From Pseudomonadota bacterium (lineage in GTDB: Bacteria > Pseudomonadota > Gammaproteobacteria > Acidiferrobacterales > UBA6901), in NCBI GenBank assembly GCA_021819085.1, contig JAKASJ010000022.1:1-57755 (forward strand): a stretch of 57,755 nt of DNA. The letters run 5' to 3'. The notes below the pieces were generated by a model. The model was not told where the DNA came from, made no database searches, and saw nothing but the letters and a program-made list of their open reading frames with translations. A program made the translations under genes and the position numbers. Below, one piece after another: positions 1 to 57,755 of this stretch. Every line of letters begins with the position of its first letter. Position 1 is the stretch's first letter.

Positions 1-359
1 TTAAAGAGGCGGTAGTAGAAATCAAGCGTTCCGCTGCCGCTTTCGCGTACCACCCGGTCCTGGATATAGCCGTTTATGGCGCTGCCTGCCCCGAGGTCGA
101 TCGTAAAGGGCTCGAGCACATCCTGAACCACCGTGCCCGAGAGGGCAGGATCGAGTGCCACCGAGGTGCCGGAGAGCAGGGCGCTCGACCCGGGGGCGAT
201 GAGGGCGGCCTGGGCCGTGGCGGCGAGGGCGGTGCCGGCGCACAGCAGCGCGGCGCACAGCAGCGTGCGCCGCGCTGGCGCGCGCGCTGCAGGGGGTGCG
301 CTGCCTGCCCGCTCCGGCCGGTTCAGGATGCTGCGGGTGATCGGTTCAGGGGTATGCAT
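1..359 (-). CDS. Exported protein of unknown function, C-terminus cut by window edge
   Basis: The reading frame is open from an ATG at 359 to the left edge (119 codons seen), so the 3' end is missing. GAGGAG lies about 7 bases before the ATG. After a long basic N-region of about 28 residues comes a hydrophobic Ala/Leu stretch (TLLCAALLCAGTALAAT) that looks like a signal peptide. The visible mature part is small-residue rich and beta-like, ending in GSGTLDFYYRLF. I do not recognise the family; the pattern resembles secreted hypothetical proteins with repeated beta strands. Export is inferred from the signal sequence only. Confidence 0.6.
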   Translation of the reverse strand, partial: MHTPEPITRSILNRPERAGSAPPAARAPARRTLLCAALLCAGTALAATAQAALIAPGSSALLSGTSVALDPALSGTVVQDVLEPFTIDLGAGSAINGYIQDRVVRESGSGTLDFYYRLF

Positions 360-396
360 GGGGGTCTCCTCAGTAGGGGTTCTTTTGCGCTGATTT

Positions 397-708
397 CTAT
401 TTATTGCGATAGCGGAATATCTTCAGTTTCTCTTCGTCCATCTCGCCCGGGTCGGCGGCCAACGCCATGTCCTCCTGGTTACGACCCTTTCCGCTCGCTG
501 CTGCCTGGATCCCCGATCCCTGGGGTGAGAGCAGGATATTCATCAGTTCGGTCATATGTCCGAACCGCTCTGTAACTCCGCTCTCCGGAAATTCCACCAA
601 CCCAACGATTCGGTGCGGCTCGCCGATTTCTCGGCGGTAGATACGAATAACATAGCTCTCCATCGGTAGCACCGGCCTCGCTAGTTTCGGATACAGGGTG
701 GAGTCCAT
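397..708 (-). CDS. Small conserved-looking hypothetical protein (103 aa)
   Basis: This is a 103-residue soluble protein without a signal peptide or membrane segment. The N-terminal half (about residues 17-60) contains a beta-rich stretch, YVIRIYRRE then RIVGLVEF, followed by a helical segment FGHMTELMNILLS. The C-terminal 40 residues are charged and low in complexity. I recall similar short proteins annotated as hypothetical in several proteobacteria but cannot name a domain. The ATG at 708 has only a weak ribosome binding site; the internal ATG at 663 (MESYVIRI) is an alternative start. It lies 37 bases upstream of the exported-protein gene on the same strand and could be co-transcribed with it. 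Confidence 0.55.
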   Translation of the reverse strand: MDSTLYPKLARPVLPMESYVIRIYRREIGEPHRIVGLVEFPESGVTERFGHMTELMNILLSPQGSGIQAAASGKGRNQEDMALAADPGEMDEEKLKIFRYRNK

Positions 709-857
709 GTTCTTACTTATTGCTTACAGATTCGAAACTTCGTCTGTGCCGCGTGGGGCAATGAAGCGGCCGCAACGTAGCTACAGCTCGCGGCAGAGGC
801 CTATTCAGACAGGAGTTCGCGGGGCGGCATTCGGTCCGCCGGACAGGAAGAAAGCGG

Positions 858-2723
858 CTAGTGGCTTGTGCGCAATTGCTGATACAGGGCTTCGGTCGCC
901 GCTGAGGGGGCGATGCCCAGAACCACCGAAAGAATGAACCGGCATCGCCGGTACACCGACAACGCTTCGCTGCGCTGCCCGAGCCGCAGATGGCAAAGCA
1001 TCAGGTTCTGGTGCAGCTGCTCGGCCAGCTCATCGACTTCCAGTCCCTTGCGATAGCATTCGATGGCCTGTTCCCACCGGCGAAGCTGCTGCCAGCGGGC
1101 GCCAACGCTGACGATATGTCGCAGAAAGCGGCTGCGCAGGCGCTCGCGCAGGGAAACCGCCCATGACGCCTCGAACTCCCTGCCCAGAAAAGGTCCGTGA
1201 TACAGCTCTCGCACACGCAGCGCGAGCGCAGCCAGCGCCGCACCGTCCGGATCCGCCGCCGGATCCGCCATGATCGCTTCTGCCTTCGACAAAAGTCGTT
1301 CCAGCGCCCAGCTATCGACCCAGCAGATGCGGGGGTCCAGGCTGAGCTTGCGGTCGCGCAGAATCAGTGCCCGTTCATTCCCAAGCAGCCTGCGCAGCCG
1401 GTGGAGCGTGGTGTCGAACGCCTTGCGTGCGGCATCGCCTTCGGCATCGGGCCAGAGTGCCGCGGTGAGCGATTCTTCGCCTACGTCGCGCCCGCCCTGC
1501 GCGATGAGCACCTTGAGCAGTTCGAGCGGCTTATGCTGCGCCTTGCGTCTGGCGTATGAAAACTGGTCGTTGATAAGGAGCGTGAAGCGCCCAAGCGTGT
1601 ATATCTTGACCGGCCATGGCCAGCTCTCCACATGCACCGGCGATGCCACCGGCACCAGTCGCCGCAACTTCACCAATTCCTGGACATACCCGACATGCGT
1701 CCCCTGCTCCAATGCCTTGATGCAGAGCGCAGTCATCATCCGCGGCGACCACCACGAAAAATTCCGGTAACCATGACGGCAGGCGAGTTCAAATCCGAGG
1801 CGAAGATCGCCTTCCGAAACACTATTTCCCGGAAACCTGAGCGCGCCATAGCTGCGCACGAAAGCGCAAAGACAGGCAAGCTGAACGCTGCCCGAATCAC
1901 GCGCGATGTCCTGCACCCGGCGCAGCAGCGGCTCGGCTGCTTCCGGAATCCCGCGATCCACATGTACTTCCGCCGCCGACAGGCATGCCAGGGCTTCGAA
2001 AAGTGGAGCGCCGGCGCTGTTCGCCACGCGCAGCGCAGCCTCGGCCTGCTCCAGTGCCAGCGGCAGATCGCCGTCGGCCAGTGCGATCTGCGTGGCAAGC
2101 TGATGCAGATGGGCCGCTCCCAGCAGTCCCAGCTGCACCGGGTTCCTGCGTACCGCCTCCCAGGCACGATGCAGCCCCTGCCGGTCACCGAGCCCGAGGC
2201 AGGCGTTGACCTCCATCATCTGCAGGGCCCTGGACCAGGGCTGTGCGGCATGCCGAACAGCGACTGACTGGGCCTGGCGTATCGTCTCGAGGCATTCGGC
2301 GTGTGCGCCGAGTGCATCCTGGTGCATCGACTGCAGCAACGCCCACTGGAGCTGTACCCCGGGCAATGGACTGCGGCCGATGCCCTCAGACTGAAACCGG
2401 TCGATGAGCAGCGCCGCGCGCGCGGGTCGCCCAAAAAAGACGTCGTAGCGCAGCAGCCGCCGCGCCAGGATCAGCCGTGCCGGCGGCCGCAGAATATCGA
2501 GACCGTCACGCGCTCGCTCAGCCCATACCGCCAGCTGCGGATGATGCGGGAGGCGGAAGAACAGCGCGCTGAAAACCACCGCCGCGACGGAGTGCGCCGG
2601 GCTGCTGATGCTGTCGGCGGGCAGGCGGACCGCATCTGCGATGCACGGGTCGAGCGTTGCACACTCCCCACGTGCCAGTGCGGCCTCGATCCGTCTGGTT
2701 AAACTGCCGGAGTTTCCGTCCAT
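858..2723 (-). CDS. BTAD-type transcriptional regulator with N-terminal helical repeats, no ATPase
   Basis: The likely product is a 621-residue transcription factor. Residues 1-370 are helical, TPR-like repeat sequence. Around 380-470 lies a winged-helix DNA-binding domain (IYTLGRFTLLIN, then RRKAQHKPLELLKVLI, then FDTTLHRLRRLLG), of the OmpR/SARP kind. Residues 480-620 form a bacterial transcriptional activator domain (BTAD) of helical repeats (YRKGLEVDELAEQLHQNL and a tail like SEALSVYRRC). The NB-ARC/STAND ATPase usually found between such domains in large SARP or MalT-like proteins is absent. I chose ATG 2723, which has GAGG 11 bases upstream; a GTG at 2762 would add 13 residues. Targets are unknown; the two small minus-strand genes downstream are candidates by position only. 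Confidence 0.8.
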   Translation of the reverse strand: MDGNSGSLTRRIEAALARGECATLDPCIADAVRLPADSISSPAHSVAAVVFSALFFRLPHHPQLAVWAERARDGLDILRPPARLILARRLLRYDVFFGRPARAALLIDRFQSEGIGRSPLPGVQLQWALLQSMHQDALGAHAECLETIRQAQSVAVRHAAQPWSRALQMMEVNACLGLGDRQGLHRAWEAVRRNPVQLGLLGAAHLHQLATQIALADGDLPLALEQAEAALRVANSAGAPLFEALACLSAAEVHVDRGIPEAAEPLLRRVQDIARDSGSVQLACLCAFVRSYGALRFPGNSVSEGDLRLGFELACRHGYRNFSWWSPRMMTALCIKALEQGTHVGYVQELVKLRRLVPVASPVHVESWPWPVKIYTLGRFTLLINDQFSYARRKAQHKPLELLKVLIAQGGRDVGEESLTAALWPDAEGDAARKAFDTTLHRLRRLLGNERALILRDRKLSLDPRICWVDSWALERLLSKAEAIMADPAADPDGAALAALALRVRELYHGPFLGREFEASWAVSLRERLRSRFLRHIVSVGARWQQLRRWEQAIECYRKGLEVDELAEQLHQNLMLCHLRLGQRSEALSVYRRCRFILSVVLGIAPSAATEALYQQLRTSH

Positions 2724-3120
2724 GGAGGCGGCGGCCTCAATCGTCCGCACAGCACCGGACACGATGTCGGCGCTGCCGGTTCCAAGGCCACAGCCCGGCT
2801 GACGGGCGCTGCGCCCGCGCGGACAAGGGTTCGGAATTCACGCTGCTTTGAACAGCGGACAGGCGTGCCCCGGCACCCAGCATGCCGATGTCGGCCAAAT
2901 CTTTACTGCCCATTATTTTTATACCCCCGGCAGCGCCATCCGCTTTGTCAACGCGGATACCCCGTTCCTGCTTGTTATGCGCTGCTGATACCCTGGCTAC
3001 TCTTGCAACAATATATACAGTTTGGGCGCGTCCTGCACTGGTGGCGAAGCAAAGCCACCCCGGTTCCTGGTGCACCACCACGGTTAACGGGTTGTTTTCA
3101 ACGGAAATACCGCAGCAGTG
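2724..3120. other. Non-coding gap upstream of the BTAD regulator
   Basis: No convincing gene is seen. Reading the minus strand, an exact TTGACA (2951-2946) and a TATAAA (2923-2918) occur upstream of the regulator. Their spacing is 22 bases, too long for a standard sigma-70 promoter, so they are noted but not called. The rest of the stretch holds only short overlapping frames without recognisable motifs. Confidence 0.4.
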
Positions 3121-3735
3121 CTAGTCGGACCACCAGCTCCAGACAATGCGGCGCACCCTGTCGTGTGCATCCAGATCCATATCGATCTGGTAGGGTTCTA
3201 TCTCATATTCGTCCGGTGCGATGCGCGCGGCGTTCTCGACATCATACCGCAGCCGTTTGCGGTCCTGATAGGTCGGGGGCCCAAGAACCTGCAGAAAGCG
3301 CGAGCGCGCCTCACCCACGCGCAGGCCGTTTCTCAGGAGGTAACCCGGGCTGGTGACACTGACCCCGACCACGATCAGATTCGCCTTCCGGACTCCATTG
3401 CGCTCCGCAGGCACCTGCGACATCGCAAAGGCCAGCCCCGGAAAATACCAGGTTGTCCAATGAATGGCGGCCGACTCGCCCGAGCGCCGGTCGCCGTACC
3501 GGCCGAGGGCAGACGCGCGCCGCACGGGCTGGCCGAACCGGTCGACCAGCATCCTCTGGCTCACTTTGCGGCTCTGGTCGATCAGTCCGGGCAGGCTTGC
3601 CTGGAATACATCGTAACCGAACTGATCGAGACGCCCCTTTTGGTCCGGGGTCGGCGAATACGATTCCGCCCCTGCGCGCACGACACCTAAAGTAACAGTC
3701 AGAAAAACCAGCAAAAATAGACGCACTGCCGACAT
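3121..3735 (-). CDS. Periplasmic protein, possibly BamE/SmpA-like
   Basis: This is a 204-residue protein. It begins with a clear signal peptide (MSAVRLFLLVFLTVTLG, cleaved after about RAGA). The C-terminal half, about residues 130-204, has the order GLRVGEARSRFLQVLGPP, a strand RLRYD, then IDMDLDAHDRVRRIVW. This resembles the BamE/SmpA fold (turn, helix ending LG.P, strand, final strand with D..G/R-x-V). The start at ATG 3735 is preceded by GGAAG at about 5 bases; a longer frame to 3849 would hide the signal peptide internally. There is no lipobox Cys, so it is predicted to be soluble in the periplasm. The BamE resemblance is an inference and the exact function is unknown. Confidence 0.65.
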   Translation of the reverse strand: MSAVRLFLLVFLTVTLGVVRAGAESYSPTPDQKGRLDQFGYDVFQASLPGLIDQSRKVSQRMLVDRFGQPVRRASALGRYGDRRSGESAAIHWTTWYFPGLAFAMSQVPAERNGVRKANLIVVGVSVTSPGYLLRNGLRVGEARSRFLQVLGPPTYQDRKRLRYDVENAARIAPDEYEIEPYQIDMDLDAHDRVRRIVWSWWSD

Positions 3736-4067
3736 ATCTTCCCGAACTCCCGCCTGGGGACTGCTACGCGTGCGGCCTCCGCCCCAAACCGGCGGGGAGC
3801 GCCCGGCGCTTCGACCCTTGTCCCAAGAAGTATAGTCGACGTCCGGCATGACAACTTCGTGTCAATGCAGCAGGCCTTTCCGATTCCACCGGTCGACACC
3901 CGAGACAAGCAGATTGAGACAGGCAGGTGAAGCCGGAAGCCGAGGAAGGCATCCGGCCGGCTGGCAGGCTTTGGGTCAAAAGTCCGACCGGAAGCGAATC
4001 GCCCGCTGCCGGCCCGCCACGGGGCATGGAGCTTTCGTGCCATCGGCGGGCGAGTGCCGCCGCGCAC
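3736..4067. other. Non-coding gap, nothing recognisable
   Basis: The stretch lies between two minus-strand genes. It contains only overlapping GC-rich frames that are most likely chance. No promoter, repeat, tRNA or strong terminator was recognised. Confidence 0.4.
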
Positions 4068-4886
4068 TCACTCGTGGGTAAAGCCGGTGATGACCACCCC
4101 TCCGGATTTTTCGTCGCGCTCGAGTTGCAGCAGGTGGCGGGTCTCGGCTTCGTCCAGCAATTTGCTGAAGGTACGAAACCCGTAATAAGACTCGCTGAAA
4201 CCGGGTTTGCGGCGCTTGAGTGCCTGCTTGACCATGGAACCCCACACCTTCTCTTCACTGCCGCGCTCGCTGAACAGGGCCTCCACCGTCTCAAGAACCA
4301 GGTCGAGCGCCTGCTGTTTCCGGTCCTCGTCCTTCTCCCCGGATTTCTTCTCGGGCGTCGAGGGCTTCCTGTCCGCCGCGTGCCGCCGCGCTTTTTTCTT
4401 GCTCTCTTCCTCGCGTACGAGGTCGTCATAGAAAATGAACTCGTCGCAGTTAGCCACGAGCAGATCGGAAGACGATTGCTTGACCCCTACGCCGATAACC
4501 ACCTTGTTGTTTTCGCGCAGCTTGCTCACGAGCGGAGAAAAGTCGGAGTCGCCGCTGATGATCACGAACGTATCGACGTGGGATTTCGTGTAGCACAGGT
4601 CGAGCGCGTCCACGACCATGCGGATATCGGCCGAGTTCTTCCCGGACATGCGAACATGTGGAATCTCGATGAGTTCGAATGAAGCCTCGTGCATCGGCCC
4701 CTTGAACTCCTTGTAGCGCTCCCAGTCGCAGTATGCCTTCTTGACGACGATGTTGCCCTTGAGCAGCAGGCGCTCGAGAACCTTATCGATGTCGAACCGC
4801 GCATACTCCGCGTCGCGCGCGCCGAGCGCGATGTTCTCGAAGTCGCAAAACAGCGCCATGTTGCGCGTTTCAGTCTGTCCGGACAC
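4068..4886 (-). CDS. NYN-domain (PIN-like) RNase with C-terminal OST-HTH/LOTUS domain
   Basis: This 272-residue protein starts with an NYN/LabA domain (about residues 10-150). Acidic active-site candidates are FCDFENIA near the N-terminus, SADIRMVVDALD in the middle and IISGDSDFSPLV near residue 110. NYN domains have a PIN-like nuclease fold and act on RNA. After a Lys/Glu-rich linker (about 155-190) comes a LOTUS/OST-HTH domain (about 195-270: VWGSMVKQALKRRKPGFSES, YYGFRTFSKLLDEA), which binds RNA. The GTG start at 4886 is favoured by GGAGG four bases upstream; the ATG at 4859 lacks one. It lies 83 bases from the ABC exporter permease gene. Substrate RNA is unknown. Confidence 0.85.
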   Translation of the reverse strand: MSGQTETRNMALFCDFENIALGARDAEYARFDIDKVLERLLLKGNIVVKKAYCDWERYKEFKGPMHEASFELIEIPHVRMSGKNSADIRMVVDALDLCYTKSHVDTFVIISGDSDFSPLVSKLRENNKVVIGVGVKQSSSDLLVANCDEFIFYDDLVREEESKKKARRHAADRKPSTPEKKSGEKDEDRKQQALDLVLETVEALFSERGSEEKVWGSMVKQALKRRKPGFSESYYGFRTFSKLLDEAETRHLLQLERDEKSGGVVITGFTHE

Positions 4887-4969
4887 ACTGCCTCCATTGA
4901 AAGATGGTGAATGTTATGGCTCGAACCCGGGGCGCACCGCCGCACACAGATTGCCGCGGTCGCCGCTGG

Positions 4970-5743
4970 TCAGGAGCGCATCCCGTAGCCACGATCCAGA
5001 AGATACAGACTGATCGCGGCGAGGACCAGGATGAAGGCTATGATGATGCCATAGGACAGGTCGAGATTGATATCCGATATGCCCAGGAACCCGTAGCGAA
5101 AGGCATTGATCATGTACAGGATCGGGTTGCCGAGTGAAATACGCCGCCAGAACTCCGGAAGCATCTGGATCGAGTAGAAGATCCCGCCCAGGTAGGTGAG
5201 CGGGGTCAGCACGAACGTGGGCACGATGGAGATATCGTCGAAATTACGTGCGAAGATGCTGTTGATGAAACCGCCCAGCGAAAACAGCACCGCCGTCAGC
5301 AGCACCACGGACACTGACACCCAAAGGTTGTACACGTGCAGACGGCTGAAGAACAGCGACACCACGGTCACCACCCCTCCGACCACCAGCCCGCGAGCCA
5401 CTCCGCCCGCGATGAACCCGGACAGGATGATCCAGTTCGGCGTTGGCGACACCAGAATTTCCTCGACACTGCGCTGGAACTTGGCGCCATAGAACGAAGA
5501 GACGACGTTCGAATAGGAATTGGTAATGACTGACATCATGATCAGGCCGGGAACGATGAAGTCCATGTAGCGGACGCCTTCCATGGCATGGATCTGACGT
5601 CCGATAAGTCCGCCGAATATGACGAAATACAGCGAAGTGGTGATTACCGGGGGCAATATGGTCTGGATCCAAATGCGCGAAAAACGGACGACCTCCTTGT
5701 AGAAGATCGTACGGAATGCAACCAGTTTCTGGTCCAGCGTCAC
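4970..5743 (-). CDS. yadH: ABC-2 type transporter permease, YadH-like
   Basis: This is a 257-residue integral membrane protein with about six hydrophobic segments and the ABC-2 pattern seen in YadH/NodJ permeases (FYKEVVRFSRIW at the N-terminus, DFIVPGLIMMSVI, then PLTYLGGIFYSIQMLPEFW). It is expected to form the membrane part of an exporter with the ATPase encoded just upstream. The GTG start at 5743 overlaps the ATPase stop codon (GTGA), with GGAGAAGG upstream, indicating translational coupling. Substrate is unknown; the E. coli homologue pair yadG/yadH also lacks a firmly assigned substrate. The symbol is by similarity. Confidence 0.88.
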   Translation of the reverse strand: MTLDQKLVAFRTIFYKEVVRFSRIWIQTILPPVITTSLYFVIFGGLIGRQIHAMEGVRYMDFIVPGLIMMSVITNSYSNVVSSFYGAKFQRSVEEILVSPTPNWIILSGFIAGGVARGLVVGGVVTVVSLFFSRLHVYNLWVSVSVVLLTAVLFSLGGFINSIFARNFDDISIVPTFVLTPLTYLGGIFYSIQMLPEFWRRISLGNPILYMINAFRYGFLGISDINLDLSYGIIIAFILVLAAISLYLLDRGYGMRS

Positions 5744-6690
5744 GCCTGCCTTCTCCGGCCGGCCGCGCGGTGCTGCCTGCTGCCCTCCACCAGGCTCATG
5801 AAAAGCTGTTCGAGGCGGTTGGTCTTGTTCCTCATGCTGAGCACCTCGATGTTGCGAGCCGACAGGTCGGCGAACAGCTTGTTGATGCCGCTATCGCGCG
5901 AGATTTCCACCTCGAGGGTATGGTCATCGAGCATGCGGATATCATGCCCAGGCAGTGGCGGAAGCTGCATCAGAGGCATGCGCAGATCGAGAACAAAGGT
6001 TTCCGTATGCAGCTTGGCGAGAAGCTTCTTCATGGTCGTGTTTTCCACAAGCAGGCCATTGTCGATGATGGCAATGTGGCGGCAAAGGCTCTCGGCCTCC
6101 TCCAAATAATGCGTCGTAAGAATGATGGTCGTGCCGGCGGCATTGATCTCGTGCAGGAACTCCCACATGGAGCGGCGGATCTCTATGTCGACGCCTGCAG
6201 TGGGCTCATCCAGGATCAGGAGCCGGGGATTATGGATGAGCGCGCGGGCAATCATCATGCGCCGTTTCATGCCGCCTGACAGCGTGCGCACAGCATCGTT
6301 GCGCCGGTCCCACAGGCCGAGCCGGCTGAGATAGTATTCGGCACGCTCGAGCGCACGCCGCCGCGCGATGCCGTAATAGCCGGCCTGGTTCACCAGGATC
6401 TGGATGAGCGGCTCGAAAATATTAAGGTTGATCTCCTGCGGAACCAGCCCTATGCAGCTCTTCGCCTTGCTGAAGTCGGTATCGATGTCATGGCCGAAAA
6501 CGGACACCTTCCCGCCAGTCTTGGTCACCAGCGACGTGACGATGCCTATCGTGGTGGACTTTCCGGCGCCGTTCGGCCCCAGCAACGCAAAAAAATCGCC
6601 AGGATTCACATCCAGATCTATGCCCTTCAGAGCAGTGTAGCCGCTCTTGTAGGTCTTGGTGAGATTGCGAATGGACAGCGCTGGCGTCAT
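5740..6690 (-). CDS. yadG: ABC transporter ATP-binding protein, YadG-like
   Basis: This is the 316-residue ATPase of the exporter. Motifs in order are Walker A GPNGAGKSTT (about residue 40), signature LSGGMKRRM (about 140), Walker B LLILDEPTAGVD (about 160) and a switch His in LTTHYLEEAE. The extra 80 C-terminal residues after the core domain are typical of DrrA/YadG-type exporters. ATG 6690 has AGG four bases before it; ATG 6702 is an alternative adding four residues. The stop overlaps the permease start. Transcription diverges from the PAS-GGDEF-EAL gene at 6881, with about 190 bases of shared upstream DNA. Confidence 0.9.
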   Translation of the reverse strand: MTPALSIRNLTKTYKSGYTALKGIDLDVNPGDFFALLGPNGAGKSTTIGIVTSLVTKTGGKVSVFGHDIDTDFSKAKSCIGLVPQEINLNIFEPLIQILVNQAGYYGIARRRALERAEYYLSRLGLWDRRNDAVRTLSGGMKRRMMIARALIHNPRLLILDEPTAGVDIEIRRSMWEFLHEINAAGTTIILTTHYLEEAESLCRHIAIIDNGLLVENTTMKKLLAKLHTETFVLDLRMPLMQLPPLPGHDIRMLDDHTLEVEISRDSGINKLFADLSARNIEVLSMRNKTNRLEQLFMSLVEGSRQHRAAGRRRQA

Positions 6691-6880
6691 TGTACCTGTC
6701 ATCTCCGCTGGCGGCTGGCGGGCGCCCGGAAATTTAGAGTCATTGTAGCACAGCGACCGCGCTCCACGCTGAGTCCGCGTGCTAGCGCAGCGCGCACGCA
6801 GGTGTAAAATAGCCTGACGCGCGGTTCAACCTGAAACCGGTGCCATCCTCAAATCGCACCCAGGGCTGTCTTCCATCGGC

Positions 6881-8764
6881 ATGACGATCCGTTCCAGAAC
6901 CAGGTTCATTGCCGCCTATCTCGCGCTGCTTGCGATGTGGTTGGCGGTCGCGACGTTCTCCGCCACGCGTGCCGCGCGCACCGCGGTTGCCGCGCTTTCT
7001 GCGGGCATCTTCACGGTTCTGGCGGCACTCGGCTTCCGCATGCTACCGCGTCCTGCCGGCCAGGCACAGCAGCGCAGGCTTGCACTGTTCCCGGAACGCA
7101 ATCCGGATCCGGTACTGGCCCTGTCTGCGGACGGACAGGTGATCTACTCCAACGCCGGCGCCAGGGAAATGCTGAAGGATCTGGGCGGCAAGGAGGAAGA
7201 CATCCACGAACTGCTGCCGACGGATGTGCGACAGCGCCTCGAGGCCGTGCGCGCCCTGCCCTCTGCCACACAGGTCTGGGAGTACCCCAAGAGCAATCAC
7301 GTACTTGCCTGCAGCATCCACTTTCTCGCCGACCAGGACGAATTTCACGCTTATATCACCGACATCACCCGTCACAGCCGCGTCGAGGCACGGCTGTCGC
7401 ACCAGGCACACCACGACACTCTGACCGGACTGCCCAACCGCAGACAGTTCCAGGAGCGCATCGAGCAGGTGCTGGCGGCGAGCGCCGGCGGCCGGCGCCT
7501 GGCGGTGATCCTGATGGATCTGGACCGATTCAACGTCATCACACGCAGTCTTGGTCACGGCGTTGGTGACGGCCTGCTGCAGGCGGTAACCGCACGCCTT
7601 GAGCACCTGCTCGTCGAGGAGCGGGCCATGAGTGCCGATGCGACGCTTTACCGCTTCGAGGCGGATGTGTTCGCCATCCTCGTTCCCGGATTCACCGAGC
7701 CCCAGATCCCGCTGCATCTGGCGGAGCGGATGCTTGCCGGCATACAGCTGCCGCTGTATGTGAACACACGCGAATATTTCGTCACCTTCAGTATCGGCGT
7801 CAGCATCTATCCGGTCGACGGCGAAGACGGCATCTCGCTGCTGCGCAATGCCGACACGGCAATGCAGCGGGCCAAGCAGCTTGGTGGAAACAATCTCCAG
7901 GCCTATTCCCAGGAAATGAATGCGCGCGCCGCCGAGTCTCTGTCACTCGAAAATTACCTGCGGCACGCCATGGAGCACAACGAGCTGCGCCTGCATTTCC
8001 AGCCGGAAATCGACACGCGCAGCGGGCAAATCACCGGCGTCGAAGTTCTGCTGCGCTGGACGCATCCGGAGCGTGGGGTAATCATGCCTTCCGAGTTCAT
8101 CCCGCTCGCGGAGGAAACCGGCATGATCGTTCCGATCGGGGAATGGACGTTGCGGGCTGCGTGCGCGCAAAGCAAGGCATGGAGCAGTGCGGGACTTGCG
8201 GCGCTAACCATGGCCGTGAACATTTCCGCGCGCCAGTTCCATCAGCAGGATCTTCCGGGTCTCGTAAGACGCATTCTGCAGGAAACCGGTCTTGATCCGC
8301 AAATGCTCGAGCTCGAGATCACTGAAGGCGTGGCCATGCAGGACGTCGAACACACACGCGCCACGCTCAGGCAGCTGAAAGACATAGGAGTCCGGCTGTC
8401 CATCGATGACTTCGGAACCGGATTTTCGTCGCTCAACTATCTGCGTCGTTTCCCGATAGACCGGCTCAAGATCGACCAGTCGTTCGTGCACAACCTCACC
8501 AGCGACGAGAATGATGCCGCCGTTACCCGCGCGATCATCGGACTCGCCCACAGCCTGAGGCTGAAAGTGATCGCTGAGGGAGTCGAAACCCCTGAGCAGC
8601 TCGTCCGGTTGCGCCGTGAGGGCTGCGACATGGTACAGGGCTACTACATGTACCGGCCGCTCAGCGCATCGGCGCTGGAAGAAGTTCTGCATGCGAAGCC
8701 TGCGCCATGGATGACACGAATCGATCCACAGCGGGCACCTGCTAACAGGCGCCCAGGTTCATAA
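6881..8764 (+). CDS. Membrane PAS-GGDEF-EAL protein, probably a c-di-GMP phosphodiesterase
   Basis: This 627-residue protein has two N-terminal hydrophobic segments (about 9-27 and 34-52), a PAS-like domain (about 77-165), a GGDEF domain (about 175-345) and an EAL domain (about 360-605). The cyclase motif is degenerate: EADVF occupies the place of GGDEF, so synthesis is unlikely. The EAL domain keeps the main catalytic features: EVLLRW (EVL in place of EAL), LEITEG, IDDFGTG, LKIDQSFV and VIAEGVET. The protein is therefore predicted to degrade c-di-GMP at the membrane, with the dead GGDEF possibly serving as a GTP sensor. It is divergent from the ABC exporter. The start codon lacks a strong ribosome binding site. 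Confidence 0.9.
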   Translation: MTIRSRTRFIAAYLALLAMWLAVATFSATRAARTAVAALSAGIFTVLAALGFRMLPRPAGQAQQRRLALFPERNPDPVLALSADGQVIYSNAGAREMLKDLGGKEEDIHELLPTDVRQRLEAVRALPSATQVWEYPKSNHVLACSIHFLADQDEFHAYITDITRHSRVEARLSHQAHHDTLTGLPNRRQFQERIEQVLAASAGGRRLAVILMDLDRFNVITRSLGHGVGDGLLQAVTARLEHLLVEERAMSADATLYRFEADVFAILVPGFTEPQIPLHLAERMLAGIQLPLYVNTREYFVTFSIGVSIYPVDGEDGISLLRNADTAMQRAKQLGGNNLQAYSQEMNARAAESLSLENYLRHAMEHNELRLHFQPEIDTRSGQITGVEVLLRWTHPERGVIMPSEFIPLAEETGMIVPIGEWTLRAACAQSKAWSSAGLAALTMAVNISARQFHQQDLPGLVRRILQETGLDPQMLELEITEGVAMQDVEHTRATLRQLKDIGVRLSIDDFGTGFSSLNYLRRFPIDRLKIDQSFVHNLTSDENDAAVTRAIIGLAHSLRLKVIAEGVETPEQLVRLRREGCDMVQGYYMYRPLSASALEEVLHAKPAPWMTRIDPQRAPANRRPGS

Positions 8765-9189
8765 GTATCCCACACCCGCGGCGGGGGCCTGTGCGGATCC
8801 TCGGGCTGCGGCATCCCAGCAGTCCTGCAATGCGCCCCGCATCCCCCGTCCGATTCGCCCGGCACATCGCATACATTCCCCGGACTGGAGCAGCCTCTTA
8901 GACAAATCGCCGGCCGCACGTCGGGCCGGACACGAATTTCGCCCCGAACTGGTCATCGCGGGAAGTCTGTGTGCGGTTCACGCCCTCCCCGTTCGGATCG
9001 ACCGGCCGCGGACCGCGGTGACTGCCGCCGCGCGACAGGCCCCGGAACAAGCCACGCGGGACCGGAAATGGCGATTCCGTTGTGAGGAATGGACGAACCG
9101 GCCAAATTACACGCCGAATGGCATGGGCGCAGGCTTACCTCCCCGGACAATCAACGGTATAACTAATAATAATATGAGGATGAAACGAC
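8765..9189. other. Non-coding gap before the PilZ gene
   Basis: No gene is supported. The last 40 bases before the PilZ start are notably AT-rich (TATAACTAATAATAATATG) and include a TATAAC that could be a -10 box, but no matching -35 was found. A ten-codon frame starts at 9174 and overlaps the PilZ start; it may be chance. Confidence 0.35.
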
Positions 9190-9633
9190 GTGGGACAATC
9201 ACTTGAACTTCGAATAAGGGGCATTCCGGCAGCAGGCGGGCCGGGCCGTGCATGGGCATACTCGGAAGCGTACACCACCGCGCCAGCGTGGTCCGGAATG
9301 CCGGCAGCACAGCGGCGAGGTTACCGCACCAGCTTGCGCAAGCAGATACCGTTCGAGACCCTGGTTAACTGCGGCATGACCTATTCTGTGCCCTGGAACA
9401 TCATCAACCTCGGACTGGGTGGCGCGCTCGTCGGGATGGATCACACGACACTGCAGCTTGGCAGCCCGGTCGAGTTCGAGCTTCGCTTCACCCATCGTGG
9501 CCGGCGCATCGAGCACCGCATACCCGCAAGAGTCGTTCGTCTGGAGTCACGCGGCGTCGCCCTGCAGTTCGGCGACTACGATGACGCGACCTATACTGAC
9601 TTGACCAATTTTTTGTACGACATAGAGGGATAA
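9190..9633 (+). CDS. PilZ-domain protein, candidate c-di-GMP effector
   Basis: This is a 147-residue protein. About 45 poorly ordered residues precede a PilZ-like domain (about 45-147). The R-rich switch RRGYRTSLRKQ sits before a beta barrel, and NLGLGGALV occupies the position of the usual D/N-x-S-x-x-G motif, followed by strands VEFELRF, HRIPARVVRLE and GVALQFGDY. The Ser of the motif is replaced by Gly, so c-di-GMP binding is plausible but not certain. The start is GTG with GAGG ten bases upstream. It lies in a region with several c-di-GMP enzymes, which supports a receptor role. Confidence 0.8.
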   Translation: MGQSLELRIRGIPAAGGPGRAWAYSEAYTTAPAWSGMPAAQRRGYRTSLRKQIPFETLVNCGMTYSVPWNIINLGLGGALVGMDHTTLQLGSPVEFELRFTHRGRRIEHRIPARVVRLESRGVALQFGDYDDATYTDLTNFLYDIEG

Positions 9634-9860
9634 CCGGCCTTCCGGGCGCGCCGCCAGTACGCTTAAAACCCCTCCAGACAGCGCTGCACGCCGCAATGGC
9701 GCAGTGCGCTTTCACGGGTCATCGGAACGCCGCTACCTTGTGTCCGGCACACCTTGAACCCGTATCAGGAGCCGACCAGACTTGGTGGGTGAAAGCTCCG
9801 GCACGATTGACGCGATGGGTCCCGTCCCGGACGCATGCAGCCGGATGCTGGAGGTGGCTT

Positions 9861-10028
9861 ATGTTCATGTTCAAGCTCGGTCTGTGGGTTAGCATTCCGG
9901 CCGCATTGGCACTTATTGCGAGACCGGATGTCGGATCGTTTGCCGACTTCTGCTACTTCTTCGTTCTGTCCGTCCTGGCGCTGCTGGTCGCAATCCTGCC
10001 GCACCTGGACCGGCGCACCAGGACCTGA
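9861..10028 (+). CDS. Small membrane protein (55 aa)
   Basis: The ATG at 9861 follows a near-perfect Shine-Dalgarno (GGAGGTGG, 2-3 bases from the start). The 55-residue product is almost entirely two hydrophobic segments (LGLWVSIPAALALIA and YFFVLSVLALLVAILP) separated by a short polar turn, with a basic C-terminus. The frame extends upstream to 9696, but that part has no signs of coding and no ribosome binding site. I do not recognise a family. It could be a small inner-membrane partner of a neighbouring signalling protein; nothing in the sequence proves that. Confidence 0.55.
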   Translation: MFMFKLGLWVSIPAALALIARPDVGSFADFCYFFVLSVLALLVAILPHLDRRTRT

Positions 10029-10381
10029 GGCGAACTTCTCGGTTTCCCGCGACTCAAGTCCGGGCTTCGGCAAGATCATCCGCCCGGGTCTGCGGTTGCG
10101 TGCAAACACGGCAGCACCGCAAGGCACGCTGACCGGCGTGCGCCGAAACCAATGGCGATCGAACTCGCCACCCCAGGAACTTCCGCAACCAGGGGTTGGC
10201 GCGAGATGCGCGGAATCAGGAAGTTGCGGACCCGATATGGGGACCCGCAAGCCGACACATCACTTCTGGGTTCAAACGGTTCCCGCAGTGTGGACAACCT
10301 CGGTAGCGCGGCAGGACGACGGGGCCGGCTAATCCGGGGCCCGGTCGTGGCGGACGCGGAAGGAACCGCTTTCTGCTACCG
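10029..10381. other. Non-coding gap between convergent genes
   Basis: The stretch lies between a plus-strand small membrane protein and a minus-strand lipoprotein. I see no gene. GC-rich short inverted repeats occur around 10318-10350, but none is followed by a T-run, so no intrinsic terminator is called. Confidence 0.35.
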
Positions 10382-11041
10382 TTACGGCAACTTGGCGATC
10401 AAACGGCCCGCTGCATCCTCAACGACCTTGCGGAAAGTCACCGGCTTTTCCCGGTCGGTATCATAGGCATAGTTCAGCTCCTCGGCGCCCTCCCAGGCGA
10501 TGGTGCCATCCTTGCTGTCCCAGATCTGGAGAAACATCCGGACATTGGCGTGCAGAGTCTGAAACAGCCGAACCCCGAGCGCGCTAAAACGTTCGTTGGA
10601 GCCCTGGCTGAATCCGGCGAGCTTGAGTTGCGCCAGATATCGTGCCCCTACCACATGTCCGATCTGCTGCAACGTAGAGCGGTCGAAGATGCCCGTATCC
10701 TGGTAATCCTGATACATTTTCTTGTATTGGATAGCGAGGCCGGCACGGTTGATGTCGCTCAATGTCTGGGCAAGCGTCACCACCCGGTACTGGGGCCGTT
10801 CCTTCATGAGCACATCGCCGAAGGCCAGCGCCAGCGCCTGCTTGTCCTGTTCGTGCCCGGTGGCAGTCGACGGCGTGATGAACGCAATGCCGCCACTGCG
10901 GATATCACCGGCTTTGAGAGAAATCGAGCTGTGGAGTTCGGATGAGTGCACCTGATTGGTCGAACAGGCGCTGACCAGACTGAGCGCTGCCAATAACGCG
11001 ATGGTCATCGCGCTGCCCGTAAATTTCCATCGTCCATGCAT
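10382..11041 (-). CDS. Putative outer-membrane lipoprotein of unknown function
   Basis: This 219-residue protein starts with a lipoprotein signal peptide ending in the lipobox LVSAC, with the modified Cys near residue 26. The following Ser/Thr suggests sorting to the outer membrane. The mature part contains a conserved-looking core (GIAFITPSTATGHEQDKQALALAF, VVTLAQTLSDINRAGLA, IGHVVGARYLAQLKL) that resembles the CsgG/LpoB-type fold in its order of strands and helices. That resemblance is tentative. ATG 11041 has AAGG eight bases upstream; GTG 11050 is an alternative. It lies about 100 bases upstream of the cytochrome gene on the same strand. Confidence 0.65.
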   Translation of the reverse strand: MHGRWKFTGSAMTIALLAALSLVSACSTNQVHSSELHSSISLKAGDIRSGGIAFITPSTATGHEQDKQALALAFGDVLMKERPQYRVVTLAQTLSDINRAGLAIQYKKMYQDYQDTGIFDRSTLQQIGHVVGARYLAQLKLAGFSQGSNERFSALGVRLFQTLHANVRMFLQIWDSKDGTIAWEGAEELNYAYDTDREKPVTFRKVVEDAAGRLIAKLP

Positions 11042-11145
11042 TTGCCGCACCTTCGTCCAGCCCGGGATTATGGTATCTGGATCAATTATAGCCTAATTGA
11101 CCGGCACACTTCCTCCCCGAAATCGGAAGGGGCCGCTGCAGCGGC

Positions 11146-11730
11146 TTAGCGAAGTCTGAACATGCGTCGCAACGTATCATCTCCCGCGAATTGATGCAGC
11201 AAGGCCATCCCGATGTGGCCAAACCAGTAGGTCCACACGAGCGTTGCAATCAGGGAATGCAGATCGCCGATATGGTGCGCCAGCGCACCCGGATCCCCAT
11301 TCTCCGGAATCATCACGAACAGCATGCCGCCCGTGACGGCAATTGCACTCACCGCCACCAGGCCGAGGCCGTGCACCAGCCCCGACAGACCACCCCGCGG
11401 CCCGCCACGCGCGAGCCGCCCGGAAAGAAGCTCGCGCAACTCAACGGCAATTCCCCGAAGGCCGTCGCGGCTGAACGGAAACAGATGGCCGAGACTGGCC
11501 GATCCGGAACTCAGGATCGACCAGGTCCAGTGGGCCAATACGATACACAGGGCACACAGACCCACCCACTCGTGCACGAGGAACTCCGCATGCTCCAGGA
11601 AGGTCGATGGATGATGGCTACCCGGCGGCACCATGAACAGGCTCACCAGCAGCTGGATGGTCACGGTCAGGACAAAGCCCAGGTGCAGGAAACGTGTTGG
11701 CCTGTCCCAAACGGAGGATTGATTCGTCAT
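11146..11730 (-). CDS. Cytochrome b561-type membrane protein
   Basis: This 194-residue protein has four to five hydrophobic helices and His residues at places expected for di-heme b-type cytochromes: RFLHLGFV near residue 16, LVHEWVGLCAL near 54, HHIGDLHSLIATLVW near 155 and FGHIGMALLHQF near 170. This fits the cytochrome b561/Ni-Fe hydrogenase b-subunit superfamily (PF01292). It probably moves electrons between a periplasmic donor or acceptor and the quinone pool. No partner dehydrogenase or cytochrome c gene is adjacent, so the redox partner is unknown. Confidence 0.8.
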   Translation of the reverse strand: MTNQSSVWDRPTRFLHLGFVLTVTIQLLVSLFMVPPGSHHPSTFLEHAEFLVHEWVGLCALCIVLAHWTWSILSSGSASLGHLFPFSRDGLRGIAVELRELLSGRLARGGPRGGLSGLVHGLGLVAVSAIAVTGGMLFVMIPENGDPGALAHHIGDLHSLIATLVWTYWFGHIGMALLHQFAGDDTLRRMFRLR

Positions 11731-12139
11731 GGCCGCATACTACGCAGCCTGGCTTACGCGATCCTTAAATGGGCCAGTAACCACGCCTGCACGAAAACGC
11801 ACGTTCGCAACGCAGGCCAACGTACTTCCAGAGCATGGAGAACCGGCCGACCGGGAAATGAATCCGGACCGTGCGTTTCAGGCGAACACACGCGGCCCCC
11901 GCCTTCCGGATCACACCGCAAAACCATTGCGACGCCGGAGGGGGCGTACGCCACGGATCCACAACCGGCATTGCAAGCAGCCCCCGGTTCCGGAATGATC
12001 AACACGGCATTGCGCGCCCCGAGCCGGAACGCGACGGTGTCGCCACGGCGCCCTGCCGTCGCCGGCATCGCCTTCGATGGACCGCTTCCGGCGCCGCCCG
12101 ATTTCACCACTGCCGCGAGTGACCACGCCATGCCGCCCT
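11731..12139. other. Non-coding gap, one doubtful frame
   Basis: A 125-codon minus-strand frame (11754-12131) starts just after the acyltransferase stop with a fair ribosome binding site. Its composition is Ala/Gly/Arg/Pro-rich without a recognisable motif, and competing frames overlap it fully. I do not call it a gene. No repeats or RNA genes were seen. Confidence 0.35.
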
Positions 12140-12739
12140 TCAGGTACGGGGCTCAATCCTCACTTCCCCTTTCTTGTGCGGATAGAGACCGGCCTTGTCG
12201 GCGTAGAATTCCCGTATCGGCACCATATCCGCTTCGATGTTTCCCGTAGGCATGAGCACCGGACCGATCCCCAGGATTTTCCGCGCATAGTCGACGTAGC
12301 CCAAAGCGATCGGAATACCGGCCCGGAGCGCAAGATAGTAGAAGCCGCTCCTCCAGTGCTCGGTGCGACTGCGCGTACCCTCGGGCGTGATGACAACGAC
12401 CAGTTCCCGGCTTGCATGGATCTGGTCCACCATCTGGTCTATGAAATTGCCCGGCGTCCGGCGGTTGACCGGTATACCCCCCAGCCACCGCATGAATCCG
12501 CCGAACGGCCATCGAAACAGGCTGTCCTTTCCTATCCAACGGAAGCGGATGCCCAGCGCCCACCTGGCCAGCAGCGCAAGCACGAAATCCCAGTTGGAGG
12601 TGTGCGGGGCACCGATCAGGACGTATTTCGGAATCGCGGGTCCGGCTCCTTCAACCCGCCAGCCCAGGGCATGCAGCGCCACCAGTGCCAGACGCTGAGC
12701 AAAGCGGCCCGATTCGGCCTCCGAGTTGCCGGAGTTCAT
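12140..12739 (-). CDS. 1-acyl-glycerol-3-phosphate acyltransferase-like protein
   Basis: The product (199 aa) is a PlsC-family acyltransferase. The catalytic HX4D motif is HTSNWD (about residue 43), and the second conserved block is PEGTRSRTEHW (about 120), binding the phosphate of the acceptor. Further hallmarks are IPVNRR between them and IPIALGYVDY after. The protein lacks a clear transmembrane anchor and may be peripheral at the inner membrane. Relatives with HTSNWDF are often annotated as glycerol acyltransferases outside the main plsC. I place the start at ATG 12739 because the homologous core begins soon after; the frame extends to 12868 without a better signal. Confidence 0.8.
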   Translation of the reverse strand: MNSGNSEAESGRFAQRLALVALHALGWRVEGAGPAIPKYVLIGAPHTSNWDFVLALLARWALGIRFRWIGKDSLFRWPFGGFMRWLGGIPVNRRTPGNFIDQMVDQIHASRELVVVITPEGTRSRTEHWRSGFYYLALRAGIPIALGYVDYARKILGIGPVLMPTGNIEADMVPIREFYADKAGLYPHKKGEVRIEPRT

Positions 12740-12904
12740 GAATACTCGGACAAACAGATGAGTCTGCAGTGGAATCGCAATGGGCAGGTTCCTTGGGCTG
12801 GACTGCACATCGAATTGTACCTGGACTGAAGACCCGGCACCACTGCCAATCGCGATGCCGTAGGCCATGAAATCCGATGGAACCGCGCGGGCGTGCGGTC
12901 CGCA

Positions 12905-14062
12905 TCAGTCCATGCGCGCAAGACTTTCCTTGATGGATTTCAGCTCCTGCCCGATCTCAAGCGCAAATTTCGCATTACAGAATTCAAGCAGTGGGATGGC
13001 GCTCACAGCAAGCTGCAGCGCGTATGGCTCAAGCTGTCCGATTTCATTACGCGCAAGCAGCCTCAGGGCCTCGTCGAGACCGGGCTGCTCGATGACCGCT
13101 TCTTCGATCCGATGAACATCCGAATCGTCGCCGACACAGCTGCGGTCTCCGGCGGAAGCAGCCATCTTCAGGCGCTTGTAGGCCAGACTATGCAGCTCCT
13201 CCACGGAGCCACCGGGATCATGACCCGAAGAGACCAGGCCGAGACTGATAGTCACGGCTGCCTCTATTCCATCGTGCCTGAATGGCTGCGACGAAACTGC
13301 CGCGCGCAGGCGCTCGCACAGCATCGCTGCCTCCAGCCGCCCGAGAGACAGGGTCATGACGGAAAATTCCGAACTCCCGGTACGCGATATCAGGTCTCCC
13401 TTGCGGGTCTTCGTCCGCAGCAGATCGGCGATCCAGATCAGCACGTGGTCCGCATACTCGTCTCCGTTCCGGGCACGCAGCGATATGAAATCATCGACGC
13501 TCAGGCGCAGAACCGAAACCGGACTCTCGGTCGCGAGCGCCGCGGCCAGAATCTCCCGGCCGCGTTCGAGGAAGCGACGGCGGTTATCAAGGCGGGTTAG
13601 GCTGTCGATATGGGACTGGTCGCCCAGCGATGCAGCTGTTGCCGCTACGTCGGCGGCTTCCTGATCAGACTGGGCCAGATTGCGGACACAGGCCAGCAGC
13701 TGAACCGAATCGATCGGCTTGGTGATAAAGTCGTTTGCTCCGCAGGCATAGGCACGCTCACGGGTGATATCGTCTTCTGCACCGGTGATGACGACTACCG
13801 GTACCCCGCTGATGCGCGATTCGTCGGCTGCGCGAATTCGGCAAATCAGTGAGTACCCGTCAAGTTTCGGCATCATCACGTCGCTGATGACGACCTGAAT
13901 GCGGTTATCTCGTCGCAATCTCTCCCAGCCGGACTCACCGTCCTCCGACTCGACGAGATCGAACTCCTGACTGAGAACGCGCTGAACAGCCACACGCATA
14001 AGGCGTGAGTCGTCCACCACCAGGACCCGCGTCTTTTCCGCCTCTCTCTCGCCCGTCTGCAT
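12905..14062 (-). CDS. Response regulator with REC and degenerate GGDEF (GSSEF) domain, intact I-site
   Basis: This is a 385-residue protein. The REC domain (about 10-130) has the acidic pair VVDDS, phospho-acceptor D61 in ISDVMMPKLDG, T93 in VITGA and K115 in ITKPID, so it should be phosphorylated. The GGDEF domain (about 150-290) has GSSEF at 229-233 in place of GGDEF and should not make c-di-GMP. The allosteric I-site RxxD is present as RKGD at 220-223, at the normal five-residue distance. A helical C-terminal extension of about 95 residues follows. No histidine kinase is adjacent. ATG 14062 has GGAAG about six bases upstream. It is divergent from the stressosome-like cassette. Confidence 0.85.
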   Translation of the reverse strand: MQTGEREAEKTRVLVVDDSRLMRVAVQRVLSQEFDLVESEDGESGWERLRRDNRIQVVISDVMMPKLDGYSLICRIRAADESRISGVPVVVITGAEDDITRERAYACGANDFITKPIDSVQLLACVRNLAQSDQEAADVAATAASLGDQSHIDSLTRLDNRRRFLERGREILAAALATESPVSVLRLSVDDFISLRARNGDEYADHVLIWIADLLRTKTRKGDLISRTGSSEFSVMTLSLGRLEAAMLCERLRAAVSSQPFRHDGIEAAVTISLGLVSSGHDPGGSVEELHSLAYKRLKMAASAGDRSCVGDDSDVHRIEEAVIEQPGLDEALRLLARNEIGQLEPYALQLAVSAIPLLEFCNAKFALEIGQELKSIKESLARMD

Positions 14063-14727
14063 AGTCTTCTTCCGCAAAACTTCGCCGCCGGCGTCTGTCC
14101 ATCCGGCACACTGCCAGCGCCCTGACCACCGTAAACCGGCGTCGACCCTTCACAAAAGGTAGCATAAAGTGTGCCAAATGCCCGGATAGGGACGCTAACT
14201 GGGCACCGATCTGACAGCACTCAGACGCCGAAAAGCCCCTTCGCCGGGCAAACGCAACGCACTGGCCGCTGACGGGATTCCGTGCGATGGCGAGCCAGTA
14301 CTGTTCGCCTGCTGCCCTGCCATTGTCTTCAAGCCAGATCGCGGTCATACGCCCGCAGACAGGGTCGCGAAGACCAGCGCTACAGGCAGCGGAATAAAGA
14401 GCGTGCGGCGCATGCGCCACCTGGGTATAAATCGCGGACATGCCAGCGCGGCTTGTCTGCCTGAATCGCCCCTATCCCACGGCAACCTGCCGTCGCGGTG
14501 GCTAGAATGACTCCCGTTCTTAAGCAACGCGTCATCCGCCCCGCATGGCATGGGGATTGCATATAACTTTACTGAAAATCTCCATGAAGCGGCCGTAATG
14601 AATCAAGGACAAGCGGCCATGCCATTACAGCAGTTTTTGCCTTCCGGTTCGGTACCGAACCCGCTGCGGGTTGCTCCCTGCACCCCGAATGCAGCCGGCT
14701 GTGGTGACGCACAAGCCGGAAGAGAAT
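14063..14727. other. Divergent regulatory gap between response regulator and stressosome cassette
   Basis: This 665-base region should hold the promoters of both the minus-strand response regulator and the plus-strand cassette. On the plus strand, TATAACT at 14571-14577 is a possible -10 box for the cassette, without a clear -35. A minus-strand frame (13935-14441) runs through part of it but overlaps the response-regulator gene and shows no recognisable domain. No repeats or RNA genes were found. Confidence 0.4.
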
Positions 14728-15684
14728 GTGGCCAATGACATGAAACAGCTGCTCAGCCTGACGATCATGATCGAGCCGGACCGCCGGCGTCTTGCGCAGT
14801 TTGCGATCGATGCCGTGCAGGCCGCTGGCGGCAACGTCTTTGCGGCGGCAGTCTCGCTGGACGCAATCCTGAACGATCTGCGCGGGGCGGGAACGGGCGC
14901 GATCGAACCGTCACATGCCGAGTTGTCGGTCGATGACGACCGTATGTACCTCACCTGGAACGGACACCGAGAGCTCCTGAGCCCTCTTCCGGAAAGACTC
15001 TCCGAAGTGGAATTGAACAAGCTTGGCGAGCAATTTCGCCGTGCCGGGGAATCGACCGACCCGGAGCTTCTGCGCCGGCGCAACCAGGAGATCAGCGCGG
15101 AGCTGGAACGCGCCAAGGTACGCGCGGCAACCGAAATGGCCGGACTCGAAGCAGCACTCGACCGGAAAAAAGCCGAACTCCGGGAATCGATACGCGTGGC
15201 CGAAACGGACAGCCTGACCGGACTGATGAACCGCGGCGCCTATGACGCCCGGCTGCGCGAGGCGGTAGCGCGCTGCCAGCGGCAACACGAGAAGCTGTGT
15301 CTGATCCTGCTCGATCTGGACAAGTTCAAGGAAATCAACGACACACATGGCCATCAATTCGGAGACGAATATCTAAAGCGCATGGCCGCGGCCATGCGCG
15401 CATCCGTACGCGAAAACGTCGACCTTCCCTGCCGTACGGGCGGAGACGAATTCGCCATCATCCTGTTTGCCGACATGGCGATTGCGCGGCTCGCCTCGCA
15501 ACGGATCCTCGAAAGAATGGAAGACCGTACCAGCATCGGCATCGCCGAACTGCAAAATCCGGACAATGCCACATCGCTTGTGGCCCGTGCCGATGCCGCC
15601 CTTTACGAAGCAAAGCGCCAGGGACGCGGTCGCTGCGTGGATTCCGATTCAATGATGCCTAAGGCGATCCGGGGGGGAGCTTGA
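14728..15684 (+). CDS. Diguanylate cyclase (GGDEF), first gene of stressosome-like cassette
   Basis: This 318-residue protein has an N-terminal domain of about 110 residues that I do not recognise, a charged coiled coil (about 110-155, rich in ELERAKVRA and KKAELRES) and a GGDEF domain (about 158-310). The active motif is intact, RTGGDEFAII with GGDEF at 238-242, and substrate-side features LDLDKFKEINDTHGH are present. The inhibitory I-site is missing (ENVD where RxxD would be), so product inhibition by that route is unlikely. GTG 14728 is preceded by GGAAGAG; upstream in-frame TTG 14671 and ATG 14689 lack a good site. The stop overlaps the TTG start of the kinase/phosphatase gene, which ties it to the cassette as probable output enzyme. 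Confidence 0.88.
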   Translation: MANDMKQLLSLTIMIEPDRRRLAQFAIDAVQAAGGNVFAAAVSLDAILNDLRGAGTGAIEPSHAELSVDDDRMYLTWNGHRELLSPLPERLSEVELNKLGEQFRRAGESTDPELLRRRNQEISAELERAKVRAATEMAGLEAALDRKKAELRESIRVAETDSLTGLMNRGAYDARLREAVARCQRQHEKLCLILLDLDKFKEINDTHGHQFGDEYLKRMAAAMRASVRENVDLPCRTGGDEFAIILFADMAIARLASQRILERMEDRTSIGIAELQNPDNATSLVARADAALYEAKRQGRGRCVDSDSMMPKAIRGGA

Positions 15685-16736
15685 ACGACGCGCAGATGGC
15701 CTCGACGCCGGTCCGCATGCTCGTAGAGCAGAGCGTCAAAAGCGAGAGCGGACAGGTACTCCTGCGCTCCAAGCTGCGCGCCGTTTCCCGCCGCATGGGA
15801 TTCCCCCAGATCGCGCGTGAACGCATGGAGCTGGTTTGCAATGAAATGGTCACCAACCAGATGAAGTTCGCCAATGGCAGCGGTCTGGTGCAGGTGTGGG
15901 AAATGCACGTGCCGCAGCCGGCGCTCGATATATTCGCGCTGGATTACGGCCCGGGCATTCCCGACCTGGAACGCGCGCTGCGCGACGGCTTCACGACAGC
16001 TAATACGCTCGGAAAGGGTCTGGGCGCCATAAACCGGCTCGCACACGAGAGTGCAATCTACTCGGTGCCGCACGCGAATGCCGCGGAGCTACCGTGGCAC
16101 GGGACGGCAATTTGGGCGCGTTTCAACACCATTGAGTCCAAGCCCGCCCAGTCGCCGATACCGCAATACGGTATCTGTCTGCGCGCCTACCAGGACAGCC
16201 TGTTCAACGGCGATGCGCTTGCCGTGACCACCAACCGTACGCAGACGCGATGGCTGCACGTGGACGGTCTCGGTCACGGGCAGGAAGCTGCCGAGGCAGT
16301 ACGGGGCGCCGACAGCGTCCTGCGCGAAAGTGCCTCTCTGGACACACTGATGAAGTCTCTTGACCGGCGGCTCAGTGGCTCGCGCGGGGCTGTGGGTCTG
16401 CTGTGCGAGTCCGATCATGCGCAGAACACGCTGGCCTTCACAGGCGTCGGAGACATGAGTGCCTATCTGATCTGCAACGGAGAGCGGCGCAGTATCACGT
16501 TTCCGCCGGGCATTCTGGGCCACGACCATCGAAACCCGCACGTCGAATCGCTGCAGTTTCCGCCGCAGGCCCTGTTCCTGACGAGCTCCGACGGCCTGCG
16601 CAGAAACTGGACGCTGCGGTCATTTCCGGGATTGTGGAGGCTGCACCCGCAGCTCATTGCCTTCGTTCTCTCCCAGGTAACAAGCCGCGGCAACGACGAC
16701 CGGTCGCTGTTCGTGATCCGAACCGCGCCAAATTGA
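15681..16736 (+). CDS. RsbT-like kinase fused to RsbX-like phosphatase
   Basis: The 351-residue protein has two halves. Residues 10-150 match RsbT-type switch kinases (HATPase/GHKL): N-box NEMVTN at 54-59, DYGPGIPD at 88-95, LGKGLG at 110-115. Residues 165-350 match an RsbX/SpoIIE PP2C phosphatase: NGDAL about 177, VDGLGHG 194-200, GVGDMSA 255-261, SSDGL 302-306 and a final RGNDDRSLFV. In stressosomes RsbT phosphorylates RsbR and RsbS and is released to act on a partner, and RsbX resets the complex; here both activities are in one chain. It starts at TTG 15681, overlapping the cyclase stop, with GGGGGGGAG directly upstream. The partner is probably the cyclase, by coupling. Confidence 0.85.
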   Translation: MNDAQMASTPVRMLVEQSVKSESGQVLLRSKLRAVSRRMGFPQIARERMELVCNEMVTNQMKFANGSGLVQVWEMHVPQPALDIFALDYGPGIPDLERALRDGFTTANTLGKGLGAINRLAHESAIYSVPHANAAELPWHGTAIWARFNTIESKPAQSPIPQYGICLRAYQDSLFNGDALAVTTNRTQTRWLHVDGLGHGQEAAEAVRGADSVLRESASLDTLMKSLDRRLSGSRGAVGLLCESDHAQNTLAFTGVGDMSAYLICNGERRSITFPPGILGHDHRNPHVESLQFPPQALFLTSSDGLRRNWTLRSFPGLWRLHPQLIAFVLSQVTSRGNDDRSLFVIRTAPN

Positions 16737-16746
16737 GGACACTTCC

Positions 16747-17625
16747 ATGACGACACCGGCACCCGCCCGACGCCCGACCAATCAAATTCTGATCGACCTG
16801 CTCATGCTCAACGTCGGGAAGATTTCGACCATCATCGAGCAGCAGGGTCATAGCATATTCGGACAGTCCAACCTGCTGACCAAGGAGGAGATCAACGACT
16901 ACAGTCTCGAATTCCTCGAACTCGTGGTCATGCTTCTCCAGTCCGGAACCCACCTGGATCGGCGCAGTGCCGAGTTCAGCGCGCTGCGCAAGTTCTTTAC
17001 GACTTTTTCCCAGCAGATCCAGGCACGCGGCGGCAATCTCGACGAGTTCGTACGCTACATTCAGTTCCTGCAACGTGTCTTCCTCGACAACCTGGAGGGC
17101 GATGCCACTGTCGATTTTGCCCAGTCGCGCGAGATCCTGCTGTTGCTCGGATCCATTTTCAACGACATCATACTGGATGTCTTCCACGTCTACCTCGAAG
17201 AGAAGGAGCGCACCATCCAGGCACAGCAGGAGGAATTGCGCCAGACGTCGACTCCGATAACCGAGATCTGGGACGGAGTGCTGACCCTGCCGATCATCGG
17301 CACCCTGGACTCCACGCGCACCATGATGGTAATGGAGCACCTGCTGTCTCGAATCGAGGCGGAAAGGGCCAGGGTGGTCGTCATCGACGTTACCGGAGTA
17401 ATGGCCATCGACTCGCAGGTTTCACATCATCTTATTCAGATGATTCGCGCTGTGGGGTTAATGGGGGCCGACGCCGTGCTCACCGGTATCCGCCCGGAGA
17501 TCGCACGATCCCTGACCAGTCTGAACATTGACCTCGGCGAGGTCACGACGCGTGCGACCCTGTCAGAGGGCCTGAAAGAAGCGTTCCGCCGGCTGCGGGT
17601 GGAAGTCCGCCAGGGTAACGGCTAG
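16747..17625 (+). CDS. RsbR-like stressosome scaffold with C-terminal STAS domain
   Basis: This is a 292-residue protein. Residues 1-150 are all-helical and form the sensory turret expected of RsbR paralogues (globin-like or RsbRD_N-like; I cannot tell which). H35 and H69 are present, but heme binding cannot be judged by eye. A linker helix (about 148-168) leads to a STAS domain (about 175-285: LPIIGTLDSTR, VVIDVTGVMAIDSQVSHHLIQ, TGIRPEIARSLTSLNIDL). The two B. subtilis RsbR phosphorylation positions, T171 and T205, correspond to S189 and S223, with the 34-residue spacing preserved. GAGG precedes the ATG. It lies ten bases after the kinase/phosphatase gene. Confidence 0.87.
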   Translation: MTTPAPARRPTNQILIDLLMLNVGKISTIIEQQGHSIFGQSNLLTKEEINDYSLEFLELVVMLLQSGTHLDRRSAEFSALRKFFTTFSQQIQARGGNLDEFVRYIQFLQRVFLDNLEGDATVDFAQSREILLLLGSIFNDIILDVFHVYLEEKERTIQAQQEELRQTSTPITEIWDGVLTLPIIGTLDSTRTMMVMEHLLSRIEAERARVVVIDVTGVMAIDSQVSHHLIQMIRAVGLMGADAVLTGIRPEIARSLTSLNIDLGEVTTRATLSEGLKEAFRRLRVEVRQGNG

Positions 17626-17672
17626 GGCGTCCCGACCCTCATCGCCCAGTCCGTGATCCGCATCAAACTCCC

Positions 17673-18062
17673 ATGATACCCGGAATACATCTCACTCCTA
17701 TCGGCGACGACAGCGTGCTGCTGGAGCCTGGCGACGGCCTGGACCCGACCGACCCAAACGCCTATCTCGTGCCGCTGCTCGCGTTTCTACAGAAAAAACG
17801 AGCGCGTTTTCTGATCTACGACCTCAAGAACGTGGCTCTGATCGACCGCGTATACTACGAGTGGATGACCGCCATGAATTCGCTTTGCCTGATATCGGGC
17901 ATCCGAATGGTCGTGGCAAATATCCGACCGTACGCCGCCTTTGCGCTATCACAACTGATAAGCGATGACCCGCCATTTGCCTGCGCACTGGACGTCGACA
18001 GTGCGCGCCAGGCCATTCTGCGTCTTGCCGGATCGGATACCGGGGCTGGCACCAACCCATAG
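17673..18062 (+). CDS. RsbS-like single-domain STAS protein lacking the phospho-acceptor Ser
   Basis: This 129-residue protein is a single STAS domain and last gene of the cassette, 47 bases after rsbR-like. Its core (FLIYDLKNVALIDRVYYEW, ISGIRMVVANIRPYAAFAL) aligns with RsbS (VVIDLTSVDMIDSFI) without gaps. Residue 59 is Arg where B. subtilis RsbS carries the phosphorylated Ser59. If the alignment is right, this scaffold cannot be phosphorylated there by the RsbT-like kinase, so switching would rest on the RsbR-like protein. No second RsbS-like gene is seen in the window. The distant sequence leaves some room for another STAS role. Confidence 0.78.
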   Translation: MIPGIHLTPIGDDSVLLEPGDGLDPTDPNAYLVPLLAFLQKKRARFLIYDLKNVALIDRVYYEWMTAMNSLCLISGIRMVVANIRPYAAFALSQLISDDPPFACALDVDSARQAILRLAGSDTGAGTNP

Positions 18063-18324
18063 CTTCATCGATGCACGGAGCGCGCAGACCGGCGCAACCG
18101 GGCAGTCCACGCACGCTGCCGCGGGCGATCGCGCATGGGCTTGCTCACGGCGCCCTTCCCTGGCACGCCGGGCTGGTCAGGCGGAGACCCCCGATACCTG
18201 ACGTGATCGGATCTCGATGCCCTTTGGAAGGACAATACAGCCACCCTCCGGCGTGTCAACGTTTTGCTGTGTCGCAACGTTAGCTTCTCGCAAAATAAAG
18301 TATTACGGACCTCGCGAGGCGGAC

Positions 18325-19383
18325 ATGCGGCGCATCTTCAGAACGGTCACCCTGTTTTTCGTTGCACTGACGATCCTGGCAGCGCCACACGCTTCTCTCG
18401 GCCAGATCAGCGTCGGCGTATCCATCTCGATCGGCCCCCCGGCTTTGCCCGTTTACGTTCAGCCGCCCTGCCCCGGACCACGCTTCATGTGGATTCCAGG
18501 TTACTGGGCATGGGCCACGAACAGCTATTACTGGGTACCGGGCACCTGGGTTCTGGCACCCCGGCCGGACCTTCTGTGGACCCCGGGCTACTGGGGATGG
18601 CGTGCGGGCTTCTACGTGTGGCACCCGGGATACTGGGGTCGGCGTGTCGGGTACTATGGCGGCATCAACTACGGTTTCGGCTATACCGGGTACGGATACG
18701 CCGGAGGCTATTGGCAGCGCGGAGCCTTTTTCTATAACCGCAGCGTGAACAACATCGACGTCAATGTCATTCGCAACACATACTACCGCGCCGTCGTCCG
18801 CAATGTGACGGAAAATCGGGCGAGCTACAACGGAGGACCCGGCGGAATCACCCTGCGCCCGACGCGCGCGCAGCGCACCTATGCACGTGAACGGCATTAT
18901 GGGTTGACTCGGGCGCAAGAACTCCACGAACGCACAGCCCGGGGAATACCGGCGCTTCGTGCCTCCGTCAATCGCGGCCGGCCCATGATCGCGGCAACGC
19001 AAAGGCCAGGGGTATTCCATGGGCGTGGAGTGGTCCCGGCTGCCAGGTTGGGCGGCCGCTACCCGCCGCGTATGAGCCCGATGCGGCCTGAACGGCGCTT
19101 TTCGGCGCCGTCACAGCGGCCCCATGTCCGCAATGAACATCCCGGCAGCCGCCGGAATCTTTTCCAACACCCCCAGCCTGCGAATACCCGCAGCGATCAC
19201 TTCCGGCCGGGCCCAGCGCGCTTCCGGCCGGGCCCAGCGCGGAACGGGCGGAATCCAGATCGCAGGCGGCTCCCGCAGGCAGCGGGTCGGCATGAGAACC
19301 GCCGGCCGCAGAACGGGAGGCAGCCAGATCGTCGACGCAAACGCGAAAATCGCAGGAAGGGCAACGGCCATGGAATCCCATAG
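18325..19383 (+). CDS. Exported YxWxP/WxxGxW-repeat protein with Arg/Asn-rich tail
   Basis: The 352-residue protein begins with a signal peptide (TVTLFFVALTILAAPHASLG). Residues 35-140 contain tandem aromatic repeats of the type W-x-P-G-Y-W/T-W (FMWIPGYWAW, YYWVPGTWVL, LLWTPGYWGW, YVWHPGYWGR), as in YxWxGxW repeat proteins (PF12779). A Gly/Tyr-rich stretch follows. The last 150 residues are very basic and low in complexity, with a duplicated FRPGPAR unit encoded by a 21-base tandem repeat at 19201. ATG 18325 has GAGGCGG upstream; the frame extends to 18217 without signals. Function is unknown; a cell-surface or periplasmic structural role is a guess. Confidence 0.8.
   Translation: MRRIFRTVTLFFVALTILAAPHASLGQISVGVSISIGPPALPVYVQPPCPGPRFMWIPGYWAWATNSYYWVPGTWVLAPRPDLLWTPGYWGWRAGFYVWHPGYWGRRVGYYGGINYGFGYTGYGYAGGYWQRGAFFYNRSVNNIDVNVIRNTYYRAVVRNVTENRASYNGGPGGITLRPTRAQRTYARERHYGLTRAQELHERTARGIPALRASVNRGRPMIAATQRPGVFHGRGVVPAARLGGRYPPRMSPMRPERRFSAPSQRPHVRNEHPGSRRNLFQHPQPANTRSDHFRPGPARFRPGPARNGRNPDRRRLPQAAGRHENRRPQNGRQPDRRRKRENRRKGNGHGIP
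19201..19241 (+). repeat. 21-base tandem duplication inside the YxWxP gene
   Basis: Two adjacent copies of a 21-base unit, the second matching 20 of 21 bases before the junction, encode FRPGPAR twice. The unit length keeps the frame, so the repeat can change copy number without breaking the gene. Confidence 0.9.
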
Positions 19384-19432
19384 CCCATAAGGCGTTCGTG
19401 TTCAGCGCGATGCCGATTGATAGCCATTCTTT

Positions 19433-19457
19433 CCGCGAATTCCATGCCGGAATGCGG
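19433..19457. other. Hairpin between convergent genes
   Basis: CCGC-GA-ATTCC faces GGAAT-GCGG across a five-base loop, giving nine base pairs with a two-base bulge. It lies in the gap between the convergent YxWxP and MBL genes where a terminator would be expected, but no T-run follows on either strand. Confidence 0.3.
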
Positions 19458-19670
19458 CTGCGTTCAGGGCACGCTCTCCCTGCATAAACACGGGTTCCGA
19501 ATTCCGGAATATCAGGCGGTTTCGGTGCGAGGAGAAAATCCGTGATGCGTTCGAGCTCCGGATCGAGTCGCAGGCCCACCCCGGATCGCTCTTCGTTTCA
19601 ATGGCCCCGCGATCGATTGTCTGAGGCCGGGTGATGGGGCGCTTCGTGAATGCCGCCTCCCCGTTTGGAA

Positions 19671-20813
19671 CTATCCCGTCGAACGGTCCGTCTTGGGCGC
19701 AGCGGACAGGGGTCCTCCGGAAGGCCTGATCCCGGGCACGCTGCCGTCTTGCAGCGGCTGGTCGGGAAGCGCGTTCAGGCGATACAAAGTGCCCACCACG
19801 CTTGGCGCATAGCGACCGGGGGCAAAGACATTGGCCAGGCGCGCCTTGGCCCGCCAGCCGGTACAGTGTCCGGGCGCAACCAGGCGAGGGGCGATACGCA
19901 CCTCGAGATCGCGGACTGTTGCCGCAATCCTCTGCTCCATCGCCTTGCCGGCGAGGTGGTAGCCACCGAGCACGATGTCGACGGGAAGATCGGGGAAATG
20001 CGTCTTTGCACCCAGACAGGCGTTAACGATCCCCGCATGCGAACAGGCGGAAAACACGCTTACACCACGACCCCGAACCCAGGCGGCGACGAACCGCTCG
20101 TCCATGATCAGAGGATCGGGCTCACCGACGTCACCGCGGAACGTATGGTGACCCACCAGCCCGGTTTCATATTCGGTGACCCGATCGATCGCACCGCTTC
20201 CGAGGAAGAAGCCACCGCAGATGGCGTGGGAATCGCTCTGTTTGATAATCTCGCCGCCTGCTTGTGCGATCGCCTCGAACGTGGGGTCCGGAGGCAGCAT
20301 GATCATCACGCCGTTAGGCAGCAGGATACCGCGCTGATCGGGGCGATCCGGATGCAGATCGACGACCGGTCGGCCCAGACCTGCAGCCGCCCGCGCCGCG
20401 CCGATAGCGGCAATCACCTGCGGGAAGCCGCCGCTGTGATCGAAATGCCAATGCGACAAAAAGATGTGTTCGATGCTCGCAAGATCGATGCCCAGCCGCC
20501 GTGCATTGTCGAGCCAGATTTCGGGATAAGGACCTACATCGAACAGGAGACTGTGGGTACGGTCTGCGCGGCGGCCGGTGATCAAGACCGAGAGACCGTG
20601 GCAACCACAGCAAAGCTGATCGAACACGGTCTTGCACTGGTGCCCGGCGTAAGTCCGTTCTGCCGGCGTACGCGCTGCAAGGTGAACAACCTCGGGAATC
20701 TGCGGCACACCGTCATCGACGCTCGACAGCGTGTCGGTCTCGTTGTCAACGACGACCATGACCTCGAGCGAATCGAGCGGCACTATGCCGCGGGCACGCA
20801 ATTCCTGAGCCAC
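19671..20813 (-). CDS. MBL-fold metallohydrolase, COG1237-like
   Basis: This 380-residue protein carries the metallo-beta-lactamase metal site HWHFDH (in SHWHFDHSGG, about residue 120). Two further blocks are typical of the COG1237 branch: SACSHAGIVN (about 258) and LGGYHLAG (about 284), with VAPGHCTG near 313. COG1237 members are annotated from an archaeal enzyme, beta-RFAP synthase; the bacterial role is unclear. There is no signal peptide, so it is likely cytosolic. GTG 20813 has GAGG about eight bases upstream. It is convergent with the YxWxP gene. Confidence 0.82.
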   Translation of the reverse strand: MAQELRARGIVPLDSLEVMVVVDNETDTLSSVDDGVPQIPEVVHLAARTPAERTYAGHQCKTVFDQLCCGCHGLSVLITGRRADRTHSLLFDVGPYPEIWLDNARRLGIDLASIEHIFLSHWHFDHSGGFPQVIAAIGAARAAAGLGRPVVDLHPDRPDQRGILLPNGVMIMLPPDPTFEAIAQAGGEIIKQSDSHAICGGFFLGSGAIDRVTEYETGLVGHHTFRGDVGEPDPLIMDERFVAAWVRGRGVSVFSACSHAGIVNACLGAKTHFPDLPVDIVLGGYHLAGKAMEQRIAATVRDLEVRIAPRLVAPGHCTGWRAKARLANVFAPGRYAPSVVGTLYRLNALPDQPLQDGSVPGIRPSGGPLSAAPKTDRSTG

Positions 20814-21486
20814 TAGAGCATCCTCACTTTACAGCCGGTAACCAACGGCGGGTGCAATAACAGGCGCCGGGTCGTCAGCAATGGTGCCCCTTAACGAATT
20901 CGCAGACAAGCGCCACTGCAGATCGACGAATGGCTCGCCCCTCTGCCGACCGAAGCACCGGTGCCCGTCGAGCCGGACCGATCTCTCTGTCGATGCGCCT
21001 TCCGCACTGTGCAAAGTGGCTTTCATGCCGGCTGTCTCGGCCTCGACGAACAGAGGGCGCGCGATCGTTCGATTGCGGTCTGAGGCAGGGGCAGACCGGC
21101 GAACTTGCCGCCCGCCGAACACCCGACAGAACGGTCATAGCCGGGCGCGGCACAGTGCCACCCGGAACATGCGCGGTAAGCGGTCGTCGCGAACCAGGGT
21201 CTGCGGGGTTTGCGGGGTTTGCGGGGTTTGCGGGATTCCGGCCGAGGATATCGATACGGCCGTCGTCTCCGGAACCAGACAGCTGGCCTTGGGAAAACAC
21301 ATTATTAAGGACATGCCGGGAACCCGGGCCGACGTCCCGGTTCGAAGCAGGCGTGCCATTACTCCCGCGAGAAGCAGCCGCCTTGCACTGTCCGGCACGC
21401 CGCACAGATTCATCCGTGCTCACCAGTGCGATCCGGTCGCTTGACCGGATCGGCATGGTGATTGAACAGCCGCCCAGGACGGGTTG
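20814..21486. other. Non-coding gap with a short tandem repeat
   Basis: No gene is supported. Long overlapping frames exist on both strands, including one of 193 codons (20875-21456), but all are Arg/Ala/Ser/Pro-rich, lack motifs and read through the tandem repeat at 21202-21237 as a monotonous tripeptide. Confidence 0.4.
21202..21237. repeat. Four tandem copies of a 9-base unit
   Basis: The unit TGCGGGGTT occurs three times exactly and a fourth time with one change (TGCGGGATT). It lies in non-coding DNA and is a candidate for length variation by slippage. Confidence 0.92.
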
Positions 21487-21885
21487 CTAGCGAGACCAGT
21501 TATAGGCGCGGACAATTCCGCGCCGGTCGAACTGCACCTCGAGTATCTTGAGATGCGCGCCGCGAAGGCGCGGCAGCCTGCCTTGACCGTAAAAGTACTG
21601 CCATTTCGTGAAGCGCTTGCCGTCCGCCTGGACTATGATGCCCATGCTGCTCGGAGCACCGAGCCAGCTCCGAACCTGCGCCTCGGTGGTGTGGCCGCGC
21701 TCCACCCGGCTCGCGAAGGTCCGTATATCGAAGTCATGCCCGACCTGCACAGTGCTGCAGGCCCCGACGAGCAGGGCCACCCAGCCGACGGCAACGAGGG
21801 CCGCGAAACCGCGCAGCCTCCGTCCCGTCGTGGCAGATCCGGTTCGGGCGGAAGCCTGCCGCCAGTGCCGTTCGGCCAGATTCAT
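21487..21885 (-). CDS. SmpA/BamE-like lipoprotein
   Basis: This 132-residue protein has a long basic N-region, a hydrophobic stretch and the lipobox LLVGAC (Cys near residue 43). After it comes a compact domain: DFDIRTFASRVERGHTTEAQVRSWLGAPSS, then strands WQYFYGQG, LKILEVQFD and GIVRAYNWS. The order fits the SmpA/OmlA (BamE) fold: helix ending LG.P, then three strands. Its ATG overlaps the degP stop codon (ATGA), so it is translated together with the periplasmic protease. It is too different from BamE to assign the Bam complex role; a lipoprotein helper in envelope maintenance is an inference from the coupling. Confidence 0.72.
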   Translation of the reverse strand: MNLAERHWRQASARTGSATTGRRLRGFAALVAVGWVALLVGACSTVQVGHDFDIRTFASRVERGHTTEAQVRSWLGAPSSMGIIVQADGKRFTKWQYFYGQGRLPRLRGAHLKILEVQFDRRGIVRAYNWSR

Positions 21886-23390
21886 GGGCTGATCACCACG
21901 AACATGTTCGAGTCTCCGCGTTTGATGAGAAGCAGCACGCTCTGATTCTTGCCGAGCTTGGAGGTGATACGTCGGTAATCCTCAAGATTGTGGACCGCCT
22001 GGCGGTTGATCTGCGTGATCACATCGCCGGACTGCAGGCCGACGGCGGCCGCAGCACTATCCGGGTTCACCTCGGTAATCACCACTCCCGATGCATCATG
22101 CGGCAGACCGAGCTGACGCGCGATTTCCGGCGACAGATCCTGGACGGTCAGCCCGGAAAGCAGCGTATGCGCGCTCTGCTGAGACGGCCCACCTCCCTCG
22201 CTGGCTTCGAGAACCTTCTTGGTCTGTTCGGCGATCTTGACCCGCAATGTCTTCGTCTTGCGGTTACGGATAATCGTCACCTCGACTTCCTTCCCGACAG
22301 GGGTACTGGCAACCAGATTGCGCAGCGTCGTCGGCGTGTCGATCGTCTTGCCGTCGAACTTGACGATGACGTCACCGGTCCGCAGACCGGCGCGGGCTGC
22401 CGGGCTGTCCTTGAACACCTGACCCACCAGGGCGCCGCTCGGTGTGGACAGGCCGAAGTTCTTGGCAAGCGCGGGCGTGACTTCCTGAATCGAAACGCCG
22501 AGCCAGCCGCGGATCACGCGCCCATGCTTGATGAGCTGGGTCATGACACTGCGTGCCATGTTGCTTGGAATGGCGAATCCGATGCCCATGTAGCCGCCGC
22601 TGCGCGTGTAGATCGCCGTATTGATCCCCACCAGCTGGCCCTTGGTATTCACCAGCGCACCACCGGAATTTCCCGGATTGATCGCCGCATCGGTCTGGAT
22701 GAAGTCTTCGTAATTGTCGATCCCCACGTTTTCCCGCCCGAGCGCGCTGACAATGCCCATGGTGACGGTCTGGTTCAGGCCGAACGGATTGCCCATTGCC
22801 AGCACGTATTGGCCGACTTGCAGCTTCCGCGAATTGCCCCAGGGGATAACCGGCAGGTTCGTGGCATTGATCTTCACCACCGCGATGTCCGTCTGCGGAT
22901 CGGCGCCGACGACTTTGCCCTTGTAGACGCGGTTGTTGCCCAGTATCACCTTGATCGTGTCAGCCTTGGCGATGACATGGTTATTCGTGATGATGTAGCC
23001 GTTGGAGCTGACGATCACCCCGGAACCCAGGGCGCTCTCGCGCTCCTCGCGCGGGATCTGGAAATTATGGAAAAACTGGTTGCCAAAGAACTGGCGGAAA
23101 AACGGATCTTCCCCGAACGGAGAACCCATGTTCTGGGCCGGAGATTTGATGATGCGCGTCGTCGAGATATTCACGATCGCCGGCAGATCCGCCTTGACAA
23201 TGGGGACAAAGTCCGGCCCGGCATCAACCTTGATCGGCGGCGCTTGCGTGTCGACACCCGCGAATGCGGTATTGGTGGAGGAAGAGGCGCTGTCCATACG
23301 CATGACAAATACCGCGCCGATTGCCACCCCGATGATCAGGAACAACCCGGCAATCACGCCTATCTTGAAGGAACGACGGTCGATCGACAT
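21882..23390 (-). CDS. degP: Periplasmic serine protease, DegP/DegQ (HtrA) family
   Basis: This 502-residue protein degrades or refolds damaged envelope proteins. It has an N-terminal anchor or signal (IGVIAGLFLIIGVAIGAVFV), a trypsin-like domain with His in ITNNHVIAKAD, Asp in QTDIAVVKI and Ser in NPGNSGGALVN, and two PDZ domains (about 290-375 and 405-495). Position 35-60 is Ser/Thr-rich linker. The anchor may stay uncleaved, as in DegS-like proteins, but two PDZ domains favour DegP/DegQ/MucD. ATG 23390 has GGAGG eight bases upstream; the longer frame to 23555 would bury the signal. GAACTT on the minus strand near 23510 hints at a sigma-E -35 element without a convincing -10. Confidence 0.9.
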   Translation of the reverse strand: MSIDRRSFKIGVIAGLFLIIGVAIGAVFVMRMDSASSSTNTAFAGVDTQAPPIKVDAGPDFVPIVKADLPAIVNISTTRIIKSPAQNMGSPFGEDPFFRQFFGNQFFHNFQIPREERESALGSGVIVSSNGYIITNNHVIAKADTIKVILGNNRVYKGKVVGADPQTDIAVVKINATNLPVIPWGNSRKLQVGQYVLAMGNPFGLNQTVTMGIVSALGRENVGIDNYEDFIQTDAAINPGNSGGALVNTKGQLVGINTAIYTRSGGYMGIGFAIPSNMARSVMTQLIKHGRVIRGWLGVSIQEVTPALAKNFGLSTPSGALVGQVFKDSPAARAGLRTGDVIVKFDGKTIDTPTTLRNLVASTPVGKEVEVTIIRNRKTKTLRVKIAEQTKKVLEASEGGGPSQQSAHTLLSGLTVQDLSPEIARQLGLPHDASGVVITEVNPDSAAAAVGLQSGDVITQINRQAVHNLEDYRRITSKLGKNQSVLLLIKRGDSNMFVVISP

Positions 23391-23630
23391 CCAGAAGCCT
23401 CCAGGTGAAAACCGCGTGCGATGAAAATTAACGATTCCTTTAAGGCCAGACAACCCGCCTACCGGATCGGGATATACCCTCCCATGGATCATCAATCGGG
23501 CGAAAAGTTCTATTTCACCCGGATTATTGCCCGATCCTTCGTGAAAAACGACCACTTTACCAGGGCGGCGAATCTGGCACGCCGGTTCCTGCAGAACCCG
23601 CGCGGGCCCGCTACGGCCGGAGCAGCCATG

Positions 23631-24476
23631 CTACTCGAACCGCGCGAGATCCGGGTCGTCGATCTTCTGCTTCGGCAACCCGGTGATGGAAGGAAGCTCG
23701 GACAGCTTCGGCAGACCATAAATCGCCCGAACGACTCCGCCTTTGTCTTTCCACACCAGGGTGGGTGTCCCATTCGACCCGAAGCGGCTCATGAGCCGGC
23801 CATTTTCGCTGATACGGGAAAGGCTTGCAGCAGCGGGATTGCTCAGCGGCGGGATACCGCCATCCTCCGTGGCCTTGTTGAACCGCAATTCATTATCCCG
23901 AAATGCGGCCTCGGGATCCTTCGCCTGCATGATCGCTGCGGCTTTTGCGGCCGAAGTCGGCTTGAGAAAGGCGACCGGAATCCAGCGCACCTGCAGCCCG
24001 GCTCTTTCATACGGCTGCAGCGCCTTCCAGGCCAGGTGACAATAGATGCAGTTGGGATCGAAAAAAACGTAGAGGGTGCTCTTGGCGTGACTGACCGCCC
24101 CCTCGACGATGTATCCGGTTGAGCCAAGTCCACCGAACAGCGCCGCATAATCGGGCTTGGGGATGAATTTTGCGCCGTACGCGGACGTCAGATCGGTTCC
24201 GGTCTTGTCCATCAGAATACCGATAATCATGGTCTTCCGGTCCGGCGTGGTAAATGCCATCGTGTATTGGCCTTGCCTGGAAAGCACCCAGCCCGTAAGG
24301 CCGGAAACAGCAGGGAACTTTCTGACCACCTTCATCCCCGAATGGACGGCCGCCAGGATGGGCGGCGGGTAATCCGTCGGCGCCGGTCCGGCCAGCGCGG
24401 CGCCGGCAGCCAGCAAACCGCAGAAAGTCAGCGCCACCGCGCGAATCAGTCTGCCCGTCAATCCCGTTCTATTCAT
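23631..24476 (-). CDS. dsbG: DsbG-like periplasmic thiol:disulfide protein
   Basis: This 281-residue protein has a signal peptide (AVALTFCGLLAAGAALA), an N-terminal dimerisation-like domain (about 30-120) and a thioredoxin-fold domain with active site CIYC in FFDPNCIYCHLAW (about residue 135). The cis-Pro is in GSNGTPTLVWKD (about 250). The two-domain layout and length fit DsbC/DsbG isomerases; the loop sequence is closer to DsbG. It would repair or protect cysteines in periplasmic proteins. The gene is upstream of degP on the same strand (240 bases apart), a functionally matching neighbour. Start at ATG 24476; the frame to 24719 has no support. Confidence 0.83.
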   Translation of the reverse strand: MNRTGLTGRLIRAVALTFCGLLAAGAALAGPAPTDYPPPILAAVHSGMKVVRKFPAVSGLTGWVLSRQGQYTMAFTTPDRKTMIIGILMDKTGTDLTSAYGAKFIPKPDYAALFGGLGSTGYIVEGAVSHAKSTLYVFFDPNCIYCHLAWKALQPYERAGLQVRWIPVAFLKPTSAAKAAAIMQAKDPEAAFRDNELRFNKATEDGGIPPLSNPAAASLSRISENGRLMSRFGSNGTPTLVWKDKGGVVRAIYGLPKLSELPSITGLPKQKIDDPDLARFE

Positions 24477-24564
24477 CGGCGACCTGAGCTGTAAACTCAC
24501 AAAATTCCTGCAGGAATGAAAAGATGATGTTTCATTATGCCACAATTGCGGCACTGAGGGTGTC

Positions 24565-25170
24565 CTAGGCGGAACCGCGTGGCGCCTGGACTTGGTTGCG
24601 CAGCAGGTCATTCTCATCCTCGAGCACGGCGACACAATCGGCCAGCTCGCGGTTGACGCGGCCCACCCGGTCGATCTGCTTGAGCAGCTCGCTGCTACCC
24701 TGCTCCGGATCTGCGACAACTTTCGCCACGTGATCCTTGAGGCTCTCGATCTCCTTGGCGGTGCTCTCGATCAGCGCCCGGGTATCCACCGACTTGGCTG
24801 CCGCAAGCTGGACGGCTGTTGCCGGCCTGGCAGGCTTTCCCAGAACCGACAGCCGCCCGCTGACCGCCGCCCAAAAGTTTTCGTCACGCCTGGGTCGCTC
24901 GGCACACTCGCGCTCCAGATCAAGATAGTCGGCTCGCAGTTTCAGGACAGCAGCGATGGCGCTGTCTCCGGCTGTCTTGATACGCACGCGTGTCTGCTGC
25001 AACTCATGGTCCAGATAGGCGGTCGCCGTCGGCGCCGCCCGGGGCTGGTGCCGGACCCTGGCCGCCCGGACCGCCCTGCGTGCCCTCACGAACCAATACA
25101 CCATGAGCGCAGCAACGACGAACAAGGTTTCGAGCAAAACCAGGAACACCGGGACACTGAGTTCGATCAT
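24565..25170 (-). CDS. Membrane-anchored coiled-coil protein coupled to VWA gene
   Basis: This 201-residue protein has one N-terminal membrane helix (VFLVLLETLFVVAALMVYWFV), then a basic stretch and two predicted coiled-coil regions (about 55-95 and 135-195, e.g. KEIESLKDHVAKVV and ELADCVAVLEDENDLL). No enzyme motif is visible. Its ATG overlaps the stop of the VWA gene (ATGA), so the two products are probably made in fixed proportion and may interact at the membrane. The dsbG-like gene follows 88 bases downstream. I do not recognise the family. Confidence 0.72.
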   Translation of the reverse strand: MIELSVPVFLVLLETLFVVAALMVYWFVRARRAVRAARVRHQPRAAPTATAYLDHELQQTRVRIKTAGDSAIAAVLKLRADYLDLERECAERPRRDENFWAAVSGRLSVLGKPARPATAVQLAAAKSVDTRALIESTAKEIESLKDHVAKVVADPEQGSSELLKQIDRVGRVNRELADCVAVLEDENDLLRNQVQAPRGSA

Positions 25171-26777
25171 CCTCCCTCCCTGTCCTCATCCTGCTCGTCT
25201 GCAGACTCGGCATCGGCAACGTGCGGATGCCTGATGGCCATGACCAGCATGATGATGCCGGCACCGACCAAGTTGAGAAGCGCAAAGATCCCGAGCACCA
25301 GCCACAGGCTCGGTGGCCGGCTGGTGGGCATAACCGGCTGCGGCGCGGAGCGGTGCCGTGCGACAGCCGGGACCGGCGTCGATTTGGCGGTAACCGACGG
25401 TGGCGCCGGCTTTGCCGATTGGGCCGCAGCCGGAAGCGGGACGGCAGTGGGCGGCAGGGCTGCGGGCAAGGGCACCGGCGTGGGGTTCACGTAGAAATAC
25501 CGTACCGTCTCGCGCTCGAAGGTCTTGCCCTTGGCGATGAAGGTTACTTTGTCGAGACCCGCTTTCCAGAAAAGCACCCGCCCAGAGTAGACCCCGTCCC
25601 CCACCGTCTTGCCGGGAGGGGGCAAAGGCGCATGGAGCCGGTATCTGCCGGTCACCTCGTCGCCTTGCCGGACGATCACCTGCATCCGGGTCGTTGCCAG
25701 CACCTGCGGCTCGGTGACCGTCTGACCGGCGCGCGCAAGCCATGCCCGAAGCATCAGTTCGGATCCCTGCAGCACGCCGTGGATGCTGTCATCGGTCATG
25801 AGCTTCAGATCGGTAAGCACGTAGGCCTTGTCGGCGCCAGAACTGGCGAGCACCGCCCAGCGGCCGGGATCGGGATGGGGGACGGTGATCATGTCGAAAA
25901 GCGTGGAGCCAAACCAGCGCATGGACGGCAGCGCGGTATGTGCGCTGTAGCGTACGCCGCGCGGATTCTGCAACACGATTTTCACCCCGGCGCCGCTCTT
26001 TGAGGCCACCACCGTAACTTCTTTCACGGAATCGTCGACCAGGAAGCGCCCGCCTTTGACGACGAGCATGTTGGGGTGCTTGGTGCTCTCGAAAATGTCG
26101 GTGAAGACGCGGTGAAGGTCGGTATCGGTACGCGCAAGCCGGAACTGCCCCAACGTGTCCCGCGCGATGATTCCGAGCAGTGCAGCGTCGGAATTCGCGG
26201 TAAAGGCAATCGTGTCGACACGTATTCCCTGTTTCCTGAGCTGCGGCAGCAACTGGGTCTCGATCCGCCGCGTCAGGGATCTGTCGAGCGTCCTGTGCCC
26301 CGTATCCATCTTGCCGTCGGACATGAGGATGATGTAGCGACGTCGATCGGGATTCCCTTCCCGCACGAGCATCTTCTGGGCGCTGCGCAGCGCATCATAG
26401 AGGTTCGTGTGCGCGCCGCGCGAGGAAATCCTGTCGATGGCATCGAACAGCAGCCGCCGGTCACGCACCGGCTGGGGCGCAGTGAGCCCGATCACCGGAT
26501 AGCCCAGGTCGCTGAAGCTGATCACTGCGACCCGGTCGTCGACGCCCAGCAGCGACACGAAGAGCTTTGCCGCCGGCACCCGGAGCCTGAGCGGGTCATT
26601 GTATTTCATGCTTCCCGAGCTATCGATCGTCAGCACCGCGTCAATGCCGTGATCGGCGGCGGCTTGCGCCGGCCACATCGAGAGCAGCAACATCAGCACC
26701 ACCGCGGTTGCGCCCGCCCACCGAGTAAGCCGGCATCCGGCAGGGGGATCGAATCGCCCAGATGCAGCGGCTGCCAT
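25167..26777 (-). CDS. Membrane-anchored VWA-domain protein
   Basis: This 536-residue protein starts with a signal peptide (AVVLMLLLSMWPAQA). A VWA domain follows (about 45-230) with MIDAS motif DSSGS at 52-56 and further metal-side features in ISFSDLGYP and LMSDGKMD. The middle (about 235-420) is beta-rich. A Pro/Ala-rich linker (about 425-480) leads to one membrane helix (WLVLGIFALLNLVGAGIIMLV) and an acidic tail. The large domains should be periplasmic, where VWA folds mediate protein-protein contact. ATG 26777 lacks a nearby ribosome binding site; GGAGG lies 23 bases upstream, just before an in-frame CTG at 26795, so the true start is uncertain. Confidence 0.8.
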   Translation of the reverse strand: MAAAASGRFDPPAGCRLTRWAGATAVVLMLLLSMWPAQAAADHGIDAVLTIDSSGSMKYNDPLRLRVPAAKLFVSLLGVDDRVAVISFSDLGYPVIGLTAPQPVRDRRLLFDAIDRISSRGAHTNLYDALRSAQKMLVREGNPDRRRYIILMSDGKMDTGHRTLDRSLTRRIETQLLPQLRKQGIRVDTIAFTANSDAALLGIIARDTLGQFRLARTDTDLHRVFTDIFESTKHPNMLVVKGGRFLVDDSVKEVTVVASKSGAGVKIVLQNPRGVRYSAHTALPSMRWFGSTLFDMITVPHPDPGRWAVLASSGADKAYVLTDLKLMTDDSIHGVLQGSELMLRAWLARAGQTVTEPQVLATTRMQVIVRQGDEVTGRYRLHAPLPPPGKTVGDGVYSGRVLFWKAGLDKVTFIAKGKTFERETVRYFYVNPTPVPLPAALPPTAVPLPAAAQSAKPAPPSVTAKSTPVPAVARHRSAPQPVMPTSRPPSLWLVLGIFALLNLVGAGIIMLVMAIRHPHVADAESADEQDEDREGG

Positions 26778-27974
26778 GTATACCGAGAAACGCAGAAACC
26801 CTCCCTGATCGATCAGGTCATTGATTGCCAAAGTATAGCCGCTCGTTTGCACAGCCGAGCGCGGTCCGAGAGTCGCCTCCGCGGTCTCGCCGCAGTGATT
26901 CCAACCGCGGCCGCAGGCGGGCATTTCCGGTTCCGGTGTAGCGGTTGCAAGGCTGTTCGGAAACCAGCCTGGCCCTGGCGTCATCCGGCTTGTCAGCGGG
27001 TCGGCGTCAGGGGCCGCCCGGGATCGTTAGAGGCAGATATCGGCCTGGACATATAAAATATCATTTTTTTTTCAACAACTTATATAGTACGTGTTGATCG
27101 ACTTCTGCGCCGGCACGCGCCGATTGGAGCGACAGCGACCGGTGGGTTAAGCTATTTGAAGGCGGCGGCAGGGACCCCTCCGCCAACCGGATTGCCGAAG
27201 GACTCATCGACCGCAATCGACAACCAGGGAGTGCGATTACGTTTCATGCGGATCAGCACGACTCGACTGCAGCACGACTTCCCGGCCCCGGGAATCCGGG
27301 GAACGCCGCCGGGGGCGTCACAGAGCCACGCGGTTATGGCGCCTTCCGATGCCTCGGGACGCCGCCACGATGGGGGCGCGGCGCGCTGGTCACGCCCGCC
27401 GGTGGTGCGCGTGGTGGAAGGCGCGCTGGTGGAGAAAGCCCCGAATTCGGATACCGCCTGGCCGGCGGTCCGACGGATGACTGCACTGCGGGGTCGAATA
27501 ATTCCGGCCCCCGGAGGACAGCCGGGCGAGGATGCGCACTCGCGCAGCGCGATCTCGGCGTACGCGGGAACCGGCAGCACCGACCGCCAGGGCTCGCTGC
27601 TCAACCGCTACGCGTAGGAACCTGGCGGACTGCGGAAGACTCAAGGCCGGACGGCGGAGCCAGGTACAGGGCGCATCCGGGTCCGGACCGTGTGGCGCAT
27701 CGCCGGTTGCAGGATACACCGATGTCCACCGACGGGATGGAGTGCCGGACAGCGCGTCCGCGCACGACCGGTCTCGCCTGAATCGGACATTCGCCGTGCC
27801 TTGAGTGCTGCTCCTTGTCCGGAAGGGACCGTTGACGCGCCGCCGAAGCAGGCAGGCAGGAACATCCGGAGCGGGTGTGCACGGGATTCTGTCCCAAGAC
27901 ACCGGCGGATGAAAATCGAAGCGCGCGTGGCGGCTGCAATCCCGGCCATCCGCAACCAAAGGCCGGACCATCAC
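26778..27974. other. 1.2-kb non-coding gap with an AT-rich island
   Basis: I find no convincing gene. The 27152-27617 part has long open frames on both strands, typical of high GC, without motifs. An AT-rich island at 27049-27105 contains a nine-T run and stands out sharply from the GC-rich surroundings. It may carry the promoter of the VWA operon (minus strand). A small RNA or a decayed gene cannot be ruled out. Confidence 0.4.
27051..27078 (-). promoter_or_regulatory. Candidate promoter of the VWA/coiled-coil operon
   Basis: On the minus strand TTGTTG (27078-27073) and TTATAT (27056-27051) are 16 bases apart within an AT-rich island about 270 bases upstream of the VWA start. The match to consensus is partial, and the leader would be long. 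Confidence 0.25.
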
Positions 27975-28862
27975 ATGCCGAGCGACATCGACGAATCCAG
28001 CGCCCTGCATCGGCCGGACGGGGTCACCATCGCCTACCGGCGGTGGTCGGCGGGAGCCGGCTCTGCAGGCCTGATCGTGCTCATCCACGGAATGGCCAGC
28101 AACATGACGCGCTGGTCGGAGTTTGTCCGCAACACGGCGCTCAGGCAGAGCTGGGATATTGTGCGTCTCGACTTGCGCGGCCACGCCGGATCGATCGTGC
28201 GCGCGCGACTCGGGATGTCTCTGTGGTGCGACGACATCGCCGCGATCCTCGAAGCCGAACGGCACTCCCGGGCGGTGCTGATCGGCCATTGTCTCGGGGC
28301 GAATATTGCCCTGCAGTTCGCTGCCCGCCATCCGGAGCAGACCCGCGGTCTGGTGCTGATCGAACCGATGCTGCCTGAGGCGCTGTCCGGCCCGCTCCGG
28401 ACCATCCGTGCGCTGAGGCCCTGCGTCGCGGCGCTGGCTGCGGGCCTGCGCGTCGCGAACCGGATGGGCATTTACCGGCGGCGCATACCGCCGCTGGATC
28501 TCGAGTACCTAGACCGGGTTACACGTCTGGCCATGGCGACAGATCATAGCGCGCAATCCCTGACACGGCGCTATGCCTCTCCGTGGCAGGACCTGAAGTT
28601 CATGCCGAGCGCCAATTACCTGGAAGATCTGCTGGCGGTCAGCGGCCCCCTTCCTCCGTTGACCAAGGTGCGCGCGCCATCACTGGCGCTGCTTTCGACG
28701 GGTGCCGCATTCAGCGACCTGGAGCGCACGCGCGAATTGCTGGCGCAGCTCAGCGGGTGCCGCATCCTCACACTGGATTCCCGTCACTGGATTCCGACCG
28801 AGGCGCCCGATGCCATGCGCCAGGCAGTCGAGCACTGGTGCGCGGGTCTCGGCGCTGGCTAG
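27975..28862 (+). CDS. Alpha/beta-hydrolase with Cys at the nucleophile position
   Basis: This 295-residue protein has the alpha/beta-hydrolase order: oxyanion-side LIVLIHGMASN (about 33-43), RLDLRGHAGS (64-73), nucleophile elbow IGHCLGANIALQFAARHP with Cys at 106 in place of Ser, LVLIEPML, and a late SRHWIPTEAP giving the catalytic His. A lid region lies around 140-220. Cys nucleophiles are known in dienelactone hydrolase (GYCLG), but the rest of this protein looks like ordinary esterase/lipase or MhpC-like members. Substrate is unknown. ATG 27975 is chosen because the conserved part starts there; ATG 27909 is an alternative. It is convergent with hrpB. Confidence 0.78.
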   Translation: MPSDIDESSALHRPDGVTIAYRRWSAGAGSAGLIVLIHGMASNMTRWSEFVRNTALRQSWDIVRLDLRGHAGSIVRARLGMSLWCDDIAAILEAERHSRAVLIGHCLGANIALQFAARHPEQTRGLVLIEPMLPEALSGPLRTIRALRPCVAALAAGLRVANRMGIYRRRIPPLDLEYLDRVTRLAMATDHSAQSLTRRYASPWQDLKFMPSANYLEDLLAVSGPLPPLTKVRAPSLALLSTGAAFSDLERTRELLAQLSGCRILTLDSRHWIPTEAPDAMRQAVEHWCAGLGAG

Positions 28863-28882
28863 ACCCCGGCAGGTCCCGGTAT

Positions 28883-31435
28883 TCAAACCGTCCCGCGCCT
28901 GCGGACGCTGCGTGCGGTCGGTACCGCCTTCCACGGGTCGTCCGGCCACGGGTGCCTGGGATAGCGGCCCTTGAGCTCCTTGCGAACATCGGCGTAGGTG
29001 CGGTTCCAGAACCCGCGCAGATCCTGCGTCACCTGGATCGGGCGGCGCGCCGGTGACAGCAGGTGCAGCGTTACCGGCACCCGGTCACGCGCCACGCGCG
29101 GCGTGTCGGCAAGCCCGAAAAGTTCCTGCAACTTCACCGCCAGCACCGGCGCCGCATACGGCTGGTATTCCAGCGCAACAAGCGAACCGCTCGGCACTCT
29201 GAGGTGCGTGGGTGCATCGCGTCCGAGTCGCTGACTCTGGCTCCAGTCGAGGCATCCGGTCAGAATGCGAACCAGGTCGAGCCGCGCAAGGTGTTCGCGC
29301 CGCGTCACGCCGTCGAGATGCGGTCCGAGCCAGTCATCGAGCATGGCGTCGAGGGCGCGGTCCGAAACATCCGGCCAGTCCTCCTCGGGAAACCAGCCGC
29401 GCATGCACAGCACCCGGATCTGCCATTGCCGCGCCTCTTTGCTCCACGGCAGCGCCTGCAACCCGAGTTGCCGAATGCCATCAATGACGGCGGCGCGCAA
29501 CATCGCGGGCGGCACCTTCGAAAGCGGCGCACTGGCAAGCAGCAGCGCGCCCATGCGTTGCTCGCGACGGGCAATGACGGATTGCTGCTGAATATCCCAG
29601 CGCACCACCTCTTCGCTGCGCAGATGCTCTGCAAACAGGCGTTCAAGATCGTGCGCGGCAAGAGGCGCCGCGAGGTGAATCAGTCCTTCCGGATTTGCCG
29701 CGGCGCCGGTGCATTCCGGCGCGCCGGAATCGGCATTGGCCACCGCCAGAAACGGGTGGCACAGGCCCGTTTCCCGCTCGGGCAACCGCACTCCCCGTCC
29801 GTGAACCAGGACATATCTGGATCCGGCGCCGGCCCGGCGCATCGCAACGCGATCCGGGTAGGCCAGCGCCAGCAACTTGCCCACATCGGTGGCGGCAAAG
29901 ACACTATCCGGAGCAGGCGCTGCGACCAGACGGCGAAACTGGCGCGCCGCCTGATCCGCGCGCGCGCAGCGTTCGGCATCGGCGCCGCGCGTCTGTGCCG
30001 TGCGCCGCCCCTGGACGCGGAAGTCACGCAGCACCTCGACGCGCACGCTCAGATCGCAGGACAGGCGTGCTTCGCCCGCAAGGATATCGCGTTCCGAGAT
30101 CAGCGCAGCAACATCGCACGCCAACGCGATCAGCCCTTCGCTGCGCGCAGCCATCAGCATATGGGAAAGCCGCGGATGCAGCGGCAACTGCGCCATGCTG
30201 CGGCCCACGGCACTGATCCGCCCGTCGGAGTCGAGGGCTCCCAGCTGGCGCAGCAGCTCGCGCGCCTGGGCTAGGGCGGCGGCGGGCGGCGGATCAAGCC
30301 AGGACAGACTCGCGGTATCGTGCACGCCCCACGCTGCCAGCTCCAGAGCGAGAGGCGCCAGATCTGCACCGCGTATTTCCGGAGTCGTCTGGGGCAACAG
30401 CCCGCGCTGCGTGCTTTCGCTCCATAGCCGCAGACATACGCCCGGCGCGGTTCGTCCGGCACGTCCGCTGCGCTGATCGGCGGAAGCGCGCGAGATCCTC
30501 TGGGTCACCAGCCGGGTGAGGCCGCTCTTCGGGTCAAACTGCGGCATGCGCGCATACCCCGAGTCGATCACCACGCGTATGCCGTCGATGGTAAGGCTGG
30601 TTTCCGCAATGGGAGTCGCCAGCACCACTTTGCGTCTGGCCCCCGGACTACAGGGACGTATGGCGCGCTCCTGAAGTTCCCACGGCAGATCGCCATAGAG
30701 CGGAAAAACCTCCAGCGCATCCAGTGCCAGCCTGTCTTCGAGCAGTTCCCGGGTGCGGCGGATCTCCCGGGCACCCGGCAAAAATGCCAAGACATCACCC
30801 TCGTAATCACGCAACGCGCGAGCGACTGCCTGTGCGACGGACTCGGCCAGAGGCCCGGCGGGGTCGCGCGCGCAGTACTGCACCGTCACCGGAAAGCTGC
30901 GCCCCGGGCTGGCGACGATCGGCGCCCGGCCGAGAAGCTGCGATACCGCGGCGCCGTCCAGGGTTGCGGACATCACCAGAATACGCAGATCCTCGCGCAG
31001 GCCGCGCTGGCTGTCGAGCGCCAGCGCAAGTGCCAGGTCACCATGAAGATGGCGCTCGTGGAACTCGTCGAAAATCACCATCCCCACTCCATCGAGTCCC
31101 GGATCCGTTTGCAGGCGGCGAGTGAGAATGCCTTCGGTCACGACTTCTATGCGTGTGCGTGCCGACACCCTGCTTTCGAAGCGTATGCGATAACCGACCG
31201 TCCCGCCCGTCTGCTCGCCGTATAGCTCGGCCATGCGGGCGGCAGCCGCCCGTGCCGCAAGGCGTCGCGGCTCCAGAATCACTATGGACCGCCCGGCGAG
31301 CCAGGGCTCCTCGAGCAGCGCCGCAGGCACCAACGTCGTCTTGCCAGCCCCGGGGGGCGCCTGCAGCACGACAGACCGGTGGGCAGCGAGCGCCGCACGC
31401 AGTTGCGGCAATGCCTCTTCGATCGGCAGAGTCAT
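28883..31435 (-). CDS. hrpB: ATP-dependent helicase HrpB
   Basis: The 850-residue product is a DEAH-box RNA helicase of the HrpB family. Motifs in order are Walker A GAGKTT (about 26), DEFHERH (about 119, the DEAH variant typical of HrpB), SATLDG (about 155), a helicase C-terminal domain with RSGRAGR (about 325), a helicase-associated domain and the HrpB C-terminal domain ending with GRYPRHPWPDDPW. Length matches the family. The physiological substrate in most bacteria is not settled. The start (ATG 31435) is 17 bases after the stop of the hydroxyacid dehydrogenase gene, so it is likely in the same transcript. Confidence 0.93.
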   Translation of the reverse strand: MTLPIEEALPQLRAALAAHRSVVLQAPPGAGKTTLVPAALLEEPWLAGRSIVILEPRRLAARAAAARMAELYGEQTGGTVGYRIRFESRVSARTRIEVVTEGILTRRLQTDPGLDGVGMVIFDEFHERHLHGDLALALALDSQRGLREDLRILVMSATLDGAAVSQLLGRAPIVASPGRSFPVTVQYCARDPAGPLAESVAQAVARALRDYEGDVLAFLPGAREIRRTRELLEDRLALDALEVFPLYGDLPWELQERAIRPCSPGARRKVVLATPIAETSLTIDGIRVVIDSGYARMPQFDPKSGLTRLVTQRISRASADQRSGRAGRTAPGVCLRLWSESTQRGLLPQTTPEIRGADLAPLALELAAWGVHDTASLSWLDPPPAAALAQARELLRQLGALDSDGRISAVGRSMAQLPLHPRLSHMLMAARSEGLIALACDVAALISERDILAGEARLSCDLSVRVEVLRDFRVQGRRTAQTRGADAERCARADQAARQFRRLVAAPAPDSVFAATDVGKLLALAYPDRVAMRRAGAGSRYVLVHGRGVRLPERETGLCHPFLAVANADSGAPECTGAAANPEGLIHLAAPLAAHDLERLFAEHLRSEEVVRWDIQQQSVIARREQRMGALLLASAPLSKVPPAMLRAAVIDGIRQLGLQALPWSKEARQWQIRVLCMRGWFPEEDWPDVSDRALDAMLDDWLGPHLDGVTRREHLARLDLVRILTGCLDWSQSQRLGRDAPTHLRVPSGSLVALEYQPYAAPVLAVKLQELFGLADTPRVARDRVPVTLHLLSPARRPIQVTQDLRGFWNRTYADVRKELKGRYPRHPWPDDPWKAVPTARSVRRRGTV

Positions 31436-31452
31436 CAGGTTGGAGGCTTCGC

Positions 31453-32412
31453 CTATGCCACTCGGTTGCGGGCTTCGCCGCGAAAAAATGCGGCGATGTT
31501 TTCGATCACTTCGTCCGCCAGTCGCTGCTGCGCCTGACGGCTCGCCCAGGCAATGTGCGGCGTGACGAGCAGATTCGGCAACCCTGCCGATATCAGCGGG
31601 TGATCCGCAGCCGGCGGCTCCTCCCCGAGCACGTCCAGACAGGCACCTGCGAGATGCCCGCCACGCAGCGCCGCAAGCAGTTCGGTCTCGTCGACAATGC
31701 CGCCGCGGGCGGTATTGATCAGTATGGTGGTGGGCTTCATGCGCGCCAGCTCGTCACGTCCGATCAGGTTGCGTGTCTGCGGCGTGAGCGGCACGTGCAG
31801 GCTTATGATGTCGGAGTCCGACAATACCCGATCGAACGCCGCACGCTGCGGCCGCACCTTCTCTGCGCCGCGCCGCTCCGCCAGCAGCACGTTCATGCCG
31901 AACGCCTCGCCGAGTCGTGCCACCGACTGGCCGAGCGCGCCAGCTCCCACGATGCCGAGGGTGGCGCCCGCCAGATCTTCGATGGATTCGGTTAGCAGGC
32001 AGAATGAGTCCGAACGTGCCCATTCACCGGCCTGCACCGCCTGTCGATAGCGCAACAGATTGCGACGCAACGCGAGCAGCATGGCGAAGACATGCTCCGG
32101 CACGCTGTGGATCGCATACCCGCGCACGTTGCACACCGCCACATTGCGGCGCCGCGCCGCATCCACGTCCACGTTATCGACACCAGTTGCCGCGCACGCA
32201 ACCAGCCGCAGGCGCGGCAGCTGTTCGATCAGCGCAGCCGGCAGGGGGACCTTGTTCGTGACCACGACCTCGGCATCCCGGGCACGCTCCAGAACCAGCT
32301 CCGGCGGTGTATGGGAATGATCGCGCCAGGATCGGCCGGCCACACCCGCGCCTGCCGGAGCGAAACGCACCGTGGCTGCAAAGGTACCGCGATCAAGAAA
32401 GACGATGCTCAT
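31453..32412 (-). CDS. D-2-hydroxyacid dehydrogenase
   Basis: This 319-residue NAD(P)-dependent enzyme has the Rossmann motif GIVGAGALGQSVA (about 150), the catalytic Arg in NTARGGIVDE (about 234), Glu in LGEEPPAADHP (about 263) and His in VTPHIAWAS (about 287). It interconverts a 2-keto acid and a D-2-hydroxy acid; the sequence is nearest to glycerate/hydroxypyruvate reductase-type members, but the substrate cannot be fixed by eye. It is preceded by the flavoprotein gene (84 bases) and followed closely by hrpB. Confidence 0.87.
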   Translation of the reverse strand: MSIVFLDRGTFAATVRFAPAGAGVAGRSWRDHSHTPPELVLERARDAEVVVTNKVPLPAALIEQLPRLRLVACAATGVDNVDVDAARRRNVAVCNVRGYAIHSVPEHVFAMLLALRRNLLRYRQAVQAGEWARSDSFCLLTESIEDLAGATLGIVGAGALGQSVARLGEAFGMNVLLAERRGAEKVRPQRAAFDRVLSDSDIISLHVPLTPQTRNLIGRDELARMKPTTILINTARGGIVDETELLAALRGGHLAGACLDVLGEEPPAADHPLISAGLPNLLVTPHIAWASRQAQQRLADEVIENIAAFFRGEARNRVA

Positions 32413-32496
32413 AGTTCATTTAACGCCGTTCGCTGCTGCCTGCGCCGTCGCAAAGGCCTAAAGACATGGGCGCATCCGCAGTCATCCGGCGAAGCC

Positions 32497-33855
32497 TCAC
32501 TGGCGGGGGCCGCTGCCGGACTTGCGCGCCACGGTTGCAGCGATAAGCACCGGGTCGTAAACCGGCGCGAATGGCGGCGCATAGCACAGGTCGAGCGACT
32601 CCACATCGTGCACACTCATGCGTGCACGCAGCGCCGTGGCGAAAACGTCGATGCGCTTGGCGACGGTGTCGGCTCCGGCCATCTGTGCGCCGAGCAGCCG
32701 GCCGCTGCCACGCTCGACGAATACCACCGTCGTGATCGGCGCCGAACCCGGATAGTGATGACCGCGGCTGCTGTGGCGCGAAACGCTCGAAAGGACGTCC
32801 AGACCGTAACCGCCGATTTCCGCAGCGCCAACCCCGGTGCGCGCAACTTCAAGATCGAATACCCGGAACCCGGCGGTTCCCGCGATGCCGGCAAAGCGCT
32901 CGTCGCCGCCCGCCGCATTGGCGCCGGCAATCTTGCCCTGCTTGTTGGCGGTCGTGCCGAGAGGTATGTAGGCCGGGCGGCGCAGCACTTCGTGAAACGC
33001 CTCGGCGCAGTCTCCGGCAGCGAAGATGCCGTCGATGTTGGTTCTCTGCATCGCATCCACGGCAATTGCCCCGGTTGCGCCCAGCTGCACACCGGCCGAC
33101 TGCGCCAGCACAACGCTCGGGCGCACTCCGACCGATACAATCACCAGGTCGGCGGCCACCTCGCCCTTGTCGGTGCGCACGATCAGGCCCTGGCCAGCAG
33201 CGTCAATCCCCTGCACGGTCACACCGGTGTCGACGTGCACGCCGTGACGATGCAGCTGTTCGGCAACGATGTCCGAGATAACCGGCTCAAAGCCTGGAAT
33301 GACCTGGCTCGCGCGCTCCAGAACGTGCACCGCCAGGCCACGCTGGCTCAGCACGTCGGCCATCTCCATGCCGATATAGCCGGCACCTATGATCGTGGCG
33401 CGGCGTGGCGCCACCTCGTCGATGAAGTGCTTGATCGCTGCCCCATCGGTCAGTTCGCGCAGCAGGAACACGCCCGGCAGGTCCAGTCCCGAGATCGGAG
33501 GACGAACGGCTTGCGCTCCGGTCGCGATCACCAGCCTGTCGTAGCGCTGCGTGTAATCCCGCACGGCAGCGTGATCGCGGACCGCAAGCTCCCTGCGATC
33601 TGGATCGATCGCGCGCACTTCATGGCGGGTACGCACGTCGATTCCACGGACGTGCCTGAATTCCTCGGCGGTAATGACCACCAGATCATCGATGTCACGC
33701 TGCGGATCCTGGATGTTGTACGGCATCCCGCAGGCCCCATAAGAGACATACGGACCACGTTCGAGGGCGATGACCTCGGCGTCCGGCATACGCCGCTTTG
33801 CCTGGCTGGCGGCGCTCATGCCGGCTGCAACACCGCCGATGACTACGATCTGCAT
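32497..33855 (-). CDS. CoA-disulfide reductase / NADH oxidase-like flavoprotein
   Basis: This 452-residue protein belongs to the pyridine nucleotide-disulfide reductase superfamily. FAD binding is by VVIGGVAAGMSAA at the N-terminus, and the single redox Cys42 sits in SYGACGMPY, the position of Cys43 of CoA-disulfide reductase. An NADH-binding motif GAGYIGMEMADVL (about 160) and the second FAD motif GIFAAGDCAE (about 280) follow, then the dimerisation domain (about 330-445). CoA-disulfide reduction, polysulfide reduction or NADH oxidation are all possible in this family. It starts three bases after the ArsM-like stop, which suggests a shared role with it. Confidence 0.85.
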   Translation of the reverse strand: MQIVVIGGVAAGMSAASQAKRRMPDAEVIALERGPYVSYGACGMPYNIQDPQRDIDDLVVITAEEFRHVRGIDVRTRHEVRAIDPDRRELAVRDHAAVRDYTQRYDRLVIATGAQAVRPPISGLDLPGVFLLRELTDGAAIKHFIDEVAPRRATIIGAGYIGMEMADVLSQRGLAVHVLERASQVIPGFEPVISDIVAEQLHRHGVHVDTGVTVQGIDAAGQGLIVRTDKGEVAADLVIVSVGVRPSVVLAQSAGVQLGATGAIAVDAMQRTNIDGIFAAGDCAEAFHEVLRRPAYIPLGTTANKQGKIAGANAAGGDERFAGIAGTAGFRVFDLEVARTGVGAAEIGGYGLDVLSSVSRHSSRGHHYPGSAPITTVVFVERGSGRLLGAQMAGADTVAKRIDVFATALRARMSVHDVESLDLCYAPPFAPVYDPVLIAATVARKSGSGPRQ

Positions 33856-33858
33856 GGC

Positions 33859-34980
33859 TCAGCAGCAGCCGTCGCTGCCGCAGCTGCCGGAATGGATGGC
33901 GCCCTTGCCCTGCGCGGCCGGCCGGCGGGTTCCCGGCACAGCACACCACGGCCTCGGCTCGCACGCCGCTGCGGGCGGCACACCGATGAAATTGTCGCGG
34001 TACGGACCTCCGGTGAGAAAGTGGTAGGTGCGCTCGCATACCGCCATGCGCACTCCGCGCGGAAAGACGTTATTCTCGTCGTCGCGCACCTCCGCATACG
34101 GACCGCGATAAATCACCGCGTGCCCGCAGTCGAGGCTCGGCCCCGCCGCCGCCTTCACCGCGGTGAGCGTCACCGAGCGGAATTCAATGCCCTCCACCAC
34201 CTGCCAGGGCTTCGGATCCCACTTGTCGTAGCCGACCGCCCGAAAGCCGGCATCGGTGAAGGCACACAGGAACTCATGCTCCTGGAACGCGCCCGAGATG
34301 CAGCCGCTCCACAGCGTGGCATCCGCCTTGAGGTGCGCCGGCACCGGCTCGTCGCTGACGATGTCCGATATGGCAACACGCCCGCCGGGCTTGAGCACCC
34401 GGTGGATTTCGCCTATCAGCCGGCGACGATCGGCCTCATCCACGAGGTTCAGAACGCAATTCGAAATCACCACGTCGACGCTGGCGTCGGGAATCAGCGG
34501 AGTGTGCGCATGCTGCGCGCTGCGCCAGTTCTCGAACGCTGCGAAATCCGCGCTGCTGCCTACGGGATGGGCGGCAAGCCAGCGGTCCTGCGCATCCACG
34601 TCAAGGGCCAGGTCCTGGATCCGGCCCTTGAGGAAACTGACCCGATCGCCACCAAGCCTGACAGCCATCTCCTTCTGGTACTTGCGTGCGAGCTCGAGCA
34701 TGTCGTCGTTCATGTCCACCCCGATCACACGCCCGGCGGGGCCGACGATCTGTGCGGCGATGTAGCACAGCTTTCCCGCGCCGCTGCCCAGATCGAGCAC
34801 CGTATCGCCGGCACGCACGTACCGCGAAGGATCGCCGCAGCCGTAATCCTTCTCGATGATCTCAGCCGGCAGCAAGTCGAGCAGCCGGGCATCGTAATTC
34901 ACCGGGCAACAGAGTGATGGCTGCCGTACCGCGGCGCCCTCCGAATAGCGCTCCAGAACCGCCTGTTGTTGCGACCCCAT
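33859..34980 (-). CDS. arsM: ArsM-type arsenite S-adenosylmethyltransferase-like protein
   Basis: This is a 373-residue SAM-dependent methyltransferase (VLDLGSGAGKLCYIA at 61-75, GVDMND at 87-92). Arsenic-binding Cys are in place: C48 in DYGCGDPS, C175 in ISNCVLNL and C227 in SGCISGA, close to C72, C174 and C224 of the algal ArsM. A Cys pair (SLCCPV, 24-25) and a C-terminal tail with SGSCGSDGCC add possible metal-thiol ligands. The length and the SLCCPVNYD start match the longer ArsM branch. The ATG at 34980 has GGAG seven bases upstream. No arsR or arsenite pump gene is adjacent, so the arsenic substrate remains an inference from motifs. Confidence 0.82.
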   Translation of the reverse strand: MGSQQQAVLERYSEGAAVRQPSLCCPVNYDARLLDLLPAEIIEKDYGCGDPSRYVRAGDTVLDLGSGAGKLCYIAAQIVGPAGRVIGVDMNDDMLELARKYQKEMAVRLGGDRVSFLKGRIQDLALDVDAQDRWLAAHPVGSSADFAAFENWRSAQHAHTPLIPDASVDVVISNCVLNLVDEADRRRLIGEIHRVLKPGGRVAISDIVSDEPVPAHLKADATLWSGCISGAFQEHEFLCAFTDAGFRAVGYDKWDPKPWQVVEGIEFRSVTLTAVKAAAGPSLDCGHAVIYRGPYAEVRDDENNVFPRGVRMAVCERTYHFLTGGPYRDNFIGVPPAAACEPRPWCAVPGTRRPAAQGKGAIHSGSCGSDGCC

Positions 34981-35095
34981 ATGCACACTCCTTCGCCCTC
35001 GCTATCGGGCGCATGAAAAGAGAACCGAACCAGCTGGCATGCCCGCGAACCGACCTTCGGCCACTTACGGCGCGCGCCCGCCGTACCCGACACGA

Positions 35096-35929
35096 TCAAA
35101 AATCTGGCGGCACCGGCTTTGCGGCATCCAGCCGATCGCATATCGCCTCGCCGTCAACCCGTTTCCCGCCCGAAGCATCGGCGCGCAGGACCATGCGACG
35201 GCGCCCGGCATTCCGATCCGGATGCGCCGCAATCCGGCTCCGGCCGTCGGCAAACAGGAACTTCAGCGCACGGCATGCGCGCTTGGTCACGCGCAGGATC
35301 TTTTCGGCACGCGTGTGCCGGAAGTAGGCCCGGTCGGCGTCCGAAACTTCACTGTAGCATTTTCGGTACTTGTGCTTGATCCAGGCATTGAAGTCGATCT
35401 TGACGGCCAGATCATAGAGAAAGTGGTTGAGGGGGGCAAAACAGTGCTTGCGTCTGATGGCCACTCCGAAATCGACGATCCCCGGACTTCCTCCAGGCAG
35501 AACCATCAGGTTGTGCTTGCGCTTGAGGTCGAAATGCGCGATCCCCCGACGGTGCAACTCCTCAATCAGGCAGAACAGTTCGGCATAGTATTTCGCGCGG
35601 TCTTCCGCTTCGGCATGGCGCAGCGACTGCCCCTCCAGGTATTCCAGAACCAGGTAACGGCCTCCGATCAGGCCATAGCAGTGCGGACATCCGCGCAACC
35701 CGGCGAGGCGCGAATAGGCCTTGAATTCGTTGCGCAGCATGTAGCAGCGCAGCCACCGCATCGGGCCGCGGCCGGAGGCCGTCTTGATGACCAGACGCTT
35801 GCCGTTCTCGTTGAAAAAGTAGACATGACCCTGGTACCCGCTCGCGAGGATGTCGCTGCGGCGAACGGCGCAGCGCTCGATCCACTGGATCAGTTCGTCA
35901 TCGGTGACGCCGGTGAACGCGGTGCTCAT
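35096..35929 (-). CDS. Kinase-fold protein, LPS kinase (WaaP/KdkA)-like
   Basis: This 277-residue protein has the small-kinase pattern: Gly-loop GYQGHVYFF (31-39), Lys49 in LVIKTA, Glu68 in RNEFKAY, hinge LVLEYLEGQSL, catalytic loop HFDLKRKHN (H132, D134, N140) and metal Asp153 in IVDFGVA. Such proteins phosphorylate sugars of the lipopolysaccharide core or, less often, proteins. The last 60 residues are basic. There is no transmembrane helix; it should act at the cytoplasmic face. The gene follows the ICMT-type methyltransferase by seven bases and precedes the ArsM-like gene by 115 bases. Confidence 0.78.
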   Translation of the reverse strand: MSTAFTGVTDDELIQWIERCAVRRSDILASGYQGHVYFFNENGKRLVIKTASGRGPMRWLRCYMLRNEFKAYSRLAGLRGCPHCYGLIGGRYLVLEYLEGQSLRHAEAEDRAKYYAELFCLIEELHRRGIAHFDLKRKHNLMVLPGGSPGIVDFGVAIRRKHCFAPLNHFLYDLAVKIDFNAWIKHKYRKCYSEVSDADRAYFRHTRAEKILRVTKRACRALKFLFADGRSRIAAHPDRNAGRRRMVLRADASGGKRVDGEAICDRLDAAKPVPPDF

Positions 35930-35936
35930 AGCTCAT

Positions 35937-36539
35937 TCAGGCCATCTTGAGGTGCAGCAGGTAGAGGCAACCTCCCAGAAATGCCGCGATAAGGGGCTCA
36001 CCGTTGACCCTCAGGCTTTGCCGCAGTGACCATTCTCCTCGTGTCCCCGCCCGGAACGGGGTCAGGCTGGGAACGAGCGCCCGGGTATGCGCGCGCCAAT
36101 CCTCCCATTCGCTGCCGAACAGCCGGTGCAGCAGCCCGTCCTCGTGAGCGATAGCCGGCGGAAAAAACGCCAAGGCGAGTGCCGCCCACAGCGGAAGACT
36201 CCACCACAGGCCCGACGCCAGACAGAATCCCGCGACGATCACGTTGTTGCCGACATAGAGCGGATGCCTCACGAAGGCATAGGGGCCGGTGGTCGCCAGA
36301 CTCCTGTCCTTTTTCACATGGCCAGAGGCCCACATGCGCACCGCTTCTCCGCTGACCACCAGGACCATGCCCGGCCAGAACAGCACCGGAACCCGCTGCG
36401 GAAGCCCGATCAAGCTGAGCAGCATGACATAGGCGATGGTGACGAACTGGCGGTGCCGGTAACGCCGCCTGGCCAGATCTGACCACAACCGCTGCAGTCC
36501 CAGTTCGGACAGCGTCGGCATTCTCAGCCGCCGGAACAT
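35937..36539 (-). CDS. Isoprenylcysteine carboxyl methyltransferase-type membrane protein
   Basis: This 200-residue protein has about five membrane segments and the C-terminal motif of the ICMT/PEMT methyltransferase superfamily: TTGPYAFVRHPLYVGNNV (about 87-104), then a partially conserved acidic-side block AHEDGLLHRLFG...EWEDWRAHT. Bacterial members methylate lipids or small substrates, mostly undefined. The ATG at 36539 is preceded by GGAAGG; the frame extends to 36629 without support. It is the first gene of a minus-strand run and is tightly linked to the kinase-like gene, so both may act on the same envelope component. Confidence 0.75.
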   Translation of the reverse strand: MFRRLRMPTLSELGLQRLWSDLARRRYRHRQFVTIAYVMLLSLIGLPQRVPVLFWPGMVLVVSGEAVRMWASGHVKKDRSLATTGPYAFVRHPLYVGNNVIVAGFCLASGLWWSLPLWAALALAFFPPAIAHEDGLLHRLFGSEWEDWRAHTRALVPSLTPFRAGTRGEWSLRQSLRVNGEPLIAAFLGGCLYLLHLKMA

Positions 36540-36725
36540 GTAATCCGCCTTCCTGGAAGAGTGCACAGCATCGGTCAGGGAACTGGAAGAAGGTTGGGGA
36601 ACCGGTCTTCCGCTGCGCTTACCATGCATTGTTTACTGTGCAAGAAGATAGATCCATCCGACAGGGACAGCGCTTGCATGATAGAGCAGAACGTCTGTCT
36701 TTGACAAACCTTCCGGGCGGGACCT

Positions 36726-36755
36726 GCTGCCGGGCGCACACGGCGCCCGGGCAGC
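36726..36755 (-). other. Strong GC hairpin downstream of clpB
   Basis: GCTGCCGGGCGC faces GCGCCCGGGCAGC across a five-base loop, giving about 12 base pairs with one bulged base, 37 bases after the clpB stop. No U-run follows, so it may slow or protect the clpB transcript instead of ending it by the standard intrinsic mechanism. Confidence 0.35.
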
Positions 36756-36791
36756 TGCACACTGCGGATCAGCGCGGCCCGCGAAAGAGAC

Positions 36792-39395
36792 TCATCCGCT
36801 CGCCGAGCGTCTGCGTGAACCTTCGCGGTGGAATTCGAGCTTGTCGCCGTGCACATCGACCACGATACTGTCGCCGGCGCTGAATTTGCCGGCGAGTATT
36901 TCCTGCGCCAGCGGATTCTCGACCGATTGCTGAATTGCACGTTTCAGCGGACGGGCGCCGTAGACGGGATCGAATCCCGCCTGTGCCAGCCGATCCAGGG
37001 CCTGGTCGGTCAGGCGCAGATCCATGTCGCGCGCCTGCAGCCGTTCGCGCAGATACTGGATCTGGATCATCGCGATGCGATGCAGCTGTTCACGCACGAG
37101 CGGATGGAACACCACGATATCGTCGATGCGGTTGATGAACTCCGGCCGGAAATGCTGACTGACAACTTCCATCACCGCCGCCTTCATGCGGTCATAGTTG
37201 TCTTCTCCGGCCAACTCCTGGATGGCCTGCGATCCGAGATTCGAAGTCATGACAATCACGGTATTGCGAAAGTCGACCGTGCGTCCCTGCCCGTCGGTAA
37301 GTCGTCCGTCATCGAGCACCTGAAGCAGCACGTTGAACACTTCCGGGTGCGCCTTCTCGATTTCGTCCAGCAGCACCACGGAGTAAGGTTTGCGCCGCAC
37401 CGCTTCAGTGAGATAGCCGCCTTCCTCGTAACCGACATAGCCGGGCGGAGCGCCGATCAGTCGCGCCACCGAATGCCGTTCCATGAATTCCGACATGTCG
37501 ATGCGCACCATGGCCTCGTCGGTATCGAACAGAAAGGCGGCCAGCGCCTTGGTCAGCTCGGTCTTGCCCACGCCCGTCGGACCCAGAAACAGAAAAGAGC
37601 CGTTCGGCCTGTTGGGATCGGAAAGCCCGGCACGCGCACGGCGGATCGCATTCGCCACGGCCGTGATGGCCTCGGTCTGTCCGACGACACGCCGGCCCAG
37701 CTCCTCCTCCATGCGCAACAGCTTGTCGCGCTCGCCTTCCATCATCTTCGCCACCGGTATGCCGGTCCAGCGCGCCACCACCTCGGCCACCTCGTTTTCA
37801 GTGACGGCCGAACGCAGCAGCTTGCGCTCTTTGCCCTCGGCCACGGCGGCCGCAGCCAGCTGCTTTTCGAGTTCCGGAATACGGCCATACTGAAGTTCCG
37901 ACATGCGCGCCAGGTCCCCCGCACGGCGCGCGGTTTCGATCTCAACGCGCGCCCGGTCCAGTTCCTCCTTGATATGCTGCGCTCCAGTGACAGCGGCCTT
38001 TTCGGCCTTCCACACCTCTTCGAGATCGGCGTACTCGCGCTCAAGCTTGCGCAGCTCGCCTTCCAGCGCCTCGAGGCGCTTCTTGGACGCCTCATCGGCC
38101 TCTTTCTTGAGCGCCTCGCGCTCGATCTTGAGCTGGATCATGCGCCGGTCCAGCCGGTCCATCGCTTCGGGTTTGGAATCGATTTCCATGCGGATGCGCG
38201 AGGCCGCTTCGTCGACCAGATCGATCGCCTTGTCGGGAAGCTGGCGATCGGTAATGTAACGATGCGAAAGCGTCGCCGCCGCCACGATCGCAGGATCGGT
38301 GATGTCCACACCGTGGTGGACCTCGTACTTCTCCTTCAGCCCGCGCAGGATAGCGATCGTGTCCTCGACGCTCGGTTCGTCGACCAACACCTTCTGGAAG
38401 CGGCGCTCGAGCGCCGCGTCTTTTTCTATGTACTTGCGGTACTCATCGAGCGTCGTGGCTCCGATACAGTGCAGCTCCCCGCGTGCCAGTGCGGGTTTGA
38501 GCATGTTTCCGGCATCCATCGCGCCTTCGGCCTTGCCCGCGCCGACCATGGTGTGCAGCTCGTCGATAAACAGGATGATCCGGCCTTCCTGTTTCCCGAG
38601 GTCGCTCAGCACGGCTTTCAGGCGCTCCTCGAACTCTCCGCGGTACTTGGCACCGGCGATCAGCGCACCCATGTCGAGCGACAGCAGTCGGCGACCCTTG
38701 AGTCCTTCGGGAACTTCGCCGTTCACCATGCGCAGGGCCAGACCTTCCACGATGGCGGTCTTGCCCACACCCGGCTCACCGATCAGTACCGGGTTGTTCT
38801 TGGTGCGGCGCTGCAGGATCTGGACTACGCGGCGGATCTCCTCGTCCCGACCGACCACCGGATCGAGCTTGCCCTGTTCCGCACGCTCGGTGAGATCTAT
38901 GGTGTAGCGCTCCAGCGCCTGGCGCTGGTCTTCGGCGCCCGCATCGCGTACGTTCTGGCCACCGCGCAACGCGTCGATTGCCTTTTCCATTCCACCCCTG
39001 GAGGCGCCGGCCTCTTTGAGCAGGCGTCCGAGCTCGCCCTTGTCCTCCAGAGCGGCAAGCACAAACAGCTCGCTCGAGATGAACTGGTCATTACGCTGCT
39101 GCGCGAGCTTGTCGGTGATATTGAGCAGCTTCGTGAGGTCGTTCGAGACATGTACCTCGCCACCGGCCCCTTCGACCGAGGGCAGTCTGTCGATCGCCTG
39201 GCTCAGTCGCGAGCGCAGGGCGTTGACGTTGACGTCCGCCTGCATCAGCAGATGGCGGCTCGTTCCGCCTTCCTGGTCCAGCAATGCGGCCATCAAATGC
39301 ACCGGCTCGATGAACTGGTGGTCGCGGCCAACCGCAAGGCTCTGGGCCTCGGCCAGGGCAGTCTGGAATTTCGTGGTCAGTTTATCCATGCGCAT
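36792..39395 (-). CDS. clpB: ATP-dependent chaperone ClpB
   Basis: The 867-residue product is the full-length disaggregase that rescues aggregated proteins with DnaK. It has the N-domain ([14 protein letters not shown]), AAA+ module 1 with Walker [16 protein letters not shown] and Walker [10 protein letters not shown], the long M-domain coiled coil (about 400-530) that separates it from ClpA, and AAA+ module 2 with [15 protein letters not shown] and [14 protein letters not shown]. The last part has the sensor [13 protein letters not shown] 39395 (MRMDKLT) matches the usual ClpB N-terminus. A near-consensus sigma-32 promoter lies just upstream. Confidence 0.97.
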
Positions 39396-39430
39396 CGGAA
39401 TGTCTCTCAAACCGTGTTTTATGGAATGAC

Positions 39431-39457
39431 AATGGGGGGTATCCGCACATTTTCAAG
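39431..39457 (-). promoter_or_regulatory. Sigma-32 heat-shock promoter of clpB
   Basis: On the minus strand CTTGAAA (39457-39451) and CCCCATT (39437-39431) are separated by exactly 13 bases. This matches the RpoH consensus of CTTGAAA and CCCCATnT with 13-base spacing. The predicted start would be about 30 bases before the clpB ATG, so transcription by heat-shock sigma factor is strongly expected. Confidence 0.88.
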
Positions 39458-39565
39458 CAAGTCCGGGCTGTTCCACCCGGAACCCCCGGCGCCAGGACCG
39501 GACGGCAAGCCTGTTCCACGACCACGGAACCGGTGCGTCCCGCCCGGCTCGGAGCGCGGCACCGC

Positions 39566-40261
39566 TCATTTTTCGGTCAGCATCGACTGCAGACGCCTCA
39601 GGAAGCGGTCGGCATCGCCTTCCCGCAGGTGTAACGGCGGAAAATGCCGCAGTCGCGCGTGACTGCGCAGGAACACCGCGGAAACCGTACGGCCCGCGCC
39701 GCGTATGCCCTCGACCCGCACCGGGATGACCGGCGCGCCGCTGGCGCGGGCCAGATACGCGACCCCGCGCTTGAGCGGTGCCACCGGCTCGTGATCCAGA
39801 TGAATCCGGCCCTGCGGAAACAGCGCAACGACCTCACCGCGCTCCAGCGCCCTGAGCGCCGCTGCCAGCGCCGCGCGCGGGTTCCGGCCGCGCCTGACCG
39901 GTATGCAGCCGATCGTCGCGAACAGTCGGTGCAGCCCGAGCCGTTCATACTGCTCCCGGGCGATCAGGAAACGCAGCGGCCTTCGGCTGGCGGCCGCCAT
40001 CAGCAATGGATCGAGTCCGGACACATGATTGGCGACCACCAGCGCCGGGCCCTCCGCAGGAAGACCGATCTCCCCGCCGTGCAGGCGGTGAAAACGTCTG
40101 CACCAGATGCGATTGAGTCCGTCGAGCCGGTTGAGCCATTTGCCACCCCAGTCGGCCACCTGCGCCGAATCGAGCCGCCGCATAAGGCCGTGCCATGCGC
40201 AGGCCGCAGCCGTGAGACCGGCGACAGCCGTCGCCCCGAGCACGAGCAGCTTCAGCGCCAT
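39566..40261 (-). CDS. PlsC-family lysophospholipid acyltransferase
   Basis: This 231-residue protein has an N-terminal hydrophobic anchor (LLVLGATAVAGLTAAACAW), the catalytic HX4D motif in VVANHVSGLDPLLM (about 76-81), the substrate-side block FPQGRIHLD (about 147), where PEGT of the family is replaced by PQGR, and IPVRRG between them. It probably acylates a lysophospholipid or similar acceptor at the inner membrane. The missing Glu of the EGT block makes the acceptor uncertain. The gene diverges from the antiporter gene, with about 160 bases between starts. Start ATG 40261 has only a weak ribosome binding site. Confidence 0.8.
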   Translation of the reverse strand: MALKLLVLGATAVAGLTAAACAWHGLMRRLDSAQVADWGGKWLNRLDGLNRIWCRRFHRLHGGEIGLPAEGPALVVANHVSGLDPLLMAAASRRPLRFLIAREQYERLGLHRLFATIGCIPVRRGRNPRAALAAALRALERGEVVALFPQGRIHLDHEPVAPLKRGVAYLARASGAPVIPVRVEGIRGAGRTVSAVFLRSHARLRHFPPLHLREGDADRFLRRLQSMLTEK

Positions 40262-40422
40262 GCCTTTCGCACGCCGCTGTCCGGTGGCCGGCGGACATAC
40301 CGTGGAAGCACCGCGGCGCCTGATCGCAACCGGACCGCCACCTCTCGCGGTGCAGCGCACCATCCGTTACACTCTCGCCACCCGCCGGTTCCCATTGTCC
40401 GTGACTGCGCTGCGCACATTTC

Positions 40423-41631
40423 ATGCACACCCAGGTCTTCTTTCTCGTTCTGATCGCCGTTCTGCTTGCTGCGCGCATTCTCGGAGAGCTCGTGGCACGT
40501 CTCGGCGCTCCGGCAGTGATCGGAGAGCTGCTCGCCGGCATCCTTCTCGGGCCGAGCCTGCTCGGATGGGCGGAACCCACAAACAGTCTGCGGCTGCTGT
40601 CCGAAATCGGCATCGTACTGCTGCTGTTCGAAGTCGGACTCGAAACCGATGTCCTGCGCCTGGTGAAAACCGGCCTGCAGCCGTTCATCGTCGCGACCGC
40701 CGGATTCGCGATGCCATTGGCGCTCGGCTATGCGCTCAGCCATTATCTGTTCTCTCAGGGACGGGTCGCGTCACTGTTCGTCGGCGGCACCCTCACAGCC
40801 ACGAGCATTGGCATCACCGTACGCATGCTCGCCGATCTCCGGCGCAACGCAAGCGACGAGGCTCAGGTCGTGCTGGGCGCAGCGGTGATCGATGACGTTC
40901 TCGGTGTGGTCCTGCTCGCTTTCCTTTACCAGTCCACACGCGGCGGACATATCGACTTCGCCGCAGCGGGCAAGGTGTTGCTGTTCGTCGCCCTGTTCCT
41001 GGTGCTCGCCCCGATTGCGGCAAGAGCGATCGCCGGCATCATAGAGCGCTTCAACCGGGTTAGCCAGATACCCGGGCTTATCCCCACCACGGTCGTATCG
41101 CTGGTCTTGTTCTTCGCCTGGCTTGCGAACGAGGTGGACGCCCCGCAGCTGCTCGGGGGATTCGCTGCCGGACTTGCACTATCGCGCAGGTTTCGCTGGC
41201 CGTTCGGATCCGGCGCGCGCCCTGATGCGGGATTCACGGCCGAAGTCGAGCGGGCGATGCGTCCGATCGTCCATCTGTTCGCACCGATATTTTTTGTGAC
41301 GGTCGGATTGTCGCTGAATCTGCGCGTCATCGACTGGTCGTCGCCGTTCGTGTGGACCTTTGCGCTGTCGCTGTTCGCGGTTGCGGTCGCCGGCAAGATC
41401 GCGGCCGGATTCCTGGTGCGCAGGCCGTTTCTGTCGCGCCTTGCCATCGGGATGGCCATGATCCCGCGCGGCGAAGTCGGGCTCATTTTTGTGGCGCTCG
41501 GCCAATCCACCGGAATCCTCAACGGCACGCTTTCCGCCGTCCTGGTCCTCGTGATCGCGCTCAGCACGCTGCTGCCACCGTTCGCGATGAAGTGGCTCTA
41601 CGTGCGCTACGCAGCGCAGCTGTGCGGCTGA
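40423..41631 (+). CDS. CPA2-family monovalent cation:proton antiporter
   Basis: This 402-residue protein has 12-13 hydrophobic helices. Features of the CPA2 family (KefB/KefC, NapA, MagA) are GELLAGILLGPSLLGW near the N-terminus, the transport-site Asp pair in VIDDVLGVVLLA (about 152), a conserved LGGFAAGLALS and the late IPRGEVGLIF. The C-terminal TrkA-N nucleotide-binding domain of Kef channels is absent, so regulation by glutathione adducts is not expected. It would exchange Na+ or K+ for H+ at the inner membrane; the ion is unknown. Confidence 0.87.
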   Translation: MHTQVFFLVLIAVLLAARILGELVARLGAPAVIGELLAGILLGPSLLGWAEPTNSLRLLSEIGIVLLLFEVGLETDVLRLVKTGLQPFIVATAGFAMPLALGYALSHYLFSQGRVASLFVGGTLTATSIGITVRMLADLRRNASDEAQVVLGAAVIDDVLGVVLLAFLYQSTRGGHIDFAAAGKVLLFVALFLVLAPIAARAIAGIIERFNRVSQIPGLIPTTVVSLVLFFAWLANEVDAPQLLGGFAAGLALSRRFRWPFGSGARPDAGFTAEVERAMRPIVHLFAPIFFVTVGLSLNLRVIDWSSPFVWTFALSLFAVAVAGKIAAGFLVRRPFLSRLAIGMAMIPRGEVGLIFVALGQSTGILNGTLSAVLVLVIALSTLLPPFAMKWLYVRYAAQLCG

Positions 41632-41785
41632 ACGGTCCTGCCTGCCCGGGGGGGCCGCGGGCCCGGTCCGGTTTGACGGCACCGGCCGCCTGCGGCTGCC
41701 GCAAACGGGCATTCCAGGGCAAGGCCCGAACGGAGGCCCCGGCAACCGGTTCCGCACCGCTGTTTTGTGGTTAAATATCCGGCCT

Positions 41786-42661
41786 ATGTCAAATGACGAC
41801 TCCTTGCGCCGAGCGATTCCGCCACCCCCCCCGCACGACGTGACCGAGAACGTGCGTCGGGCACTGAGTGAGGACATGGGTACCGGTGATCTGACGGCTG
41901 CCCTGATCGGAGCGCAAACTCCGGCGGCAGCCCGGGTCATCAGCCGCGAGCCAGCGGTACTGTGCGGTGTTCCGTGGTTCGAGGAGGTATTCCGGCAACT
42001 CGATGCGCAGGTCCGGGTTTCCTGGTCGGTGGCTGACGGCGATCGGGTCGAACCCGGCCAGATCCTGTGTCGGCTTCACGGGCGCGCGCGTCCGCTGCTC
42101 AGTGGCGAGCGAACGGCGCTCAACTTTCTGCAACTGCTCTCCGGCACTGCCACGCTCACCAGACGTTATGTGGATGCCGTCGCCGGCACCGGTGTGCGTA
42201 TCCTCGACACCCGAAAGACGATTCCCGGGCTGCGCAGCGCGCAGAAGTATGCAGTCCGTTGCGGCGGAGGCAGCAACCATCGCATGGGACTGTACGACGC
42301 CGTTCTGATCAAGGAAAACCACATTTACGCTGCAGGTTCGATCAGCGCCGCGGTTCACAACGCCCGCACCCTTTCCCCGCCGGGCACGCCGGTGGAAATC
42401 GAGGTTGAAACTCTCGAACAGCTGCGTGAGGCACTGGCCGCCGGGGCACAGCGGCTGCTGCTCGACAACTTCGAGGTCGCCGCGCTGTGCGCTGCGGTGC
42501 GGGAGACCGGCGACCGCGCGCGTCTCGAAGCTTCGGGTGGCGTCACACTCCAGACGGTGCGCGCCATTGCCGAAACCGGAGTTGACGAGGTCTCGGTCGG
42601 CAGCCTCACCAAGAGCCCGCAGTCCATTGACCTGTCCATGCGATTCGATGCGCTGCCCTGA
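41786..42661 (+). CDS. nadC: Nicotinate-nucleotide pyrophosphorylase (carboxylating), NadC
   Basis: The 291-residue enzyme converts quinolinate and PRPP to nicotinate mononucleotide in de novo NAD synthesis. Diagnostic segments are EDMGTGDLTAA, GERTALNFLQLLSGTAT, the substrate-binding LDTRKTIPGLRSAQKYAVRCGGGSNHR (quoted in part: DTRKTIPGLR and GGGSNHR), DAVLIKENH, and EASGGVTL near the end. Length and order fit the family. ATG 41786 (MSNDDSL) was chosen over an upstream in-frame start at 41765. The last NAD step, NadE, is encoded at 47191-48816 in the same window but in another unit. Confidence 0.95.
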   Translation: MSNDDSLRRAIPPPPPHDVTENVRRALSEDMGTGDLTAALIGAQTPAAARVISREPAVLCGVPWFEEVFRQLDAQVRVSWSVADGDRVEPGQILCRLHGRARPLLSGERTALNFLQLLSGTATLTRRYVDAVAGTGVRILDTRKTIPGLRSAQKYAVRCGGGSNHRMGLYDAVLIKENHIYAAGSISAAVHNARTLSPPGTPVEIEVETLEQLREALAAGAQRLLLDNFEVAALCAAVRETGDRARLEASGGVTLQTVRAIAETGVDEVSVGSLTKSPQSIDLSMRFDALP

Positions 42662-42821
42662 CCGGACGGCACGTACAATTTTCTGGAGCCGCGCCGTTGG
42701 TTGAGCTAAAATAATTCCAAAATGGATTTGCTGTAGAGAACGGCCGAACGGGTGCCAAAGATGGCAGCCGCTGCAGGGGCCGTTGTGCACACTCGTAATG
42801 CCGTACCAGACGCAATTGCCG

Positions 42822-44096
42822 ATGAACCGAAAGATCGATGTTCACGAGCTGCGCAAGGGGATGTATGTTTGCGAGCTTGATCGCCCCTGGGTAGGAACTC
42901 CATTCCTGTTCCAGGGCTTCGAGATCCAGACTGATGAGGAACTCGAGAAACTGCGCGGCCTGTGTCACTACGTGTACGTTACCGACGAACCGGCAACACC
43001 TGCCGTTACGCATCGCAGGGCAGCCGCTCCCTCCGGCGCATCGCCCATCTTGTCCAGCGTCACCACCGTTGATCATGTCCGCGACCTCGGCGCAATCCCC
43101 CAATCGCGCCGGGCACCGCCACGCTACCGCGACCAGGTCAGCCTGGAGGAAGAGATGGATGCGGCACGTCCGCTGGAATCGGGCACGCGCGCGCTGATTC
43201 ATTCGATCATGGACGATGTCCGCCTCGGAAACAGCCTCAATGCCACGCCGGTAAGACAGGCCGTCGACGGAATGGTCAACAGCGTAGTGCGCAATCCCGA
43301 CGCGCTGGTGTGGCTAACCCAGCTCAAGAACAAGGATGAATACACTGCCCTGCACAGCCTGCGGGTCTGCATCCTGGCACTGACGTTCGGTCGTCACCTG
43401 GATCTTTCGGAGGAGGAACTCAATGTACTCGGCACCGGAGCGCTGCTGCACGATATCGGCAAGCTCAGGGTTCCCAACGAAATCCTGAACAAGCCGGCGC
43501 GGCTCACTGACCAGGAGTACCAGATCATGAAGACGCACGTCCCGCTCGGGGTGCGGATTCTCGACAATACCCGTGGTATTCCTGCGGCGGCTATCGCGGT
43601 AGCACGCTGCCACCATGAGCGCTACAGCGGCTCGGGCTACATCAACGGTATTACCGGAGAGCAGATCGGTCTGTTCGGTCTGATCGGCGCCATCGTGGAT
43701 ACCTATGATGCGATCACCAGCGATCGCACCTACCACAACGGGCTTTCGGCATACGATGCGCTGAAAAAACTCTACGAAGGGCGCGACAAGGATTTCCACC
43801 CGGGTCTCGTGGAACAGTTCATCCAGTGCATGGGCATCTATCCGATCGGCAGCATCGTGGAATTGAATACCGGCAGCGTGGGTGTGGTGATTACCGTGAA
43901 CCGCGAACGCCGCCTGCGGCCGAAGGTCGCGCTGGTGCTCGATGAAAACAAAAACCCCCACGCGATCTCCCCGGTTCTCGATCTGTTCCACACCCTTTCC
44001 GATACTTCGGGGGCGGCCCTCGAGATACGCCGGGTTCTGCCTTCCGGTGCCTACGGCATCAATCCCAACAGCTTTCTGCCATCCGTCGGGGCTTAG
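42822..44096 (+). CDS. HD-GYP domain phosphodiesterase with N-terminal DUF3391, variant GYI motif
   Basis: This 424-residue protein begins with a DUF3391 domain (KIDVHELRKGMYVCELD) and has an HD-GYP domain (about 160-360). Metal-site features are LLHDIGKLRVP, MKTHVPLG, ARCHHERYSG and IVDTYDAITSDR. The signature block reads HHERYSGSGYINGITG: Asp of the usual DG and Pro of GYP are replaced by Ser and Ile. Metal ligands are kept, so hydrolysis of c-di-GMP is still possible, but partner recognition through the GYP loop may differ. The start is unclear: ATG 42822 fits homologues best; ATG 42798 and TTG 42783 are in frame. Confidence 0.83.
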   Translation: MNRKIDVHELRKGMYVCELDRPWVGTPFLFQGFEIQTDEELEKLRGLCHYVYVTDEPATPAVTHRRAAAPSGASPILSSVTTVDHVRDLGAIPQSRRAPPRYRDQVSLEEEMDAARPLESGTRALIHSIMDDVRLGNSLNATPVRQAVDGMVNSVVRNPDALVWLTQLKNKDEYTALHSLRVCILALTFGRHLDLSEEELNVLGTGALLHDIGKLRVPNEILNKPARLTDQEYQIMKTHVPLGVRILDNTRGIPAAAIAVARCHHERYSGSGYINGITGEQIGLFGLIGAIVDTYDAITSDRTYHNGLSAYDALKKLYEGRDKDFHPGLVEQFIQCMGIYPIGSIVELNTGSVGVVITVNRERRLRPKVALVLDENKNPHAISPVLDLFHTLSDTSGAALEIRRVLPSGAYGINPNSFLPSVGA

Positions 44097-44145
44097 GGGA
44101 CAATGTTCCCGTCGCCGCGGGAAATCGCGCTGTGCCGCACCGGTA

Positions 44146-44910
44146 TCAGCGCTCGAGCCAGATGAGCGACGCCATGCGTCCGCAGGCGCCGTCGCGGCGG
44201 TAGGAATAGAACCTCTCCGATTCCGTCACGGTGCAGAACCCGCCGCCATAAACGCGCCCGATGCCGGCCCGGCGCAGACGCAGGCGCGCCAGCCCATAAA
44301 GATCGGCAAGCAGTCTGCCCTGCCGGCCTTCGGCGAACAGGGAGTGCGCCGCGCTGTCCTGGCCGGAAAATGCTTCACGCACCTCTGGACCGACTTCGAA
44401 TGCTGCCGGCCCGATCGCCGGCCCGAGCCAGGCCATGAGACCCGCCGGGTCAAGCTCCATCGCCGCCACACCACTTTCGACGATGCCGGCCGCAAGACCT
44501 CGCCAGCCGGCATGCAGGACCGCGACCCGGGTCCCCGACAGGTCGCACAGAAAAACCGGCAGGCAGTCGGCAGTCAGCACCGCGCAAACGAATCCCGGGC
44601 CGTCCGCATAGCTGCCATCCGCCGCGGCGCCCTCGCCGGCCTGCCCCGCGTGGATTACGCGGGTCCCGTGCACCTGCTGAAGCCAAGCCGGCTCGGCCGG
44701 CAGATTCAACGCCGCGCACAGCTGCTCGCGGTTGCGTGCCACCGCCTCCGGGTCATCGCCCACATGGTTCGCGAGGTTGAAGCTGTCGTAGGGCCGGCGA
44801 CTCGTCCCGCCACTGCGCACGGTGGTGAGCGCCCTGACCCACGGCGCGGCGGGCCAATCGGGGACCACGCAATCGCCGAGGCTAGGCACGACGTCCGCGC
44901 ACGGATCCAT
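44146..44910 (-). CDS. pgeF: Purine nucleoside phosphorylase/peptidoglycan editing factor PgeF (YfiH)
   Basis: This 254-residue protein belongs to the YfiH/LACC1 family. Metal-binding motifs are VHGTRVIHAG (about 79), LTADCLPVFLCD (about 110) and HAGWRGLAAGIVE (about 132). Members have purine nucleoside phosphorylase and adenosine deaminase activity, and E. coli YfiH prevents misincorporation of L-Ser in peptidoglycan. The gene overlaps the end of rluD by 29 bases, the common rluD-yfiH arrangement of gammaproteobacteria, so it is probably translated after rluD from the same transcript. Confidence 0.92.
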   Translation of the reverse strand: MDPCADVVPSLGDCVVPDWPAAPWVRALTTVRSGGTSRRPYDSFNLANHVGDDPEAVARNREQLCAALNLPAEPAWLQQVHGTRVIHAGQAGEGAAADGSYADGPGFVCAVLTADCLPVFLCDLSGTRVAVLHAGWRGLAAGIVESGVAAMELDPAGLMAWLGPAIGPAAFEVGPEVREAFSGQDSAAHSLFAEGRQGRLLADLYGLARLRLRRAGIGRVYGGGFCTVTESERFYSYRRDGACGRMASLIWLER

Positions 44911-45868
44911 GGGCCTGCATATCCGCCTCCAGCGCCTTCAGCAGCGCCACCATGTCAGCCGGCAGGGGACTCGTCCAGTGCATCGTTTCGCCACTCGCCG
45001 GATGAACCACAGCCAGGCGGGCGGCATGCAGTGCCTGACGCCGGAACGCGCGCAGGGCGGCGGCAAATTGCCCGCTGCTGAGCGGCGGGATCTGCAGCCG
45101 GCCGCCGTATACCGGATCTCCCAATATCGGAAACCGCCGGTGCGCCAGGTGCACCCGGATCTGGTGTGTACGTCCCGATTCAAGCCTGACCCGCAGCAGG
45201 CTGTGCGCACGGAAGCGTGCCTCGACCCGGAAATGGCTAACTGCCGCCCTGCCACCCTCGCTTACCGCCATGCGCGTACGGTGCACCCGGTGGCGTCCGA
45301 TGGGTGCGTCGATCGTCCCGCCTGCGACGGCAATGCCACAAACGATCGCCAGGTACTCCCGCTGCAGGCTGCGCTGGCGGAGCTGCTCGATCAGATCGCG
45401 GCGCGCCCGCTCGACGCGCGCCACGACCAGCAATCCGGAGGTATCCTTGTCCAGACGGTGGACGATTCCGGCACGCGGCAGGTGGCGGAGCCGGGGATCG
45501 TGGTTGAGGAGCGCATTTAGCATAGTCCCCTCCCAGTTGCCGGCAGCGGGATGCACCACCAATCCCGCCGGCTTGTCGATCACCAGAAGCTCATCGTCCT
45601 CGTACACCACCTCCAGCGGGATGGCCTGCGCCTCCCAGTCTACCGCGGGCGCCTGCGGAACCGTGATGCGAACCTGTTCTCCACCGCGGATGCGGTCGCG
45701 TGCACGCGCCGGCGCCGCGTCCACCTGAACCAGTCCGGAACGGATCCACTTCTGGATCTGGGATCGGGTAAACTCGGGAAGCAGGCCGGCCAGCGCCTGA
45801 TCCAGGCGCTGGCCCACATACTCGGACGGCACACGTGCCGACAGCTCGGTCCCGCCAGGGGGAGTCAC
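44882..45868 (-). CDS. rluD: 23S rRNA pseudouridine synthase RluD
   Basis: The 328-residue enzyme makes pseudouridines in helix 69 of 23S rRNA. It has an N-terminal S4 RNA-binding domain (GQRLDQALAGLLPEFTRSQIQKWI) and the RluA-family catalytic motif HRLDKDTSGLLVVA (catalytic Asp). GTG 45868 gives an N-terminus of the same length as E. coli RluD (326 aa). An ATG at 45943 is in frame but shares its bases with the divergent bamD start codon. It is head-to-head with bamD, as in E. coli, and overlaps pgeF downstream. Confidence 0.93.
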   Translation of the reverse strand: MTPPGGTELSARVPSEYVGQRLDQALAGLLPEFTRSQIQKWIRSGLVQVDAAPARARDRIRGGEQVRITVPQAPAVDWEAQAIPLEVVYEDDELLVIDKPAGLVVHPAAGNWEGTMLNALLNHDPRLRHLPRAGIVHRLDKDTSGLLVVARVERARRDLIEQLRQRSLQREYLAIVCGIAVAGGTIDAPIGRHRVHRTRMAVSEGGRAAVSHFRVEARFRAHSLLRVRLESGRTHQIRVHLAHRRFPILGDPVYGGRLQIPPLSSGQFAAALRAFRRQALHAARLAVVHPASGETMHWTSPLPADMVALLKALEADMQAHGSVRGRRA

Positions 45869-45941
45869 AAGCGTCTGTCCGGCTTCTCGTACCCGGCGAT
45901 TCGGAGTATTCTTCGCGTCACCAAAAGTTCGACCTGAAACC

Positions 45942-46724
45942 ATGCCACCCATATCCCTGCGCCGCATCGCGCCCGTCGTTGTACTCGCGCTCCTTGCCGG
46001 CTGCTCTACCCTGAAGAAGCCTGAGGACCGCACCGGTTCGGCGGAGCACTTCTACAATAAAGGTCTGACCGCGCTCAACGAGGGAGACTATACCCGGGCG
46101 ATCAGGAACTTCCAGACACTCGATGCGCGCTACCCTTATGGCGCCTATGCCGAACAGGCGCAGATCGACATCGCCTACGCGTATTATAAGAATAATCACC
46201 CGAATGAGGCCATCGATGCCGCGGATCGGTTCATACGCCTGCATCCGACATACCGGTATGTCGACTACGCCTACTACCTCAAGGGCCTGGCAAATTTTCA
46301 CTTCAAGCACAGCACCCTCGCGAGCCTGTTCACGGGCAGCAACGTTTCCGACCGCGACACCAAGCGGCTGGCCGACGCCTACGACGCCTTCCGCGTGGTC
46401 GTCACCCGCTTCCCCGACAGCCGCTATGTGGCCGACAGCCGCAAACGCATGGCCTATCTGCTCAACCTGATGGCAGAAAGCGAAATCAACATCGCCCGGT
46501 TCTATTACAAGCGCGGCGCCTACGTCGCCGCGGCGAATCGCGCAAAGTACGTCATTGACCATTACCAGCGCACACCGGCAGTCGAAGACGCGCTCGGTAT
46601 TCAGGCCATGGCATACAAGAGGATGGGGATGAAACAGCTCGCCGGCGACACGCTGCGGGTGCTGCAACTGAACTTTCCCGGCAGCCACTACATCGGGCAG
46701 ATCCAGGCACTTCCTGCCGGATGA
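45942..46724 (+). CDS. bamD: Outer membrane protein assembly factor BamD
   Basis: The 260-residue lipoprotein is an essential part of the BAM complex that folds outer-membrane proteins. A signal peptide ends in the lipobox LLAGCS (Cys about 21). It then has TPR-like repeats: HFYNKGLTALNEGDYTRAI, AQIDIAYAYYKNNHPNEAI, YRYVDYAYYLKGLANF and RMAYLLNLMAESEINIA. Length matches E. coli BamD (245 aa). It is divergent from rluD, with the start codons practically adjacent, so its promoter must lie inside the rluD N-terminal region. Confidence 0.94.
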   Translation: MPPISLRRIAPVVVLALLAGCSTLKKPEDRTGSAEHFYNKGLTALNEGDYTRAIRNFQTLDARYPYGAYAEQAQIDIAYAYYKNNHPNEAIDAADRFIRLHPTYRYVDYAYYLKGLANFHFKHSTLASLFTGSNVSDRDTKRLADAYDAFRVVVTRFPDSRYVADSRKRMAYLLNLMAESEINIARFYYKRGAYVAAANRAKYVIDHYQRTPAVEDALGIQAMAYKRMGMKQLAGDTLRVLQLNFPGSHYIGQIQALPAG

Positions 46725-46750
46725 TGCGGCGCGTATGCGCCACGCCCCCG

Positions 46751-48816
<2,066 letters not shown>

Positions 48817-49034
48817 CAGAACTCCCTCCCGAACACGCACCGCGCCCGCGGAACAGGGCAATAGGCGGCTGCGGGTGCTCCGGGCAATATCGTCGTATCC
48901 ATTGGGCGTTGAACCGGCCTGCTACGATCCACGGCGGTTGCCGGATCGCAACAGCCGCGCGCTATTCTGGGCCAATCCACCTGATATTTCAAAACGCCAT
49001 GGCCCGAAACCCCGCACGGTATTAAACTGGTGGC

Positions 49035-50180
49035 ATGCGGCTGTCGGTAGCAGAAAGCCTCGAACAGGTCCGGCCGGAGGACTGGGATCGCGTGGCCGGC
49101 GGACACGACCCTTTCCTGAGCCATGCGTTTCTTCATGCGCTCGAACGCAGCGGATGCGCCTGCGACGCGAGCGGCTGGTCCGCGCGGCACCTGTTGCTGC
49201 ACGCCTCCGACGGCCACCTGGCTGCGGCGGTGCCGCTGTACCTCAAAAGTCACTCCTTCGGAGAATTCGTATTCGACTGGGCCTGGGCGGACGCCTATCG
49301 CCGCGCCGGCCTGCGCTACTATCCGAAACTGGTGGCCACGGTTCCGTTCACACCGGTGACCGGTACGCGCATGCTCGTGGCCGCGGACGAGGACCGGGAT
49401 GCAATCAGGCGCCAGCTGATCGGCGCGGCACGCGACCTTGCCGACAGGCTCGGGGCTTCTTCGCTCCATTGGCTGTTCACCACGGCCGACGATACCGCGG
49501 CCCTTGAGGCGCACGGCATGATGCGCAGAACCGGATACCAGTTCCACTGGCACAACCGCGGCTACCGCGATTTCGACGACTTTCTTGCCGGTTTCTCGTC
49601 CCAGAAGCGCAAGAAGATCAGGCGCGAGCGCCTGCAGGTACGTGAAGCAGGTGTCGAGACTGTGCTGCTGACAGGCGACGAGCTCACTTCGGCACACTGG
49701 GAGCGGTTCTACGGATTTCATCTCGCCACGCTCCGCAAGCACGGTGCCGCCCCGTACCTGACACCGGAGTTCTTCCAGGCCCTGGGTAAAACCCTGCGCG
49801 AGCATGTCGTCATGGTCGTCGCCCGCCGCGGCCAGGACGATGTGGCCGCAGCCCTCAACCTGCGTGGCGCGGACGCGCTTTACGGCCGCTACTGGGGCGG
49901 GGCCCAGGATATCCCGGGCCTGCATTTCGAGACCTGCTACTACCGGGCGATCGAGTACTGCATTGCCGCCGGCATCCCGCGGTTCGAGGGTGGAGCCCAG
50001 GGCGGTCACAAGCTGGCGCGCGGATTCCTTCCGAACATGACGTTTTCTGCACACTGGCTGCGCCACCCGGAATTCGAGCGTGCCGTTGCGGACTTCCTGG
50101 AGCGGGAACGCAACGGACTGGAGGCCCATCTGGATGAACTTAACGAACATTCCCCGTTCAAAAAAGATGATGGAATCTGA
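49035..50180 (+). CDS. GNAT/FemAB-like protein of the COG3146 (DUF482) family
   Basis: This 381-residue protein matches the COG3146 pattern: LSHAFLHALERSG near the N-terminus, FVFDWAWADAYRRAGLRYYPKL, VPFTPVTGTRML, the basic FSSQKRKKIRRER and late blocks ALYGRYWG, HFETCYYRAIEYCI and EGGAQGGHKLARGF. The fold is two tandem GNAT-like halves as in FemX enzymes, but no substrate is established. It lies 45 bases upstream of aat; linkage with the aat-bpt pair, also GNAT-fold aminoacyl-transferases, is common in proteobacteria. Confidence 0.87.
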   Translation: MRLSVAESLEQVRPEDWDRVAGGHDPFLSHAFLHALERSGCACDASGWSARHLLLHASDGHLAAAVPLYLKSHSFGEFVFDWAWADAYRRAGLRYYPKLVATVPFTPVTGTRMLVAADEDRDAIRRQLIGAARDLADRLGASSLHWLFTTADDTAALEAHGMMRRTGYQFHWHNRGYRDFDDFLAGFSSQKRKKIRRERLQVREAGVETVLLTGDELTSAHWERFYGFHLATLRKHGAAPYLTPEFFQALGKTLREHVVMVVARRGQDDVAAALNLRGADALYGRYWGGAQDIPGLHFETCYYRAIEYCIAAGIPRFEGGAQGGHKLARGFLPNMTFSAHWLRHPEFERAVADFLERERNGLEAHLDELNEHSPFKKDDGI

Positions 50181-50225
50181 CACTTCGGGTATCCCAACAG
50201 GTCGGACCCTGCGACGGCGCCTGCC

Positions 50226-50945
50226 ATGCCGATATTGATGCCATCCGGCTCGGAGGTTCTGTTTCCGCCTCCCGAGACCGCGTCTGCGGAAGGGCTGCTG
50301 GCGATCGGCGGCGATCTGGGCAGTGAGCGCCTGCTCGAGGCCTATCGCCGCGGCATCTTCCCCTGGTACAGCGCCGGACAGCCGGTGCTGTGGTGGTCAC
50401 CGGATCCACGTACGGTGCTTTTTCCACAGCAGCTGAAGATTTCCCGCAGTCTGCGCAAGACGCTGAGACACGGGGGATTCCGCGTTACCCTGGACACGGC
50501 GTTTCGCGCGGTCATCGAAGGCTGTGCGGCACCGCGCCGCAACAGCCCCGGCGCCGGTGCCGGCACCTGGATCACCGCGGAGATGCGGGATGCCTATTGC
50601 CGCCTGCATGCGGAGGGCTACGCCCACTCGGTAGAAACCTGGCAGGGCAATCACCTCGTCGGCGGGCTGTACGGTGTTTCGCTGGGCGGCGCGTTTTTCG
50701 GGGAATCCATGTTCAGCCTCGCCACCGACGCGTCCAAGGTCGCCCTCGCGCATCTGGTACGCCAGCTCGAGGCATGGAACTTCAGCCTGATAGACTGTCA
50801 GGTGGCGTCTGCGCATCTTTTCAGCCTTGGCGCCGAAGAGATCCCCAGGTCCAGATTTCTTGCACTGCTCGCAGCCGCCCTCAAGGCTCCAGGGCGGCAC
50901 GGCGCCTGGAAACTTGAGATACCGCCTGCGGCAACCCACCCATGA
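50226..50945 (+). CDS. aat: Leucyl/phenylalanyl-tRNA--protein transferase
   Basis: The 239-residue enzyme moves Leu or Phe from tRNA to proteins with N-terminal Lys or Arg, creating N-degrons for ClpS/ClpAP. Diagnostic segments are [80 protein letters not shown] and [19 protein letters not shown] (family order intact). The stop overlaps the start of bpt (ATGA), so both transferases are translated together. clpS and clpA are encoded 5 kb downstream on the other strand. Confidence 0.96.
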
Positions 50946-51706
50946 CGGCCACCCAGGACAAACCCGATCTGTACCTTTCGATGCCGCATCCGTGCAGCTA
51001 CCTTGCGGGGCGAACCAGCACGATCGTATTTGTGGACCCGCACCGGCCGCTCGATACCAGCCGCTATGCGGACTTCGTTCGACAAGGGTTCCGCCGCAGC
51101 GGCGAGCTGGTCTACCGACCCTATTGCCAGGGATGCGCAGCCTGCGTCCCGGTGCGCATTCCGGTACCGCGTTTCCGTCCTTCACGAGGACAGAGGCGGG
51201 TATGGAAGAGGAACAGCGACGTCCGCGTGACGATCAGACCGGCGATTTTCAGCCCCGAACATTTTTCGCTCTACCGCCATTATCAGGCCGGCCGCCACGC
51301 CGGCTCCACCATGGATGATCCGGATCCGGAGAAATACATCGGCTTTCTGCGCAGCCCGCACATAGAAACCGTGTTCTGCGAACTGCGCGTGGCCGATCCC
51401 CCAGTCGATGCGTCCGCCGCGCAATCGCGCAGCGACGGGACCTTGCTGGGCGTTGCGGTCACCGACGTGCTGCCAGACGCCCTGTCCGCTGTCTATACGT
51501 TCTACGATCCCGATGAACAGGCGCGTGGCCTGGGGGTCTATGCGATTCTCTGGCAGATCGCCGAGGCGCAGCGGCGCGGTCTGTCCTGGGTATATCTAGG
51601 CTACTGGATCGCCCAGAGTCCGAAAATGGCCTACAAGACGAACTTCCGGCCACTGGAAATCCTGCGCGACGGGCAGTGGACAACCCTGGCCCGCGAGCGC
51701 TCCTGA
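50942..51706 (+). CDS. bpt: Aspartate/glutamate leucyltransferase Bpt
   Basis: The 254-residue enzyme (bacterial ATE1-like) attaches Leu from tRNA to proteins with N-terminal Asp or Glu, the second branch of the N-degron pathway. The Cys cluster [10 protein letters not shown] and [17 protein letters not shown] (about 60) is the N-terminal ATE domain, and the C-terminal GNAT-like domain shows [17 protein letters not shown] and [18 protein letters not shown]. The start overlaps aat. The family is often annotated as arginyltransferase, but the bacterial Bpt type transfers leucine. Confidence 0.94.
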
Positions 51707-51951
51707 ATTCCACCGACGGCGACGGCACGGCCCGGTCTGGAAGGGGCACAATCCGGCATTTCGCCTTTATAGAATCCCCCCGGACAGACGTCTGCGCGGT
51801 CATCATACCGTCATGGTTCTGCGCTAGGCTGGCGCCGGATACCGATGAATTTCTGCCGGACGTCAGCGCTACGGCCACCGATCGGAAACGGTCCAGAACC
51901 CGACACAGGGCGGCGACGGCAGGCGGATTGCTCCAACCCGGGGACAAAACC

Positions 51952-52200
51952 ATGCTCAGCTTTCTGTTCCGTCTCATCCATGACTTCCATGCCGGCCACG
52001 GGTTCAACCCTAATACACTGTATATTAATACTTTTCATTACCGTAACCTGCGAGAGAGCGTCCCTGGTCTGAAGGCTGATGCCGATCTCGCCCGCTTTCT
52101 CGACGTCGACATCATCCTCAGCGAAGAGTCCATTCACCCGCATGTCGCTTGGTTGATCCCGGAAAGCCGCCAGCGCGCTGGCGGTCGGTCCGGGGGATAG
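51952..52200 (+). CDS. Small conserved-looking protein (82 aa)
   Basis: The ATG at 51952 follows GGGGAC by a short spacer. The product has a core [33 protein letters not shown] and [19 protein letters not shown] that looks like a compact alpha/beta domain. I recall small hypothetical proteins with the same HGF.PN.LY.N pattern in other proteobacteria, but no function. It is two genes downstream of aat-bpt and just upstream of infA on the same strand. The frame reaches back to 51676 but only this part looks coding. Confidence 0.6.
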
Positions 52201-52342
52201 GACCCGCCCACCCGCAATCCGCAACCCGCCCTGGCGTACCCCCTTCGAAATGCGGCTTTACGCCCATCCACGAGTGGGGCATCATACGGCGCCAGCACAC
52301 GGGGCAACGTTCCCGTTCCGAAATTCATCCGCGAGGTCAGGT

Positions 52343-52561
52343 GTGGCGAGAGAAGAAAACATTGAAATGGAGGGGACGATCATCGAGACCCTGCCCAACA
52401 CCCTGTTTCGGGTGCAGCTTGAGAACGGTCATATAGTCACCGCCCACATTTCCGGCAAGATGCGCAAGAATTACATCCGCATCCTTACCGGCGACAAGGT
52501 CACCGTCCAGCTTACGCCTTACGACCTTTCGAAAGGTCGCATCACATTCCGCGCACGCTGA
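52343..52561 (+). CDS. infA: Translation initiation factor IF-1
   Basis: The 72-residue product has the exact IF-1 length and sequence pattern ([65 protein letters not shown]). It binds the ribosomal A site during initiation. It begins at GTG 52343 with GAGG nine bases upstream. Its place near aat, bpt and clpA follows the usual gammaproteobacterial neighbourhood. Confidence 0.97.
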
Positions 52562-52598
52562 CGACACCGGCTGCGGTCCAAAGGGATTCCGCCGGACT

Positions 52599-52934
52599 TC
52601 AGCTCCAGCATTTTTCGCCCACAAGCAGTGCCTCGGGCATCAAAGCCTTAAGCGCTCCGGCAATTTCCAGAATTACCCCGGGCTTGGGACGCACCGACAC
52701 CCACAGCAGATTTAGACGCACGTTGAGGTCGGCGAACACCACTTCGGCATAGCGGCCCAGCACCGCCTGCATGCAGCCGAGGGCTTCCGCAAGCTGATGT
52801 GCCGGGCGGTCGCGCAGGCCGGGAAACAGGATCATGAAATCGCTCAGCCGCTGACCGCATTCGTCACGCGTCGGCACACGCTCGTATAGCGGCCGGTTCG
52901 CCTCCAGCGTCAGGGAAGGCTGCGACTGGATCAT
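52599..52934 (-). CDS. Hypothetical protein (111 aa)
   Basis: This small soluble protein has no signal or membrane segment. Visible pattern: DFMILFPGLRDRPAHQLAEAL (helical), VLGRYAEVVFADLNVRLNLLWVSVRPKPGVILEIAGALKALMPEALLVG (strand-helix; quoted as the run RYAEVVFADLN, LLWVSVRPKPG and LEIAGALKALMP). It looks like a compact alpha/beta domain and is more regular than chance frames. ATG 52934 has GAGG about ten bases upstream. It is convergent with infA. I do not recognise a family. Confidence 0.6.
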   Translation of the reverse strand: MIQSQPSLTLEANRPLYERVPTRDECGQRLSDFMILFPGLRDRPAHQLAEALGCMQAVLGRYAEVVFADLNVRLNLLWVSVRPKPGVILEIAGALKALMPEALLVGEKCWS

Positions 52935-53086
52935 GAATTTCACGCCTCTACCCTAAGCCAAGGTGCCGATCCGAGGCAAGCGATCGAAGGCACAGCGTGT
53001 CCGCCCGGGGACTCCGGATGTCGGGATCCGGAGTTCCCGGGGGCAGGCGCACCGGCAGTGTCAGCCACTGCCGACGGCCGGACCGG

Positions 53087-53515
53087 CTACGGACGCACCA
53101 GCGTGTAGCCGCGGTGCACCAGCTTCACGATCTGCACGATGCCGGCGGGAACCGGATGCGCATACGGATCGAGTTTCGGCTTGTAGCCGAGCTGTTTGGT
53201 CATGGCCGCCAGCGTATTCTCGCAGGCATCGAAACGGACACCGGAAGCCCACAGACTCTGTATGCGACTGGCGTTGGGATTCTTGGCGAACAACAGCTTC
53301 AGACCCGGCCCGAACGCTACCACATGGATCTTCACGTGATCCACGCCATAGGCGTTGATGAGGTTGTTGGCGACATTGAGCACCAGGGTCTCTTTGGCAG
53401 GCGTTGCATCGCTGATCTGCAGCACTACCTTGTTCTCGGCTGCCTGTGCCGGCGGACTCGCATACAGCATCGCGCCGAAAACCAGTACGGCCAGCGACAT
53501 TAGACGATTACGCAT
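53087..53515 (-). CDS. Periplasmic DsrE/DsrF-like protein
   Basis: This 142-residue protein has a signal peptide (LAVLVFGAMLYASPPAQA) and a DsrE-type domain: KVVLQISDATPAKETLVLNVA, VKIHVVAFGPGLKLLF, GVRFDACENTLAAM and VQIVKLVHRGYTLVRP. The single Cys (DACENT) sits where many DsrE-like periplasmic proteins have their conserved Cys. Cytosolic DsrE relays sulfur; the role of exported members is unclear but they are frequent in sulfur-oxidising bacteria. ATG 53515 has GGAGG eight bases upstream. Confidence 0.8.
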   Translation of the reverse strand: MRNRLMSLAVLVFGAMLYASPPAQAAENKVVLQISDATPAKETLVLNVANNLINAYGVDHVKIHVVAFGPGLKLLFAKNPNASRIQSLWASGVRFDACENTLAAMTKQLGYKPKLDPYAHPVPAGIVQIVKLVHRGYTLVRP

Positions 53516-53979
53516 GGGACAATCCTCCATTTCAGTGGCTATCTTGAGAAAAAAGGGGAGCCCGGTGAAGCTGGGTCTGTGTTCTAGGTCCGGACCACCC
53601 CCAGGACCGGGCTTTTTTGTCGTGGGTCATCAAAGGGTAAGACGATTCAAAACGCGGATTTATTTCCCCTCCGGTGCGGGATGCACCCGGACGAAATCAG
53701 GGGCGCGTCCAGAGAAAGCCGGGGGGAAGGCAGGTCCGCCTTCGCAACGAATTGCCTGGACAGACGATGACCGAGTTCCCTGGACCCTTTTTGACCGTAC
53801 GGCTTCCCGGACTCAGCAAGCCAGGATCCGGCCTGGACAAGGACACGGCTTGGCGAAACCAGGTCCGGCGGAATCCGCAAAAGGCACCGCCCCGGACCGC
53901 AGCGCGGTACTTCGCTGCAGCCCGACAAGGAGGATTTCCGCTGCTTAACCGGTCCGCACCGCGGCCAGGACCGGGAGCG
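53516..53979. other. Non-coding gap between clpA and the DsrE-like gene
   Basis: No gene is supported. Besides the terminator-like inverted repeat at 53550-53618, only overlapping GC-rich frames are present. Confidence 0.4.
53550..53618. terminator. Possible bidirectional terminator downstream of clpA
   Basis: GCCCGGT (53560-53566) pairs with ACCGGGC (53606-53612) around a 39-base interior. On the plus strand six T follow the stem; on the minus strand a C4-T6 run follows the other arm. It could end clpS-clpA transcription before the DsrE-like gene. The long loop makes this uncertain. Confidence 0.4.
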
Positions 53980-56217
53980 CTAAAACTCGAAAGCGAGTTC
54001 GTCGTCCTTGATGCTCACACGCACGTGTCCGCCACCCGCGAGCTTGCCGAACAGCAGCTCGTCAGCCAGGGGCTTTTTCACCTTCTCGCGGATCAGGCGC
54101 GCCATGGGCCGGGCGCCCATTGCCGCGTCATAACCGTGCTCGGCCAACCACGCGCGGGCGCCTTCGTCGAACTCTATCGTGACATTGCGTTCCTCCAGCT
54201 GCGCTTCGAGCTCGAGGACGAACTTGTCCACCACATGCACGATCGTGCCTTTGTCCAGCCGCTTGAACGCAATGACCGCGTCCAGCCGATTACGGAACTC
54301 GGGGCTGAATATCCGCTTGATCGCCTCGACATCGTCGCCACTGTGATCCTGGTGACGGAATCCCATCGAGGAACGGCTCATGGAATCGGCACCGGCATTC
54401 GTCGTCATCACGATGATGATGTTGCGAAAGTCCGCCTTGCGGCCATTGTTGTCCGTCAGGGTACCGTGGTCCATTACCTGGAGCAGCAGATTGAACACAT
54501 CCTGATGGGCCTTCTCGATTTCATCGAGCAGCAGCACCGCATGCGGATGCTTTGTCACCGCATCGGTCAGGAGGCCGCCCTGGTCGAACCCGACGTAGCC
54601 CGGCGGCGCGCCGATCAGGCGCGAAACCGTGTGCCGCTCCATGTACTCCGACATGTCGAAGCGGATCAGCTCGAGCCCCAGCACCTTCGCGAGCTGGCGC
54701 GTGACCTCGGTCTTGCCGACACCGGTCGGGCCCGAGAACAAGTAGGAGCCTATCGGCTTTTCCGGCTGCCCCAAACCGGAACGCGCCATCTTGATCGACG
54801 TCGCCAACGCGTCGATCGCCTGATCCTGTCCGAACACCACCAGCTTCAGATCCCTTTCCAGGGTGCGCAATGCTTTCATGTCCGAAGAGGACACGCTCTT
54901 CGGGGGAATGCGCGCGATCTTGGCGACGATGTCTTCGACATCGCTCACCCCGATGGTCTTCTTGCGCTTGGCCGGCGCCAGCAGATGCATGCCGGCCCCC
55001 GCCTCGTCGATCACGTCAATTGCCTTGTCGGGCAGATGCCGATCGTTGATGAAGCGCGCCGACAGCTCAGCGGCGCTGCGCAGCGCCTGGCTGGTGTAGC
55101 GCACGCCATGGTGCTCCTCGAAACGCGCCTTCAGCCCGTGCAGTATCTGAACGGTCTCCTCGACGCTGGGCTCGGTCACGTCTATCTTCTGGAACCGCCG
55201 CGAGAGCGCCCGATCCTTCTCGAAAATGCCGCGATACTCCTGGTAAGTCGTGGACCCGATGCATTTCAGGTCACCGGAGGAAAGCACCGGCTTGAGAAGA
55301 TTGGAGGCGTCCATGGCGCCGCCGGACGCGGCGCCGGCGCCAATGATGGTATGGATCTCGTCGATGAACAGGATCGCGTGCTCCTGCTTCTTGAGATGAT
55401 GCAGCACGGCCTTCAGGCGCTTCTCGAAGTCGCCGCGGTACTTCGTTCCGGCAAGCAGCGCCCCCATGTCGAGCGCATAGATCGTGTTCTTCGACAGGAC
55501 TTCCGGCACTTCCTCGTCGACGATCTTCTTCGCGAGCCCCTCGGCGATCGCCGTCTTGCCGACACCGGCCTCACCCACATACAGCGGGTTGTTCTTGCGG
55601 CGACGGCATAGGATCTGGATCGTACGCTGCAGTTCGTGCTCGCGGCCGATGAGCGGATCGATCTTTCCGGCGCGCGCACGCTCGTTCAGATTGACCGTAA
55701 AGATGTCGAGCGGACTGCGCTCCGGCGCCCCGCCGCCCTCTTCGCTCTCTTCCGGCGCCGGCAGCTCGGGCTGGCCCTCTCCGGGAACCTTCGAGATCCC
55801 ATGGGAGATGAAGTTCACCACATCGAAACGGCTGATATTCTGCTTGTGCAGAAAATACACCGCATGCGAGTCCTTCTCCCCGAAAATCGCGACCAGGACA
55901 TTGGCGCCGGTAACCTCCTTCTTGCCTACACCCTGGACGTGCAGGACCGCGCGCTGGATCACGCGCTGGAAACCGAGCGTGGGCTGGGTATCGCTTTCGC
56001 TGCCGGCCGGAATGCTGGGGACACTCTCGTCGAGGAAGGTCTTGAGGTTCTTGCGAAGCTCGTCGATGTTGCCGCCGCAGGCGCGGATCACACGCGCCGC
56101 GCTGGGATTGTCCAACAGTGCGGCAAGCAGATGCTCCACCGTAATGTATTCATGGCGCTTCTCGCGCGCGTCCTGAAACGCGGCATTCAGCGAGAACTCC
56201 AGTTCCTGAGACAACAT
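53980..56217 (-). CDS. clpA: ATP-dependent Clp protease ATP-binding subunit ClpA
   Basis: The 745-residue AAA+ unfoldase feeds substrates to ClpP. The N-domain ([26 protein letters not shown], quoted as start [10 protein letters not shown]) binds ClpS. Module 1 has [16 protein letters not shown] and [12 protein letters not shown]; module 2 has [15 protein letters not shown] and [12 protein letters not shown]. There is no M-domain, which separates it from ClpB. The ClpP-binding loop IGF/IGL is not obvious by eye in the expected area; [10 protein letters not shown] precedes it. ATG 56217 has GGAGGG upstream. The gene follows clpS by 74 bases. Confidence 0.96.
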
Positions 56218-56291
56218 CTGGCTACCCTCCCGGAAACACTTCCGGCGCAAGCTTTGGCACGGGCCGTCGCGCCCAACAATTTCCCAAGGAG

Positions 56292-56609
56292 CTACTCCGG
56301 CTCCATCGTACACTGCAGCGGATGCTGGTTATCCGCGGAAAACACCATCACCTGACGCACCTTTGTTTCAGCCACCTCGCGCGTGTACAGGCCGCACACA
56401 CCGATACCCTTCTGGTGCACATGCAGCATGATGCGCGTCGCTTCCTCCCGGTTCTTGTGGAAAAACCGCTCCAGCACCACAATTACGAACTCCATGGGCG
56501 TATAATCGTCATTCAGCAGAATAACTTTATAGAGCTGCGGTCTCTTTAACTGAGGCTTAACCTCCTGAACGACGAGACCATCAGTATATTGCAGCTGTTT
56601 GTCGCTCAT
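56292..56609 (-). CDS. clpS: ATP-dependent Clp protease adaptor ClpS
   Basis: The 105-residue adaptor delivers N-degron substrates to ClpAP. The substrate pocket is present: [12 protein letters not shown] (Asn/Asp pair) and the His in [13 protein letters not shown]. The family pattern [17 protein letters not shown] is intact. The flexible N-terminus of about 25 residues needed for ClpA handover is there. It is directly upstream of clpA, and the Leu/Phe transferases aat and bpt are encoded nearby. Confidence 0.96.
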
Positions 56610-56974
56610 AACACTCTGTTACTCACAGATTAGACCATGCCCGCTAAGTATCTACATTTTGGGACCGTCGTCCAAAAATTCAAGACTTTTCAGAAATTAA
56701 GCCGGTCCTGACAGGGGATAAAGTCCCGCGATGTCAGCGGCCAGACATTGCCGCCGCACAGGGTCCGGAGCGGCCGTAAACTTCCGGTTGCCACCGTGCA
56801 ATATCCTTGACTTGGACAAAAAAAGCGGGAAGATGATGCACGTGCGGGCTTGATTTTATGCGGAAAAGCGCCGTCAAGAACGGAGTCGCGATTCCGGTTT
56901 CAGGGACGCACTCTTGTCTTGGCAATAAAAATGGCGCCGCAATACGGCTCCATTGAGAACTAGGGGGATGTGGC
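56610..56974. other. Divergent regulatory gap between clpS and the cold-shock gene
   Basis: This 365-base region is AT-richer than its surroundings and should hold both promoters and the cold-shock 5' leader. On the clpS side (minus strand, about 56655-56690) CTTGAAT is followed 13 bases later by TCCCAAAA, a partial sigma-32 match; TTGGAC and GATACT at 17-base spacing is a sigma-70 alternative. No gene is seen. Confidence 0.4.
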
Positions 56975-57181
56975 ATGGCAACAGGTACCGTTAAATGGTT
57001 TAACGCCAGCAAAGGGTACGGTTTTATTTCACCCACAAATGGCGGTGATGATGTGTTCGCCCACTTTTCGGCAATTGAAATGGACGGATACAAAACCCTC
57101 AAAGAAGGGCAGCAGGTCGAATTTGAAATACAGGAAGGGCCAAAGGGTCCGCAGGCAACCAACATTCGCGCATTGGCATAG
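56975..57181 (+). CDS. Cold-shock domain protein (CspA/CspD type)
   Basis: This 68-residue single-stranded nucleic acid binder has RNP1 KGYGFISP and RNP2 DVFAHFSAI, in the family order starting [12 protein letters not shown]. It acts as an RNA chaperone or, if CspD-like, an inhibitor of replication; the clpS-clpA-adjacent position is where E. coli has cspD, but the short length (CspD is 74 aa) leaves the paralogue open. AGGGGG lies eight bases before the ATG. An intrinsic terminator follows. Confidence 0.96.
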
Positions 57182-57217
57182 CGTGATCCGGTCCTGTCGG
57201 AAGGTATCATTCCTGAG

Positions 57218-57245
57218 CCCGGCACCTGCCGGGTTTTCTTTTTCC
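57218..57245 (+). terminator. Intrinsic terminator of the cold-shock gene
   Basis: CCCGGCA and TGCCGGG form a seven-pair stem with a two-base loop (57218-57233), followed by a T-rich tail (TTTTCTTTTT). It lies 37 bases after the stop codon. Confidence 0.9.
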
Positions 57246-57361
57246 GGAGACCCGAAACATCCACCCGGTTGCCGGGTCTGAGGTACTTACGGCGGAAGTC
57301 TGCGGGACACGCGCCCCGGATCGCGCGCAACACGCCCGTACGGGCGGGAGGACAGCCTGAG

Positions 57362-57586
57362 ATGAACGTCAGAAAGCTGGAAGACGGACGCATTGTGCTG
57401 GAACTGGAGAAGGCCGAACTCGACCCGCTGGCACGGCCGGTTATCGCGCATGCGGAAGAGATGCACAGCGCCCTGCTGGATTTGGCGGATATCCTGCGCA
57501 GCGCCGGATACGGCATGCGCGATCAGTTCCGGCAGCCACCCCATCCGTGGGACGCCGGCGCGCAACATCCGAGCATCGAAAAGTGA
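57362..57586 (+). CDS. Small hypothetical protein (74 aa)
   Basis: The ATG at 57362 has GGGAGG eleven bases upstream. The product is strand-helix: KLEDGRIVLELEKAELDPLA, then HAEEMHSALLDLADILRSAGYG, with a Pro/His-rich tail. No family is recognised. The downstream partial gene starts ten bases after its stop with its own GAGGTG, so the two form a likely operon. Confidence 0.6.
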   Translation: MNVRKLEDGRIVLELEKAELDPLARPVIAHAEEMHSALLDLADILRSAGYGMRDQFRQPPHPWDAGAQHPSIEK

Positions 57587-57596
57587 GGTGCCACTC

Positions 57597-57755
57597 ATGA
57601 ACATCGCGAATCAGACCGCCGAGTCGCTGAGCGTTATCCTGGACCCCGAAGAAGCGCAACACCTGGTCGAGGGGCTGAGCGAACATCTGCCACTGCTGGG
57701 CCAGCCCGCAGAGAAGCTGCTCAACCTGCTGGTCGGTGCAGGCGTACGGGCGCCC
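57597..57755 (+). CDS. Partial small protein, C-terminus beyond window edge
   Basis: The frame is open from ATG 57597 to the right edge (53 codons), preceded by GAGGTG. The visible part is helical (SLSVILDPEEAQHLVEGLSEH, quoted in part: LDPEEAQHLVEGL, then KLLNLLVGAGVRAP). It is not recognisable from this fragment. Tight spacing to the preceding small gene suggests co-transcription. Confidence 0.55.
   Translation, partial: MNIANQTAESLSVILDPEEAQHLVEGLSEHLPLLGQPAEKLLNLLVGAGVRAP

Follow-up and report, generated by a model that had tools for sequence, protein, structure and literature searches.

Stressosomes of the RsbR-RsbS-RsbT type form a pseudo-icosahedral RsbR/RsbS assembly in the megadalton range. 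Stressosome clusters of the rsbRSTX kind in Gram-negative bacteria, as described for Vibrio vulnificus (PMC9237108), combine RsbR and RsbS STAS proteins with an RsbT kinase and an RsbX phosphatase in the order R-S-T-X-output, lack a sigma-B cascade, and c-di-GMP proteins have been proposed as outputs of some of them. Control of a GGDEF cyclase by stressosome proteins has been reported for Moorella thermoacetica, where, as two later papers relate (Quin 2012 via PMC12143880, PMC4976288), RsbT acts on an RsbU_N-GAF-GGDEF protein whose receptor is the helical RsbU N-terminal domain. In the SiaABCD, HsbA/HsbD and BgrV/BgrR systems, the target of kinase, phosphatase and a single STAS-type switch is a diguanylate cyclase that has a stalk helix; according to PMC8457831, the STAS-like SiaC binds the stalk of SiaD, and STAS proteins control HsbD and BgrR. 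In B. subtilis, phosphorylation of Ser59 of RsbS releases RsbT, as stated in PMC6760441.

The window analyzed here, that is the whole stretch of 57,755 nucleotides (contig JAKASJ010000022.1), contains four genes on the same strand that share with the rsbRSTX clusters the RsbR/RsbS STAS proteins, the RsbT kinase and the RsbX phosphatase, likewise without a sigma-B cascade. An earlier note on this DNA had placed the four genes here, and all four open reading frames were confirmed, as were the overlap between the first two (the TTG start of the second gene and the TGA stop of the first share the letters TTGA) and the gaps of 10 and 47 bases before the third and the fourth gene, respectively. The features are as follows:

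14728..15684, + strand: DGC (diguanylate cyclase), 318 aa, GTG start; open reading frame with Pfam GGDEF match
14740..15093, + strand: module-specific N-domain of the cyclase, residues 5-122, predicted as b-a-a-b-b-b-a
15061..15204, + strand: stalk helix, residues 112-159, joining the N-domain to GGDEF (AF2 secondary structure)
15199..15630, + strand: GGDEF domain; carries RxxxD in place of the canonical RxxD inhibitory site
15681..16736, + strand: TX (RsbT-RsbX fusion), 351 aa, TTG start
15762..16070, + strand: RsbT-like kinase half of TX; conserved N-box E55/N59, D88-G90-G92, G111-G113-G115
16167..16718, + strand: RsbX-like PP2C phosphatase half of TX; conserved D178, D195, D304, D340
16747..17625, + strand: RsbR-like protein, 292 aa; RsbRD_N-type helical N-domain, then STAS
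17311..17313, + strand: RsbR Ser189, first phospho-site position (LDS.R), aligned to solved RsbR; Ser in 72/72
17413..17415, + strand: RsbR Ser223, second phospho-site position (IDSQV), aligned to solved RsbR; 69 Ser and 3 Thr of 72
17673..18062, + strand: RsbS-like single STAS protein, 129 aa (profile against solved chains)
17847..17849, + strand: Arg59 codon at the RsbS phospho-Ser position; flanks near-invariant (ID-x-VYY-x-W)

The cyclase gene also offers an ATG at 14740 as an alternative start, and several relatives start at the matching residue.

The search for the four-gene order across genomes that the earlier note had proposed yielded 77 further loci in a scan of genome contigs. In all 68 loci that hold the complete set, the genes run DGC-TX-R-S on a single strand; the remaining nine loci are cut by a contig end. 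The arrangement is therefore more than a product of chance, and together with the domains found it bears out the original description of a stressosome-type STAS, kinase and phosphatase cassette linked to a diguanylate cyclase. A neighbor shared outside the four genes did not emerge; since the commonest flanking clusters reach only 12 of the 77 loci, we claim no fifth gene for the module. Judged from the sequences, the N-domain of the cyclase is exclusive to the module: it is carried by 14 of 370 genomes of the same class, in each of which TX is the next gene on the same strand and contig, and the phylum scan revealed one further carrier of this class (G588), again with TX next to it. The one-to-one linkage and a gene order that stays fixed while outside neighbors vary both speak against the view that the N-domain is an independent ligand-binding or dimerization domain, encoded in a set of genes that are merely co-transcribed, with the STAS platform exerting no control over the cyclase. 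In favor of this view it can be said that the sequence evidence for deriving the domain from a kinase is a single weak match (see below); it nevertheless appears very improbable to us.

Many carriers of the module belong to lineages that, from the physiology of their genera, we take to be sulfur- and iron-oxidizing. All 14 module genomes have a RuBisCO-family match (PF00016, which may include RuBisCO-like proteins), as do 184 of 356 others (Fisher p 1.4e-4); given the relatedness of the carriers and the wide occurrence of the marker in the class, we regard the link to autotrophy as a mere correlate. In the open-licence literature we found no described module of the DGC-TX-R-S kind, and a description elsewhere is possible.

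The RsbR-like protein has the make-up of a stressosome RsbR, an N-terminal sensory domain followed by a STAS domain (54.2 bits, E 1.4e-14 in Pfam) with two phosphorylatable residues, and stressosome RsbR proteins are its closest solved relatives (E 8.6e-31). Among its relatives STAS was found in 44/44 and RsbRD_N in 36/44; the N-domain is thus of the RsbRD_N type and not a globin as in the rsbRSTX clusters (PMC9237108). The RsbS-like sequence alone remains below the Pfam cut-off (STAS E 0.16), and with a profile built from 55 relatives the three best solved chains are all RsbS (E 1.9e-5 to 2.6e-5). With their matches to STAS in Pfam and to RsbS and RsbR chains in the PDB, the two proteins do not belong to the SiaC/DUF1987 type.

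The phospho-serine of RsbS is lost, which again sets the module apart from the rsbRSTX clusters (PMC9237108). The position is occupied by arginine in the window protein and by serine or threonine in 8 of 71 aligned sequences, whereas canonical RsbS proteins of the same class have serine in 11 of 11. This control set was derived from 13 blast hits, two of which (L155, L032) were dropped as their sequence corresponds to the RsbR linker and the start of STAS; open reading frames of at least 200 aa, repeats sharing the last 60 residues and L179 were left out. Because the conserved phospho-serine is missing, the RsbS-like protein does not qualify as a standard RsbS switch, and the earlier assignment does not hold in this respect.

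TX unites kinase and phosphatase in a single protein. Its Pfam matches to SpoIIE (28.7 bits) and HATPase_c_2 (27.9 bits) are both barely above cut-off, and its profile matches the SpoIIE-like 3zt9 (E 1.9e-18) and RsbX (3w40, E 8.6e-10). The ATP-binding motifs are kept almost throughout (ExxxN and DxGxG each in 77/78 rows, GxGxG in 78/78), such that TX has the intact ATP site of a stressosome RsbT, though fused to a phosphatase. The module consequently has neither a separate RsbT nor a separate RsbX, and its order is output-TX-R-S instead of the R-S-T-X-output of PMC9237108. Both traits that had been called distinctive, the cyclase-first order and the fused kinase-phosphatase, mark the module. 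The fusion is not unique to it: R-S-T-type clusters (L054, L055, L179) have full-length ones as well. These R-S-T-TX clusters resemble the module in that an RsbT-type domain is fused to an output protein whose gene adjoins TX. Their output is a HisKA/HWE histidine kinase with an N-terminal RsbT-like domain (full HATPase_c_2 in L054 and L055), they keep a separate RsbT, and their RsbS, where seen (L055), has its serine. The absence of RsbU and RsbV genes holds within the window, where no other STAS or SpoIIE match was found; it is restricted to the window because the genome contains two further STAS matches and one further SpoIIE match outside it.

The GGDEF domain of the cyclase (125.9 bits, E 1.7e-36 in Pfam) is intact as had been proposed, the GGDEF letters being invariant in 76/76 rows, and c-di-GMP is the likely, putative output of the four-gene module. 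At the start of the stalk, D111, L115, R118 and N119 are conserved, and a Foldseek search with the whole cyclase put SiaD first (E 9.3e-17, spanning stalk and GGDEF); GGDEF structures fill the list of this search, which tells nothing about the N-domain. Along with the binding of SiaC to the SiaD stalk and the STAS control of HsbD and BgrR reported in PMC8457831, these findings would suit a mechanism by which one STAS protein, most likely the RsbS-like one, binds and activates the stalk, the N-domain being a secondary oligomerization piece. Such a mechanism leaves unexplained why the N-domain is restricted to the module and has a kinase-like predicted fold, and the RsbS-like protein resembles RsbS and not SiaC. 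We consider it unlikely. The systems treated in PMC8457831 have a single STAS-type switch; the module differs from them by pairing RsbR with RsbS, by uniting kinase and phosphatase in one protein, and by the predicted kinase-like domain on its cyclase.

The fold of the N-domain is a prediction (AF2 pLDDT 92 for the whole cyclase, 82 for the N-domain alone). In a VIA-align search with the N-domain model, ranks 1 to 7 were all taken by partner-switching kinases whose solved structures include a STAS or STAS-like partner, headed by RsbW (Z 8.8 and 8.4, rmsd 2.0, 81-82 residues) and followed by UsfX (Z 7.0), SpoIIAB (6.9, 6.8, 6.5) and SiaB (6.4), with LvrC (5.7) at rank 8 and a designed protein (5.4) at rank 9; Z values below about 8 can reflect a common arrangement. 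In Foldseek the N-domain matched nothing significantly: a galectin-related protein came first with E 0.13, and an RsbW chain stood at rank 45 (E 0.54). A comparison with viral models likewise gave nothing significant (best E 0.015, an uncharacterized cedratvirus protein), and the N-domain profile retrieved no GHKL chain and nothing relevant among the sequences of solved chains. Profile-profile comparisons with the kinase half of TX, a set of 24 RsbT domains and the RsbT domains of output proteins were not significant (E 0.16-0.79), control profiles scoring as well (E 0.06-0.93). Outside the module, the N-domain profile matches a single protein, an output histidine kinase encoded behind R-S-T-TX, and does so in its RsbT-like domain (E 3.0e-4 per genome, 397 genomes); among 550 open reading frames this stretch is matched by the kinase profile with E 7.3e-9 and by the N-domain profile with E 2.9e-5. 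A second round of the N-domain profile, with the L179 domain added, retrieved no further RsbT domains among the 550.

The ATP motifs that TX has kept are not kept in the N-domain. In the 67 of 72 stretches from the DGC alignment that were used for counting, ExxxN in helix 2 and DxGxG are each found once; a GxGxG string is found in 17, located in the loop after helix 2 in the rows inspected. With these motifs missing, the N-domain is not a kinase, even if it is related to one. On the basis of the model, it looks like a degenerate RsbT/RsbW-type domain whose ATP site is gone.

This bears on the partner of the cyclase. The earlier note had implied that the RsbT half of TX binds the N-domain, and an arrangement of the Moorella type, in which this half leaves the stressosome, binds the N-domain as it would an RsbU_N domain and thereby activates GGDEF, has a reported precedent in the control of a GGDEF protein by RsbT via RsbU_N (PMC12143880, PMC4976288) and would find an intact RsbT-like domain in TX. 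RsbU_N was not detected among the Pfam matches of the window cyclase at E 0.1, in which it differs from the output described in PMC9237108, nor for its 55 relatives among the families listed (25 of 46; each of the 21 others matches at most one member). Moreover, the N-domain is predicted as a kinase-like alpha/beta fold and not as an all-helical bundle, and the RsbS phospho-serine needed for the release of RsbT is missing. We therefore judge this arrangement to be improbable. Since the N-domain resembles a degenerate RsbT/RsbW-type domain, the STAS platform is the more likely partner of the cyclase than the RsbT half.

Our preferred reading, which in our estimation has an even chance of being correct, is that a dead kinase domain docks the cyclase on the RsbR/RsbS platform and that phosphorylation of RsbR by TX is the switch. 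The worn-down stressosome kinase domain would then probably be the docking piece. RsbR and the non-phosphorylatable RsbS-like protein would co-assemble via their STAS domains, and TX would add phosphate to, and remove it from, the two conserved RsbR serines. The N-domain of the cyclase, of degenerate RsbT/RsbW type and devoid of an ATP site, would dock on the STAS surface, where it would either compete or cooperate with the active kinase half of TX. Stress would be sensed at the RsbRD_N-type domain of RsbR and be read out as RsbR phosphorylation; this would alter cyclase docking, and the change may be passed through the long stalk helix to the pairing of two GGDEF domains and thus to c-di-GMP synthesis. 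The regulation could have either sign. In more general and more tentative terms, with somewhat less than even chances, a pseudo-RsbT on an output enzyme docks on a platform with a non-phosphorylatable RsbS, and RsbT-type domains may be a common plug.

The module is a compact, conserved system of four proteins with the output enzyme inside, one fused kinase-phosphatase and an RsbS-like protein that has naturally lost its switch residue. The built-in output, the fused TX and the lost residue make it possible to test whether an output docks directly on the platform. If the reading is correct, kinases, phosphatases and outputs may use RsbT-type domains to compete for positions on the STAS platform, and an RsbT-type plug, active in TX and some output histidine kinases and dead in the cyclase, would contrast with the release of RsbT to a distant target. 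The module is also a candidate for the link between stress sensing and c-di-GMP in lineages among which are presumed sulfur- and iron-oxidizers.

Forward-strand ORF coordinates bear out the four-gene cassette, with the overlap and gaps, that the earlier note had described as stressosome-like and wired to a diguanylate cyclase:

14728-15684, forward strand, GGDEF diguanylate cyclase (DGC), Pfam above cut-off
15681-16736, forward strand, fused RsbT-like kinase/RsbX-like phosphatase (TX), Pfam above cut-off
16747-17625, forward strand, RsbR-like STAS protein (R), Pfam above cut-off
17673-18062, forward strand, RsbS-like STAS protein (S), below Pfam cut-off alone, RsbS top in profile

With a profile built from 55 relatives of the RsbS-like protein, RsbS came out top among solved chains (E 1.9e-5), and 42 of the 55 matched the STAS model (E 0.1). 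The genome to which the window belongs, as contig C58, measures 3.42 Mb and has 37 GGDEF matches. Three GGDEF genes reside on this contig; a REC-GGDEF response regulator (12905-14077, reverse strand; Pfam E 4.8e-23 and 1.6e-22) is transcribed away from the module, and a GGDEF-EAL protein (6881-8764, forward strand) is encoded about 6 kb upstream. Genes similar to the REC-GGDEF regulator precede the module at loci L060, L061 and L062.

TX was matched in 19 of 57 genomes of the window's order (E 0.001), and the fetched neighbourhoods contained DGC-TX-R-S both within and beyond the window's genus, with R-S-T-X modules also present elsewhere among them. A scan with the TX alignment against one genome per species yielded 77 loci. 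By profile searches with the four proteins, 68 of these proved complete, in the order DGC-TX-R-S on a single strand without exception (68/68), and at each of the nine incomplete loci the contig ends at or beside the module. That cyclase and STAS platform have no functional link is an unlikely alternative. Record titles name a genus, family or order for 42 loci (Gallionella 9, Gallionellaceae or Gallionellales 8, Thiobacillus 7, Sulfuricella 6, Sideroxydans 4, Hydrogenophilus group 3, Sulfuricaulis 2, Thioalkalivibrio, Acidiferrobacteraceae and Nitrosomonadales 1 each); the remaining 35 carry broad labels. Since even the most widely recurring flanking genes are common to at most 12 of the 77 loci, the module comprises the four genes only. 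A PilT/PilU-type pilus ATPase gene (TIGR01420) follows on the same strand at 6/77 loci (e.g. L090:8324-9496; median distance 83 bases), a possible hint at twitching motility. Two genomes, G041 (L047, L057) and G043 (L045, L059), contain two stressosome versions side by side, DGC-TX-R-S and an R-S-T-X module whose RsbS has the serine.

The catalytic residues of TX are kept in 76-78 of 78 rows, both in the kinase half (E55, N59, D88, G90, G92, G111, G113, G115) and in the phosphatase half (D178, D195, D304, D340). All 76 cyclase rows have the GGDEF letters and lack the canonical RxxD inhibitory site; 73 of them have RxxxD instead, and product inhibition of the module cyclases may therefore differ from the usual, as judged from these sequences:

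DGC residues 228-232, RxxxD in place of the c-di-GMP inhibitory site

In the register taken from alignment with a solved RsbR, the first phospho-site of RsbR is serine in 72/72 rows and the second is serine in 69 and threonine in 3. When the RsbS-like proteins are aligned with Listeria RsbS by HMMER, the place of the phospho-serine is occupied by P 30, Q 10, E 8, R 6, T 5, G 3, S 3, N 2, A 2, K 1 and L 1 (71 rows), within a near-invariant ID-x-VYY-x-W (Y61 and W64 in 70/71 each). Among canonical RsbS proteins from the same class, 11/11 have the serine. In B. subtilis, RsbT is released upon phosphorylation of this serine (PMC6760441), and S59A in RsbS abolishes the effect of activating RsbR mutations (PMC9237128). 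Given this role of the serine and its loss from most RsbS-like proteins, most module members cannot use the classical release switch. In a less likely alternative, of the Moorella type, RsbT would be set free and act on the cyclase.

Pfam found no family in residues 5-122 of the window's cyclase (N-domain) except weak coiled-coil matches. The N-domain occurs in 14 of 370 class genomes, each time in the gene that immediately precedes TX, with both on one strand, and the same 14 are those in which TX matched below E 1e-80; ten others gave weaker TX-profile matches, including a full-length fusion in a different cluster type (G050). Among 397 phylum genomes it was found in the window genome, in G588 of the same class, where TX is adjacent, and, as a weak match (E 3.0e-4), in G519, which belongs to another class. 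The predicted structure consists of b-a-a-b-b-b-a and a stalk helix of 48 residues that leads into GGDEF (pLDDT 92 for the cyclase, 82 for the N-domain alone), and has the look of a kinase fold without ATP motifs. VIA-align, realigning 998 chains whose identity was partly read from residue numbering, ranked RsbW (two entries), UsfX, SpoIIAB (three) and SiaB 1-7 (Z 8.8 to 6.4, rmsd 2.0-2.5, 80-83 residues). As Foldseek's own E-values for the N-domain were not significant, this modelled likeness to partner-switching kinases is, taken alone, only suggestive.

The G519 match is no cyclase; the protein is a 412-residue histidine kinase (HisKA_2 and HATPase domains), fifth gene of an R-S-T-TX-kinase cluster, and the match falls in its N-terminal RsbT-like domain. 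Among 550 ORFs, the TX-kinase profile matched residues 38-159 of this protein (E 7.3e-9) and the N-domain profile the same stretch (residues 32-96, E 2.9e-5), the latter alignment spanning strand 1, helix 1 and the N-box helix. The conserved cyclase Arg52 (71/76 rows) aligns with the arginine of the kinase EAARN motif, whose glutamate and asparagine the cyclases do not retain. Two results count against this sequence link to kinases: a second N-domain profile round gave no additional matches in the 550 ORFs, and profile-profile comparison of the N-domain with kinase domains gave nothing above controls. At three of 14 loci examined, output kinases encoded behind TX have an RsbT-like domain at the N-terminus, a clear HATPase_c_2 domain at L054 and L055, by which the stressosome may act directly on its output:

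L054:8432-10600, L055:242-2608 and L179:6883-8121, output histidine kinases with their own N-terminal RsbT-like domain, R-S-T-TX clusters

The SpoIIAA/SpoIIAB complex has served as template for docking RsbT on RsbR and RsbS (PMC9237128). Because the N-domain resembles SpoIIAB and RsbW, a STAS protein would by analogy be its most natural partner; in a less likely alternative, of the Sia type, a STAS protein would attach to the cyclase stalk. In the docking mechanism that we propose, the cyclase would be a client of the RsbR/RsbS-like platform, RsbR phosphorylation would be set by TX, and the stalk would relay the resulting change to the paired GGDEF domains. The RsbS-like protein, non-phosphorylatable in most members, would offer an unchanging surface for docking, with its aromatic VYY-x-W patch at the site of kinase action.

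In kind, control of c-di-GMP by stressosomes and of cyclases by STAS proteins has precedents (PMC12143880, PMC4976288, PMC8457831, PMC9237108). Searches of open-licence papers found no earlier description of a conserved DGC-TX-R-S module. As far as those searches show, both this module as a conserved unit and the loss of the RsbS switch residue are new, as is a probable pseudo-RsbT domain carried by the cyclase.
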